From NCBI RefSeq assembly GCF_025602895.1, contig NW_026516211.1, positions 248,001 to 312,000 on the forward strand: a DNA stretch of 64,000 nt, written 5' to 3'. The DNA comes from Polychytrium aggregatum. Its lineage: Eukaryota; Chytridiomycota; Chytridiomycetes; Polychytriales. Shown here one piece after another: positions 1-64,000 of the stretch (its first letter is position 1; the number at the start of each line of letters is the position of its first letter). The notes beneath the pieces are model-generated. The model was given only the letters and a program-made list of their open reading frames with translations. It was not told the DNA's origin and did no database searches. The translations under genes were made by a program, and so were the position numbers.

Positions 1-928
1 TGGATCGGCTGTTGGGCGAGTCCGTCATCAAAGTCGAAACCTATCACGAGCCCACATTGGAGTCGTCAAAGCCCAAGCCCTCAAAGCCAGCCGCCGTCCA
101 TCTCCCACTGAAGACCGGCAACGACTTTCTGGCTGACGTCGACAATGTGGATTCGGACAACTTTGTGCTCAAGTATATCTTGACCAAGCTGCAGTCCATA
201 GAAGACGAAGGCAAAGAATTGCGCAAGCACATCGCCGTGGCTCATTCAGGGCGTGAGAGTCCTAGCCATGCCGCGAAATCCGATGACGCACGCTGCTCCT
301 CCAGCCCTCCGCAGCTTCCGATAGCGTCCTCTGCCCCAGCAGCTAGTGCAGCCGACACACAATCTTCACCGAGCATGCATCCCGAAAATCCGATCAAGAG
401 CTGTGACTCTGGCTCAAGGGCACCGGAGCCTCACTTCCGCGAGCCAAGTGACGAGATTGTGATCGAGAAGCACTCTCGCAACCCTGCTCCCCGGATTCCG
501 GTCGCTGACGACTTTACAAAGCTGGCGCGACGATACAACGCGAGGGCCCAGATCGAGCTGCCACCCGAGCTCGTCCAAAGAATCGAGCAAGGCCGCTCCA
601 AGTACCAGCGCTATCTGAACAACAGTATGGGACCTGCGTCGGTCGGCTACGACGACGATACCGAATGGTCCATGACGCCGTGGAAGGCGCTCGACAGGTT
701 TGTGCATCCAGGCATCATACCGCTCATGTCATGTCAGCTGGATCGAAATGCGCCCGAGCTAACACGGCGTCGTTGGGACTGCGGTGGTACTCCAGGATGT
801 CAGCCGAGTTCTTGGATGTTGTGCTTTCGGATGTCGCTGCGGAGCTCTCCAAGGTCACCGACGACTTTGTCGATCGCATGATGAAGGAGGAGTTCAGTCC
901 GCTGCAAGCAACCGCAGACCGGGCGTGA
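1..928 (+). CDS. unrecognised protein, C-terminal part (5' end outside window)
   Basis: The frame is open from the window edge, so the start lies upstream. A phase-2 intron at 698-795 (GT...AG) joins the first exon to a short last exon, 796-928, which adds about 43 residues and the stop. The protein has a Ser/Pro-rich low-complexity middle (about 85-135 residues in) flanked by charged helical segments. The tail, MSAEFLDVVLSDVAAEL followed by a run rich in Asp, Lys and Glu, looks amphipathic and helical. I do not recognise the family. The helical, low-complexity composition would suit a scaffold or centrosomal protein, but that is only an impression. The in-frame readthrough past 698 gives a low-quality Trp/Cys-rich tail, which supports the intron. 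Confidence 0.55.
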
Positions 929-1446
929 TGTTGGGTGGGGTCTGAGGCGAGAACGCAGTGGATCGACTGTAATACAGAAGGAGCGCCCTGGCTCGTCACT
1001 GCAGCAATGGTACTGAGCTGGGTCGTCATTGCAGCACACAAACATGGTTCCCACGACAGGCATCCGCTGTCCACGTGGCGTCATGTGATACCGAGCCAGG
1101 GTCGCCGTGCGATTTCGGCCATCCGTGCCTGGCCTTTGACCAGCAGGGAACCCGTCGGAGCCACACCACACATCGCCATCTGCATCGCCCGCTGGATCTA
1201 AAGACGCCAAAATGGTATGAGACGAGCAGCTGGGCGGCGCCGGAGGCCGGTCTAGGACTGCGGACTCAAATCGGCGCAGTGCACTGAGGCGGCGGCCCGG
1301 ATGGCCTGCCAGAAACGACTGCATCACGATGCTCTGCCATGTCGACAACAGAGAAACTCGGCTGTCTCATTCCCCCCCCGTTGGTTGTCAGATTGTTCTC
1401 ACCATGGCTCCGCTCTCTTGTGCACACAACCAACTGACAGAATCCT
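929..1446. other. intergenic stretch
   Basis: No convincing coding sequence on either strand. Short frames here are unlike proteins and have no partner exons. It holds the 3' flank of the preceding gene and the presumed promoter of the proteasome subunit gene. A pyrimidine and C-rich run lies at about 1370-1380. Confidence 0.5.
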
Positions 1447-2624
1447 ATGCACTACAATGGTGGCGCTCTGATCGCCATGGTCGGAAAGGACTGTGTCGCC
1501 ATCGCAACCGATCGTCGATTTGGTATCCAGGCCATGACACTGGCGACGGACTTCCCGAAAGTCTTCACCGTCAACGATCATGTCATGTTTGGCTTGGCCG
1601 GACTGGCCACCGACGTTCAGACAATGTAAGCGACCCGGCACGTCTCGGGCAATCGACTCCGAGTCTGCAACGGCGCAGGCTTGGAATGGATGCTCGTTCA
1701 TCCGATGGCTGGCTTGCGTCCCTTCGCTCGGCGCACCGAGCCGTTGAAGAGCATCAAACGACCGAACCGAACGCAGATGGGCTACCAGCGGCATATCCCC
1801 TGGATTTCCTCTTGTGCATGCCGCCAGGGATATTGTCTGCTCCGAGGGCGACTGGTGCACCAGTGACAACATGGAGTCATGCGATTTGGAGCAGCCATCG
1901 GAACGACCCAAGAGCATGCGGGTTTGCTATCCGCCTGATCGTGGTGGATCGGTATCTCACCAGTACTTTTGCGCGATCAACGCAGGCATGAGAAGCTCCG
2001 ATTCCGAACCAACCTATACAAGCTTCGCGAAGAGCGCGATATCTCACCAAAGACTTTCGCGCACCTGGTTTCATCAACCCTTTACGAACGGCGGTAAGGA
2101 TGCCGAGCGGCAGGAGCCGGCAGCACGGATTTACATGGCCCGCAGCGATGACAGCGCGGCTTGCTCGAAGCTAACTCTCGGCCACTGCTGCGATTATGCC
2201 AGCTTTGGACCTTACTTTGTCGAGCCGGTGATTGCTGGTCTGGAATCGGATGGAACGCCGTTCATTGCTTCAACCGACCTGATCGGATGCATCAACTTTG
2301 CCAAGGATTTTGTGGTCATCGGAACTGCAGGCCCGCAGTTGTATGGTGTCTGTGAAAGCTTCTGGGAGCCCAACCTGGTAAGACTCTGCGCCTGCTGGCG
2401 ACGCTCGGTCCTATCGACGGCTTTGGTCGTGGCCGGCTCATCTGCTTGCTGTGGATCTAATGGCCCGCGCCTTGTTTCAGGAACCCGAGGCTCTGTTCGA
2501 GGTCATCTCGCAGGCACTGCTGAACGCTGTCGACCGCGATGCCATCAGCGGTTGGGGAGCCGATGTATATATCCTCACGAAGGACCAGGTCATCAAGAGA
2601 ACCCTGAAGGGCCGCATGGACTAA
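1447..2624 (+). CDS. PSMB3: 20S proteasome subunit beta type-3
   Basis: Four exons: 1447-1625, 1986-2093, 2203-2377 and 2481-2624. Phases close across all junctions and give 201 residues, near the family norm of about 205. The N-terminus [16 protein letters not shown] and the following [12 protein letters not shown] are hallmarks of beta-3 (yeast Pup3). The later exons carry [27 protein letters not shown] and [15 protein letters not shown], all in the expected order. Beta-3 is a structural, non-catalytic member of the beta ring: there is no propeptide ending in Gly-Thr. It acts in the nucleus and cytoplasm in ubiquitin-dependent protein degradation. The start at 1447 is chosen because NGG follows closely, as in other beta-3 proteins; a tiny upstream exon cannot be excluded. 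Confidence 0.95.
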
Positions 2625-3014
2625 CGCGGGACATGCGCGGATGTCTCGATCGTGTCTGGGTCGTCTTGACTGCGAATACACAGTGTTCACGACGGAGATG
2701 TCCTGCTTTTGATGGGATTGGCTTCTGTGGATCCTGGGTGCGAGCATGTCCGTCTGAGAACCCAGGCGCGACCACGTGCAGCCAAACCGGGAGTGCCCGA
2801 GCGATCCCCGCTTTGCGCGGCTCGATCCGGATGCAGTGTGCGCATATGAACTTTTAATATGCGGGAATTGTCCTGGTGCCCGCAAAGGCAAACGGCGTTT
2901 TTGCGATCCGCGCGGCGACACTGCCTGCTGGACCATCTCCAGGCTTGCTCCTCTGCTCTCCTCCCTCGCCCGTCCGTCTGCATCCAGGAGAACACTCTCG
3001 ATCGAGCCAGCGCC
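2625..3014. other. intergenic stretch
   Basis: Region between two same-strand genes. Frames found here on both strands are low-complexity Arg/Ser/Pro-rich and have no support. It probably holds the PSMB3 3' end and the NDUFV2 promoter; no TATA box or other clear signal was seen. Confidence 0.45.
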
Positions 3015-4752
3015 ATGTTCCGCTCCCTCATCAGCAAGAGCCTCGCCCGGCCCTCGAGCCGATCGTTCTTCACCGGATCGTCGCTGCGTTCCGACAAGCT
3101 GTTTGTCGTATGTGTCCCCGCATGTGGATACGGCCAGGCGCTATGGATCTTGTCTGCCCTTGAATCGAGCTGTGCCGCATCGCCCTCCATTCGCGATGCT
3201 GCTGCAGCCATCTCTGCGGGCGAGGCCCTTCTCAATGTGCCGGCAGGGCCTGATTTGGCACCCGTCGTGGAAGAGCGTCCTGCTGACCCATATGCCTGCC
3301 ATTGCATACCGCTTCCTCGACATCCTCACAACTTGCATCCGATGATGGCTCACGCCATATTGCGCTGAATACGATCGCTTGTCTCCTCTGACACGGCTCT
3401 ACTCGACGACCTGCCAACTCTCAGCACCGCGACACTCCCGAGAACAATGCCAGCATTCCTTTCGAGTTCAACACCGAGAACACGGAGCGCGCCAAGGCCA
3501 TCATTGCGAAATACCCTGCTCAGTACAAGAAGGCCGCCATCATCCCTCTCTTGGATCTGGGCCAGCGACAGCTGGGATGGACCTCGCTGTCGGTCATGAA
3601 CTACGTTGCTAAGTTGGTCGAGGTTCCCCCCATGCGTGTCTACGAAGTCGCCACTTTCTACACAATGTTCAACAGGTGAATTTCTCGACGCAGATGGTCG
3701 CATCTCGCCCGAACCACGATAATGAGCGCTGTCGAGGAGAGCGGCTCGATCGATGACTTGGGCGGCGGACAGCACCAGATACGGACACAGTACTAGAAAT
3801 TGCATCAGCAACGGCAAACTGTCATCCAAGACCCAGAAGTCGGTCAAGCCGCTCAAAAGTAGTTTGGAATTTGCGTAACTGCAACATCCGAGCACCCGCA
3901 TTGTCGGGAGCATCGATCGGTCCGGCCGCCGATACAGCAGCCGGCCCGAAGCAATGATCAGCCAGATGGCGGCATAGTGGATATGGCCGAGGCAACGCGG
4001 ATAAACTCGACGGCACCTTGGCTCCTGCGCTCATTCGCGAATGGCGTGTGAGATGACAAACGCCGCCTCCCGCACCCGGATCAATGATTTGCTTGGACTT
4101 GGATGCGATCGCCTGTGACATGGCCGGTCGGTTCAACGACGACCCCCACTACTGGATTTCAAGCATTCGACGTTCTCTGGATTTGCGTCGACCGTATCGC
4201 ATCTGCCGACTTCGTTCCAGTCCATCGCGCGGCGACTAACGCACCTCTCACGGTCACGTCTTCTTGGACCTGCAGGGAGCCCGTTGGAAAGTACTTCCTC
4301 CAGGTCTGCACAACCACCCCGTGCCAGCTGTGCGGCGCTGAGGAGATCGTCAAGACCATCGAGAACGAACTCGGCATCCACGTCGGCCAAACTACCCCCG
4401 ACAAGCTCTTCACCCTCGTCGAGGTCGAGTGCGCTGGTGCTTGCGTCAACGCCCCCGTTGTCGCTGTCAACGACGACTACTATGTAAGATTGCGCAACAG
4501 AGCTCAGCGGGCTTCTTGACGCCGCAATCCTGGTCGCTAACACGCTACTGCCTCTGCTCCGCCGACGATCCCCCCCAGGAGGACCTGACCAAGGAGTCCA
4601 CCATCTCGATCCTGAACTCGCTGAAGGCTGGTAAGGTGCCCAAGGCCGGACCCCAGTCGGACCGCCAGAACTGCGAGCCCGCCGGTGGCCTGACCACTCT
4701 GACCACACCCCCCACCGGCCCTGGCTTTAAGCTCCAGGCCGAGCTGTTGTAA
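3015..4752 (+). CDS. NDUFV2: NADH:ubiquinone oxidoreductase 24 kDa [2Fe-2S] subunit, mitochondrial complex I
   Basis: Exons 3015-3107, 3425-3675, 4276-4483 and 4579-4752; phases close and give 241 residues. The first exon is a typical mitochondrial presequence ([16 protein letters not shown], rich in Arg and Ser, no acids). The mature part starts near [11 protein letters not shown], a conserved family start. Later comes [17 protein letters not shown]. The [2Fe-2S] ligands are visible in [11 protein letters not shown] and [11 protein letters not shown]. The protein belongs to the peripheral NADH-dehydrogenase arm in the matrix and carries cluster N1a beside NDUFV1. Its presence says the organism has complex I. 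An AATAAA signal follows 42 bases after the stop. Confidence 0.97.
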
Positions 4753-4793
4753 GCAGCTCCAAGCTGCTCGATGTGATCAACTACAGCCAATCC

Positions 4794-4799
4794 AATAAA
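4794..4799 (+). terminator. polyadenylation signal of NDUFV2
   Basis: AATAAA hexamer followed by an A run, 42 bases beyond the NDUFV2 stop codon. Position and sequence fit a canonical poly(A) signal. Confidence 0.6.
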
Positions 4800-5182
4800 A
4801 AAAAAACGGGACACTCCGGATTTTGAGCATTGGTGGATGTTGTCACTCAAAACATCGCGCGCTGGCCATGGCCATTCAGTGATGCGGCTCTGGATCTGCA
4901 TCAAGGACGCCTTCTCGCACAGATGGGATCGACCGAGTGTACTCAAGACCGTGCTTCCCAAGCCAACCCTCTTGTCTACGGACGGGACGGTGGCCATAAT
5001 GGCCGCAGAGCGAGACGTGTTTGTCGAAACAGATATACGAAGTCCTGCATGCATCATCGAGAACCGGAATCCCGATCAACGCGGCCATTATCATCTGCAA
5101 ACACCGCCTGCTCGTGTTGTCCCATAGATGTGCGATCGCTGCTTGACAGGGTAAGCCGTCTCCTGGACATGCTGCCTCGGCA
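4800..5182. other. intergenic stretch between convergent genes
   Basis: Convergent 3' flanks of NDUFV2 (plus) and the first amino acid transporter (minus). I see no gene here. Confidence 0.5.
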
Positions 5183-7943
5183 CTAGGGCGCCGTTGTAAT
5201 GTCGTTCCAGAGAGCGCGGAGGGCATCAAAGCCGCCAACACACCCGCCGAGCGTTCCAACAAGCAAGATCAGGATCCCGATGCCCTTTTCAAAGGGCGAG
5301 CGATTGCGGAAGCCAAAGAGGCGAAAGTCAAAGAGGACTGGGAACACAAAGACCAGCAGCGTATTGGCGACGGCTCCCAGCAGCGTCATGACATCGGCAA
5401 AGAACGGGATCACGATCGAGATCAGGGCGAGCACTACGACGATGCTGCTGCGGATGACAAGGATCGGAGCCCGTTTCTGTTGCGTGGTGCGGGTGCTGGC
5501 ATCGAAGCCGAAGCGCCGCTCGAGCTAGAGCAGGGTACGAGATTCCATTTTCGAGCCCCAAAAGGAGTGCAGGACAGAGAGACGAATGACAGGTGTTCAG
5601 TGATTTCGGCGGCATCCGTGTTGGCAGTCGAGCGGCATTGACCCGATCGCGGCGATTCACACATGCAAATGGAGGGAAGTCACTCTGTCGGTCGATCAAT
5701 CCAACACACAAGCTGTTCTGGATGACAGCAGACACATCTTCGGACTCACCTCGAGCGAAAATGTCGTCAACATCAGTGGACACGCCAGCAAGACATGCGC
5801 CGTGATGATCCAACTCGAAAACGATGAAAGGAACCCTGAGCGCGATAGAAAGTTCAAGGACAGCAGCACCGCAGCGGTGAGTTGCAGGGTCCATCGATGC
5901 TGATTCGGTCGCCACTCGATGTCGTCCCAGCCAAACCAGATCCTCGGCCAGAATGCAGATGCAGAGTGAGACGACTCTGAGTGAGATGACTCCGAGTGAG
6001 ATGACTCTGAGTGAGATGACTCTGGTACCTTTGGGCAAGTTGTTTAGGATGGGCGAGACAGTCCTGTCGCCGTAGGTAAGGTATCCGGTTGTGGCCGTGA
6101 AGACGTACATCACTGTGATGACGATCATGGAGACGTTGAGCACAGCAGGGAACTTGCTTGGGTCTTTCATTGACGCCTCGACTTCGGGGTACTGGATCAG
6201 CAAAGTGGAATCGGCGTATGGTTAGCTTCAGCCAGCCTGCATTGTAGCAAGACCGCATCGCTGACTCGTCGTAACTCACAATATAGTTTCCTCCGTACGA
6301 GAAGCTCACGGAGCCCAGGGCCGAGGGCAGCAGCGCCAGATCAAAGACTTTGTGGGTGACTTGCGTCGAGTAGCTGCTGTAGTCCTCGACGGCGCACCAC
6401 AGCACCACAAAGATGACCAGGATCGAAGCGAACACGCCGAAGGCACTGAGTGTTCGAGTCGAGCCGAGACGGACGGGTGAGAAGTTGCGTTCGACTCACG
6501 CTGTGGGACGACTGAGTCCGACAGGTTGATTGCTATGATTGCCATGGTTGCCGTGATTGCCATGGGTGAGCCGACAACGAACCTGAAGATTGCAATCTCC
6601 TTGAGAGTGCGGAAGCACAGGAGCGGAACCGCAATCAGGACAGCACTGAGGATGATCCTGGCGGATTTGACAGAGCGAGCCATCGGAACATACGGTCATG
6701 GAGTGGATAATAGGGCATGGAATTGCTTGTGAGTTGCGCAATCATCGATGCCACATGGGCATCCATAGATACGGCGCGAGTGCAGACTCGCGAGTCATTC
6801 GTCGACCATGAACGATACCACGGCTGCTTCTAGAGCGCTGACTCCTACCAGACTCGGGCAGAGAAGACTCCAATGAGGAGTTCAAAGTTGATGCCCGCCA
6901 GGATCAAGTAGACACAGGTGGCCCCTGGGAAAGCAAACCGCAACCACCAACAACCATATCAGCCCATTTGAGTCCGCATCATCATTCCGGATTCCAAACG
7001 TCTTGTATGAGCAACGGCGCTCTCGCCCTCCTCCGTCGCCAGCTGCCATCCCTGCAAGTCGAGTGGAGCTCGATGGTCCGTACCCAGAAGCATGACACTG
7101 CTGAATATTTCAATTAGCCGCATGCCAAGTAGGCCGTACGCTGCGTGGCCGACAAGCGGATAGCTCTCCATGCGCGAGGACCTGGGGCGAAATGGCCGTC
7201 AGCATTCGGCGGCTCTGCAACAGCCATCATCGCACAGAGGGCTGCCGAACGTTACCCTTTGTAATAGAGTGACTTGATCAGCAGCTTGCCTGTGTAATCG
7301 TTGGCTGCGGCGGTGAACATGATCACCACAAGGCCGCTCCAACCGACTTGGTTCAGCGCATATGGCAGCTGGAGGTGGTGACAGGAAGCCCAGTCGGAAG
7401 ACATCCAGGGATGCGACAGACACCGAGAACAAACCAGCCGAGCAGGAGCAGCACACAGAGAGAGGGGAGATGGCCGAGAGTCAAGGAAGTCAAGCAAGTG
7501 AAACAAACCAAGTCAAGCCAGTGAAACAAGTCAAGTCCAGCAAGCGGAACATGCCATGCAGACCAAGTAGCGAAGCAAGGCATGAAGGCCCTGCATTCGA
7601 CAAGCACGTTGCGACCCAACGGCAACACAATGGAAAGGATATCACTCCTGAGCCGGCGATCATGCATCTGGGGTTCGGGTACAGAATGTGCAAACGAGTG
7701 AGCGAGGAAGGACTGGGTCCGTCTGTCTGGCCCCCCTCGCAGGCGGGGATGAGCACAGAAAGGTCTCGGGCCCTACATGATGTGATAGAGAGCCTCCAAG
7801 TTCGACTGGCCATGGCCCTGATGCGGCGACGAGACTGTATCGGCAGGGATGTGGCCGGCATCGCCATCCTCCTCGGGCTGGATCAGATCGTCCAGATCGT
7901 CCGGTGCGTTAACAGGCACCAGGGCATATGAATCCTTTGGCAT
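5183..7943 (-). CDS. AVT/SLC36-type amino acid transporter, copy 1
   Basis: Multi-exon gene read from 7943 down to 5183. Exons 7777-7943, about 7646-7667, 7256-7368, 7084-7181, 6849-6924, 6583-6657, 6280-6445, 6029-6191, 5750-5835 and 5183-5524 give about 435 residues. Family signatures are AGSG near the first helix, LPYALNQVGW, VYLILAGINFELL, FRTLKEIAIF, PSALGSVSFSYGGNYI, YPEVEASM and the C-terminal block TLLGAVANTLLVFVFPVLFDF. This is the amino acid/auxin permease superfamily (fungal AVT, animal SLC32/36/38): about 11 membrane helices, proton-coupled transport of neutral amino acids, usually at the vacuole. Seven exons have the same length as in the neighbour copy. The small second exon has an uncertain donor: the simplest splice lacks three residues (V-L-Q) present in copy 2. 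The start at 7943 matches that of copy 2 in position and opens with an acidic cytosolic tail. Confidence 0.85.
5964..6023. repeat. 15-bp tandem repeat, four copies, inside a transporter intron
   Basis: Four copies of GAGTGAGATGACTCT (one with two and one with one variant base). The array sits in the minus-strand intron and ends only a few bases from the donor site of the exon ending at 6029, so it could affect splice-site recognition. Confidence 0.85.
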
Positions 7944-8868
7944 GGCGGTCGCTGGATATGGAGCGGGGGTCGGGGAGAGGGAAGGAGGGGAAAGGGGCTC
8001 GGCCTCGGGGATGCTGGTGCCGCTGCTGTTGCTGCTGGTGCTGGTGCTGCTGCTGGTGGTGGGATATGGTCGGGCACTCAGACGGAGAGAAAGCGGAGGG
8101 GTGTTCCGGCTCGGGGCTGGGCTGCAAACGCAAGCAGCCGTTCCGGCGAGTGGGACGCCCTGCCGTGGGTCCCAGCGACAGACACAAATGTGCTTTGGCT
8201 CGGCTCCCTGGCGGTTCTGCCGGGAATGCCTCGGCTCGTCGGCGCTTGCGAATGCGGCGGCTGTCGAAACGAGGGCCAGTTTGCTCCGCTGGCAGGGAGC
8301 AGAATGGGTCCGGCGACAACTCGTCTGGCGACAACTCGTCTGGCGAATATTCGATGCGGGCAATCCTGTTCTGCTGTTCGCACCATCGAATCGGGAAGGG
8401 CCGGTTTCTTGATCCTCGCGAAGGATCTCCAAAGTGATCCACTGACAGCATTCCCGTAATGAAACGGGACACTTCGTTTTGAGACATGACAATGGAACCT
8501 GAACACACCCACCAACTGTATGGACTCAGGCTATCTGATACGACATTTTCTCATTTGTAAAGCGTAGTGCCACTCTCGAATGGCAAGCCAATAGGCAACA
8601 TATAGGGGAGAAAGTAAAAAACAACAGCCAATAGAGCAGGAACTGTGGTAATACCAGTCGGAAATACAAGTGCTAACATCGTCCAAAAAGCACTGAAGGT
8701 GCTGCAGAACTGGCCAAGCAACGGCTGCTGCCCATCACAAACATGTCCGAGATCGTCCTCGCCAGTGCACCAGCCTCCAGAGGCATCGGTGGCGGCAGCG
8801 GGTCGTCTCATTCGGCGAGCACCCGGTCGTTCGTTCGTCCGCGGCACACTGTCCATTCATCGTTGCAT
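7944..8868. other. intergenic stretch between the two transporters, with a triplet-rich run
   Basis: No gene is convincing. At about 8010-8065 there is a CTG/GGT-rich triplet run (reads as Gln/His-rich on the minus strand). At about 8310-8345 a 15-base unit CTGGCGACAACTCGT is doubled. A distinctly AT-richer segment at 8520-8720 encodes a hydrophobic minus-strand frame (see findings). The 5' region of copy 1 and the 3' flank of copy 2 must lie here. Confidence 0.5.
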
Positions 8869-11256
8869 TCAGCGACTGTTGATGAAGTCGTTCCAGAGGG
8901 CCTTCACAGCTTCGAAGCCGCCGACGGTGCCTCCAAAGACTCCCAGAAGGATGATTGAGATGCCAAAGATGATCTCGCCCCAAGAACGGTTCCAGAAGCC
9001 GTACAAGCGGAAGTCAAAGAGGATCGGGAAGACAAAGATCAGGAAGGTGTTGGCGACGGCGCCAAGCAGCGTCATAAAGTCGGCGAAGAACGGAATGATG
9101 ATCGAGACGACCGTGACGCCGGCGAGGATGCCGCCGCGAATTAGGGCGATGCGAGTCGACTTTTGGGAGCTGCTGAGCTCGAGCTCATCGACTTTGAGAT
9201 GGCGCTCGGTCTGGCGTCGATGATCAAAAGTGGCTGTTAGAACGACAGGTCGAGAAGCGCCTGGTCCACTGAACAGGGTCGGCAGGCGGCCGTGGGAGAC
9301 ATCGCCTCGACCCCATCCAGGTGCCAAGGTCCATCGGGTCCCAGATTGCATTGCTTCCTGAGCAGCCGAAACAGACATACTTCGAGGGCAAAGGTCGTGA
9401 GCATCACGGGGCAAGCCAGGAGAACGTGGGCGCTGATGACGGCGATGGCAAACGTTGATAGGAAGCCTGTGTATGATTGTCAAGGACACCCAGAGGAATG
9501 AGTATCATGTTTGGAAAGCGCATGGGTGCTTATCGACTCTTGCTGATGAGTTGGTTGGGAACAGGCAGTGCCGACAATCGACCGACCTTTGGGCAGATTG
9601 TTGAGGATTGGGGACACCGTGAGGTTTCCATATGTCAAGTACCCAACGGCACCAGTAACGATGTACATGGCTGTGATGACGCTCATGGCCAGAGTGAGCA
9701 CGCGCGGGAACTTTTCTGGCTCTCTCATTGAAGCCTCGACCTCGGGGTACTGGCGAGCGGTGGCGGCAAAAAAGGATTTGCATGAAAAGGTCGATTAGCG
9801 ACATTGGTTGACTCCGAAACTCAAACCGATTCCCGGGTGCAACCCACCGTGCTGGAGTAGGAGGGAAGAGATGCGGTCTGGATCGCCCAGCCCAGCGACA
9901 ATTCCACCGCCCGAAGCTTACCACATAGTTGCCCGAATACGAGAAGCTGATGGATCCGAGCGCTGACGGCAGCATTGAGAAATCAAAGACCTTATGCGTC
10001 ACTCGGCCCTCGTAGACGGGATAGTCTCCGACAGAGTGCCAGAGCACAACGCCAATGACCAGGATGGTTGCAAAGACGCCGAAGGCGCTGGCCAAAGGGA
10101 CGGCACAGGGGATGGCAACGGGGTAAGCATGGACTGCTTAATCGTGATTGGAATCATCCCAAGCGCATCCATTCATCGAGACCAGTACCTGAAAATGGCG
10201 ATTTCCTTGAGCGTCCGGAAATACAGGAAGGGAATGCCGACGATGAGCCCACACAAGATGATCCTAAAGCAGCGCCGACAGCAGTTCAATATGGAGGTGT
10301 GAGAGCTGTTCACCAACGCCACAACTATCACTAACGACTCCAGTCCGAGCAAAAGGTGGAGCCCGGGACTGATGAAATAGAAACATCAAGGCAGGGCAAC
10401 CACAAAGCAGCAGCAGTAGCAGCAGTAGCAGGGATGCCAACGCACCAGGTCTTGGTACTGTAGATGCCGAGGAGCAGCTCAAGATTCATTCCGGCCAGGA
10501 TGAGGTATACACAAGTGACGCCTGTGAATAAAGTCGGGTCCACGGGATGGTGGCATCAGGAACGAGCCATCAGCCCAGTATCGCTGAGCCAGTGCCACGA
10601 TGGAGCATGCGATGCAACGAATGCCGAATGCCGAATGCCGAAGACAGCATCGTCGCAGCAGCATCGAGATGACAGCCGCAGAGCGATAGGGATAGATATC
10701 GAGAAGCGGCGGACCTACCAAGCAGCATGACGCTGTTGAGCAGCTCGACAAGTCGCTTGCCAACCGATCCGAAGGCGGCATATCCAACGTGCGGGTAGCT
10801 CTTCAGCCGCACCGAGCTGGATCCGATACGGCTGTCGTTAGAATCGCAATGCCAGCATCGATTCATGGGAACGAGGAACACAGGAGCCTCTTGTGGTTGC
10901 TGGCTATCCGACCAAGCGAGCGGACCGAGCGATGACGATGAGATGCTTGGACACCGTCGATGGAATGAGACTCACCCATTGTAGTAGAGGGACTTGACAA
11001 GGAGAATACCCGAGTAATGGTTCGCTATGCCCGCAAAAACGACGAAGAACAGGCCAACCCAGCCAGCCTGGTTCAGACTGAACGGCAACTGGAGGACACC
11101 TGATCCGGCGATGATGCAGACAATGTGGTAGAGGGCCTCGGTGACTGTCTGGCCGACACCACTTCGAGAGGCAGGGTGCGAGGCCGGGACACCTTCTTCG
11201 ACCCAGTCGTCAGCGGGCAGCTGGGGAGGCAGCAGCGGATCGGCTTCGGAGGGCAT
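8869..11256 (-). CDS. AVT/SLC36-type amino acid transporter, copy 2
   Basis: Exons 10976-11256, 10719-10816, 10446-10521, 10189-10263, 9922-10087, 9587-9749, 9381-9466 and 8869-9210; phases close, about 428 residues. Motifs match copy 1: AGSGVLQLPFSLNQAGW, VYLILAGMNLELLL, FRTLKEIAIF, PSALGSISFSYSGNYV, YPEVEASM, and a closing block ending WNDFINSR. Predicted role is proton-coupled amino acid transport, probably vacuolar. The N-terminus (MPSEADPLLPPQ) is acidic and Pro-rich, with a dileucine (DPLL) of the type that can serve endolysosomal sorting. The first exon is continuous where copy 1 has three pieces. An upstream in-frame ATG at 11295 would add 13 residues. The two genes lie head to tail, as expected from tandem duplication. 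Confidence 0.9.
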
Positions 11257-12018
11257 GGGGCGGATGTGTCGAGGAGTGGGGGAGAATCGATGCAATCAGG
11301 CAAAGGCAGGCCGCGACAGCAAGAGCCAAGGCTGTGGCTGGAGAGAGGTGAGATTCAAGGATGGCCAGCGGGAGGCTCGGCGGAACGGACAGCGGACGAT
11401 GAGGTCAAGAGCAGACGGAATGGGCTGGGAGGGGGCTGCGGCGTGGGACCCACGAGCAGGAGGACCCGGCGACAGCGAGCATCGAGCCGGCCTTTGTCGA
11501 CCAACGGAAATGACGAAACGGCGACGGCGGATTTCGTGGGACGGGAAAGTTCGCGCGACGGGCAGCTGCGCACGCGGCGATGCAGTGGCGGTGGCGGTGG
11601 TGCGACCGGTGTGGCGGTGGCCACCAGCTGGCTGCACGGCCCCGTGACCCTGCCAGTGTGCGGCCAGGCCGGAAATAGCCCATCACATGCGCCCACGTGG
11701 CACCCACATGCCCGGCGGTCTTCATGGCCTCGCCGAATGCCTCGTCGGCGACTCCTCCGCCCTCCCTCGGCTGGCGCTCTTCCCATCCCATCCCTCCATC
11801 TGCCCAGTGTCCCGCTGCTGCCGTCGCTCTGCTCTGCGGCGGCTTTTCGGCTCCTGCTGCCTCCATCTCTGTCGCCGTCTCTCGCTCCCCCGGCCACTGC
11901 TGGGAACGAATTCTGCCCTCCTTTCCTCTGCGACGCCCCCACTTCCTTGGCCCGCTCAGCCTGTTGCCATACCTCTGTTGTGGCTCTGCCGCTCTGCTGT
12001 AACTGATCGACCAGCATC
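11257..12018. other. intergenic stretch between divergent genes
   Basis: Promoter region shared by the minus-strand transporter and the plus-strand F-box gene. Long frames on both strands are GC-driven Arg/Pro/Ser-rich shadows. A pyrimidine-rich stretch precedes the ATG at 12019. Confidence 0.45.
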
Positions 12019-15000
12019 ATGGTTCAAGAGCCCTCTTCGCCTCCACCTGATCTGCTGGCATGGCTGTCGGACCAGCTCGTCCAGGATCCGTCCCTGTCGC
12101 CGCTGCTGCGCAATATCCTGCTCCGAGAAGCCTCCCTCATCCATGCCTCGAATGCGACAACTCCCATGGACGTTGACGGTTTGGATCCGCAGGAGCCTCC
12201 GCCGCCTTCGGGCGAAGAGACTCCAGGCATTCAGCCGGTCGATACTCCCTGGCACAGCTACCCGTGCTCCCCCGGTAGCATGTGCTGCCCATCCTCGCCG
12301 TCCCTCAACTACAACTCGCTGCTCTTTCGGACCCATGACTCCACCATCCATAACCCGCTGCTCAAGCTCATTGCACGGGTGCGGCTCCAACACAATACTG
12401 TCCAGAGGGACCCTGCATCTCCGCCATTCGTACCGTCGGCGAGCCCGGACGGTAGCGATCCCATGGATATTGCCTTCGACGGCCGGGGTCCGAGCCCTGC
12501 GTCGTCGACCCCGTCATCGCTCATGTCCATGGAGATCCTGGGCTTCCAGCAGGTACTCGCTCTGCACACGCTCGACTGTTGGTCATGAGGGCATACCGTC
12601 CCGATGTGCTGCTCGTCTGCACTATGGTACAGCCCAAGCCGAATCTATTGCTGACCCAAGCCATGCGTTCTTGCACTCCCGGTCGACCACAGGCTTTCCC
12701 TCCGGACGTTCTCATCCTGATCTTCCAGAACCTCGATGTCCCCACGTTCCTCCGTTGCCAGCAGGTCTGCCGGCACTGGTATCTGCTTTCCCATCAACTC
12801 GAAAATGCCTTTTGGCCGCACTTTGTCCGCCGCGACTTTGCCCTTTCGCAGCCTCCCGAGCCCTACAGCACTGTCAAGGACTACTACATATCGCAACAGA
12901 ACCTTCGGACCGGAAAGTGCCAGTACTATAACGTCAAGCAGCGGTCGTTTGCGCTCGACGGGACTGCCGCAGAGCAGCTATTCCTGCCGCTCTCTGGCGG
13001 TGACGACCAATCAAGCGAGTCCAACGAGTCGATCGGCTCCATAATCGAAGACGCCAGCTCCACCCCGTTCCAGACGCCCCCGCAGGACCTCTCGCCACCC
13101 TCTCGCCCCGATTCGGCCTTTGCCGAGTCGTCGCCCATGACCCCCGCCCCAGAGCTGGCGCAGGCTTCGCGATCCTACCTGTTTGCATGGCCCCTTTACC
13201 CGTACTATGCGTACCAGGTCGCGCTCGATCACAATCGCCTGTGCTGGATCAACTCCTCGACCAAGCGCGTGTACATGGAGTACCTGGACTCGGCGCCTCC
13301 GCCCTCGAACCGCCCGCGGCCTCCAAAGTCCGTCCAAGTGTCGAGTCTATCCGGCCAGGAGCAGCTCATGTTTGAGATCCGGTCGTGTGGCAACCTGATG
13401 GAGTTTGTCGGCCACACCCAAGCCGTGGCCCTGCTCCTTACCAACGGCGAGGGGCTCTTGTACATGTTTGACGATGCCTCGTACATCAGCATCTGGGATC
13501 TGGATCGCTTGGAGCTCCTCCAGCTGATCGATGCCACAACAGAAGACATCAGCAGCATGAACGTCTACAAGCGCAAGCTCGTGATCGGCGGCCGGCACGG
13601 GCGAGTGACCGTCCGCGACGCCGACTCGGGCCAGATCGAGCGCGTGCTGACCATCCCTGAATCGTACTTGGCCGACCAGGTCTTTGGCGTGCAGTCGCAG
13701 TTCATGAACGTCGCCATCTGGGAGGACAAGGTTGTGTACGGGCTCTACGACCAAACTTACTACCTGCACGACATCAAGACGGGCGAGCTCCTGCACACGT
13801 TCCGCTGCGATCTGGTCGTTCCCGAGCTGCGTGTGCCTTGTCTGGATGACGCTCAGTGCGAGTCGCTGTATACCCAACTCACGCGCAAACGGCTGCAGCC
13901 CTCGGGCGCATCCGCGGGACGATCGAGCCTGGCCCACCAGCCAAGCATCGACGGCGCCGCCGAGAGCCCCGACCAGGACGATGCTCTGGCTATATCGGAG
14001 GAGCAGATGCTTGACTCTGTCTTTGAGCCAAATCCCCTCGCCGAACAACCCATGGCCGACCAAGTTACGACCGAGCAAGTCATGACCGAGCAAGTCATGA
14101 CCGAGAACACCGGCGCAGAGCCCGAAGCCAGCGCCCTCGCGAGCACGGCTCCAACCCAGCCGCTTGTTGCAGATGCGCCTGCTCTCGAGGCTGACTGCAC
14201 ATGTCAATTCTGCAGCCAGCAGCTCGAGTACTGGGAGAGCCGCAGCTGGCCGGCCCTGGCTGTAGCCATCCGGAGCCTCCCCGAAAACCTCTTCACCAAG
14301 ACCAAGGTGTCTCTCGCGGCCCTGGACCAAAAGATCCTCGAGTGCATGCAAGAGGGCCTCGACTTTGACGACATCGAAGCCGACATCGAGAACACAAAGA
14401 AGATCATCCTGTCGGGCCAGCACATGTTCAGCTACCTGTACTGGCGGCTGTCTAGAATCGAGGATCTCGGCCAGTACATTGCACAGTGCCCGCAGCCGCT
14501 GTCGACGCCATCACGGCCAGTCTTACAGCCGTGCGTTACCTGGATCGAGGAAACCAAGTCGCGGATTCTGTCCATCCTGACGGTGCTGAAAGCCTACAAT
14601 CTATGCATCGATGTTGCACACAAGAATCTGGAGCTGACTGGCGGCGGCAGCCATCTGCGCGGCCCCATGACGCTGGTCATGAACAGCCATGTGATCCTCA
14701 CGAACGGCATCCTCTTTGAGGAGTTTTTCGTCTGGGACTCGCGGACGGGACAGCAGCTCTTCAAGATGTGCGATTCCGACGGCGGCGACCATCCACCCTA
14801 TGCCCTCAGCGAGCTGCATTTCATGGAGCTCAACCGCGACAACACCATGGCCTTTGGAAGCACGGCGTCGCCCGAGCACGAAGAGGCCGATGGCGAAAGC
14901 GAGGTCGGTTCGCTTGTCTGTCTCGATTTTCGGGCCGGCTCGCGGCGAGGGAACCGCCGGGTTGAGCGGCGAGTCACCAGCTTTGTCCCGGGCGACGGAC

Positions 15001-15047
15001 ACCGACACCAGATCGAGTACTTTTTATGTCTGGGTGAGCCGGCCTAA
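12019..15047 (+). CDS. F-box protein with a beta-propeller-like middle
   Basis: Exon 1 (12019-12552) and exon 2 (12693-15047) join in phase 0 to give 962 residues. Exon 1 encodes a disordered Ser/Pro/Asp-rich tail. An F-box follows at about residues 179-220 (PPDVLILIFQNLD, then FLRCQQVCRHWYLLS), the Skp1-binding module of SCF ubiquitin ligases. Further on, LLYMFDDASYISIWDLDRL and VIGGRHGRVTVRDADSG look like WD-type blades. A tandem TEQVM repeat and a Cys motif (CTCQFC) follow, then a helical region and a second sheet-rich part at the C-terminus. Expected role: substrate receptor that brings a phosphoprotein to an SCF ligase; the substrate cannot be told. I do not recognise a specific orthologue. 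Confidence 0.85.
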
Positions 15048-15720
15048 GGAGACACGATTCGAGTGACACCACTGCCACCAATGGCTCTTTCCCTCTCCTT
15101 GACTGCTCTTGTGGTGCTCTGCGTGCGCTGTATCTTGCTCCTGTGCTCGTTCCTATGTACGTATGGATGTGTGGATGTGGGTGCTTGTATGTGGATGTGG
15201 TGTTTGGATGTGGGTGTTTACTTCCCCTGCACTTCTGTACCTGGTTTATTTCACGCCGGTTCGACCTGTTCCCTAACCAGAGACCTGTCATTGCACCCGT
15301 GTGGAGCTGAGGGTGCGCTGCAATATGCCCTCGACTGCAAGTCGTCGAATCCGTCCGCATGGCTCTGTCGTTGTCCAGCCAACCCGCTTCTCTTTCCTTG
15401 TCGCTTCCGCCTGTACTCTGCAGCAGGATATAACCGCTTTCCCTCAATAGCTGATGACACTTTAGCCTTTCCACATCTCTGTTGGCTGCACCGTGCGCAT
15501 TGCGGATGTGTGTCGTCGCGGGATGAGATGGGATGGGATGCCAGAATCGGGTTTGCCGATGCACACCAACACCGCCGCTCCCAACCGGGGCGGCTTGTCA
15601 CGTTGGAGTCTGTGGCGCAGCAGAATGACTTGGGCCCGTGAGCGACGTTTTTCTTGGCGATTCTCTCCTCTTCCTCCAATCGATCCGACTGGCGGGTCCG
15701 TCCATCCACCCACCCACAAC
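15048..15720. other. intergenic stretch with GTGGATGTG-type repeats
   Basis: Holds an imperfect minisatellite of GGATGTG units at about 15170-15230. No coding evidence. The promoter of the TFIIA gene lies near the right end, where a CCACCCACCCAC-like run just precedes the start codon. Confidence 0.5.
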
Positions 15721-16813
15721 ATGGCGCAGTATGAGCTCTACCGTCGCAGCACCCTCGGGATTGCCCTGACGGACACGCTCGACGAGCTGATCTGCAATGA
15801 TCACTTGGATCCGCAAGAGGCCATGAAGATCCTGACACAAGTAATGCCTGGATTGGCTTGGCTTGGGGTGGCGGAAGGGAGGAGGGAGCGAGCTCTGAAG
15901 GTCGAGCAAACCGCAGGAGGAAGGGGGGGGGATGTCGCAGCTGGAGAAGAGGCGTGCGAGTGTGGATGCACAGGAGGACAGCGTGGGCCGACCGACGCAG
16001 GAGGGCCGTCCGCCCAAGTCGCATGGGCTGTGTTGGGTGCTCTGGACCAGGGGGGTGAGCGGAGAAGCAAAGTCCTTGCAAACCACACCAGCCAGCGCTG
16101 CATCGGCCGAGCCGGGACCGGAGAATTGATTTGCGATAACACTGCACGACATGGACGGGATACATCGATCGCCGCGGATCCTGTGCGAGAGACCTGCGGC
16201 TTCTCCGGCGCTGCCATCATCATTCTGAGCATGCGTTGGCTCGTGCCGGGGGCTCTTCCTTCTTTGCATATGGCCGGCAACGACTTTCGTCATTTCGTCA
16301 TGTCGTCTCTGGCGACGAGGGCATTTCCGGACGTGATTGTCGACGACAGACCTGCCTCCTTGCATCTGCGACAGCATTGATGCCGCTTGGTCGACTGTCG
16401 CCTGCCGAACCGCAAACTAATCCTGGCCCGACTTGGCTGTGTCCGCGTTCATTCCCTCTCTGCGGTCCCTGTTGCAGTTTGACATCAGCATTGCCGAAGC
16501 CCTCCATCAGCGGGTTCGAGTCAAAGCCCAGATCAAGGTATGTCGGCTCCCGTGTAGTTTATCTCTCCATCTTGGATGCGCTCCTCATTGCTGTGGTGGG
16601 TTTTGCTTCGCCGCTTCCAAAATGCTGCAGGGTCACCTTCAAACCTATCGTTTTTGCGACGACGTCTGGACCTTCATTGTCGAGAACTCGAACTTGAAGA
16701 TCGACGACGAGCCGCTGACTGTGAAGCGAGTCAAGATCGTTGCCTGCACCGCCCGCAATCCCCCTGCTGCTGGCAGCGGTGCCGGCGGAGGTGGTGCCGA
16801 TCATAACGCCTGA
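15721..16813 (+). CDS. TOA2: transcription initiation factor IIA gamma subunit
   Basis: Exons 15721-15840, 16478-16537 and 16631-16813 join in phase 0 and give 120 residues, close to yeast Toa2 (122) and human GTF2A2 (109). The N-terminus [20 protein letters not shown] is nearly invariant in the family. It is followed by the helical region and by the beta-barrel part containing [10 protein letters not shown] and [13 protein letters not shown]. Together with TFIIA alpha/beta it stabilises TBP on the TATA element. The C-terminus ends in a short Gly/Ala tail not usual for the family. The first intron is long for this window (637 bases). Confidence 0.96.
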
Positions 16814-17475
16814 GGCCGCCATCCTCCCGAGCACCGTTTTTGCCTTGAGCCCGAGCAAGCAGGAGAGAGCAAAGAGACGAACGACTTTCGGTTGGATGGC
16901 TTTCCTGCCCAGGGCGCCCCCTTCCGATACCCGCTGCTCCTCCGCATCTCGTCTTGGGTCTTCTCCAGGCATGTCTGGGTGTGCCGCAGAGCACAACCCG
17001 TACACCCTCTCCCCTGCCTTTCTTTGCCCTCCTCTCCCCCTCCCTCCGTTCATTCGGCCGGTGAAGCTCTTGATGCCTTGACCCGGCCCTCGTTTGCAAG
17101 GCTGCTCGAATCGACCGTCCCAATCCAGCCCCATCTTGTGGTCCAGCCTCGGCATCGATCGGATCTCGATCCCCGTGAGCTTCTTTCACTCCTGTTCACT
17201 CACTGATCACGACCCTTGGCGCAATAATAAAAAGTCCGTGCAAGCATCATCCCATCGCCAGAGGCGAACAGAATCCAGCGGAGGGGGGTCAGACGGATGG
17301 CTTGAGATGCCCGGTTGAGGATTGCAGTCGCGAAACCCAGGCCATGTCGGCTGGGGTTGATCGCTCGTTGGGCGTATATTGACCATCGATCGATCCGGAT
17401 CGGCAGAGACTCGACCAGAGACTCGACCAGAGAGAAGGAAGAGGCAGCGGCATTGGGCCGGTTTCCGATAGCTGC
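16814..17475. other. intergenic stretch between convergent genes
   Basis: 3' flanks of TOA2 (plus) and a small minus-strand gene. A short direct repeat of GACTCGACCAGA lies at about 17408-17434. No gene is seen. Confidence 0.5.
17226..17231 (+). terminator. possible polyadenylation signal of TOA2
   Basis: AATAAA within an A-rich run, about 410 bases after the TOA2 stop. It is the first such hexamer I noticed downstream; the distance is long, so the assignment is weak. Confidence 0.35.
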
Positions 17476-17745
17476 CTACACGATATTTGAGACGACGTCT
17501 TGGACAGCTACTTCATCCGCAGCCCGGACGATCTCGTCGCCGATCGACCCCTGGCCAGACTTGCGCCCGGGCATGAGTGCCCGGAAGACCGTGCTGAAGG
17601 TGCCCAGCGCAAAGCCGTTCAGGAAGGGCACCAGCAGGCCGTCGGTGAAGAACCGGAGGATGTGGTCGACCCAGGTGTCGCGGCGCTTTGCCCCCGGTTT
17701 CAGGCCGATCGAGGCGGTGTGGAATTTCTTGCTTGGGTTCACCAT
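17476..17745 (-). CDS. small single-pass membrane protein, MIM1-like
   Basis: An 89-residue frame starting at MVNPSKK with a good initiation context (GCTATAGCC before ATG G). A positively charged start is followed by one hydrophobic segment, GLLVPFLNGFALGTFSTVF, and then a basic flank and acidic helix. The segment resembles the membrane helix of yeast Mim1 (LLLPFLNGMMLGFGELF), which with Mim2 inserts alpha-helical proteins into the mitochondrial outer membrane. Small-residue spacing (G, A, G) would allow helix packing as in Mim1. The frame extends upstream, but that part is Arg/Ser/Pro-rich and looks non-coding. The assignment rests on one short motif and is tentative. Confidence 0.6.
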   Translation of the reverse strand: MVNPSKKFHTASIGLKPGAKRRDTWVDHILRFFTDGLLVPFLNGFALGTFSTVFRALMPGRKSGQGSIGDEIVRAADEVAVQDVVSNIV

Positions 17746-18609
17746 GGCTATAGCGTTGCTCCGGGGCCGAGACGGTGGCGAGCTTGAAGGGTCGCGAGGT
17801 CTGTCGAGGTCAGGGCGATGAAGAGCAGGCCGGTGATGATGGCCCTGCGATTGAAGAGACGGGCTGGGGCAGTTTGGTATCGGTGGCTGTCCTTCTCGCC
17901 GAGAACAATCTCGGCGAGAACTCGGTGGGAACTGCAAGGACCGACCTGGGAACGGCAACATCAGCACGAACAGACCTGAGAGTCCCGCACAAGGTCCATG
18001 GGCTGGCTATGGAGAGCATCGCTGCGGCCATGCCCGATGAAATTGGTCGTCGCCGCAATGCCAATCAAGCAGGGTGACGACTGAGCGCTCGGCAGGCCGC
18101 CATCCACTCTGGCTGACACAATCGACTGCTCTGCCTGTCTCTGAGCCCCAGTTCCCCAGCACCAACCCCAGACCTGCGACATATTGCTGCTATGTCCGAT
18201 TGGCGTCCATTCGCAGCAGCGTCACAGCGACACCGCATGCGGCTGGTGAGCACAGTTTCGAGCACCGTCGCTTCAGCATCCGCCCGCAGCAAACCATATG
18301 TCCATTCGGTGTTGATGTCAACCGAGCGACGCAACCCTTGCGCAGGGCGCTATTTGTTGTTTCAAGCGCCCGGCCTTTTGTTGCACTGTCCAACTGCACT
18401 CAGGGCAGATCCAGAGTCGCACTTGCGTCCCTTGCCTATCATCCCTCATCTCTCACCTCTCATCCCGGTCACCACGTCGGCCTGCATTGCATCTCATCTC
18501 AGCGCAGGATATCGCACCCCCTCCAAGCTGATACCTTTGCCCGTCAGTCGGCATCCCTGAAACCACATCTTTGGTATCCGTTCTGCAACAGCCTCGTTCA
18601 CATAACCCC
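17746..18609. other. intergenic stretch between divergent genes
   Basis: Lies between the small minus-strand gene and ODAD4. Frames on both strands are Arg/Ser-rich shadows. A short palindromic pair, TTCTCGCCGAGAA and CTCGGCGAGAA, is found at about 17893-17922. It should contain both promoters. Confidence 0.45.
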
Positions 18610-19617
18610 ATGGGCGGCAAAGACGACCCAAAGACACCCAGCGCTCGCGCCCCCATGGGCGACTCGGACGAGCATCCGCCCGACTTCAACCCCGTGGCGA
18701 CCTTCCAGGCTCTGGCGGCCCAAGGCGATCTGCTTGCCCAAAAAGCCAGCTACAACGAGGCCATCGAGTGCTACACCGAGGCCCTTGCGCTGCAGCCCAC
18801 CCACAAGCACTGTCTGGTTGCCCGCTCTCGCTGCTTCATCCAGATCGGCCAGCCGCTACAGGCCCTCCAGGATGCCGACGCCTCGCTCAAGGACGACCCG
18901 ACCTTCCACAAAGGCGTCTATCAGAAGGCCGAGTCGCTCTACGCACAGGGCGACTTTGAGCTGGCCCTGATGTACTATCACCGTGGGAACCGGTCCCGGC
19001 CCGAGCTCGACGAGTTCCGCATCGGCATCCAAAAGGCCCGGGAGGCCATCGAAAACTCCATCGGTGCACACAAGGACCACCAGATTCCCTTCAAGAGCAA
19101 TCTGCCGGCCCTGGCCGCCCAGGCTCCAACCTCGGGCCCTGCTACGGTCGGCGGCAAGGCTCCGACGCCGTCCAAGAAGCCAGGGTCGGTGCCGACAAAG
19201 TCCCCAAAGTCCCCCAATACCAAGCCGGGCCCGGGAAAGTCTCGGACTCCGTCCTCCAAGAGCAGCCGCATCAACCACGAGATTGAGGAAGCGATGGCAC
19301 GCCAGCTGCTCGGCGAGCTGTACGATGACAAGGTCTACCTGGAGGAGCTGCTGAGCGACCCAGACATGGTCGAGAACCGGGACGAGGATGTTGTCAGTTA
19401 TGTCACCGAGGGGCTGTCCTTCCTCGAGGGCCGGATCGCCTTCTGGAAGCAGCAAAAGCCCATCTACGCCCAGCCAAAGGAAAAGAAGCGCATGAAGCCG
19501 AGGATGCAGCGACCCGAGCTGACAAGCCATCGCACCAAGGCTATCGTGCTCGAGCCCGTCGATCCGCGGTGCCCGCTCCCGCCAGTCCGATCGATCAAGA
19601 GCGTGGTGGCCACCTGA
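18610..19617 (+). CDS. ODAD4: outer dynein arm docking complex subunit 4 (TTC25), short form
   Basis: Single exon, 335 residues from the ATG at 18610 (an in-frame ATG at 18571 would add 13). TPR motifs start at about residue 30: NEAIECYTEALALQPTHKHC, LVARSRCFIQIGQPLQAL, then a block YHRGNRSRPELDEFRIGIQ. The conserved downstream piece RQLLGELYDDKVYLEELL and FWKQQKPIYA are diagnostic of ODAD4/TTC25. In animals the protein helps dock outer dynein arms on the axonemal doublet. The C-terminal TPR array of the human protein (672 residues) is absent: the frame stops shortly after the KQQKPIYA block. A Lys/Pro/Ser-rich linker (about residues 165-215) separates the TPRs from the conserved block. Its presence implies motile flagella with outer arms. 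Confidence 0.9.
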   Translation: MGGKDDPKTPSARAPMGDSDEHPPDFNPVATFQALAAQGDLLAQKASYNEAIECYTEALALQPTHKHCLVARSRCFIQIGQPLQALQDADASLKDDPTFHKGVYQKAESLYAQGDFELALMYYHRGNRSRPELDEFRIGIQKAREAIENSIGAHKDHQIPFKSNLPALAAQAPTSGPATVGGKAPTPSKKPGSVPTKSPKSPNTKPGPGKSRTPSSKSSRINHEIEEAMARQLLGELYDDKVYLEELLSDPDMVENRDEDVVSYVTEGLSFLEGRIAFWKQQKPIYAQPKEKKRMKPRMQRPELTSHRTKAIVLEPVDPRCPLPPVRSIKSVVAT

Positions 19618-20226
19618 GAGGGTTTTGCTTCTGTGGGCACCGCGGCGCTACATGCTGTCTCATTGGGCATTCGCTCTTTTCATGGCATATATACATTGCA
19701 GACTGTGATGCTCACAGTGCTGCTTCGCAACGTATGGAGACTGCCTAGTTCGAGAGAGGTGCAGATGCTCTGATGTGCTCCACAAGACAGGACAGACTCC
19801 AACAGTCTGGATACAGAAGCACTGGTTGTGTAGAATCGAGAGGGGAGGGATGGAGGCCGACGCCGGCTGTCATTGTGTGCGATGGGAGGAGGTGTGAACC
19901 TGGGGCTGGGGCGATGAGGGGAGAATGGAGAGGAGCGAAGCCAGAGGGAAGCCACAATGCAATACAATAATATGGGGCAGCGCTGTTCAGGTTCCAGAAC
20001 CCCAAAGTCGCCACGCATGATTCCATGTCGCCCGGCCATTCTCCGTGATAACCATCCACGGATCGATGGGTTCTGTCAAGCGTCATTCATTGTGCAAGAC
20101 ATATCCACACGCCGGGCCGCTACTGCCCTTGCGATCCACTTGGCAACCAACAGGTGCCGTCGTCTTGCAAGGACTGTATTCAGCATTGGCTGCCTGTCGA
20201 CCCTTGCGCTCGCCCAGACCCTCGCA
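19618..20226. other. intergenic stretch between convergent genes
   Basis: 3' flanks of ODAD4 and the alpha/beta hydrolase gene. Nothing with coding character. Confidence 0.5.
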
Positions 20227-22083
20227 CTACTTTCGCAGATACTGCACGATTTCCGTGATTTTGGAGACCAGCAGCCCGGGACTGTTGAAGATCACAAAGT
20301 GGTTCGAGTCCTTGACGACAATCTGCTGAGTGAATGGGTGGTCGGGCTGGCCCAAGTCCACGAGCTTGGCTTGGGTCAGTCGGTGGGCAGCGGCCCTCAC
20401 TTGCTCCTGCGTGCAGGCCTGCTTGTGGCTTTCGGGACAGCCGTTGGCGATCTCCAGGCCGCCGGTGACGACGAGGACCGGGAAATGGTATGGGCGGCCG
20501 AGCCTGCTACGCCGAACTTGCTCCAGCGACTGGCCCAGGAAATGACTGAGCTCGTTTGCACAAGCCTGGTGGACTCACCCGGATTGAACACGGATTTGAT
20601 CAGAAGCCCGATAGCGATACGGCTGTGTCAGAACATGTCCATCCATCCATGCATCAACGTACCCGATGAAACCGATTGTTGAAAATGGTGCCGACAAAGC
20701 GATCTTCCAGCTTGGTTCGGATGTGTGAGTCCTCATACACACCCTTGAACAGGCGATCGAGTCCAACGGGGGCCAGAAGCGAGAGCAGCTCAAAAGCCCG
20801 CGAGAAATCCCTCATCTCGCCCATTTCACGGCTGGCGGCTCCATGCTGAATCTTGTCCATGGCGGAAGGAAAGTCGTCGGTCGAGGCCTCGATCAGGACC
20901 ATTGCCTTGACCCGCGACTCGTACCGGTCGGCCAGGAGCCGGACGTCGTATCTGCCAAAGTCGTTGGATGCACGGCGCGGGAGACATCCGTATGAGCAAT
21001 CTTCCGGTCAGTCCGTTTGTGGTTTCGGTCGTGGATCCGGGCATGTTTCGCTTGCAGTTCTTCACATCACCTACCCGCCATATGAATGCGCTACCAACAC
21101 AAACGACTCGTTCGGGGAACTGCGGACAAAGAGCTGCTCGAGAATATCGGCGTATTTTCTGCTGGTCTGGGGCAGCCGGGCCGACTGCGAAAAGCCGTAC
21201 CTATGGGGACCATGTGCCATTCGTCAAGCCCGAGGAAGTGGAGCCACAAGTCAGCCACATAAGCATGAGACTGCAGTCCACCGGCCCCATTGCGACATAT
21301 GCACATGGGCCCACCCATCGCCACACCGTGTGCTTTCGGATCGCCAACTCACCCAGGACGGTCGACCCAGCATGTCTTGGTGGTGTTCGCCAGGGAGCCA
21401 AACATGTCCTTCCAGGACAGAGCCGAGGGCACCGCCATGCCCGACGACAGGATGATCGTGGGCTGGCCCTCGCCTCGACAGTGCATGTGGACCTGCAGGG
21501 TTTGTCCGTCCAGGACGACACTCTGCATCTCGGCAGGGTTGTATCGATTGATGCGGAAGAGAAGGTTCAGGGAGGTGCTGGACAGAATGCCCATCAGGAT
21601 GAGGATGCAGGCCGCGGTGGCGACAAAGTTGGCGACGAAGAGGCCCAGGCGCTTCTGGGACTCGCTGTGGCGGGACGCCGACGGAAGAAGAGGGACAGAG
21701 GGGTCGTCGGAAATGGGCTGCCGAAGAGAACGAGCGGGCCCGTTGGAAATGTTTTCGACCTGGAGGACTCGGACAGCCGGGACGACGACCAGGGCGAGAC
21801 ACAGGAAGGCGTCGATGTAGCCACCGATGGAGGCCATGCACAGCGACGACAGCGTGCCGGCGATGATGGAAAAATAGACGCAGGTGAAGGCAAACTGCGA
21901 GTTGGCATAGTGGCCGCTGCCGAGGTGCGAGTAGATGTGCTGCGAAAGCACCGTCGCCAGAACGAGCCAGAAGGGCGAGTAGGGCAGGATCAGTCCCCAA
22001 CGGACCGAGTCCCGGGTCAGGGCAAAGACCGAGAACGCCACGCCGATCAGGACGGTCCCGACCAGGTTCCAAGAGAAGGCCAT
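20227..22083 (-). CDS. alpha/beta hydrolase with N-terminal membrane domain
   Basis: Exons 21353-22083, 21075-21200, 20673-20951 and 20227-20545; phases close to give 484 residues. The first 190 residues hold about five hydrophobic helices (for example LVGTVLIGVAFSVFALT and FVATAACILILMGILSS). The catalytic domain begins with the oxyanion-type HCRGEGQPTIILSSG. Next come WVDRPGYGFSQSARLP, the nucleophile elbow VAHSYGG (catalytic Ser), and NHF near the C-terminus as the likely catalytic His. This is the fold of the AB hydrolase-1 family (serine hydrolases or lipases). The membrane domain suggests action on a lipid or a membrane-delivered substrate. The substrate cannot be named. An alternative small exon at 20579-20622 was considered, but its phase does not close. 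Confidence 0.8.
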
Positions 22084-22296
22084 GATGCCGAGGTGGGAAG
22101 GATGATCTGCCGGGATGGCCGAGAGAGCGAGAGTGAGGGAAGAGCAAAAAAAGGACGGCCGGGGGGGGGAGTTGGGTCGGAGACAATGCCGCTGGGGAGC
22201 CAAGATTGCGGGGGAGAAGGTTTGCATCGGCGCGCGACCCTGGCTCGTGCTCGTTGTTGAAATGCGCTGCTTGGGAAGACGAGTGGTTGTAAGGGT

Positions 22297-22392
22297 GATA
22301 TTACTTGTTAGAGTGATGTGATGTTACTTGTTAGAGTGATGTGATGTTAATTGTTAGAGCGGTGTTAATTGTTAGAGCGGTGTTACTTGGTT
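22297..22392. repeat. minisatellite, unit about 20 bases (TTACTTGTTAGAGTGATG type)
   Basis: Four to five imperfect units combining TTACTTGTTAGAG or TTAATTGTTAGAG with GTGATG or CGGTG. Clearly more AT-rich than the neighbouring genes. Confidence 0.8.
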
Positions 22393-22482
22393 GGTGGACT
22401 GATGGTATACTTCCCACGATCGGATATTCAGACAGACAACATCTCTCGCCCAACTGCCCGCCGATGTGAATTGCACACCGCC

Positions 22483-22572
22483 GACCATCCATCCACGATC
22501 GACCATCCATCCACGATCAACCATCCACGATCGACCATCCACGATCGACCATCCACGATCGACCATCCACGC
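22483..22572. repeat. minisatellite of CGATCGACCATCCA units
   Basis: About six units of 13-17 bases built from GACCATCCA and CACGATC, partly with a doubled ATCC. Located between two divergently transcribed genes. Confidence 0.85.
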
Positions 22573-22679
22573 CTGGCAGTCCATGAGCAGCCCGCCCACT
22601 CTCTCGCGACGCACATCTTCGCCCTGACACCATCTGCGCCATCTGCGCCATCGTTTCCAACCTTGCCCGGCCAGCGCAA

Positions 22680-24103
22680 ATGCATCCAATACTCGCCCGC
22701 TCTGCCCTCCTGCGGGTGCCCGAGACGGTCTGCCGTCGCGGATGCTGGTATGCTGCTGTTCCAGCCACCGTTCCGGCTGCCGTGCCCGCTGCCATGTCAA
22801 CCGCACTTTGCTTGGCTCCGAATGTCAAGTCGTTGCTGGGCTCCACCGCTCGCGGCTTCAGCAGCAATGCTCCCGTCTCCAGCGGCGACCGAGAGACTCT
22901 CGACCGCTGGATCGCCCACATCCAGGGGCTCACCGTTGTCGAGCAGGATGAGATCACCCGATCGGCCGCCCAGTTGCTCGCAACGACGCTCTATCCATCG
23001 GCCCCATCGGCCCCGGCGTGGGACTCAGTCCCGGTCGGCAGCGAGCTGCCTCCGGCATACCACTTGGTGTGCTTCCCTCCGCGCGAGCCCGAATGCCGAC
23101 TGGCCAGCGACGGCTACGACACCTCGTTCACGCCCCCAGCCCCATATCTCAAACGCATGTGGGCCGGCGGATCGTTCGAGTGGAACCTCGAGAACCCCCT
23201 CCGCATCGGCGACAGGGTGTCGCAGACGACCAAGGTCGACAGGATCCAGGTCAAGCCGGGCGCCCAAGGCGATCTGCGAGTGTTTGTGTGGATGAAGAAG
23301 GACATTGCGAACGAGGCCGGGCCGTCCATGCAGGAGGTGCGGTGCCTGGTATACATGGATGCCCGCAGCCGGGTCAGCGATCCCGGGCGGGTGCTCAAAG
23401 GTCAGTGTCGATGCCGCCCGCCAGCTATCGTCGGCCCACGGCATGTTGTCAGCACCATCGTGGGGGGGGGGGAGCATTTGCCACTATCAAGAATCGTGCA
23501 TGGAGCAGCTAATCGTCGTCGTCCTCAGTCCCTTCCAGCACAAGGCCCAACTTTAGTCGCCAGATCAAGCCGACGGCCCTGACTCTCTTCCGGTACTCGG
23601 CCCTGACCTTCAACAGCCACTTGATCCACTACGACCCGGACTACTGCCGAGCCGAGGAGGGATACCCAGGTAACAACCACTGAGGCTGCTGTAGCTCGAT
23701 CGACGGGAATCATCCGGTGCAGTTGGCTGCTGGCTGCTGGCTGCTGGCTGCTGGCTGCTGTCCATCTCACGGTCGCCTTCTGACCATCCTCTGGTTCCTC
23801 AAACTGCCGCATTCCGCAGAGCGGCTCGTCCATGGCCCGCTGACTTGCACCCTCCTGCTGGATCTGCTCCACAAGCGCCTGGCCGAGACTCAGGGCATCC
23901 AGCACCGCCGTCCGTTCCTGCGCTCGTTCGAGTACCGGGCCCTCAGTCCGCTCTACTGTGGCCAAGACCTCCATTTGCACGGACGAGTGCTCGACCGCGA
24001 GCCCGCCACCGCCGGCGAGATGCGCTATGAGCTGTGGGCGACCAATGCCCAGGGCGGCCTTGCGATGAAGGGCACTGCGGTCGTCACCGAGCGCGATGCA
24101 TAG
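22680..24103 (+). CDS. HTD2: mitochondrial 3-hydroxyacyl-thioester dehydratase (HTD2/MesC type)
   Basis: Exons 22680-23400, 23529-23669 and 23820-24103; phases close, 381 residues. The N-terminus is a long mitochondrial-type leader (Arg/Ala/Ser-rich, few acids). The hot-dog domain has GGSFEWNLENPLRIGD and, in exons 2-3, FRYSALTFNSHLIHYDP followed by YCRAEEGYPERLVHGPL. This is the conserved block of fungal Htd2 and bacterial mesaconyl-C4-CoA hydratase-like proteins, with the expected Asn/His active-site pair. Predicted role: dehydration of (R)-3-hydroxyacyl-ACP in mitochondrial type II fatty acid synthesis, which feeds lipoate formation. The second intron holds a (GGCTGCT)n run at about 23724-23760. 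Confidence 0.88.
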
Positions 24104-24668
24104 GCAAGCTGCAGGAGGTATTGGACGAGTGGTGGGGAGGGCTCCTTGGATCCTGCAAGACCAGCTCGGCGCCCGAATAACAAATCGGCCAGACTGGAAT
24201 ATACACGGGTCCACGAGGAGGGAGCGAGCGCCGCCGATGGATGCCTCGATGGTGCTGCATCGGGCAAGAATGGCCTCGATCGAGGACTGGAGCTTGGGGG
24301 GGGGGCATTCGCTGGTCCTCGATGGCGATCAAAGCCGCCTCCATTGTCTCTGCGCTCGTCCATCTACCCATTCATCCCGCCATCGCCGTCGCGTGGTGCT
24401 CTTGATCCCAATCGTCTCGCCCGGCAAACCTCGACGACCCCGCACATCCACCCACCGACTCCAGCGCAGGGCAGCGGCTATAGTCTGCATCAAGTGCCCC
24501 TTCTGCGGCGCTTGTTTCGACCCCCATATCTCGACAGAAACGAGTTGATCCTGCGCCATTGCATCTGTCAGGCGGCTCGTCCGGCATCCCATCCAACAGC
24601 CCAACAAACCAGCATTTCCTTCGACCAAAAGTCTTTGAAACCCACCCAGACCCGCTGACTCCGGCACC
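24104..24668. other. intergenic stretch
   Basis: Between two plus-strand genes. Contains a G run near 24298. No coding evidence on either strand; the longer frames end or start in neighbouring exons' shadows. Confidence 0.5.
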
Positions 24669-26715
24669 ATGAGCAGCCAGGGCGATGATTTTGGCGACTT
24701 TGGCGACTTTGGCGACTTTAGCGCCCCCGCACCACAAGATGACGCCCAAGCCGGAGCCATTCCAGTCGAGACAGCCCACCCAGCATCGACAGCCGCCCCA
24801 GCATCCGAACCGACTCACGGTGCAAATGATGACGGCGACGATGGCGATGGCGATGGCGATGATTTTGGAGACTTTGGCGACTTTGATGCAAGTGTGTCCG
24901 TCCCGGCTCCGGCTCCGGCTCCGGCCCAGATCGATGCATCCAAGTCGAATGCAGGCGACAGCGACTTTGGCGACTTTGGCGATTTCGATGAGCCAGTGCC
25001 AGCACCGGCACCGACATCGGCCCCCGAGCCGGCCGCAAACTCGGCCACCGTTGCTGCTCCTCCCATCCCGATAGCCGCCGTGCCTGTCCAAGCCAATCCA
25101 GAGGAGGAGGAGCGTATCCGACGGGCATTGGTAAGGATCAAGAAAGAACGCACATCATGCAGGAGGATCAAGCTGAGGACCACAGCGACCGACTGGCAAT
25201 GCGATACGATGGCAAAGTCTGGACAACCAGCGCTGCCGCGCACATTCCTCGATGATGTACATGCCTCGATGCTAACGCCAGGGGAACAACGATCTTCTCC
25301 TCGCCCAACTCCAGATGCCCGACAACACTGACGCCGTCCTCCCGGTCTACTATACCGTGCTCGAGAAGCTCAAGAACTGCTTTCCGATCGAGATACCGAT
25401 TCAACACTACGGACGGGAGACCGCCGAGCCCCTTGTCGTTATCGAAGTCATCGAGAGCCAAACACCACGGACGTCCACCACCCAGCAGAATACTCCGAGC
25501 AAGTCAGTCGTGCCCAGCGCCGCCTTTGAATCGGAGCTCTGGTAAGCCCAAACGATCAACACTGACCACCACACTTGGCCTCTACGCACTATCCATCGCC
25601 CCCCATGACCCACCACACATTGGCCCCCCCCCGTATTCAATTTACGGGAGGAGCATGGCGATCTTTGGGTCGCTCACAGCGGCTATCACGAATGGGCAGG
25701 TACGATCTGTGGGGCCAGCTATCGAGCGAGACGGTTTACTCCGAGTCGATGGCATCCAAGTTCCGATGGCGCAAGTCCACTGTCCGGAAAGAGTTCCTGA
25801 ATGCCCTGGGTGTGAAGGTCGTCGAAGAGCCCAACGTAAGTCCATCCGGTCTCGAGAAGCGATGGTCGCTGTCGTCCAACGACAGGGGACACTGCAAGTG
25901 AGCAAAGCGGGGTCCGCCGATTCTCACCCTGGAAACAACGGCCGTGCCCCCCTGTATCATTATCGCCTCTCACTCTGACCAACGATGCAGCAAAACTCGA
26001 TGTCGACAACAACACTGCCGCTGGAGCAGTCTCAGTCGTCCTTGAACGACCCGATGGCTCCTCGCTCCTCGCAGCACGTCTCCAAAAAGACCTCGATCGC
26101 GGCTTTGAGCTCGTCGATTCTGCCAAGCGGGCCGCTTTCGGGAGATTCGCGCGAGAGCGATCTGATGGAGGCCAAGCGACTATGCGACATTACCGAAGGT
26201 GAGACAGGCAAGAGGGCAGATGGGGTAGAGAGGGTAGAGAGGGGGATTCATCGTCTTGTCTACGGCATGTCCACAACGATGGCTTGATCCTGACCCTCCT
26301 TTCTTCGTGCATGTTGCTCGTTCCAGACGACATGCGCCGCAAGACCAACGAGGAACTCAATCAGCTGGTGGCACAACTGTCGGCGTATCATCAAAAGATG
26401 CAGGAGCAGGCCAACTACTGGCTCGACGCCAAGGAGCAGCTGGTGATGGATGCCGAAATGCACAACAAGATGATTGCGAGCCTGGTGCAGTATGCACAGC
26501 AACAGCAAGTCGGCGTCAAGGGTACGTAGCAGGGAGACGTGGACATGTGGGTGGGAGAAGGAGGGAGTTGTGGAGGATGGAGGGCGGATGGTAATGTGGC
26601 ATCTTTGGACGAGGCAAATGACGACGAACGAGCAATCGACAGTCGATGGGGTTTGTGCTGATGTGCAGTCCCGGAGCCGTGGCCGCCAGGATCGGCTCCC
26701 AATTCACCCCGATGA
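24669..26715 (+). CDS. LAA2-like AP-1/clathrin accessory protein with DFGDF repeats
   Basis: Exons 24669-25130, 25282-25541, 25700-25835, 25991-26198, 26327-26521 and 26669-26715; phases close, 435 residues. Three clusters of the acidic-aromatic motif GDFGDF occur at residues 8-16, 60-70 and 98-108, separated by Ala/Pro linkers. Such motifs bind adaptin appendage or gamma-ear domains. The middle exon encodes YDLWGQLSSETVYSES followed by FRWRKSTVRKEFLNALGV. The C-terminus is a long coiled coil (KTNEELNQLVAQL, then YWLDAKEQL). Arg/Lys-rich middle plus KTNEEL coiled coil is how I remember the fungal YBL010C/LAA2 family, which works with Laa1 and AP-1 in TGN-endosome traffic. The family call is from memory and moderately sure; exon structure is solid. 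Confidence 0.72.
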
Positions 26716-27659
26716 GCCAGGATTCGCCATGGTGCATCGGGTGGCGGTCGATACCGCTCGGTACCTGGCGGCGCATGACCATCCGGAGGACAGCACCAGC
26801 GCCTCGGACACAGCCTCATTGACGGCATAGCGCTGTGCATTGCGAGGGCTATGCCAGAGATCATCGGATCAGATCGAGTCCACCTGCAACGATACGTTGC
26901 GACGGACGGAGAGCGATATCGACCAGCCCAGATGTGCCTTCCGTTTCCCAACCACTCATCCGCTCATTCGTTCGCAGGCAAGAACAGCAAAAAGCCCGGC
27001 AATCGATTCTTCTGACCCCACATGGCGCCAGCCCATCAGAGCATGTTTTTGTTCACTGGCGGCTGGCTTTTGTTGGGGATCAGCGGCCTCGCCAACGCCA
27101 CAGGCCATGTTCGAGCGGGAAAATGGCTCGGCGCGAACGAGAGGGGTTCAAGTCAGCATGAGCCACAGATCCCGGTGCAGACCGGAGGGAATCCACGCCA
27201 ATGCATTCCACCTCCCGACGATGATTGAGTCGCCCTGGGGATGAGAGGGCGGGAGACGGCAGGTGATGTGACGGAGGCGGCAGGTGATGTGACGGAAACA
27301 GGCGCAGACGATTCAGGAGGACAACGCAGGGGGAGATCAGGGCGGGGCAGGGCACTGCCGACGACGCTGCTGTGCGAGCATGCTTTTGCAGATGGCAAAA
27401 GGAGGGAGATGGCGGTAACAAAGACGGGCCCGGAAGTACCGATGCGATTGCAGGGGAGGCATCATGCGGATGCAAGCGATGGACAAAAATGCGGGAAAGG
27501 ACACGAGGGCACACGGGGGGTCATCTGGACGGGGACGATTGGCGGAAAGAGCTTTTCATGCGCCGTCGGGGACAGCCGGGACGGGACGAGCACGAGCATG
27601 AGCGGTATGGACGAGGACGTGAATGTGGATGCTGCAGACGGCGATGCGAATGAACAAAG

Positions 27660-27845
27660 TGTTGGGCTGGCTGTGTTGGATGTGTTAGATGTGTTGGTTG
27701 TATTAGATGCATTGGATGTGTTGGATGTATTGGATGTATTGGATATCGTCGTCTCGCATCATCTGCTCCAGCCGCACTCACTCCCACATCCAATGCATCA
27801 AACACATCCAATGCATCAAACACATCAAACACATCCAATGCTTCA
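27660..27845. repeat. TTGGATGTG array with an inverted CACATCCAA array (fold-back)
   Basis: 27672-27753 is built of TTGGATGTG/TTGGATGTA/TTAGATGTG units. After about 35 bases, 27787-27842 carries the reverse complement (CACATCCAATGCATCAAA units). The two arms can pair as a long hairpin or cruciform. Confidence 0.85.
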
Positions 27846-28029
27846 TGAACACCACCAGACAAGCCCGGACAGCCCGGAGCGGCGCGCGCCTGTCCGCCGG
27901 CCGGCCCGGTGCTGCGCACACAGCAGCCAATGGCAGCGCCGCTGCGGGCACCGTGTCCGGCGGGCCGTGTGTGTGTGGCCCGATCGCGGCCGATGCGCCC
28001 GTTTGTGGCACCACGCGGGAGGGCGGCAG

Positions 28030-28120
28030 ACACAGCGCACAGCGCACAGCGGCGGCACAGCGGCAGTACAGCCGCACAGACACAGCGCAGACACAGCACA
28101 GACACAGCGCCCGCTGACAC
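28030..28120. repeat. CACAGCG/CAGACA simple-repeat tract
   Basis: Degenerate array of CACAGCG, CAGCGG and CAGACA units with strong strand asymmetry (almost no T). Confidence 0.75.
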
Positions 28121-28679
28121 GGCGCTGACACGCGACGCTCTGCGCACTGCCACAGTCCCACCGCGCCCCGGCGTCCCGGCCCTCGCCGGCACAAATATTG
28201 CCCAGCGTGGCCCCCCCCCTGAGGCCGCCGCCGCCAGTCCCGACCAAACAAATACCCTCGCTGTACCTGCCATTGCCGACCAACAACCATCTGCCATCTG
28301 CGATTGCCGACCAACAACCACCAACCGACAACCATCTGCCATTGCCGTCGCAGGTACTTTCGTGCTCCATCGCCATCGTGACCATCGTCGCCATCGTCGT
28401 CCTGCGGTGGCTGTCCCAAACAGATCCACTGATGCGCTCCCAACGCTTCCCAGTTCCTCGTCCCGGTGTGGGCGGCTCCGTCTCTCTTTTTTTGCACTAA
28501 CCAACCTCGCGCTGTTTTCAACTTGTTTCCACTCGCCTCCCATTCGCCATCCCCGCACTGCGTTCCGTCAACAACTTCCAGCCTCTTGCCGCCAACTACT
28601 TTCACGCTCCAGCCGCCAACAACTCCCGGCCCCAGCCTGCTCCCCCCCGCTTCCGCTCTACTTGCATGCTTCATCATCC

Positions 28680-31000
28680 ATGTCGACCACCGTCTCTCGA
28701 CCCGATTTGATCCTCTCGATTCTGCCGCCGTCGCATCCCGCGACCGACTTTGTCCAAGGCTTCAATGGCATCGGCAAACCCTTCACCGTCGCCGGCATCA
28801 TCCACATCAAGAACAAATCCTTTGACAGTCACACCGTTCCCCTCCTCTCCGTCTCGCTCGTGGGCACAATGACCTATCCCGCCATGGTCATGGTCCCGGA
28901 CGGCACCCGCATGCCCATCAAGACCCCAAAGACTGCAAAGCCCGAGGAGGTCTTCTTCAACCAGACCGTCACCTTTATCGACCCCAAGGCCAAGGACGAG
29001 CCCGCCGCCCTCGGCCCCGGCATCGCCGACATCTGGCCCTTCACCTTCCTGGTCGAGAACACGCTCCTGCCGCCCGCCTCCGATGCCAAGTCTCGCCCCG
29101 TCACCCGGCCTTCGTCGCTTCCTTTTGTGAGCTATCATCTGCTGGTGCGCTACCGCAAAGGCGGCGATCCGCCGTCCCTCGTTTATGAGGAGACCATGGC
29201 ACTGGTGAGTCATTCTTCGCGCTGGCTGTGGGGTGAAGTGCACCGTCCGTGGCGTGGCAAGGCCAGACACTGCATACAGGCTTGCGCGGGGGAGGGAGTT
29301 TTCGCTTTCGGCGGGTGTACTCCCGGCTGTGCCCATTCCTCGGGATCGACACCCGCCTCGACGATGCCCTTGGTGCTGCCGTGGGACGCACCTGCATTAG
29401 TTTCACACCAATCGCCATGGTGCGCATCTGGTGGCTGCATCGGATCGCCTGCAATCTCCAGGGCAGCCTCGCTCGATGCCATCCCGCTCTTCGTATGCAA
29501 TCGTGCTCCGTTCGTGGCTGACCTCGGCTATCGTCTTCCTCCGATCCGTCGTTGCTGCAGAATACCCTGCCCCGTTACGATGCCTCTCTGGTCCGCAAAG
29601 TCATGCGCTCGCCAAAGCACACCTTCAAGCTCATGGATACCCTCGTGGCCGCCGAGTTCAAGTTCCCCGCCCTCAACTTTGCCGCCGGCGACGACATCAC
29701 CGTCTCCTTCCGCTGCATATCTCGCTCACATCGCGACCGTGTCGAGTCCCTCACCTTCCACCTCAAAGAATATGTCTACGTCGAGACCGGCACCGGCGAC
29801 GACATCACCTCTGCCAGCCTCGAGGCCCTCGAAAACGCCAGCACCCCCGTGCAGATCTCGGCCGCCCAGAACGGCAACTTTGTCAACGATACCCAGGTGT
29901 CGCTACGCTGCCCCACCTTCCCACGCTCCTCGTACAACTACAGCCTCGCCACCATCGCCGCCGACAAAAAGTCGGCTCCCAGGTGGATCAAGGTCGAGGT
30001 CCGCCATGCCGTCTCCCTGAAGATCCACTACCGCAGCCTGCCGCGCAACTCCTCGCCCGCACCTACCTTTGCAGAGTCCTTCTTCAGCCCCGGCCTGAGC
30101 TTTGGCTTGCCACTGTACACCGCTACCAGCACTGGCTCTGCCCACTCCTATTCTGCCTCGCCGCCCAAGACTCCGCCTCCTCGCACTCCCCCGCCGCCTT
30201 ACTCGAGCCCCACTCCTGGAGAACTCGAGGATACCCTCTACGAGTTCCCCATCACCGTCGCCAGCTTTGATCGCAAGAGCGCCCGGTCCGCCTCGCGCAA
30301 GCACGAGGATTTGATCTGGACGTCTCTCTCCGACACGGCGATCCAGAAAGAGTACAGCATCATGGACAATGTCTACGGCACCAGCATCGATGTTGCGTTC
30401 CAGGACTGGAAGAAGAAGAAGGAGATCCTCGTTGCCAAGATCATGGACTTTGGCGACTACTTTCATGCCCCGGCGGAGACATCGTCTCCATCGCCCTTGC
30501 ATCGCCCTGCAGCGTCGTCTGCGATCCCGGTCCCAACTTTGAATTCTGCTGCAACTGCTGCTGCTTCAACCTCGGTCCCAGCCTCGGTCCCAGCCTCGGT
30601 CCCAGTCTCTGTATCTCCGCCCAAACCAACCTCGGCCGCCGCCTCGCTCGCCTCCACTGCTGCATCTCAAGCCACCAACACGACCACTACCATGTCTCCG
30701 GCTACGTCTCTCTCTCCAACCACAAACTTGGCTTCCATGGTGTCGTCCATCGTGTCCGCACCGACCTCTGGCGACCGCAAGTTTACTTCTGCACCACTGA
30801 ATTCTTCTCCGCTGAGCGATAGAAAACTGGGTTCCCACACGCCTCCGCACTCTGGCCCATCCTCGCCCGACCCTGGTGCTGCCGCTACCCTTCCTTCCAC
30901 CATGTCCAACGACCGTCGGGTGTCCGCCAGCGCATCCAACAGCAACCGCGGTCGATGGAGCTTGATAGATGCGGCTCGATATTACTTTGCTCACTCTTGA
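28680..31000 (+). CDS. arrestin-like protein with PPPY motif
   Basis: Exons 28680-29204 and 29561-31000 join in phase 0 to give 654 residues. The N-terminal half is beta-rich with arrestin-N features: GKPFTVAGIIHIKN early, IWPFTFLVENTLLPPA in the middle, then LPFVSYHLLVRYRKGG at the domain end. The second half continues as an arrestin-C-like sheet (AAGDDITVSFRC, FPRSSYNYSLAT). After it come a Pro-rich stretch with PPPY at about residues 386-389, a charged helix (DWKKKKEILVAKIMDFGDYF), and a long Ser/Thr/Pro/Ala tail with a 12-base tandem repeat (SVPAS units). PPxY motifs recruit WW-domain Rsp5/NEDD4 ligases, so an ART-type trafficking adaptor is a reasonable guess. The fold assignment is by pattern only. 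Confidence 0.7.
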
Positions 31001-32124
31001 GCGTATCCGACACCGCCCCCGCCCCCGCCTCCTCCATATACACCTTGCTCGGCTGTGCTTTTCTGTACATTACCCATCATCGCCGCGGCCTACCTGCTCC
31101 CTTCCTTCCTTGCCTCCACGTTCGGAGCCAAACTAAGCAAAAAAAAAAAGCAAATTAATAGCATCCTTCTCCCGACACTACTCTCATCATTTGCCAAGCT
31201 CAGTTGCTGCCCGATCCTTGATCCTCAGCACTTCTCCCTCCTCGCCCGCACTTGCGATATCCAACCAGCAAAGCCTCCTCGACTCTGTCCAGCATTCTCC
31301 TCCGTTTTCGCCCCGGATCCTTTGACCCTTGGACAATTCTCCCTCCTTTCACACTTCATTCGTTCGTTCATTCATTCGTTCACTCGTTCATTCATTCATT
31401 CATTCATTCGTTCATTCGTTTCATTCGTTCGTTCATTCGTTCGTTCATTCGTTCATTCGTTTCATTCGTTCGTTCATTCGTTCGTTCATTCGTTCATTCG
31501 TTTCATTCGTTCGTTCATTCGTTCGTTCACTCGTTCGTTCGATTGTATTTTTCGGCGTTTCTCTGTTTGCATTCGTCGGTGACGGAAATACACTCAAGTT
31601 ACGCATGGAGTGGCGACTAGCTGTATCTGTGTGCTGTGCGGGATATTCGCCGCTGTGCATGCTCGCTGTTGTCCATGCCCGCCGCTGCCAGCAGCATTCA
31701 TGCAGTTGGCGCAGGCCAAATCGGATCGACACGAAGCGATCTCGCCAGGCTGGACACGCTGTGGCGCAAGGCAAGTGTCGCTCACATGACCGCGATGGCA
31801 TGCCCCATTTTGATCGGCCTTTGGCAACCAGATCCGATCTCCATCCCGCCGCCCTCGTCCTTCCAGGCCCTCCTCCAGTCGCACTCGGGCTCCCTCGACA
31901 GCTTTCGTGTGCTCTGTCCTGGTTCAAGCCGAACACAGCCAACCTCCTCTTGCTCCATCATGGCACTCGCCCTCGACAAGAAGCGAATTCCTGTAATGAA
32001 CAATCTGCACAACTGACCATGCACACCCACGACGAAAGCTGATTCTGGCAAACAATTGCTTTCTCATCACGGAATCGTATTCTATCTTTCCCCCCCCCCA
32101 CATTTATTCTTGGACAATTCACGG
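31001..32124. other. intergenic stretch dominated by a tetranucleotide array
   Basis: Contains an A run with AATTAATAG near 31145 (likely 3' processing region of the arrestin-like gene), the TTCATTCG array (listed separately) and a long tail without coding evidence up to the MTR3 start. Confidence 0.55.
31357..31545. repeat. (TTCG/TTCA)n tetranucleotide array
   Basis: About 190 bases of alternating TTCATTCG and TTCGTTCA units, with a higher-order period created by regularly placed CGTTTCATTCG joints. Translates in all three frames as Phe/Val/His/Ser/Arg repeats, giving false open frames. Confidence 0.92.
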
Positions 32125-34047
32125 ATGAAAATGTGCGATGAACAGGGCCCGGCCAAATCCTTCGTACCGCTGCTGGAGCCCGGATCGCTGACACAGCAGC
32201 CTTTCACACCCGAGAAGCGCCAGGACGGACGATCGGCCCACCAGATCCGGCCATTCTGTACGATCAGCGAGAGGAGAACCGAGGGTCACTCTGTGCAAAC
32301 GTCGCGCTCGCTGCTGTGTGTGTAGGAGGGTGGTGCGAAAGAGAGCGAGAGAGAGAGGGTGTGTGTGCGGAAGGATGGACTGGACGGATATGTTCGTGTC
32401 GGCATGCCAAATTGTGGCAAATGTGCGGGCCGACTGCACTGGGCTCGTTCATGGTTGGATGTCCCCCGTGCTGGCCACGGTCCTCTGTATCAACGCCTGA
32501 ACTGACCCGACGCTGGCATGGGTCGATATCGGAATGTCTCCGACGAACGAAACTGCACCCAGTCTCCAAGATCGGTGCCATCAAGCAAGCCAACGGATCG
32601 GCCTACATCGAGTTTGGGAACCTCAAAGTGACTTGCAGCGTGTGCGTATCATCGCTATGTGTGATCTTTGATCTCGCCTGAGTGGACAACCGAGATGGCA
32701 GCAATGGAAGGACGAAGGATGCTGCAGAGTGCCGCGACTGTCGTGCTTGCTCGTCTTTCGGATCGACTCGGAGCCATTGTCGGAAGGCAGCGGCTCATCC
32801 GACGACAGGGACACTGACACTGGCTCTGGCGGAAAATGCCCTGCCTTTACTCATTGGGCTGCTCGTTGCTTTAACCATTCATGTCTCAGATATGGGCCTC
32901 GCCAGGGCAAGACCAAGACTGCCGATCGCGGCCAGCTGAACTGCGATTTCAAATTTGCCCCGTTCTCATGCTCACGACGCCGCGGATACCCCAAGGTAAT
33001 CGAATGTTCAGCACAAGCACAGTTTCGACACTGACGCGAGAATAGATCCGCAGGTGTCGTTTTGACGAGAGCGGATCAGCCATTCCAATGCTCTGGACTC
33101 GACCCAGTTCCCTGTCCGTTCCCGCATTACCCGCATTACCCGCCTTGCCCGCCTTGCCTTTTGTGGTTTGTCCTGCCTTTGTCGAACCCTCCTTCTCGTC
33201 TGCACCACCAGGACCCGGTTGAGAAGGAGTTTGGCATCCTCATCAAGCAGGCTCTGTCGCCCGCCGTTCGATTCGAGACCTTTCCAAAGTCGACGGTCGA
33301 CATCTTTGTCTATGTGATCGAGAGTGACGGAACAGCCTCATGTCTGGCGGCAGCAATCACTTGCGCATCGCTGGCGCTTGCCGATGCCGGTATCGAAATC
33401 AAAGATCTGGTCGTTGCGTCGTCAGCGGTAAGCCCCATGGAGTCTGCGGCGGGTGCGATTGCTTGTCGACCGCCGCCGTTCGTTGCTGGCATTGGATATC
33501 TCCAAAGCGCAAGGGCAATATGTGTCTCACGAATCTGCCAAGTATCGCTTATATGCTGGCGCCACTCTCTCCCGCCCACAACATCCCTGCCTCTTTCCCA
33601 GGGGTTCTTTGGCGAACAGATTGTCCTGGATTGCTCGACAAAGGAAGAGTCGCTCCAGACGGGCTCGCTGACGCTCTCGTTTATGCCCTCGCTGAACGAA
33701 GTCACGCATGTGCTCCAGTCGGGCGAAGTTGCGCCGGAGGCGGCGTTTCAGGTGAGCGATCTCTCACACTTTCTTGGTCTCTGCATCTCTTTGTCGTGGC
33801 ATCGATGGCATGTCCCGCCAAGTCAATATGCCCCAATGTGCCGATGGAGCTGCCGACATACAACGGCGGGCAGAGACATTGGACTTTGTACGAGCCTGGG
33901 GTCGCTCTTCGGCCCCACAGCATCTCGACTCATCGATCCCTCTCTCTCTCATAGGGAATGGAGCTCTGCGTCGATGCCTGCTCCAAGATCCGACCCGTCC
34001 TGGACCAGACCCTGGCTGGACAATACGAGCACCGCACCTCCATTTAA
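32125..34047 (+). CDS. MTR3: RNA exosome core subunit MTR3 (EXOSC6-type)
   Basis: Six exons: 32125-32257, 32563-32641, 32890-32995, 33212-33427, 33602-33751 and 33955-34047; all phases close, 258 residues. The RNase PH-like domain is recognisable from SKIGAIKQANGSAYIEFGN and the following VTCSV-YGPRQGK. The central part reads LNCDFKFAPFSCSRRRGYPK, and later parts include SLALADAGIEIKDLVVASSA. Six-subunit ring members of this type have lost phosphorolytic activity and act structurally in nuclear and cytoplasmic 3'-5' RNA decay. MTR3 fits better than RRP46 or RRP41 because of the long N-terminal leader and the RRRGYPK loop. The start could be either ATG of MKMCDEQ, two codons apart. Confidence 0.85.
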
Positions 34048-34361
34048 AGCGCCGTTCTTCATTCCTCCCTCCCACACTCGCTCCAGAGAGGGTCTGTGTC
34101 TGACTAGTTGCCCTGACGACAGGGTGGTCTCGCCAATACAAAAGTCGCCTCAATACATTTATTTCATGGACTGGCCAGAACCGGCGGTATGGCACAGCAG
34201 CCAGTCCGGACCCAGCCACACCCCGCACCGCTTCCGTGCCACCGCCCGTCTTGGCGAACACGCAGCCCTCTCCTTTCTGGCATCGTCCTTTCTCACCTTC
34301 CTTTCTGGCATCTTCCTTTCTGACATCCTCCCGGACCTGTCTCGTCAAAACAAGCACGGCC
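34048..34361 (+). promoter_or_regulatory. CT-rich upstream region of the TIR gene
   Basis: 314 bases between MTR3 and the TIR-NB-ARC gene. A pyrimidine-rich tract with imperfect CCTTTCTGGCATC repeats (34265-34325) lies directly before the start codon. Pyrimidine tracts before ATG are common in fungal promoters; a regulatory function is inferred. Confidence 0.4.
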
Positions 34362-37300
34362 ATGCTCGGAGAACATAGTGCCGACGTCCAGCCGCCTGCG
34401 TCCGAAGCAAAGCTCTACGACTATTTCCTATCCTACCGTGTGAGCACCGAGAGCCAAACGGCCAGGGACCTCAAGGAGCGCCTGGTGTCGATTGCCCTGC
34501 GGCGCAATCGCAAGACCCTGTCGGTGTTTTTTGATGTCGACTCTCTCGTCGACGGCCGTGATTGGCGAGATGGCTTCTTGAACGCCTTGCCGAAAACGTC
34601 GGTGGCCATCCTGCTCGTCAGCAAGGCCTCGATCGACATTGCCCTGCAGAAGGCCCTCAAAGGCGAGGAAGACAACGTCGAGCTCGAAATCAGGACCGCC
34701 CTGGATCGCAAGGATGCCTGCAATGACCTTTTCGTCTTGCCGCTGTGCATTGCAACCTTGGGGGATGTGGGTATCTGGTCTCCCGGGAGTGCTGGGACGG
34801 CCGGCGGCTTCCCCTCGAAGGCAGACCGATGTTCCGATGCGCATCAACTCACACTCACCCACACTCACTCACACTTACTCACACTCACTCACACTCGCTC
34901 ACACTCGCTCTTGCAGGGTGTCTACACCGACTTCAAGCCGTACACGGTGTCCTTTCCCAGCGACCCCAAGTTTGCCACGCTCAAGCAGACCATCGGCCGC
35001 ATGAACCAGATCCAGATGTTCGGCTTCCGCCCCGACCAGCCTCACAAACGCCTCTACCGGATCCTGAGTCTTATCAGTCCAGTCGACGTCGCCGCCGCTA
35101 CCGTGCAAAAGCTCAGCCTGGAGCTTGCCTCCAACCCGCGGTACATGGGCCATGTTGAACACCTCGACTCGCTCCTCAGACAGGTTACCCTGACTGGTCG
35201 TGCCGTCATCTCCGGCATGGGCGGTATGGGCAAGTCTGTCCTGGCCCGCCAGTTCCTTCAGTTCATGATGGGAACCCTCACCGTCAGCAACGACAGCGAG
35301 CTCGGCAGCTTCAAGCTCGAGACCATCGGCGTCAAGCCCCAATATAGCCACGTCTACTGGATCAACTGTTCGACCGAGTCGTCAGTCCTCGACAGCTTCG
35401 TCGACATCTTCCCCAACATCCAGCCTGACGAGGTCAAGCGCCATGCGTCCCACTTCCTCGCCGAAAGCCGAAACTACCTTCTGATTCTCGACAATGTCGA
35501 TGACATTGCGGTCGCAGATGCTGCATTCGAGTATTCAAAGTCCCACGGCTTTGGTGGCGATGTGGTTGTAACGACTCGGTTGCCGTCCCTGCCGGCGGGC
35601 CCTCTGCTAACCTCGCTGCGAGCCAGACTGCACAGTTTCCAGCAGGACCCGCTGCGTCTCGGGTCGTGGGAGAACCAGACGACGTTCGACTACATTGTCA
35701 CGACATCGCCCATGATATCCCGGAAGGTCTCCTCGGAAGGCTCCCGCGACAAACTCAAGAAGATTGTGGACCGTATCGACGGATATCCGCTGGTCATCCA
35801 GACTTTCACGGCGTTTGTCGAGTACAACGACCTTCCGATCGACGAGATCGGTGCGCAGTTTGCTGAGGCACTTGGGAGGCAGGACGACAATGGCGACGAC
35901 GAAACCCGCTCGTCGCTCAAGGTGATTGTCGATCTGTCCATGAATACTCTGCTAAAGAAAGGCGACGAGGGCACAGATGCGTGCCGGCTCTTTGGAGCGA
36001 TCAGCCTGCTGGCCCCGGATGACATTCCGTACGAACTGATCAAAGTGATCGGACAGAAGATGCAGCTTTCAACCGACGGTAAGTTGCTTGCACGATGTTG
36101 GAGAGGGGGGGGGAGAATCCGAGGAGCAAGTCGCAGACCAGGCGATTCAGGCAAGTGAGTATGTGCGTTGAAGGCACGAATGAGCTGCTGCTGAATCTTT
36201 CTCGGTGCAGTCGCCCGGCTTGTCAAGGTCTTGTCCCAAAGTGGTCTCATTCAGAGCGGTACCAACGACAGCTACAACACACATTCGCTGACGCAGAGGG
36301 TTGCCCATGAGTTTGTCGTGGCTCGCGACCAGCTCGGCGCCAAGGCCGCCGAGAGCGCCGCCAGCGAAGCGCTCCTCGAGCTCGTCAAGATTCCCTGCGA
36401 CCAAAAATCATTTGCCTTTGGCCGCCATCTCGAGTCCTTTATGAACAAAACTGTCCCCAGCCCATACACCAACGAAATCCACTCAAGCATCGAAATGCGG
36501 GTTGCAACGCTTGCCCAGGAGCGAGGGCTCATCTCCAAGTCACTTGCCATGTTCCAGAGCTGCCTTGCCAAGTCAACTGCGTTCTGGAACAGCCAAGTCA
36601 ACAAACAGAGCTCGAGCGCTCTCAGCTGGATTGGAGAGTCGCATCGCAAGCTAGCGCAATTGGACGAGGCCGAAGAGCATCTCCAGAGATCGTTTGCGAT
36701 TCTGCAGACCCTGAACATGGCATCAACCAGCATCGAGGCGGTGCGGACCCTCTACCGCATGGGCCTCACGGCCTTTGACCGTGGCCAGCTCGAGAAGGCT
36801 CTCCAGTATTACCGGCAGTCGCGCGAGATTCTCATCGATGTGCTCAAGATCAACGAGGGCACAGATGCCGCCAGGATCCTGCTCGCGATGGGATCCGTGG
36901 CCGGAAAGCAGAGCAAGTACGAACAGGCTCTTCGCCACTATCACGATGCCCTTGACATCTATGTCAAGACCTTTGGCGGCCGCGAGCACCCCCACGTTGC
37001 CTCCACCATCAGCAACATTGCCGTCGTGCTTGCCAGCCAGGGCAAGTTCGACGAGTCCATCAGACACTATGACGAAGCCATCGATATATTTGTGCGAGTT
37101 TTTGGCACCCGCGAGCACTATCTCGTTGCCCTCACCCTCAACAACATGGGCACGGCCAAGCGCAGCCAGGGTCGCCTCGAGGACGCACAGCGGTGCTACC
37201 AGGAGGCGCTTGAGATCCGGCTCAGGGTCTTTGGAACCCGCGATCATTCGTCGATTGCGGCGTCGTTCAACAATCTGGGGCTCATCGCCCGTGACCAGAA

Positions 37301-37898
37301 ACGGCTCCCGGAAGCCAACGAGTTCTATCAAAAGTCGATCGACATTTACACCAAGGTCTTTGGGACGCGGGTGCACCCTTCCATTGCCACGCTGCTCATT
37401 GGCATGGGCAACATCGCCGTCGATCAGGGCCGGTTCGAAGACGCCCTGAGCCACTACAGCGAATCCCTCGAGATATCCACCCGGATCTATGGCACACGCA
37501 ACCATCCCGAGGTTGCCTCGACGCTCAACAACGTGGCCAGTCTTGCGTATTCCAGGGGCCAGTATGACAAGGCAGCCGCGATATACGAAGAGTCTCTTGC
37601 GATTCGCCGCCAGGTGTACAGGACGGACGACCATCCAGACATTGCCCAGGCCATATACAATCTCGGGAACGTGGCCTATGCCCAGACTCGGTACCGAGAC
37701 GCTCTGGAGCACTACCAAATGGCCCTGTCGATCCGTCAGCGCGTCTACGGTGATCCGACACACCCGGAAATTCGGGACTCTGTCAACATGATCGCGCAGG
37801 TGCAGGATATTCTCATGAAGCTGCCGAACCAGCAGGGGAAAGGCTCGGGCAAATCGGCCCCCAGCTCGACCCGACTGGACCAGTGCCGCAACATGTAG
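34362..37898 (+). CDS. TIR / NB-ARC (STAND NTPase) / TPR receptor-like protein
   Basis: Exons 34362-34766, 34917-36078 and 36211-37898; phases close, 1084 residues. TIR domain at about 15-160: YDYFLSYRVS, then LSVFFDVDSLVDGRDW, AILLVSKAS and VELEIRTAL. Glu109 in the last motif lines up with the catalytic Glu of NADase TIRs such as SARM1 (HKEIVTAL). NB-ARC at about 220-520: P-loop GMGGMGKS (235-242), Walker B LLILDNVDD (323-331), sensor TTR (354-356), GYPL (424-427), then a winged-helix part with THSLTQ near residue 546. About nine 42-residue TPRs fill 655-1055; units 3-9 share a FGTR-x-HP joint, as in kinesin-light-chain TPRs. The architecture is that of NLR-type immune receptors: TPRs sense or autoinhibit, the NTPase oligomerises, the TIR acts on NAD or signals. 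The ligand is unknown. A TIR effector end is uncommon for fungal NLRs, where HET, HeLo or lipase domains prevail. Confidence 0.88.
34855..34916 (+). repeat. ACACTCACT-type repeat within the first TIR-gene intron
   Basis: A run of ACTCACAC units extends up to the acceptor (TTGCAG at 34911-34916). The 150-base intron that holds it has no in-frame stop and keeps the frame. Confidence 0.8.
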
Positions 37899-38351
37899 GA
37901 CTCGACCCTCTTTGGTATCCGTTGGGCTGTCGTGCATGTTTCACGGTCCGATGCTCAGTATTTGTTCGAACATGACCAGATCTCCTGGATTGTGCGGAGC
38001 CATTTGATTGCATACCGCTGTGCTGGCTTGCGTGTAGAATATCAACGATGCATTTGTATGCTTGATCAGCAGCATGAATATAGTCACGGCTGGTAGTTGC
38101 TCGCACTGTCTCTGTCCGCCAACAGCCATGGTAGACATGCCATTGCTTGCCATCTCCACTGCCCCTGCAGCGGGCTGCATTCGACATCCTCCCAATCACG
38201 AACGCATTGGGCGATTCGTCGAGAAAATCTCCTTGGCCTCGGAGGCGGCGAAGAAGGTTGTGTCTTTCGCCGGCTGAGGCCATATCCTCTTTGCGTCTCG
38301 CACTGCATCGCATCACAGCCTATCGCAACGCATCGCCCCCATCTCGCGAAC
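37899..38351. other. intergenic stretch
   Basis: Between two plus-strand genes; no coding evidence. It holds the TIR-gene 3' flank and the SHIPPO-gene promoter. Confidence 0.5.
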
Positions 38352-41300
38352 ATGACTGGATCTCCTGAGAACGGCCGCAAGCAGCAAGCAGCCAACAAGC
38401 GAGCATCGCCGACCGAGCGTCCTGCGAGTGCCTCCAATCCGCAACCTCAAGCTGCTGCTGTCACTCCCGCTGCTGTCACAACCGCACCCACTGTGAAATC
38501 TATCGCTGGATATGTGCCGCCATCGCCAGGATACAAGAACAGACCCAAGGAGCTCGGCGTGACCCGGCGAGGTGCAATGGGCGAGTACGTCCCTTCTTCT
38601 GGGAACACGCCGTGCTCGACTCTCGGTATGGAAGAGCATTGCTATATGCGGTCCAGTCGCTGAGCTGATGCCAGTGCTTGCTTGCGGTTGGAGAGACCCA
38701 AGATCCTGCACAGCATTTTGGCATCGACTGACTGTATTGCATCGCTTCTGGCATATGCGCTGGGCTGCAGCAAACCCCACTCCCGGTCCGCTCGACTATG
38801 ACCCCAAGCTGCCCACCGGGCTGCAATACTCCATCCTGGGCAAGCATCCGCCCCCCAAGATTGCCGCCATGAACTGTGGCCCCGGTCCTGCAAAATACAA
38901 TGTCGATCCGACCAAGATCACCTTTGACGAAGCCCCACACTGGTCGTTCCGTGCCAAGCTGAAGGACCGATCCAAGCGTACGTGCTGGTCATGATGTTTA
39001 GAGATTGAGAGCACACGCCCGCATCGATGGAGCACCTCGCCGAACACTGCTGCTTTCCGCTAACATTCTCCTCTGACTACTTACCAGCCTTGATGGACAA
39101 CCCCAGTCCCTTCGCCTACAATGACGACCATGGAACCTTTGGCAAGGACAGCCTCAAATGCACCATCTCCGGATGGTTTCCCATGTCAGGTCCGTCGGGC
39201 GGGTCTCCGCTGTGCTTCGCCCAGGGTGTATCTGACGCTGCTGCACATCCACATCCACATCCACATCCACACTCACACCGGTCCTGGGCTGGGGACGCAC
39301 CCGCAATCGTTGCTCTGTATTAGCCGAAGAGACACCAGGGCCCGACCGATACTTTCCAAAGTCCGAATTTGGGCATGCTCCCAAATACTCTTTTGGGCTT
39401 GTCGCTCGCCAAGTGGGTGAGTACCACTTGCGTCACATCACCGCCCCGATCCCATTTCGGCTGTATCGAACGGTTAAATTGGGTTGGGTTGGGTTGGGTT
39501 GGGTTGGGTACAGTTCCTGGGCAGAGTGCTTGGCATGTGTCCGATGCCTTGCTCTCGGCCTGACTCTGTCCCGACACAATGCAGACGACCCGACGCCTGG
39601 TCCCCAAGACTACAAGAGCCGGTTCAACCTCTGTCAAAGCAACGCAGCGAAATACAGTATGCGCCCAAGGGTTGGGCAGCCGGTCTTTACTGACAAGGAA
39701 GATGGTGCGTTTGATGTCGATCGGCCTCGGTCGCTGCCGCCTCTGATCTGGCACTTGGATGCACACGAGGCCAAGGAGTCGGGCCCTTGAGTGATCGCTA
39801 AACTCTTGGCTGGCATAGAATTCAGGCCTGGGTGCAACGAATACTATCCCAAGATGTCGTCATCAGCCAAAGCCACCTCTCTGAAGGGATCATACAAGGA
39901 GAGCAAAGGTTCGCGACGATGACGCCCCTGCCTTTGTGTTGGGATCCGATGGGTGCCTCGCCAAACCGACGGAGAGTCGAGAGCGAAGGCCACGTCATGT
40001 CCATGCCTGTCTCTCGACTTAAAAGGCGTGGCCGTGAGCGAATGATGCAGCTTTGGCAACGTGAGTCGCGCAGCTGGATCTGATACCGTCGACGCGAATG
40101 CGTCCATCCAGCACTCAAGACACCAGGTCCGGCCAACTACATCATGCCAAACACACTTTTTTCGGGCCCCCAGCACTCGCTGACAGGCAGAAACATTCCA
40201 TACGAAGGTATGTCTGCCAGCCGAGAGTACCATCGAGAGTACAACAATTCGTCATAGGCACGTACCAGTCCATAACCGCCCCGGCCCGGCATTTACTTCG
40301 CCCCCAGAGGAGCCAACCTATGTTCCGCCTCCCGGACCTACTGACTACAGCCCTAGCGCTGATCCGACGAGAGACTGTCCCCCAATCTACTCAATGGGCA
40401 CACGACGGCCATCACTCTCGAGTATGTACGCTGCCACCATTGTGGACGGATTTGGGCCGGAGCTGTTTACTGCTAACTGTGGATAGCATTTGCATCGGCG
40501 CCATAATGATTAGACAAAGCAATCGACTATCCGGGTCCGGGGGCTCACCAGCCGCGCGATCGTCAAGTCCGTGGAAATGATTCGCAGCGTGCCACCCTCA
40601 AGGGCCGATGGAGATCCACGATCGGTACGTGCTGTGTGTCTCGTGCCTGCAGTAGCCAGCCTCTGTCTCGGCCGAATGGGCATATGTTCTGCATCGCTGT
40701 GACGCTGATCCGTGCGAGTTATCACAGAAATCACGCCTGGTCCGGCTGACTATGATGCAGCGTGGAAGCCACCGCGATCGCTGTCTGATGCCCAGCTGGC
40801 GCGGATGGGAGCGCGCAAGTCGGTTCCAGGTATGCTTTGTGGACCGCTGCATTCTAATTTGTACCCAATCGCTCGACCAAGGGTGATGCCGGAAGAGTGT
40901 CGACTGGTGTGCACGGCCTATGCTCCTGTTGGTCATTGTATTTGCTTACCGTATCTGTCCGTCGGTTTGCCCTTGCCGTGGACCCAGAACGCATCAAAAT
41001 GGTTATCGAGGACACACCAGGGCCAGCGGACTACAATCTCAAGAGCATGAACTTTACCAAGCGTGCGGGTCCTGCATACTCTTTGTCGGCGCGCATCAAC
41101 TCGATCAAGCGTACGTTGTCCAGCGATCATGCATTCGTAGATCTGCTGACCACCGTGGCCATTGGTGAGGGGAGCACACGAAGGAATTTTGATCAACAAT
41201 TTGTAATCCAACTCTGGTCGGCTGCTTTCACAGGTGACAATGTTCCTGGACCCAATGCCTACGACGCGGGACCAAAGCGCGATGCCCCCAAGGCATCGAT

Positions 41301-41367
41301 GAAGAGCCGCATGAGTCCGTTTGTGCTCATGTACCCCACGAGCAGGGTCGATACTCTCAGGACTTAG
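38352..41367 (+). CDS. SHIPPO/ODF3-repeat (STPGR) axonemal protein
   Basis: Twelve exons: 38352-38625, 38771-38977, 39088-39189, 39324-39416, 39585-39704, 39819-39908, 40112-40207, 40308-40421, 40520-40624, 40728-40829, 40988-41110 and 41234-41367, giving 519 residues. Every intron is phase 1 and every internal exon length is a multiple of three. Most exons carry one PGP-x-x-Y repeat: TPGPLDYDPK, TPGPDRYFPK, TPGPQDYKSR, TPGPANYIMP, PPGPTDYSPS, YPGPGAHQPR, TPGPADYDAA, TPGPADYNLK and VPGPNAYDAG. Such sperm-tail PG-rich repeats occur in ODF3/CIMAP proteins, which bind inside or along axonemal microtubules. The N-terminus is disordered (Ala/Pro/Thr). Introns hold simple repeats (ACATCC near 39245, TTGGG near 39478). 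Confidence 0.88.
39478..39513. repeat. (TTGGG)n tract, about six units, in a SHIPPO-gene intron
   Basis: Uninterrupted pentanucleotide GGGTT array. It resembles G-rich telomeric repeats in base make-up but lies inside an intron between two good coding exons. Confidence 0.85.
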
Positions 41368-41561
41368 GCGTGCCTGCTGAGCTCGGAACATCGCGTTGGC
41401 AGCACCGTCGTGTGCTCCAAACAGTCTGGGCACTTTGATGCAAAAGTTCCGTTGTGTATTATGCACTTGCTGTATATCCTCAAAGTGGCAAATCTCTTGG
41501 CTATTGGCTTTGAGGTGCAGGCATGCATATGGGCTCTTTCCAGGCCGTCGCTCAATCGAAG

Positions 41562-44240
41562 CTACCATCCCATGCCACCGCCATCTGTGCCGTCGCCAAG
41601 GCCACCCAGGCGTTGGATATAGTGCTCTTCAGAAATAGTGGATGTGTAAAGGGAGCTGCACAGGCGCCAGACTCGGATGGCGCCGAGCGAGTCGCCTGTC
41701 GCCAGAAGCTGCTTGTCCTTGGTGTTGAATGCAAGCGCCGTTACCAAACTCGCCGAGGCTGCCGATGTGCTCGTGCACGAATACGACTGAACAGGCACGG
41801 ACTTGGAGTGCTGTGATGGTAATGGGTGCAGTCCAGGATCAGGGGCTGTGTGCTTTGTTCAGCACATACCGAGCGATAACTCGTCGAGTACATGGCGGGT
41901 TCGAGGGTGCTCGAGAGACCAGTGCACAGCCAGAGCAATGCATGTCCGAAAGAATCTTGTATGCATTCAGACTTACCATCAGGTCGTAGATATATAGCAT
42001 GCCGTCGCCACCGGTGCATGCCAGCACGGTCGGTCGGAACGGCGACCATTGCACGCAGTAGAGCTGGCTTGAGCAAGGCTCCATCGTCAACAGAGGCCTG
42101 GACTCGAGCACGTTGTAAAGCCTCAGCGTTGAGTCGCTCCCGCACGTCAGGAACAGATTGCGATGGAATGGAGAGCACGACAGCGCCTGGATAGGACCCA
42201 AATGTGGCGTGTAGGCAAGTTGGATGGGGTTGGAGAGCGACAGGGGCGCTTGGGCTAAGGACAGTGCGATCAGTGCCGAGGTAGACGGACGAGATGGAAA
42301 GACCGAGTATCAGCATCACGATGTACTGGTGGCAAATACGTCTCCCTGATGAATTGAGCCATGGTTACGTGGTCGCTTGGTTGCCTGGTCGCTGGCAGAC
42401 TACCAACCTCGATCCCGTTTGATAATCGACAGCTGGGTGGCGTTTGTCGTTGTGCACTTGAAGATATATCCCCCTTCGGTTCCGGCGAGATAGTTCGTGC
42501 GGCTCTCGATAGGAAACCCGATCGTCGTGCCTGCGAAACAATAGCCGATTGTAGCAGGCGGTCGAGTATGTGCCACCCAAGTGTTCATCTGCTTTCGTCC
42601 TCACCTCCTATACCCATGTCCGACTTGGAGGCCTTTGGGCGAAACTGAGCGGGTACGTTCCCGATCAACAGCTGCGACCCAGAGAGTGGGGTCTGCAGCT
42701 TGTTGCTGGGATCCCACGTCAGAATCTTTCCGTCGTTTGCAATCGTTACGAGCTAGACAACAGATCCTAAAGTGAGTGGCAACCAGGCGCAGCGACTGCC
42801 ACGGACAGACTTGCGGTTTGGATGCATCCAACTCACATTATAGTGGTCTCGCTTGGCGGTTGGGATCCAGACAATCTGCGGAACAAAAGAGAGTAGTTGG
42901 TGCTGAGTCGCATCTCAACTGGATATGGCATTCGCTTTACATCCATGGGTCAGCTTTGTACCTTCGAGATTGGCTCTTGATGGCTGAGCTCGTCCGAGTT
43001 GGAGACGGAGAAGACAGGATCCTCTTCATTGTTGGTGTGCCAGATTATGACCTCGCCTGCAGCACCCAATCCTTGTCTGGTCAGCAGGCAAAGGTGGTTT
43101 GGGCCATGTCTACTCTACTCACTCGATCTACTCTGCTCACTCGATTTGCTCTGCTCGTCCGGCATACTTGCCTGCAAAGGTACCGCCTGCGAGGATATAT
43201 GGAATTGTGGGATGGAAGGCGAGGCATATGACGCAGCTCTGGAGAGGCAGAATGACCACATCAATATCAATGCCATTGGCGATTGTCACTGGCGAGAGCC
43301 TTGGCTGAGAGGCATTCGGTGACATCTGAGCATTTGGTGGCATCTGGGCATCTGGGCATCTGGGCATCTGGGCAAGCATGCTCTGGCCTCACTCACCGAC
43401 GTATCTGCCATGAAGTTTGGCATGCTCGGATCCAGCTCGCGGCGCGCAATATTCCAGGCCGACACCGAGCCCCGATGAGTGCACCAGGACTCGTGGTCAT
43501 AGCGGCCGTATGAGGCGGCCACGACGGATCCGGTCTTGTTCCAGGACAACTCGGTGCACACAACATCGGGATCCTTCCTCGGGTTTGTGAGCGTGTGAGC
43601 CACCGATGTGGCCGAGATGCGCTCTTCCCATTCGACCGAGTATCCTGTCGGCAAGTGAATGACCGAAACAGAGCGAGGTCAGCCATCGAGTCGTATCGGC
43701 CATTGGGCCATATCGCCCATGACACATGTTCATGCATCGACGTTGCAAAGCATATTCTGCGACCGCTGGCTCGGCCATCATCCGAAAGCGATCTGGCTGG
43801 GACGACGCGACTCACCATCGAATGCTGAGGAGCGGATATTCTGCAGCAACTGGGCCGACACCAGCGACTCGGCCCTCGTCAGGAACCCAACGAGCCCCTG
43901 GTAGTCGTAGCTCTTGAGCAGCTGGAAACCCTGCTCCGTCGCCTTGTCCGTTTGCGTCTATATCCAGCCGAGCCGCGATAACATCCGCCGGTCGAGAGGC
44001 CAGGGACGGCTCTGTTAGCTGACTACCAGCGATCGGACCCAAGCTCTCTCGGTCTCACCATACCTCTTCGTCGCGCTGCATCAGGGTCTGGCTATCTTGC
44101 TCCTTGTAGGTGATCGGATCGGTTTGGCTGGACGACTGGGCCACCACCCGCTCCTGCTTCCAGAACGAGGGGAGATCGATGCTTGTGCCCATGAGCACAT
44201 CATCCGAGAAGGATGCATCGGCAGGTTGGCCAGAGAGCAT
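41562..44240 (-). CDS. DYNC2I2: cytoplasmic dynein-2 intermediate chain 2 (WDR34)
   Basis: Ten exons on the minus strand: 44064-44240, 43816-43957, 43397-43644, 43172-43238, 42962-43056, 42837-42875, 42614-42752, 42408-42530, 41977-42254 and 41562-41810. Phases close, 518 residues (human 536). The N-terminus has TQTD-type motifs for light-chain binding. The beta-propeller follows, with SWNKTGSVVAASYGRYDHESW, VICLAFHPTIPYILAGG, NDGKILTWDP, YLAGTEGGYIFKC, LSCSPFHRNLFLTCGSD and a last blade LLATGDSLGAIRVW. These match human WDR34 blade by blade from memory. The protein works in retrograde intraflagellar transport, so the organism builds flagella by IFT. One intron uses a GC donor (GCAAGT at 43166-43171) and one exon is only 39 bases. 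Confidence 0.93.
43320..43376. repeat. CATCTGGG tandem repeat in a DYNC2I2 intron
   Basis: Four to five copies of a unit of about 9-10 bases (GCATCTGG and GGCATCTGG variants) directly before the exon ending at 43397 on the minus strand. Confidence 0.75.
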
Positions 44241-44481
44241 GGCGTCGGGAGGTCTTCAGAGGATTTTGGGACTTTTGAGGGGAAAGCCGAGGCAGCGCCG
44301 CTGGCAAGTCCAAAGCGTCGACTGCAATTCTCGGGCCGAGTGCGTTGCTTGGTGCTGGCCGGCAAGGCCATCTGCACCATGAATGGCGCGCATTCCGCCA
44401 AAAGCCGCTTGAGTTGCGGTTCTGTCTGCATCTCGCCCAAGCCGACCAGCAACCCCAGATCCCGGCAGTGTCCCATCGCCC
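44241..44481. promoter_or_regulatory. divergent promoter between DYNC2I2 and MYSM1-like gene
   Basis: The two start codons lie 241 bases apart on opposite strands, so the interval must drive both. Frames through it are shadows of low complexity. No TATA box was seen. Confidence 0.55.
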
Positions 44482-46974
44482 ATGAACGCCCGCGACACTC
44501 TGCAGAACAGTAGCGACGCTCTGGCCCTCGCAGATCCGGTTCCGGAGGCTGCGTTCCAGACAGCCACATCCGGGTCTCCTGCCGACTCGCCGCCGCTCAC
44601 AAGCAGCTCCCCCGAGACCAGCGACCTTCCGTTCTTCATCAGCCGAGACGAAATCCATCCAGAAGAAATCCAAAACAACATGGAGTGGTTCCCGACGATC
44701 ACATCAACGCTCACCGGACACAAAGCCCATCCACGGTCCCTGCTCAAGACCCCAGAGCGATACGTCAAGATCCGCAACCACATTCTGGATCTATGGGATA
44801 CTGTGCGGCCCGAGTACCTGACCAAGACCCGGGCTCGGAGGGGCCTCAATAACGAAGGAGATGTCAACGCCATCAGCCGTATCCACTCGTACCTGGAACA
44901 AATCCAGGCCATCAACGTCGGATGCAACAATCGCGGAAACGCAAGGCCGATCGTGCGCACGGCCAACCCCAAGCCCGTATCGGCCGAGCCAAAGGCAAAG
45001 AAGAACACAGGACACAACTCGCACCCATCCACTGGAGGCAATGATCTCCTAGACGACGCCCTGTCGGTATCGTTGATAGCCGAGGCGTAGGGCGGTGTGC
45101 CGGCCGACACCATCGACCTCTAGACAAGGTGTTCTGCGGATGGTGTTGCCAGCAATCGGAACCCAACAATCTAGAAATGCCACTTGACTAACGCATGTCT
45201 TGCATCCGACTGCTGGCTCCGGTCCGAACGTGACAGCAGGGCTGAGGAAATCGGATTGAAACGCAAGCGACGAGTTCGTGATGAGAATGGCGAATGGTCC
45301 GGGGCTTGGCAAATGCATTCGGAAGCTCGTGCATCTTGTGGGCTATGGCTGGCCTGTGTCCGATCAGCGAATTTCCAACTCTAAGTGGCCTTGTCTGCGA
45401 TATCATAGGATCGACGAGCGGGATCTCGGCGGTCGGGTGATCGTTCACGGCGAAACAGATGATGAAGATGCCTCGACAGCAACGCAGCAGAGTAAGTCGC
45501 CCTCGTCATTGCGTCGCATCCACCTGGGACAAGTGCAGCAGCAACCTGCTTGAGAAGCGTGGATGACACGGCGAACCAGCCAGTAAAGAGACTTGGGGCT
45601 GGATTGACAACTATCGATGGCGATGACGGCGAGGCAGACAGCACTACGCTTAGGCGTCACGGGTATCGAGCTAACTTCTTCGTGGCCAATGCTTAGCATC
45701 AAGCCGAGCAATGAAGCGGAAGCATGCCGCATACGGCTTTGATCTGCCAGCATACGATCCTTTCCGGCTGATACCTCCGATGGAATACACCACACACTCC
45801 CTCCGATCCTCGGATGATCACATCTGTCCTCCCTTCCATGTCAACGTCTCATCGAATGCGCTGCTATTGATGGATCTCCACTCCCACCTGGCCCACACCG
45901 AAATCATCGGGTTGATAGGCGGTCGATACGATGCAGAGGCCAAGGTCTTGAGCTTAACCGAATGCTTTCCATGCCGGAGCACGAGCACAAGCATTCAGTG
46001 CGAGATGGATCCTGAAAGCGAGATGACGGCACGCGAGGAGTTCGAGCAGAAGGGCATCCAAGTCGTGGGCTGGTACCATTCGCATCCGACCTTTGAGCCC
46101 CATCCAAGCATTCGCGACATCGAGACGCAGGCGTCGTATCAGGTATGCCCGAGCTTTCGATCTGATCCACATCGGCGCGTGCCATCGCACGCAGCAGGCT
46201 GACCGACCAACGGGTGTGCAGACGCTATTCAAGCGCGACGATGGCTCAGAGCCCTTTGTTGGCGTGATCATCAGTCCGTACGATCGGGAATCTCCTCAGT
46301 ACGAATCCAAGTTTCAGTATCTGACGGTATCCGACGAATGGAGCTCGCCTCAGAAGGAGTATCGTAAGTGTGCCCGATCTCACCGAGCAACACTATGGCG
46401 GACACTGTGCGGGCGCCTCAACTCCAATTCCCTAAAGCATTGGAGGCCGCTCTGATTAGCGATGCTGGTTGGCAATCGACAACATGCTGGATGGGCTGGC
46501 TTCTTCACGAGTTGCACCGGCGCTGATACACGCTCCTCTGAACCATGCAGGTTTGCCTTATGCCTGCGACGTAACCATCGTTCCTTCAGAGTCGCTGACG
46601 ACAGAACTTCAGTCGCGAATGGAAGCGCTATTGGACGAGTATTCGACATATCCGCAGTATGTTTCCAGCGGAGCGTTGCGCGGGTATTCGGCATTAGATG
46701 CATTCGGCAGTCGGTGCCTTCAAGCTGGCCCAGAAGCTATACTTCCTTGACTGATCTAACCGTGCCAAACCTCGATCTTCTGCATTCGGCTGCCACGTCA
46801 CTGACTGCTTTCAGCCGCGTTGATTTCTCGTCAACGTACAAACCCACGGATCCAATCACTCGGATTGAGAAATTAGTGAAGAGCCTGGGCGAACATCTGG
46901 CCCGGCAGGGTGACCAAGTTGTGGCCGAGCAGTGTCTAAGAAGCATCAAGGAGAGGATCCTCAGGATGATCTAG
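44482..46974 (+). CDS. MYSM1: MYSM1-like SWIRM + MPN/JAMM histone deubiquitinase
   Basis: Seven exons: 44482-45086, 45240-45296, 45409-45491, 45697-46142, 46222-46363, 46551-46656 and 46815-46974; phases close, 532 residues. Exon 1 holds a SWIRM domain ([19 protein letters not shown], then [14 protein letters not shown] and INVGC). The linker has [13 protein letters not shown]. The MPN domain starts at [18 protein letters not shown]; the zinc site is complete: Glu in [12 protein letters not shown] and [14 protein letters not shown] (H-x-H-x7-S-x2-D, about 46077-46118). The tail RLPYACDV matches human MYSM1 RLPYKF. Human MYSM1 removes ubiquitin from histone H2A. The N-terminal SANT domain of animal MYSM1 is missing here. 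Read without splicing, exon 1 ends at a stop at 45088 and would be a separate 202-residue SWIRM protein. Donor GC|GTAGGG plus the matching order of SWIRM and MPN argue for one gene. Confidence 0.85.
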
Positions 46975-47619
46975 TCTGGGACATGACAAGCGAGCGAATG
47001 TGCCTCGGGTGTCCACAAGAATGTCGTGGCATATCAATATACAGCTGCAGGTGCAGAGACAAATAGGGCAGAGACAAATGGGGCAGTGGTGTGCATCCAA
47101 CCGTACCGCAGCATCGATTCAGATTATTGTTTCTCGACACCAAGACGCATGTCCCTCACTGCTCCCCTCCCCAAGCAGCACCCTCATGACGGTCACTATC
47201 TACCCCCTTGAGTGCCTGATCGACGACGTCCGTGCTCTTGGACAGACTGATGATGGAGGTAGCTCTCCACAGCTTCTGCATTTGGGCACAGTATCGCACA
47301 GCGGCCGCGCGAGAGCTAATTGTATGACGGATGGCCATACATCCGCCCAATCTATTGAATTGACAGATTCACGGCTATCCTGAGAGATGGGCTCTGGATA
47401 ACGGTGCACCAAATCAAATAGGAGAAAGCTTTGATTTGATTTCCTCGAGATGTCGTACCGTCTGGAGGTGGCTCATCAGCCTGTAATCAGATGCAAAAAT
47501 GCATTTGGAACCCAGCCACATTCCTGTGTACCAACAGAGTTTATGAGTGCCATACTCTGTCTGGAGACCCGAATGTATCTCCAGACAGCACAGGACGCTG
47601 TTTCGCAGTCGTCCGTGCT
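46975..47619. other. intergenic stretch between convergent genes
   Basis: 3' flanks of MYSM1-like (plus) and UBXN11-like (minus) genes. Short frames on both strands lack any family feature. Confidence 0.5.
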
Positions 47620-50019
47620 TTATGCAGCAAATCCCACCTCGAGAGTAGCCGTGGGCTTGGGCATTGGACCGCGATGTAGTGCTGGCTTCAAGTTCCATGC
47701 TGTCTGAGATTCAGATTGGGTTGTCGTTGCCTTTGGGTCGATATATGGCTTGAGGAGCTCGTACACGCTCTGAAGCGTTGCATTGCATTTTGTTTGAACA
47801 ATGTAGTCCTGCTGCCCCGATATGCCTGCGTGGCGCACCCGTAGAGTAGCTATTTTGGCTGCATTTTCACCACAGCTGTCTGTACCGACCACACTCGGCA
47901 TCCTGGACATGTATGGTGTAGGTATACAGATGGCAGGGATTGGGGTCTCGCCAATCCCAGACATCAATGTGCTCGTCAGCTATCCCACCAATTGCCTCAG
48001 TCCATGCTACAAAGAGATTCAGGACAGACAGTATTGAGCGACTCCGGAGAGTATGCCGTGACTTACCTTGGGTCGCAACAGAGCCTCGACGTCCCCTCTG
48101 ATGTTGATGATACTGCCACCTTGCACGATGCACTTTGGAAGCTTCTGGAGGAACCGCTCGGTTGTTATAGAGGCTGGCTCTTCAGAAACAGGTGCATGGC
48201 GCCATCAATTGCGTTTGTCAACAGAAACCGTTAGTTCCCTTGGCTGCGATCTCGATACTAGCGGATATCTCGGCTCCATGATTGCTCGCACGACTTTGCT
48301 TACCGAAGATATCGGCTGAGCTTATCGAATGGATTCGAGCGTGTGTTTCTCGGTGCAAAGCGCCCATATCATTTGAAATGCTCCCAGTCGCGATCGACAA
48401 AGCTGTGGAATTTACAACTTTTGGCATACCAAGAGAAATATCTGGGCTCCATGCAGTGTCGCTTGGCAGTGCAGGTCTGTCCAGCGCGTCCGGGTCCAGG
48501 GTTGCTCCCGCAAGCGTTGACTTCTGGGCCGGTAATCCGACCGGAGGGAAGCCTTCATCGATCCGGAGTGGCCGCCATATCGTGTGCCGGTCGATGATCT
48601 TGAAGGGCACTGCGTTTGATCACGCGCAACAAGGGTACAGCAAAATATGGGTCAGGAATCGATTGCGGCAGCACACAGAGCCATAGTCACTGCAACCCCG
48701 ATTTCAAAGCTTACCACCGTCAGGGTAGGTGTCCTTAAGTTCGTATGGGAAGTATCCATCCATAAGATCGCACATAAACATGGCCGCGGCTTGGTCGGTG
48801 TACGGCCGGAAGGACCCACCCTCGAGAACAAACCCGTTTTGATAGAGCGTCAAACTCAGGGGATCAGGGGTCTGAGATGCACGGCAGCAATGAGTATCTA
48901 AAGTGGCTCGTTAGAGTGCAGCCACCGCCGCTGAGGTCTGGCGAAGCGGCTCGCCGATTGCGCTCTGCTGTGAACAACAAACCTTGAGTAGGTGTAGATT
49001 GGTGTTTTTCTCGCGGATCACTTGAGCCACATCAAGCCCTACGAAATTAACAGACCCTGGTTGGTTCTCAGCGCTTCGAGCCTGATCTTGGTGCGCGAAA
49101 CCGCTGGGGCAACAGCGGTAAGCTGCGGTCCACAAAATACAGCATGGAATAAAGGCTCTGTATATGTACCCTACAGCCAGACCGCTCTCACCTGCAATCC
49201 GATTGAGCTGCTCAATCTGAGTCATCAAGTTGGCCAGGTTGTATGGGAACGGGGACTTGGCCGTCAGCTGTGACGGCTTGGGAATGGCCGCGTGCTTCGA
49301 GGAGACCCTATCCAGACTGAGTTCGAATCCGAGGATGTCAAAACAGTTATGTCATGGCTCTTTCATCATGATGTGAATGTATAGATGGGAGTCGGGATTG
49401 TGAACCGCTCGCAGCGAAGGTCGCCATATCCTCAGATACGACCCACGCCGCCAAAGGAGCTTTCGGCTCACCGTTTGCCGAATGGGAGCTCTGCGTTCCA
49501 TATCATGTTGTACTTGAGCAGAAAGGTTTCCATTTCAGACACCTTTTCTTGCAGCTGAATACATTCGCGACGCAACGCATTCACCTGAATAGAGTCAGAT
49601 GAGGAGCAAGTTAGCACAAACAAGACCCAGCCAGGCCGGGCCTTGCGACGATCCCGATGTTTGATGAGTGTATGCGTCGCCTCGTGGCGATAGCCGTGCT
49701 TACTTCGCTGCCGCTTTCGGTATGAAACTCGGCGAGTCCAAGCTGCTTCTGCTCAGAGATAGAGCAGGTGAGATGAGCCGCATGGTGGCGCTAGTTAGAC
49801 TGGATTCGGGCACACTTGATGGAGTGTTACCTTGAGCTTGCATATTTCAATGTCCTGAACAAATTAGGAGGCGTTTATCGGCTTAGAACAAACTATCGCA
49901 GAAACTCTTGTCATCTCGCAGGTGGCTCACCTTCCGGGCCGACTCTTCAATCCAATGGCGAACCTTAGTCTCGAGCAAAAGTGTGTAGCGCGACATGGAC
50001 GAGAGCAACTCTGAATCGC
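47620..50019 (-). CDS. UBXN11-like protein (coiled coil, SEP domain, UBX-like C-terminus)
   Basis: Minus-strand exons 49931-50019, 49831-49854, 49704-49748, 49472-49584, 49192-49316, 48983-49056, 48715-48871, 48304-48609, 48067-48179 and 47620-47979; phases close. The N-terminal coiled coil (SELLSSMSRYTLLLETKV and ALRRECIQLQEKVSEMETFL) parallels human UBXN11. The SEP domain follows: LTLYQNGFVLEGGSFRPYTD, DGYFPYELKDTYPDG-VPFKIIDRH, then FLQKLPKCIVQGGSIINIRGD. The last exon begins a ubiquitin-like fold (ATLRVRHAG, SVYELLKPYID) but stops before the usual FPR-type loop and final strand. UBXN11 (socius) is a p97-cofactor-type protein found in ciliated lineages. The first exon(s) upstream of 50019 are not resolved: the exon starts in phase 1 after AG with no ATG. 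One exon is only 24 bases. Confidence 0.8.
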
Positions 50020-51257
50020 CTGCTGCCGCGAAAGGGAGAGCAGGGCATGAGCATCACAGCGAGTCTTTCGGAGGAGCTACTTTGCAGCTGGCAAGAAAAT
50101 CAACGCTGGCTCACCATGCGTCGATCCACGGATTCGTTTCCGGGCCCGGGCTATGTCTTTGAGCGTGGCTTTTGAGCAGATCGATATCAGTGCCTAGTTT
50201 GACTGATGCCGAGTCCACGGTCAAGCTCAAAGTGCGGCTCACCGTCAGAGAGACTCCCATGCAATGGCGGAAGGTGCACGCTGCCTCTGACGCAAGCACA
50301 TGGTTTGAGTAGTCGCGATGAGTCCATTCAATCGGCAACCGCTTTCGACGATGGCAGTGTTCGCTGATCTGCGCGAGAAAGCGTACCGACTGGCGGCTGA
50401 CGAGCCCAGGTGCGAAGACTTGAGCTTGGCAGACCCAGCACTTGCTCCCGACGCCGAGCTGAGCAGCGGCTCTGTAGGATTGGAGGAAATGCGGTGCGAG
50501 CGCTCGTCTGGATGCTCGCAGTCCATGACTGAGAATGTAGTGTGCTTGATGACGTCGATCGGCGCTCGCGTTGCTGGGATGGACTTGATCGATGAGAGAT
50601 CGGAGTCTTGGACAGACTCGATGGGACGGACTCAACGGGACAGACTCGATGGGACGGACCCACAAGGAAATGATTTCGCCCGCCGTCGCTGGGTGTACGA
50701 TGTGATTCGATTGCGGCGGGCCTGTGTCCGAAGTAACGATATGCCTGTCGTTTCGAGACACTGCACACACACTGTACACACACTGTACACACATTGATCT
50801 AACCCTCCCACCGATCCACACCTCGTGCAGGCTCTCAAGCACCACACATTCCGTTGTGGATGGCACTATCTCATCTCTTGTAAAATATAGCTCGTGGTTT
50901 ATTCAACAGATGCGTGGCAGATCAATGGCGAGACCGACGCAATTATCAACTTGATTGGCGCTGCGTTGACATGTACTGCCGCATATACTGCCGCGCACAA
51001 GAGAAAGTCTTCCGAGCCAAACGGGTACGAGGCCATGGCAGCGACAGGCACTAGGAGAACAGAGACTAGTGAAGCGGAGGTAGGAGGGGTGAAGAGATCG
51101 AAGAGAGATCGAAGAGAGATCGCTATCGCATCAACGCAGCGAGAGTCAAGCAAGCTCCGAACCGATAGCGGTCGCGCATCCACCTCAGATACGGAAGCCA
51201 AACTAAAGGGCGACCAGGAGGGCAAGGCCGAATCCGTGGCGGCACTGTGATGGCCGT
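50020..51257. other. stretch with missing UBXN11 5' exon(s) and unresolved frames
   Basis: A minus-strand Ser/Ala-rich frame at 50245-50526 could contain the N-terminal exon of the UBXN11-like gene, but I cannot join it in phase. On the plus strand, frames at 50318-50797 and 50894-51250 are Ser/Arg-rich. The stretch also has GATGGGACGGACTC-type repeats (50610-50660) and ACACACTGT repeats (about 50763-50793). I do not call a gene. Confidence 0.45.
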
Positions 51258-52365
51258 TTACTTCTTCTTGGGCTTGGCCGGGGTTCCCTTGCTGCCCTTT
51301 GATCGACTCTTGCTCTTTTCCTTCTCCTCTTCCTCGATGAGCTCGGCAGCAAGGCGTTCACGTCGCTGCTCGTCGGTCAGCTCCGAGGTTGGCTCCAGCT
51401 GGACGCCCTCGCCGTCGTCGTCCTCTTCCTCGGTCTCGGTCTGAGCGGGCTTGACCTGCGCGGCAACACCGCCACCGCCAATTTGATGCTGGGCCATGGC
51501 TGTGGTTATTTGGGCTTCGCGCTGCATCTGAGCCTGCATCACTTGGCTAGCCTCCTGGAATATACTCTGGCCCCATCCGGATCGGATCATCTCGGCCTCT
51601 TCTTGGACCTGGGTGACGGCAGGAGAGCATGGCAGATAGAACGTTTAGATTGGTCCATACGCCGGCGTTAGAGTTCGAGGGCAGTCGAGATTGTGGCGAT
51701 GGTAGGTCGCTCGGGATGCTCAGGCCGCTCGGTGAATGCAAAGTGGCGGGACTGATCCTGGCACGGCCGTCGCAAGCCTCTGCAAGAAGCCAGAGATCAC
51801 CGCGCTCGTTAGATTACCTCCTGTAGCTCTCTCTCGATTTCTTGCTCGGCCTTGTCCATACGAGCAAGCAGCTCTTCGCCGATGACGCCCTGGCGCACCA
51901 ACTGCTGCAGCGAAGGCTTCTCGTTACGAATCTGGAACACACGCTTGATATCGGCCATGGCTCGCTGAATCAGAGCCATCGTAAGCAGTTTCTTGCCCTC
52001 GGGCTCCTCTAGCGAGTACTGCTCACAGAGCTCCTCATAGATCATCTTGTTGACATTTGGGCCAAAGTACGAGTTGGCACTTTGTTCTGTAAGCGATCGG
52101 TGTGGGCAGATTAGTAGGAGCAACCTGGAAGCTGTATCAACGACAGCCTCATGGCCATCTGGTCGACAGTGTGCTCTGATGAACAAAGTATGAGCCCGGG
52201 GCTGCTCTGCAATACAAGCCAACCGGAGTGAGACCTACGCCTGGACTCCTTCTTCTGCCGAGTCGAATTCCAGCGGACAAAGAAGATGAACAGCGACGAG
52301 AGGCCGGTGATGTAGAAGAGGGGGTACCAGAAGGCCTGCTGAGTGGTGAGCGTCATTGGGTCCAA
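51258..52365 (-). CDS. SEC66: ER translocation complex subunit SEC66 (SEC71)
   Basis: Three exons: 52239-52365, 51818-52086 and 51258-51608; phases close, 248 residues. Exon 1 encodes one hydrophobic helix (FWYPLFYITGLSSLFIFFV) followed by a basic stop-transfer end. The cytosolic part contains LIQRAMADIKRVFQIRNEKP, LVRQGVIGEELLARMDKAEQ and AEMIRSGWGQSIFQEAS, the conserved Sec66 core. Together with Sec62, Sec63 and Sec72 it forms the fungal post-translational translocon accessory complex at the ER. The C-terminus is an acidic then Lys-rich tail. SEC66 is essentially fungal, and this supports the lineage. Confidence 0.92.
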
Positions 52366-53094
52366 GTGGATAAGCTGCGGAGACGGTTTTTGGCGGTTTC
52401 GGTTGGTTCAAGGGCAGGATACGGGTTCGGGCCAAGGGAGCACTGGGCAGCAAAGTTGCGGATCCCAAACAGATGGCAGTCGGAGCGATAGAGGTGGCTG
52501 GTTCGATGAGGAAGCAAGGGCAGGCAGGCTGCGGCAACAGCAGCGAGGGGTCGATGGTCGAACCGGGCAAGGGCGGACGGCAAGGCTCGTTTGCGAGGAC
52601 GCCCTGGTGCTGGGGGATAGGCGAGTTGGGGAGATGGAGAAGCAAGAGATTGGGTCGCGCCGGGCAGAACGACAATGGCCAGCAAATCAGCGCAGGCCAA
52701 ACACGAAAGCCCATCTTGCGCCTTTGTCCCCTTGCTCCTTTGCCCTTTTTCCTTGCTGTGCGACCAGCCAGGAGCAAGCCGATCACGTGTGATGTATTCT
52801 GGGCATGTTTCGCACGGGGATTGCCTCAACATCACGCTGGCCATGAGCAGCTTCCGAGTGTCCAAGAGCAACACGATCACTGCGCGCGGGGCGATTGTGG
52901 AAACCAGAGAGCGACTGAGACCAGAGTGACTGGGACCAGAGAGCAGCCCGCGACCGTCACTCGGAGGCTGCCAAAGTGATCAGGGTTGGCTGTATATGGT
53001 CGTCTTGGACGCAGGCCATCGCAGATGATACGTTTCATTGCACTTAGAATCGGACGACGCTCGTTTCTTCTGAATGTAGCGTATATCCGTTCGA
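52366..53094. other. intergenic stretch
   Basis: Promoter side of SEC66 and 3' flank of the IQ-motif gene, both on the minus strand. Overlapping frames on both strands are GC-driven and unconvincing. Confidence 0.5.
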
Positions 53095-55792
53095 CTAACG
53101 CATGCTTGATAGCTTTGACGTCGTCGACTCAACAAAGCCCTTTTCCATGAGCGCAAAGAGATCGTCTCGGGAGAGCAAAACCTGAATCAGAGAATCGGGA
53201 TGTGTCGTCAGTATCAGCCCAGACGATCCAGCCACGAATTGGCAGCTCTAGATCGTCACTCGTCCAGGATGCCAAGCGCAACTGAACGCATGACCAGGAC
53301 ACTTGCCTTGAAGAACGGTCGCTTGGGCATATCGGGGTCGGGGACATTGGTCTTCCCTGGAAAATCAGCATCCCAATATCGACTTAGCGTCACAAGCCCC
53401 GCAAGCAAGCTCTCACCGCCATCTCATCTCCTGAGAAAGCTCATCTCCTGCAAAGTCTCATCATGCTGCCGGGTTTGCATTTGGCACTCGCTGTACCTGG
53501 AGCCCTGCTGAACATTGGCTTCAGTCGTTTCTGCAGAGCAAAGTGGTTCACAATGAGTGCATCGTAGCCAAATCCACATTTTCATCTCCCATGTGTCGAG
53601 CTGTCTTCATAAGACCAAGGCATCAGGCTGCTCGTCTTCCAGCCTTTGGCTGGACTGCCCAGCCAGCAAGCCCAGCACCGCTCTCCATACCCGGCGATCG
53701 GCATTGAACTTTGCGAGCTGGTCCTCGTATTCACCAAGTTGTTGACGATGCTCCTTGCGCCGCTGTAGCAAGGATTCTCGTATCAGACGAATCTTGATCG
53801 GGCTGCCACAGTATATCAATACAGATAGATTTGAGTGCCACAAGCGACCGAAACGTGTTCGTCGAATATCCATTCCCCCGTCTCTCCATAAACCTCTCCA
53901 TCAATCGCTGCTGCTCTCAATACACTTACTCTGGACACCGGAGCATCGAAACTTTGTCGTTGCCACCCTTGTCGGCGCTATCATCCTTCTTTCCCTTTTT
54001 GCCCCTATGGCAGACAATACCGAGGACGAGCATTGGTTGATGCCACGCGAAGAGAAGAGCATGTCGGCTGGCAGTGCCCGCCTCCGTTCCGCTAGGGCGG
54101 TCATAAACACCATACACAAAGCACTTGCTTACCTCTTCTTGGATTTGCCGGCTTTCTCGTCGATGCTTGCGACACTGGCTGTTTTGTGCATCGAGCCCTT
54201 CCTTTGCGTCCACCACTGGGCCTCGAAATGATCCCATTGCATCACGCAGAGCTCAAGCTCGGCGCGCAGAATGGTGATATAAGAACGAGCGTATCGTTGT
54301 GCCCTGATAACAGAGAACCGATATTTCTTGACAACTTTCATCAGTTTGGATGTGTCATACACTTCCTTGAAGAAGGTTCTGATGAGGTTCGCGGCGTTGT
54401 TCTTGATGACCTCCCGTCTGCGCTGCACATACGAATGGAATACCCTGCGGACAAAGTCGATGGATCAGCGGAGCAGTCGGTGATCGATCATGTGCTCCAT
54501 TTGAGCATATTGAGCGTCGAGCACCCGACTGTCTCCAAGTGTCCATGCCCCTACCTCTGGATCGTCTGCAGGGCAGCCCGCTGTCGCTCCTCGGCAGCAG
54601 CACGCTTGTATTTGCGATAAGCCCGTTGGATCACCCGAGCAGCATGATTTTGGAGCTGGCTCGCTGCTGTTCGCTTGTGTGTTTGCTGTATGTGACGGAA
54701 CCATAGCCAACGCATTTCATGTTATGGAGTATAAGAGCGAGGTACACGAGGGTCTGTGGGTTGTTGTGGCATCGAACCAAAACACAGAAGCCAAGCAGAG
54801 ATACCCGCACCATCCATGATCAGCATCTTCAGCTATCGCTGCGCGACTCACCTCAAGTAGTTTCTGTATCATCCGCACCCGACTGGCCAGTGCAACGATG
54901 ATAAACCACTTCTTTTGAAGAGCTTGCGGTTTGCCGAGTTCATCCTTCTCGCGGAGTTTGCCTCTCTCCTGGAAAACAGAGCGGAAATCAGAACGAATGC
55001 CCCCCTCCATGTACATCACAGGCTTGGTTCTTGAGCCTCTCTCCCTGGACGAGTGACTCACAATAAGCTCCTCTTTCCGCTGGATGGCCTCCATTTTGGC
55101 CCGTTGCTTCTTGTGCACAATCTTGATCTTTCTCTCCAAAACCAACACCCGGTGGTTTTCGTTGTTGATCCGCTGCAGGAAAGCGCATCAAAGAGCCATA
55201 AATACGTCGATAGATGCAACGGTGCGGTATCCAGAGGTGCCCCTTGACGCAACTACCAGCGATCATCGAAAATAGCCCTGATACATACCACCATGAGTAA
55301 AGCCTGTTGTCGGAAGTCAGGGTACATTTCTTTCAGGAGCTGCTTGTTTTTGCGAATGAGATCGATCTGCGTGCCTCGTAGCAGCGATTTGTGGTCGTCT
55401 CGCTTGTACTTCACTGCAAGAACAATGCGCTCCGATCAATGGCTGTAACGGCGACTGATCAGCGAGCCGCGGATGCTGTGCGATGAGCGGCACATGCAAC
55501 TCACTGATGCGGGTCTGGAATGCCTCCCATTCTCCCTGATTTGTTTTGAGGAGCTCTATTCGTTTTTCCAGCTCTGCCTTGATGACGCGTATCGGTTTTC
55601 GGCCGGCCAGCGGCTGTCCGTTAGCATCCAAGGGCATCGCAAGTTTATCGACCACGGCGCATATCGACGGGCCAACGCCCAAGTCGCCGGCTGGCCTCTT
55701 CTTCTTGGCAGATTTGTCAGTGTCGATGGGCAGCGGTGCGGTTGGTTGGGCCACATTCTCGGCCTCTTCACTTTCTGGATTGCGTGCTCGCT
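53095..55792 (-). CDS. IQ-motif coiled-coil protein, probably axonemal (5' end unresolved)
   Basis: Minus-strand exons, N to C: about 55505-55792, 55289-55413, 55062-55172, 54852-54968, 54555-54655, 54133-54444, 53939-54004, 53616-53802, 53497-53530, 53307-53356 and 53095-53181. Phases close between all of them. The protein begins Lys/Ala/Pro-rich, then has long charged helices (RRVLVLERKI-like, KMEAIQRKEELI). Two IQ calmodulin-binding motifs follow: ARVIQRAYRKYKRAA and LQTIQR-VFHSYVQRRR. Another helix bundle holds FSVIRAQRYARSY. The C-terminus is VPDPDMPKRPFFK-VLLSRDDLFALMEKGF. I cannot name the orthologue; the make-up is common in flagellar proteins and the neighbours fit. No ATG is found in the first exon, so a short upstream exon is missing. 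The intron after 53307 uses a GC donor (GCAAGT). Confidence 0.72.
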
Positions 55793-56033
55793 CTGTCGTT
55801 CCCGATCAAGCACCAGCAGAGTGATATGAACAGAAGCAAGGCCACATTAGCAGTCCGTCGCGGATTCGAAGATGTCAGAATGACCGAAGAAGCGCAACTC
55901 GATTCGTTCCGGCAAAGAGAGGAAGAGTTCATGGCTCGAAACCGAGCAGATCAGGACAGTGCTTCTCCAGTACATATGGGACGACGCACAGCTTCTTCAT
56001 CGATGCAACAACACCAACACAATCGGGCCAGGA

Positions 56034-56786
56034 TCAAATCGACCTGACTCTATTCCACCACGACTGCAAACCCGGAGACACGGATTGCCGAGTCGTCGCC
56101 GTCAAGGAGCCCTTACCCAGCAGCTTCTGTATTTCGGCATAGTTCTTTTCAAAGCCGCCTGGGCCGCGGATCATATAGGCATATTCATCGGACCGGCCGA
56201 GGGAGCCCGAGTTAGTGAGGAGACTGAGCGAGTCGCTGAGGTGAGATTCGTCTTTGCCGTCCGACATGCGATTCAGCGCTGCGATGACACTGGCGAGCCG
56301 TAGGTTTTGCCGCTGCGTGCTGATGGCCAGAGACGCCGAAAACAGCCCGTTGCGGCTGATGGTTGTGTGTGGGGTGGTGTGGGAAAGCGTCGATGGGGCG
56401 GTCCGTGGAGCATAGGGCAGAACCAGGGCGACTCGATCGGGCCCGAGCGAGAACCCCGCAACGCTGGCGAGGCTCAGAAGCGGAAACTCCATCAACAGGT
56501 CTTCATCGGCGCTACTGGAAAGCCAGTCGTCTGTGTAGGGTGTCAGCTGCAGGCGATGGTTATAGGACAACTTGCGCTGGCGCTCCCGTTCCTCCTTGTC
56601 CATGTCGGCCGCAGCGCCATCACCCATGCCGAGTGACGGAAGCGGCATGATGGACACGGTGTCTGGACTGAGCTGGAACTCGGGAACATCGATGGACTGG
56701 GAGAACGGCGGGTAGGTTTGGCTCGCCGTCGTGTCGATTGAGGGAAGGACGGTATTCATGGCGGCTCTGTGATGGTTTGTGGACAA
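56034..56786 (-). CDS. unrecognised 250-residue protein, single exon
   Basis: Open frame with ATGs at 56786 and nine codons later (MNTVLPSIDTTAS). The composition is ordinary for a protein: a Ser/Pro-rich start, an acidic-basic patch (DMDKEERERQRKL), a core with LASVAGFSLGPDRVALVLPY and RQNLRLASVIAALNRM, and the tail RSDEYAYMIRGPGGFEKNYAEI. I recognise no domain. The tail end overlaps a small plus-strand frame by 14 bases. It could be the first exon of the IQ-motif gene, whose start is missing, since an AG|GT donor-like site (GTCAG|GTCGAT) lies just before the stop; I could not confirm the phase. Confidence 0.55.
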   Translation of the reverse strand: MSTNHHRAAMNTVLPSIDTTASQTYPPFSQSIDVPEFQLSPDTVSIMPLPSLGMGDGAAADMDKEERERQRKLSYNHRLQLTPYTDDWLSSSADEDLLMEFPLLSLASVAGFSLGPDRVALVLPYAPRTAPSTLSHTTPHTTISRNGLFSASLAISTQRQNLRLASVIAALNRMSDGKDESHLSDSLSLLTNSGSLGRSDEYAYMIRGPGGFEKNYAEIQKLLGKGSLTATTRQSVSPGLQSWWNRVRSI

Positions 56787-57536
56787 GAATCTTGAGTATC
56801 GCAGGAGAGGCGTTCGGGATCAAGCCAGCTCAAGACTCTGCGGCGCACGAGTAAGCGGTGCTACAGATGCGATGAGCTTTTGAGGACAGCAACGGCCTCT
56901 TGGAATCTGCAGAGTTGACGGAGGCCTGGATGGGGGGCTAGAGAGTCTGTTGCGTTTGGCAGGATGGCGCGCAAGGATCAGGGAACATATGCGTTCGGTG
57001 CGGGCGATCCATTGTCGTCGACGGGTTCATGATTGACGCCTGTACTGGCGAAACCCCAGATGCCCCGACCAGTTCACTTTTTGCCCTCGCTCTCCACCGA
57101 CTGGCCAAGTATTTGCTACGCTCGACCCCACTGCGGCTATGCTCTTGGCTGCGTTGATGTTGCGACGCTGGATTGTGATGCATCGCATCGATTGGTTGTG
57201 GCCCACCAGCGAAGCTGAGCAGAGCATTCGAGGAGGCTCAAGCATTCAGGGCTGGAGGTATATCCATTGCCCCGTCTCCACAGAGTCGATGGCCATTGCG
57301 GGGTGATGGCTGCTCTACTCACAACACGGCATTCTGCTCCGTTTTACGGGGTGAAATGCCGTGGAGTGACTGAATCCCATCTGGGTGCGCCAGAGTGGGT
57401 CGGCTTCCTCCCTCCCCGGCAGCTTGGTTGGATTGGCTCCAATCGCTGACATATTTGAACCGAAGCTTCCCGTTGGATATTATTGGGTTGCCTTGGATTG
57501 TCGTCCAGCAGTCGATCCACAGAGAACAGAATCAGA
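56787..57536. other. intergenic stretch between divergent genes
   Basis: No coding evidence. Contains the promoters of the minus-strand 250-residue gene and the plus-strand TMEM249-like gene. Confidence 0.5.
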
Positions 57537-58763
57537 ATGGAGCCCCTCCCCAGCCTCAAGAGCGTTTATCGACGGCTGATGGTCCCCTCAGAGGTGCTCC
57601 TGAGCAGCTCGATAGAGGAGAATCCGCTTTATCCGTTTTCACCCGACTTTGACGATCCGTCTGGTGAGAAATCGCGTATCGGCGCCAGCACGGTCTGCAT
57701 GGACGATCCTGCATGGACGATCCTGCATGGACGATCCCGCGTATCTATAGCGTATCATCATTGCCTAACACACTTCGCCTTGATCCATCGCAGTGCTCGA
57801 GATCAAGGTGCGATACAGGTCGCTCTACATTGCCGTATTCTTCGCCACAGCCTCGCTTATCGCCCTCGTCATCTGGATTCCGCTCGGTGGAGCAACAAAT
57901 GTAAATGATTGTCGCCGCAGAAGCAAGCAGGCAAAAGCTGCTATCTGGTCGTGGGTATTCAGGTCTCACGTCGGTGTCTCTAATACAGAGCCCGAAACTG
58001 GTGGAGGCAGCATCGTTCGATGCACATACGATGCGGAGTGTATGCATTTGCGTCTTTCCTGTATCTGACGCCCGCGCTTCGTGTCTAGAGCCTGTTTCTG
58101 TTGCCGGTGGCCGTTCTTGTCGCCTGTCTTGCGACGATCTACAACGATAAGGACATACGCATCTACACACTCTTCACGCGGCAGCTTGAGTACCAGTTCT
58201 CCCACAACAAGAAGGTGCACATCCGAGGGCACTACTACAACATATATATCCGGCTTCGTAAAGAAGTTCGGTCGGGTAGGCAGAGCCGAAAGTGAGATCT
58301 GGAAGCAACCTGAGCTGTTGCTCGGAGACGCTCGATGGGTTCGGGATGCTACCGAGGACGAAACATTGACTTTGACGCTTGTGTCGCTGATCGGTGCAAT
58401 CCAGGAACAAAGTATTACTATCTAGTACTCAATGGCTTCCAGATCGACAGTCGAAAGATCAGCGGCATATCAACGAAACTGGAAGTGAGTCCGATCAGCC
58501 GTTTGCAATTGGATGGCAGTCGGGTGGTGTTGGACTGACAAACGCGATCCAACTGAGGCAGCCTGTTTGCCGCTCTTTCCTAGGCGATGAGAACACTGGG
58601 TCAAAAGATCGCCGAGAATCTCAACCTCAACTACTTTGACGAGTCCAACACGTCGCAGCACCATGTCATTCGGCACTTTCGCTCAGACGCCAAGGTGTTT
58701 TCCTATCGCAGCACAGCTGCCACCGAGCTGACGGAGAGCCAGGAACTCGGAATGAGTGACTGA
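57537..58763 (+). CDS. TMEM249-like protein (CatSper-channel accessory type)
   Basis: Exons 57537-57663, 57794-57900, 58089-58275, 58405-58484 and 58584-58763; phases close, 226 residues (human TMEM249 is about 235). Exons 2 and 3 each encode one hydrophobic helix (SLYIAVFFATASLIALVIW and LFLLPVAVLVACLATIY). The soluble part has KVHIRGHYYNIYIRLRKE, KYYYLVLNGFQID and KIAENLNLNYFDESNTSQHH, closing with VIRHF. I recall the NxNYxD...HHVVRH pattern from TMEM249, an auxiliary subunit of the sperm calcium channel CatSper. In a zoosporic fungus it would sit in the zoospore flagellar membrane. The family call is from memory, at moderate certainty. Intron 1 holds three copies of a 14-base repeat. Confidence 0.75.
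57700..57745. repeat. 14-base tandem repeat CATGGACGATCCTG, three copies
   Basis: Perfect or near-perfect copies in the first intron of the TMEM249-like gene; the third copy is partial. Confidence 0.8.
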
Positions 58764-59060
58764 TCTTCCTCAGAACCTGGTGCTCGATAAACAATCTACC
58801 TCGGAGATGATACACACTCAATGTGCCCGGATCGAGGTTCCACAATGTCTCCCGCTAACGTAGCATGGTATCGCCAAGGACTTGCTCAAGAGCGCTTGCC
58901 GGGCAATGTGAAAGTGTGGATTGTACCCATCAAGTTGTATTCAACGCCAATATGAATCGAACCATACACCATTCTTCGACCTCTCAGCAACTGCACCTAG
59001 GCCCTGGATGAGCAGGCCAAGTGCACGATCACCGCTTTGCATGCGTCTGGTTGTTGTTGG

Positions 59061-59769
59061 TCAGAGACCAAAGCTATCCAGGATGCCCAGTAGGTCCTGG
59101 CTGAGCGAGTCGCTGAGCATCAGCGGCTCGTGTTTGTTTCTTGACTCCCGCTCATCTGAAGACAAAAAATGAAGAGCATCAGTGGGTCCGCTGATAGAAT
59201 GATGGATGTACCCGATATCGATGCGAATGCCGTGGTATCGCGCTGTCATCCTGTTTCTGATATGTGGCGTGGGTGTGGATTGTACTTGTACCTGAAGCAG
59301 ACGCCGGCTGGGAATCAATGTGAATCTCGTTGCTGGCAACCTGGTTTTGCCCCTGCCTGAGCTCGGGTGCCAATCTTGGAGCCAGTCGCGGCGAAGAGTC
59401 CGGCACGCTTATGTGATGCGGACTCGGTGATGGCATCCCGACACCAGGAGCAGCATCGGAAGCAGGGGCTGGGGTCTGAAGCGGACTAGCGAGTTCGTTT
59501 TCACGACCAGCCGGATCCTGAAGAGCTATTCCCGAGTCCCATTTTGATAGCTTTGATGGACAATCACCATCGTGCGGAAGACCATTCTGTGCATGGACTG
59601 ACCCGCCAACAGTCAGCAGTTTGTCGTCGTGCGAAAGCGGCTCGGAAGAATGTTTTGGCCCGCTGCTCATCGACTCTGGCAGGGTGCTGTGCGCTGAACC
59701 GTTTTGACGGCCACATTTAGCTCGGATTTTGGCAGATATCTCGTTTGAAATGAACTGAGAGAGTTGCAT
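59061..59769 (-). CDS. unrecognised 190-residue protein
   Basis: Exons 59292-59769 and 59061-59155 join in phase 1. The start MQLSQFISNEISAKIRAKCG is taken as genuine because upstream in this frame there are two stops and no acceptor in between. Middle is disordered (Ser/Pro/Gly-rich, PSPSPHH). The last exon encodes an acidic amphipathic end (LSDSLSQDLLGILDSFGL). No family recognised. Short N-terminal and C-terminal helices around a disordered middle suggest a linker or adaptor protein; this is inference. Confidence 0.55.
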
Positions 59770-59846
59770 GGAGGCGAAGAGACCGATGCGGGGTTAGTGT
59801 CAGAGGCTGACGATCCTATGCGAACCCTGTGGTGCGGCTTGTAGAA

Positions 59847-61014
59847 TCACCAGTGCGATGCTCCACTTACATCAATGTTGCCGATGCTACTGTCCGCTTT
59901 CATCAGCAGGCGCGCCACTTGGTCGTCGTATTGAAACCGGCCCGTCTTCCCCACGCCATCGACATTGGCCAGACTCGGATCTGTCAACAATTCAATCGTG
60001 AGTGTTTTGAGTGGGTGCAATACATTCCCGCTTGCGCGGTGATGCATCTTCATCTGTCTCGGTCTCCGCAGACGGGTAGAAAGTCTCGGATCGATCCCAC
60101 GGCCTCCACGCCGTTGCCGAGCGAGGCACGCTCACCAGAGGGCCGGTCCCTGAGCTGCTCTAGAAGCTTGGCGTTCTGAACTTCCAGTTCCTTGACAGTC
60201 CGACGTAGCTTCGATATCTCATCCTCGGCTTTACGGAGCAAGTTCTTTGTGCTCTCATAGTCCTCAGGTACTGGATCGCAAGATCAAATCCACCGCGAAC
60301 ATGGTCTTATTCAGCATCAAGCCGGAACATAGACTCGAGAGTGGATGGTACCAGGGAAGCTGGTCGAGCGAGAGATGGCTTTTGGCGAAATCCTGCCAGC
60401 ATACCCGATGCAAATGGAGATGGAGGCTGCATCGGTCCTTGAGACAGCGCAGTCACGGGTGATTTCCGGCTATAAGGCAGTAGCGATGCTGGTATCAGCG
60501 ATGATGAGCGGACAGAGGGTCGACCATGACGTGACGAGCGATTGATACCTTTGTAGGACACGGGTCTCGTGAGCCGCTGACAACAGCCCACGAGCATCCG
60601 GAGTTGGGGTGCAGTCATTGGGCTGGGAGTTTGGGGTTTGCGGCGAGACCGAAGGCTTTCGGCTCTCGGGAGTGCTTCTGTGGCCGGAGAGCAGGATAGC
60701 CTCGTCAGCCAGAGGACGGCACGGAGATGTAGCGAATCGGAGACCAGGCGAGAGTCGGGAGGCAGACGGGAAGGCGATGGAGCGCATTCATGCACCCTCC
60801 ATGTGCACACTCACAATCGCAGCTCGCGTCTGGGAAGCGGCAGCGCAGGACCAGCCTCGACCCGGATGGGACTGCCAGAAGGTCCTGCAGGCGGCGGCTT
60901 GGCGGTGATGGAAAGAGACGAGGCCTCGGATTTCAGAGCGTAGTTGACTGGCTTTCTCTTGCGCCCGGCTGAGGAGATCGACATGGACGAGGACGTCTCG
61001 AAGCCCGGATTCAT
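59847..61014 (-). CDS. unrecognised coiled-coil protein (exon model partial)
   Basis: Exons supported by sequence character: 60815-61014 (start MNPGFETSSS, then GRKRKPVNYAL), 60549-60677 (Ser/Thr/Pro-rich), a coiled-coil piece around 60110-60260 (AEDEISKLRRTVKELEVQNAKLLEQLRD in parts), and a last exon ending at 59847 (GRFQYDDQVARLLMKADSS). The first two join in phase 2; I could not resolve the junctions between the others. RKxVNYAL resembles a basic motif known from shugoshin C-termini, but here it is near the N-terminus, so I do not use it as a name. Gene orientation and existence are fairly sure; product is not. Confidence 0.5.
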
Positions 61015-61437
61015 GGCAGCGAGCAGGTAGGTATCAACTGGCCGAACTGCTTTGCGGTGCAGGCGAGGACAACGATGCGAGAACGGAACAGCGGCAGCGC
61101 GATCAAAGACGCCCAGTGTGCGATGATGGCAGAGAGACGATCCTCCAGACAGCAGAGCGATCCGCGCATCCGGGCAGTAGCAGCAGCACAGCGGGGGCGG
61201 TCAAGGCCGACCCAGACGATATTGATTTCCCGCGACCGCGAAGGAAATGGCGCCGAGGACAAGACGCCACCGTGCTGGCTCGCCCCCTCTGGTCTGCTCC
61301 TTGGCCTCGTCCGGCATCGTCCTGTCGATCCATCAACTGCCCACGCCGCCCCTGGTCGCTGCTCCGGCCCGCCCCCGCTCTGCCCGCATCAGTCGCACCT
61401 TTCTCAAAGCCCCATCACCATCACTCCCTCCTTCAGC
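61015..61437. other. intergenic stretch between divergent genes
   Basis: Promoter region of the coiled-coil gene (minus) and BRE (plus). Frames here are Arg/Ser/Pro-rich shadows. Confidence 0.5.
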
Positions 61438-64000
61438 ATGAGCGCCTCCAGGTTCGCCACGGTGTCGATGCTGTCGAAGCATGTCCAACAGCTCCTCCAT
61501 CAGTGTTTCAATCAGAAAACTCTCGCCAGCGCCGAGCTGGTTGTGGAAAACATCATGTCGAACCACTGGGACCCCCACAACAAGGACGTACCTGCGTCCC
61601 GATTCGACATCCAAGTGCTGATCTCCCAGGATCTGTCGTTCAGATGTAATGTCGAGGCCGAAGAAACGAGGACCGCACTGTGAGGGGAATGCTATCTGAT
61701 CCGCCGAGGCACCAAGGGTTGGATTTGGTGCCTATCTGGAGCCACCGGCATCGATTGAGAGAACAGATATCGAGGCTATGGCGGCCACCGCTAACGTTGT
61801 TTGCCCTATCCGACTCAACCCATCGCTCGGTTGACTCCCCAGGTCAATTCATCTTTGATCCTCTGGAGCTGAACTTTCCGCCCGACATCATCCTGTCGGA
61901 CAACCTGCCGCTTGTGCTGGAGGACATCCATTCGCTTGTGAACTGGAATGCCACCGACAAAAACGCCCTGAGCGACCTGGTCAACGAGCTGATCGAAAAG
62001 TTCCTGGTGAGTGCCTCGCGAGGGAGATGAGGATGACGGTCGCCTGGAAGGTCCATACGAACAGCATCGCCTGACAGGAAAATGGATCCGCTCTCGCAGA
62101 CGCTGCAAGCCGATCAGGTCAGACTTCTGGGGATCCAAAGAATTCAAATTCAAGCCGACATGCTGGCGAATAGAGTAAGTGTGCTTGACTGAAGCACAAA
62201 CCCGCATACCAAACGACACCGGGGCTGGAAGGGCTACTTTGCGTGCCAGCTTTGGGTAGCGGGACGAAGCACCGGCACGACGATATGGGGACTAAGTTCA
62301 GCACTGACGGAGACATCTTGACATGGACACTAATACTGTGCCCACGACCCCAACAGCAATTCTATTCCTTTGTCAAACTCCGGGAGGAACCTCTTGTGGT
62401 GGTAGGTCTTTCGGCGCAGGGGAAGCCGCTGCTGCCAGCATCTCACTGCGACATGGCTGCGACATGGCTGCGACAGGGCTGCCCGTGCCCTCCCCCGGCA
62501 TTTTCCTCGCTACGGTCAAGGCCATCGGGCTCATTATCGAAATCGTCTCAACCCCCTCTCGTTAAGGTCCAGTTTATCGTCCCTCTCTTCACTATCGAGA
62601 ATGGAATCAAGACTCCGCTATGTAAGCAATTGTGCAGTCTTGTTGCAGCAGCGCCGGGTTGAGAGGTTGGACGGCTGCGCCTAGTATCTGCTAAGCTACT
62701 GTCGAGTGTTCATAAGCTCATATGCCCTCACGTTGCGGCTGGTGTTTGTTTGCTCAAGTCAACCTCACTGTCGATTATTCGGTGAACACTCGCACGGATT
62801 CCATCCACGTCGATGTATCGACAAACGAGCCGAGCGATGCCCCCGGAAAGCCATTCAGGGTCAGTTTTGTTGTTTAGTGGCGGTATTTGTACGGAGGCAT
62901 TGTCACCACTTCATCATTGCGGTCGATAGGTGATTTCTTTGACCAAACCAGCCTTGTGTCGTCGCTCTATCTCATCTGACTCTAATCGCACTTTGCCCAC
63001 CGACTCTACAGCTTCCTGAGTTCAGGGCAGCGTCAGAGAGCATAGGGCTGTACTGCGAAAGCATCGAAAAGCGAGCTTCACGAAAGAACGGCGAAGTTTC
63101 CGATCGCTTCACTTCCAGACGAAACCTTATCACGACCATCTCCCAGCGCATGGCAGCGTAAGTGTCCACGGCCGGATTCCCGAGCGATGGCCGGAGCGAG
63201 CTATGGTGTGTCGGATGAGGCGCAGGGAGAGGAGAGGAGAGAAGACACTGAGCATGCATCGCCGCCGGAGAACTGATGAATTCTACCGATTGTCGCTGGA
63301 CACAACTCAGACATATTTTGGAGTTTGATGAAAAGAATTTTACCTATCTGGCATACAAGCTGCGAATTGTAAAAGACCCAGAATATACGACGGAGTCATC
63401 CTATCGGATCCGAAGAAGGACTTTCCTTTTTATTGTGAATGGTATGTCGCTGTGCACGAAATTACGTGTGAGGATGTGTGTGAGGCGATCTCTGCTGACC
63501 GTCAGCGTTGAAGCATTGGTTCGGCAACACATAACTGACACATTTTTCTTTACAACTACCGGCTCACGTTTGAATGGCTGGCGGCGACACTCTCGACCAC
63601 ACCCCAACGAATGCACTTTGGTGAGCGCAGTCAAAGTCCATCAAAACTTTCCCTCGGAAAACTACCCGCCGACCGTTTTCGTCATTTGTCTCAACACCAA
63701 AAGCACAGTGCCGCTTCGGTTTAGATACGACCCATACATGACACCTGAGGAAACGGCGCTGATGATCATGTAAGTACAAGCTCAGTGAGCAAACGCCACC
63801 TCGGCAGCGATGCGGTCAACAAGGGACACGGGACAGAAGCGGCTGATTCGGAAAGCGGCCGCTAAAGCAGCGAGAACATATGCGCAAAAGCTGACTGATA
63901 TGTTGATGTCGACTCGATTCGATTCGATTCGATTCGATTCCAGAAACGACGCCGAGAGTGTCGCTCAGTCCTACTCGAACCAACGGATCCGACCACATGG
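61438..64000 (+). CDS. BABAM2: BRISC/BRCA1-A complex subunit BRE (BABAM2), 3' end beyond window
   Basis: Ten exons: 61438-61645, 61843-62006, 62100-62174, 62357-62401, 62567-62621, 62759-62859, 63012-63157, 63311-63441, 63631-63769 and 63944 onward. Phases close. Exons 1-2 join as ISQDLSFRC-QFIFDPLELNFPPDIIL followed by LEDIHSLVNWN, the UEV-like signature of BRE (compare ELPPDFIFGED and LQNLASWNP in human BRE). Later pieces are QFYSFVKLREEPLVV, VQFIVPLF, and FPSENYPPTVFVICLNTKS with PLRFRYDPYM. BRE is the central scaffold holding BRCC36 (a JAMM K63 deubiquitinase) with Abraxas-type partners and MERIT40. The sequence is divergent, so this rests on order and spacing of several weak blocks. The gene is cut by the window end. 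Confidence 0.7.
63908..63941. repeat. (GATTC)n tract abutting a splice acceptor in BRE
   Basis: About five uninterrupted GATTC units run straight into the acceptor CCAG (63940-63943), so the repeat replaces the usual polypyrimidine tract. Confidence 0.85.

Follow-up and report, generated by a model that had tools for sequence, protein, structure and literature searches.

The window, a stretch of 64,000 nucleotides, carries on its plus strand a three-exon gene (34362-37898) whose product of 1084 amino acids consists of a TIR domain, an NB-ARC domain and about nine TPRs. Exon 1 (34362..34766) encodes the N-terminus and the bulk of the TIR domain, and is defined by the open reading frame, the splice sites and the alignment of paralogues. 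Exon 2 (34917..36078) encodes the end of the TIR domain, a linker and the NB-ARC domain. Exon 3 (36211..37898) contains a winged-helix region with the sequence THSLTQ (identified by eye), the TPR array and the stop codon. The G+C content of codon positions 1, 2 and 3 is 0.59, 0.40 and 0.75. This model bears out the coordinates given in the initial annotation of the locus.

Intron 1 (34767..34916, 150 bp, GTGGGT..CAG) includes a simple repeat of the CACACTCACT type. It contains no in-frame stop, and the stretch is missing from all 12 paralogues of alignment A1. A few other relatives are also interrupted at this site. Intron 2 (36079..36210, 132 bp, GTAAGT..CAG) has a junction (donor G/GTRAGT, acceptor CAG/T, equal phase) that the window gene shares with 18 of the 22 relatives examined; in the other four (L045, L061, L062, L067) the donor and acceptor pair was not found by the script.

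The NB-ARC domain passes the Pfam cut-off (30.7 bits against 23.5). Its P-loop GMGGMGKS (35214..35237), Walker B motif LLILDNVDD (35478..35504), TTR (35571..35579), presumably RNBS-B/sensor 1, and GYPL (35781..35792), which we take to be the GxP motif, were all located in the translation, as had been listed previously. TPR_12 scores 249.8 bits in the protein, TPR_1 matches nine stretches of exon 3, and the nephrocystin-3 TPR model scores 120.9 against a cut-off of 100. Seven consecutive TPR units of 43 amino acids, with a period of 129 nucleotides, lie at 36843..37745. The NB-ARC domain and the approximately nine TPRs of the initial annotation are thus upheld, and the C-terminal array provides the TPR sensor of an NLR. 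The frame of exons 1 and 2 has seven Pfam matches, HET not among them, and exon 2 by itself has no matches in PDB at E 0.1.

The TIR domain (34416..35021) is split by intron 1. The curated Pfam score of TIR and TIR_2 was treated as a detection threshold, and the assignment was based on the fold and on profile evidence. The window protein scores 19.9 bits with TIR_2 and misses the cut-off of 28, so that the Pfam search proposed in the initial annotation succeeded for NB-ARC and TPR_12 and failed for TIR. TIR_2 matches 12 of 20 paralogous TIRs at E <= 0.01; no TIR model matches the sibling L035 at E 0.001. A phmmer search of PDB with the single sequence gave a tRNA methyltransferase as the top match (E 0.15) and SARM1 as the second (E 0.49), neither of them significant. 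A profile, A2, was built from 20 diverged paralogous TIRs, 23-61% identical to that of the window gene. The first 19 matches of this profile in PDB are all SARM1 or TIR-1, the best having E 1.1e-05.

The AlphaFold2 model, computed on A2 with the window translation including the intron-coded stretch as the query, has mean pLDDT 76.7 and pTM 0.71. Ten-residue blocks covering residues 31-60, 71-130 and 191-220 have pLDDT 87-96. The block containing the BB loop (61-70, pLDDT 71) is the weakest of the core, and in the insert encoded by intron 1 pLDDT is below 50 over most of residues 139-185. The modelled core alternates in the flavodoxin-like manner: strand 19-24, helix 28-49, strand 55-57, helix 65-78, strand 79-87, helix 105-119, strand 124-132, helix 202-220. 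A Foldseek search with this model produced 827 matches at E <= 10, just one of them at E <= 0.001. Ranks 1-45 are occupied by TIR-containing or SEFIR structures, and the first other protein appears at rank 46. The top ranks include SARM1, TIR-1, RUN1, L6/L7, AbTir, SPARTA and TIR-STING, with SARM1 and TIR-1 showing 27-31% identity. The TM-scores on the query are 0.23-0.39 for the best 50 of the 827 matches, and these values are low probably because they are depressed by the 50-residue intron-coded insert. As the profile matches, the modelled core and the Foldseek ranking agree, the domain is, on its predicted fold, a TIR domain, with a likeness beyond chance despite the missed Pfam cut-off. 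A model without the flavodoxin-like core had been named beforehand as evidence against a TIR; the core is present, and the TIR fold claimed initially is confirmed by it together with the first 45 Foldseek ranks.

The candidate catalytic residue, Glu109 (codon 34686..34688), is situated in the modelled helix 105-119, which corresponds to helix alpha-C. In the A2 profile matches the family glutamate is aligned opposite the Glu of SARM1 DWVHKEI (within DWVHKEIVTAL), and the place assigned to Glu109 in the initial annotation agrees with this. Judging by the alignment, Glu109 occupies the catalytic register of SARM1-type TIRs. The Trp of SARM1 WVHKE is replaced by Asn in the window gene. The PADLOC models gave only weak matches to short-Argonaute TIRs in the frame of exons 1 and 2 (best E 2.9e-05), generic TPR matches in exon 3, and no matches in L035.

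The genome in which the gene resides (64.7 Mb in 418 contigs) has matches to Zn_clus, a family known from fungi, at 27 places. The radial-spoke model matches eight stretches, six of them in one contig stretch. Together these matches point to a flagellated fungus, and the suggestion of a zoosporic fungus in the initial annotation holds.

A search of this genome with the Pfam NB-ARC model yielded six places, and the window gene was not among them, though its protein passes the same cut-off. With residues 1-595 of the window protein as the query, at least 94 stretches were found (74 of 251 candidates scored), and a sibling TIR found 86 stretches (all 110 candidates scored). These 86 stretches contain 78 related TIR loci, or about 51 once near-identical contig copies are merged. 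In the TIR_2 genome search, 9 of 27 places exceeded the Pfam cut-off; only one, C46:286122, is shared with the list produced by the sibling TIR, and thus the TIRs of this family are almost invisible to TIR_2 in a six-frame search. The gene is therefore not the single gene it had been described as; the large paralogous family had been missed.

One possibility is that the family size is inflated by redundancy of the assembly and the gene comes from a modest set. Indeed, six pairs of loci are 98.3-100% identical across the full compared length including the flanks, and three further pairs are 99.1-99.8% identical, so the assembly is partly redundant. Five loci share one TIR score and sit either close to the start of a contig or within a small contig, and numerous contigs duplicate one another. 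L081, L083 and L084, counted separately, are 98% identical in a comparison over the gene only, and hence the real number of loci may fall slightly below 51. On the other hand, about 51 loci are left after merging, and deep branches are numerous in the tree of 50 sequences, which makes such a modest set very improbable. This FastTree tree was constructed for the NB-ARC domain of 50 of the 51 sequences (the match of L075 is shorter than 250 residues, and it was left out). Twenty of the 50 sequences belong to a single clade with short branches. The window gene belongs to an older branch, where it groups with L045, L050 and L051 at a local support of 0.997.

Several members are located approximately 5-25 kb from contig starts. 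A subtelomeric location is not supported, as six contig starts (500 bases each) contain no telomere-like tandem run; TTAGGG repeated four times does not occur in the assembly. The shared contig starts seem to reflect redundant contigs. A recent transfer of the gene from bacteria was considered as well, and is not supported by scans whose method detects fairly close relatives only: the NB-ARC alignment found two loci in a collection of prokaryote genomes, at 23-28% identity and with an open frame where no TIR could be recognised by eye, and three loci at 26-29% identity in viral contigs.

The glutamate is conserved in the family. An alignment of 54 loci, from which most near-identical copies were removed and in which a few non-family TIR loci were included, has Glu in 49, Gln in one and Leu in one, with three loci not covered; that is, Glu is present in 49 of the 51 covered loci. 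The loci with Gln and Leu (L085 and L090) have also lost S-Y-R. The NB-ARC motifs are intact in almost every locus: the strict P-loop is found in 47 of 50 (the exceptions being L080 with GAEGDEHS, L002 with Ala in place of the first Gly, and the uncovered L016), TTR in 44 of 50 and GYPL in 38 of 50. The pN/pS ratio, calculated for 153 pairs from 18 sibling genes, is well below 1 both in the TIR (0.41) and in the NB-ARC domain (0.36).

These data bear on whether the TIR is an enzyme. It might instead be a non-catalytic scaffold that recruits a partner by homotypic contact, as TLR adaptors do; non-catalytic TIRs are common in animals. Consistent with this, the Trp beside the Glu is missing, and the BB loop is altered in the most amplified clade, which has residues of the NNPSDPP type in this region against VDGRDWRDGF in the window gene. 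However, the Glu is retained in 49 of 51 loci although the TIRs of A2 are only 23-61% identical to that of the window gene, and the profile relatives are the NADase SARM1 rather than TLR or MyD88. We consider a scaffold role unlikely.

Some members combine a dead domain with an intact one: L085, L090 and L006 have a dead TIR and an intact P-loop, and L080 has a dead P-loop and an intact TIR. One gene with a dead TIR lies head to head with an intact gene, an arrangement reminiscent of sensor-executor pairs. L053 and L058 have no differences over 1500 upstream bases and 24 differences in the TIR-NB-ARC region, many of them common to other members. This could be either gene conversion, a real exchange, or an artefact of read polishing; the pattern is not general, since L057 and L059 differ upstream too (29 sites).

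The TPR units of the family are 43 residues (129 bases) long and mostly in exact phase. In total, 188 units were scored in 23 genes, with most siblings' arrays read just to 1.5 kb downstream; the highest number of units scored in one gene is 19, in L065. L047, L064 and L066 each contain identical units. We mapped the canonical positions taking Gly17 of the unit to be the canonical TPR Gly8. In the available text of Magliery and Regan (PMC1261162), positions 2, 5, 9, 12, 13, 33 and 34 are the most variable ones and lie on the concave surface. Variation was compared in 175 units from 22 genes (the frameshifted L066 was dropped), forming 179 pairs with 78-99.5% DNA identity, 50 of them within one gene. 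In these sibling units pN is 0.369 at positions 2, 5, 9, 12 and 13 against 0.109 elsewhere, a value reached in 0.02% of 20,000 draws of five random positions (permutation p 0.0002). The pN/pS ratio is 0.70 at the contact set (bootstrap 0.38-1.08) and 0.33 elsewhere (0.25-0.38), and it is higher at the contact set in 99.1% of 1000 gene bootstraps; pS is also raised there (0.524 vs 0.334). Thus the variation of sibling TPRs concentrates on the ligand-contact positions. The ratio of 0.70 is not clearly above 1, so positive selection across the whole contact set is not supported and the claim is limited to elevated variation. Taken singly, two positions have ratios above 1 (1.43 and 1.55, calculated as pN at the position over mean pS in the set including L066). 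The TPR units of the window gene itself have mean identity of 35%; its best pair, at 57% in DNA, is below the 78% floor, and therefore the window gene contributes no pairs to this comparison.

STAND proteins have many roles, and the gene could be a regulator of ordinary cell biology, such as development, the flagellum or stress, with no part in nonself recognition. The nephrocystin-3 TPR model scoring above its cut-off would agree with that. However, the family comprises about 51 loci, units have been duplicated within arrays, some members have dead domains and one is probably a pseudogene; these traits are those of a repertoire rather than of housekeeping genes, and such a regulator seems quite unlikely.

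The reading we favour as probable is that the window gene encodes a TIR-NB-ARC-TPR receptor of a zoosporic fungus, an NLR in the wide sense, and is an older-branching member of a lineage-expanded nonself repertoire with an NAD+-cleaving TIR. By the precedents of plant TNPs and TNLs, SARM1 and bacterial NLRs, we infer the following sequence of events. Firstly, the TPR array would bind a nonself or stress ligand. Secondly, the NB-ARC domain would exchange ADP for ATP and oligomerise. Finally, the TIRs so brought together would cleave NAD+ via Glu109, so that the cell would die or a nucleotide signal would arise. Either outcome might shield the thallus or its clonal kin from viruses, from parasites living inside the cell or from incompatible partners. 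By analogy, nonself recognition is the most likely use; viral, parasite and allorecognition roles are indistinguishable here.

A catalytic TIR might also produce a signal, either a cADPR isomer or some other nucleotide, instead of draining NAD+. Such chemistry is described for TIRs of plants and bacteria that carry this Glu (PMC9806590, PMC10197012, both in the accessible text), whereas the nearest solved relatives of the family are NAD hydrolases of the SARM1 type. We regard a signal product as less likely than not; as it is a sub-case of the NAD+-cleaving receptor, the chances of the two overlap.

A more far-reaching and tentative proposal, with somewhat less than an even chance, is that the family forms a repertoire of true-TIR NLRs with a logic like that of plant TNLs. 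Dozens of TPR sensors would have been diversified by duplication and exchange of units, most TIRs would be enzymatic, and members with a dead TIR or a dead P-loop would act as partners in a sensor-executor-like pairing. If so, many zoosporic fungi could possess similar repertoires that stay hidden, since their TIRs score below the Pfam cut-offs.

The published record, as far as the sources were available, describes fungal TIR receptors as very rare. TIR domains in NLRs of Chytridiomycota are mentioned in one sentence (PMC9815663), as are TIR-bearing NLRs forming a small group in fungi (PMC10197012), and TIR-NB-TPR proteins of bacteria and fungi are reported besides plant TNPs (PMC9806590); fungi are also listed among TIR carriers (PMC7075850). 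A 2026 preprint finds nearly no fungal TIRs in the data it covers, those found being from Rhizoclosmatium globosum (PMC13142454). NLR counts start from one in Chytridiomycota and Mucoromycota, with none in Blastocladiomycota (PMC12258605), and in another survey chytrids had no NLR matches and NLRs were tied to multicellularity (PMC4986451). The NLRs of Mortierellomycota derive from endosymbionts (PMC11291939). Fungal cell death has been reviewed (PMC12881547), and the accessible part of an account of TIR evolution (PMC9153377) does not mention chytrids. In this literature, with subscription papers mostly outside the search, we found no zoosporic fungus described as having a large family of TIR-NB-ARC-TPR genes. 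TIR-NLRs of Chytridiomycota (PMC9815663) and TIR-NB-TPR proteins of bacteria and fungi (PMC9806590) are thus already in print, and the initial annotation, sound in its TIR fold, Glu109 register, NB-ARC, TPRs and zoosporic host, erred in calling the system undescribed, as it did with the single gene. What seems new is the size of the family, its diversification and its poor visibility to Pfam, which suggests that profile-based surveys under-count TIRs of this type. Fungal NLR biology rests mainly on Dikarya, and about fifty TIR-NB-ARC loci in a flagellated fungus would mean that true-TIR receptors have been amplified in fungi too. The family also offers a set within one genome for comparing TIR enzymology, the need for ATPase activity and TPR specificity.

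Among known systems, the TIR-NLRs of Chytridiomycota and the small fungal group of NLRs with a TIR are of the same kind, although the available passages do not give a large family (PMC9815663, PMC10197012). The plant TNP/XTNX proteins have the identical domain order TIR-NB-ARC-TPR and retain the Glu and the P-loop. According to the accessible text of PMC9806590, a TNP of maize brings about death of tobacco cells that depends on the Glu and the P-loop, and cell death was not a consistent outcome with the TNPs of Arabidopsis, barley and Marchantia that were tested as well. However, plant TNPs are portrayed as conserved throughout land plants, whereas here about fifty diverged loci are observed, many with tandem near-identical TPR units, and the A2 profile matches SARM1 first in PDB rather than plant TIRs. 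SARM1 and TIR-1 are the closest solved TIRs by profile, with the Glu in the equal register. The family differs from SARM1 by the presence of NB-ARC and TPR and by the missing Trp before the Glu, and the ARM/SAM architecture of SARM1 is absent from it. The HET profile (PF06985) had no matches over the genome, and the controls likewise gave no match. HET-E/HNWD of Podospora, as described in the accessible text of PMC4986451 and PMC12881547, resemble the family in that a TIR-like effector stands at the N-terminus, the C-terminal repeats are internally conserved and the genes form a multigene family; however, they combine HET with NACHT and WD40, whereas the receptors considered here combine a true TIR with NB-ARC and TPR.

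Two of the loci with TIR reading frames, L053 and L058, lie on near-identical contig copies, and the differences between them are almost confined to the receptor gene (positions 1906-2987). Within this gene the variants are mostly common to other family members too. Such a pattern could reflect either gene conversion or a polishing artefact. Two further family members, L088 and L089, are situated on one contig in opposite orientations (C168:468060-470150 and 474090-476180) and are identical over 1691 bases (100% identity). The same pair of places is repeated on contig C362.

The upstream region of the family member at L064 contains a divergent reading frame with a Pfam match to protein kinases (L064:3-752, minus strand). 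A counterpart of this frame, judged by eye to encode a kinase, is found in the matching part of L066, again divergent and upstream of the receptor. The presence of the kinase frame upstream of both members suggests duplication of a block. At L066 (contig C222) the reading frame shifts along the TPR array, and this locus is probably a pseudogene or a sequence error. An identical TIR score, noted together with this locus, was obtained from five contigs.

Reading frames of other types matching the Pfam model TIR_2 were observed in the same genome at L007, L008, L010, L013, L014, L017, L020, L026, L027, L029, L031 and L033; two of them, L020 and L029, contain the motif DNVLLEWETAL.

The window itself contains a tandem array of 23 copies of an 8-base unit, TTCATTCG (31355-31541), a portion of a proteasome subunit gene (1814-2857, plus strand), and a reading frame with an F-box and a sub-threshold beta-propeller match (12579-15047, plus strand), possibly encoding an F-box/WD protein.

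L080 retains the candidate catalytic TIR Glu and has lost the P-loop of NB-ARC; at L085 and L090 the TIR Glu and the S-Y-R motif are gone and the Gly-Lys of the P-loop is retained. On contig C46, L006 (288541-289599, plus strand), with a degenerate TIR and an intact P-loop, and L067 (285021-286520, minus strand), where the TIR Glu and S-Y-R are present, are arranged head to head with 2.0 kb between the match starts. This couple, a degenerate-TIR, P-loop-intact member with a member bearing the TIR Glu, resembles the paired NLRs of plants.
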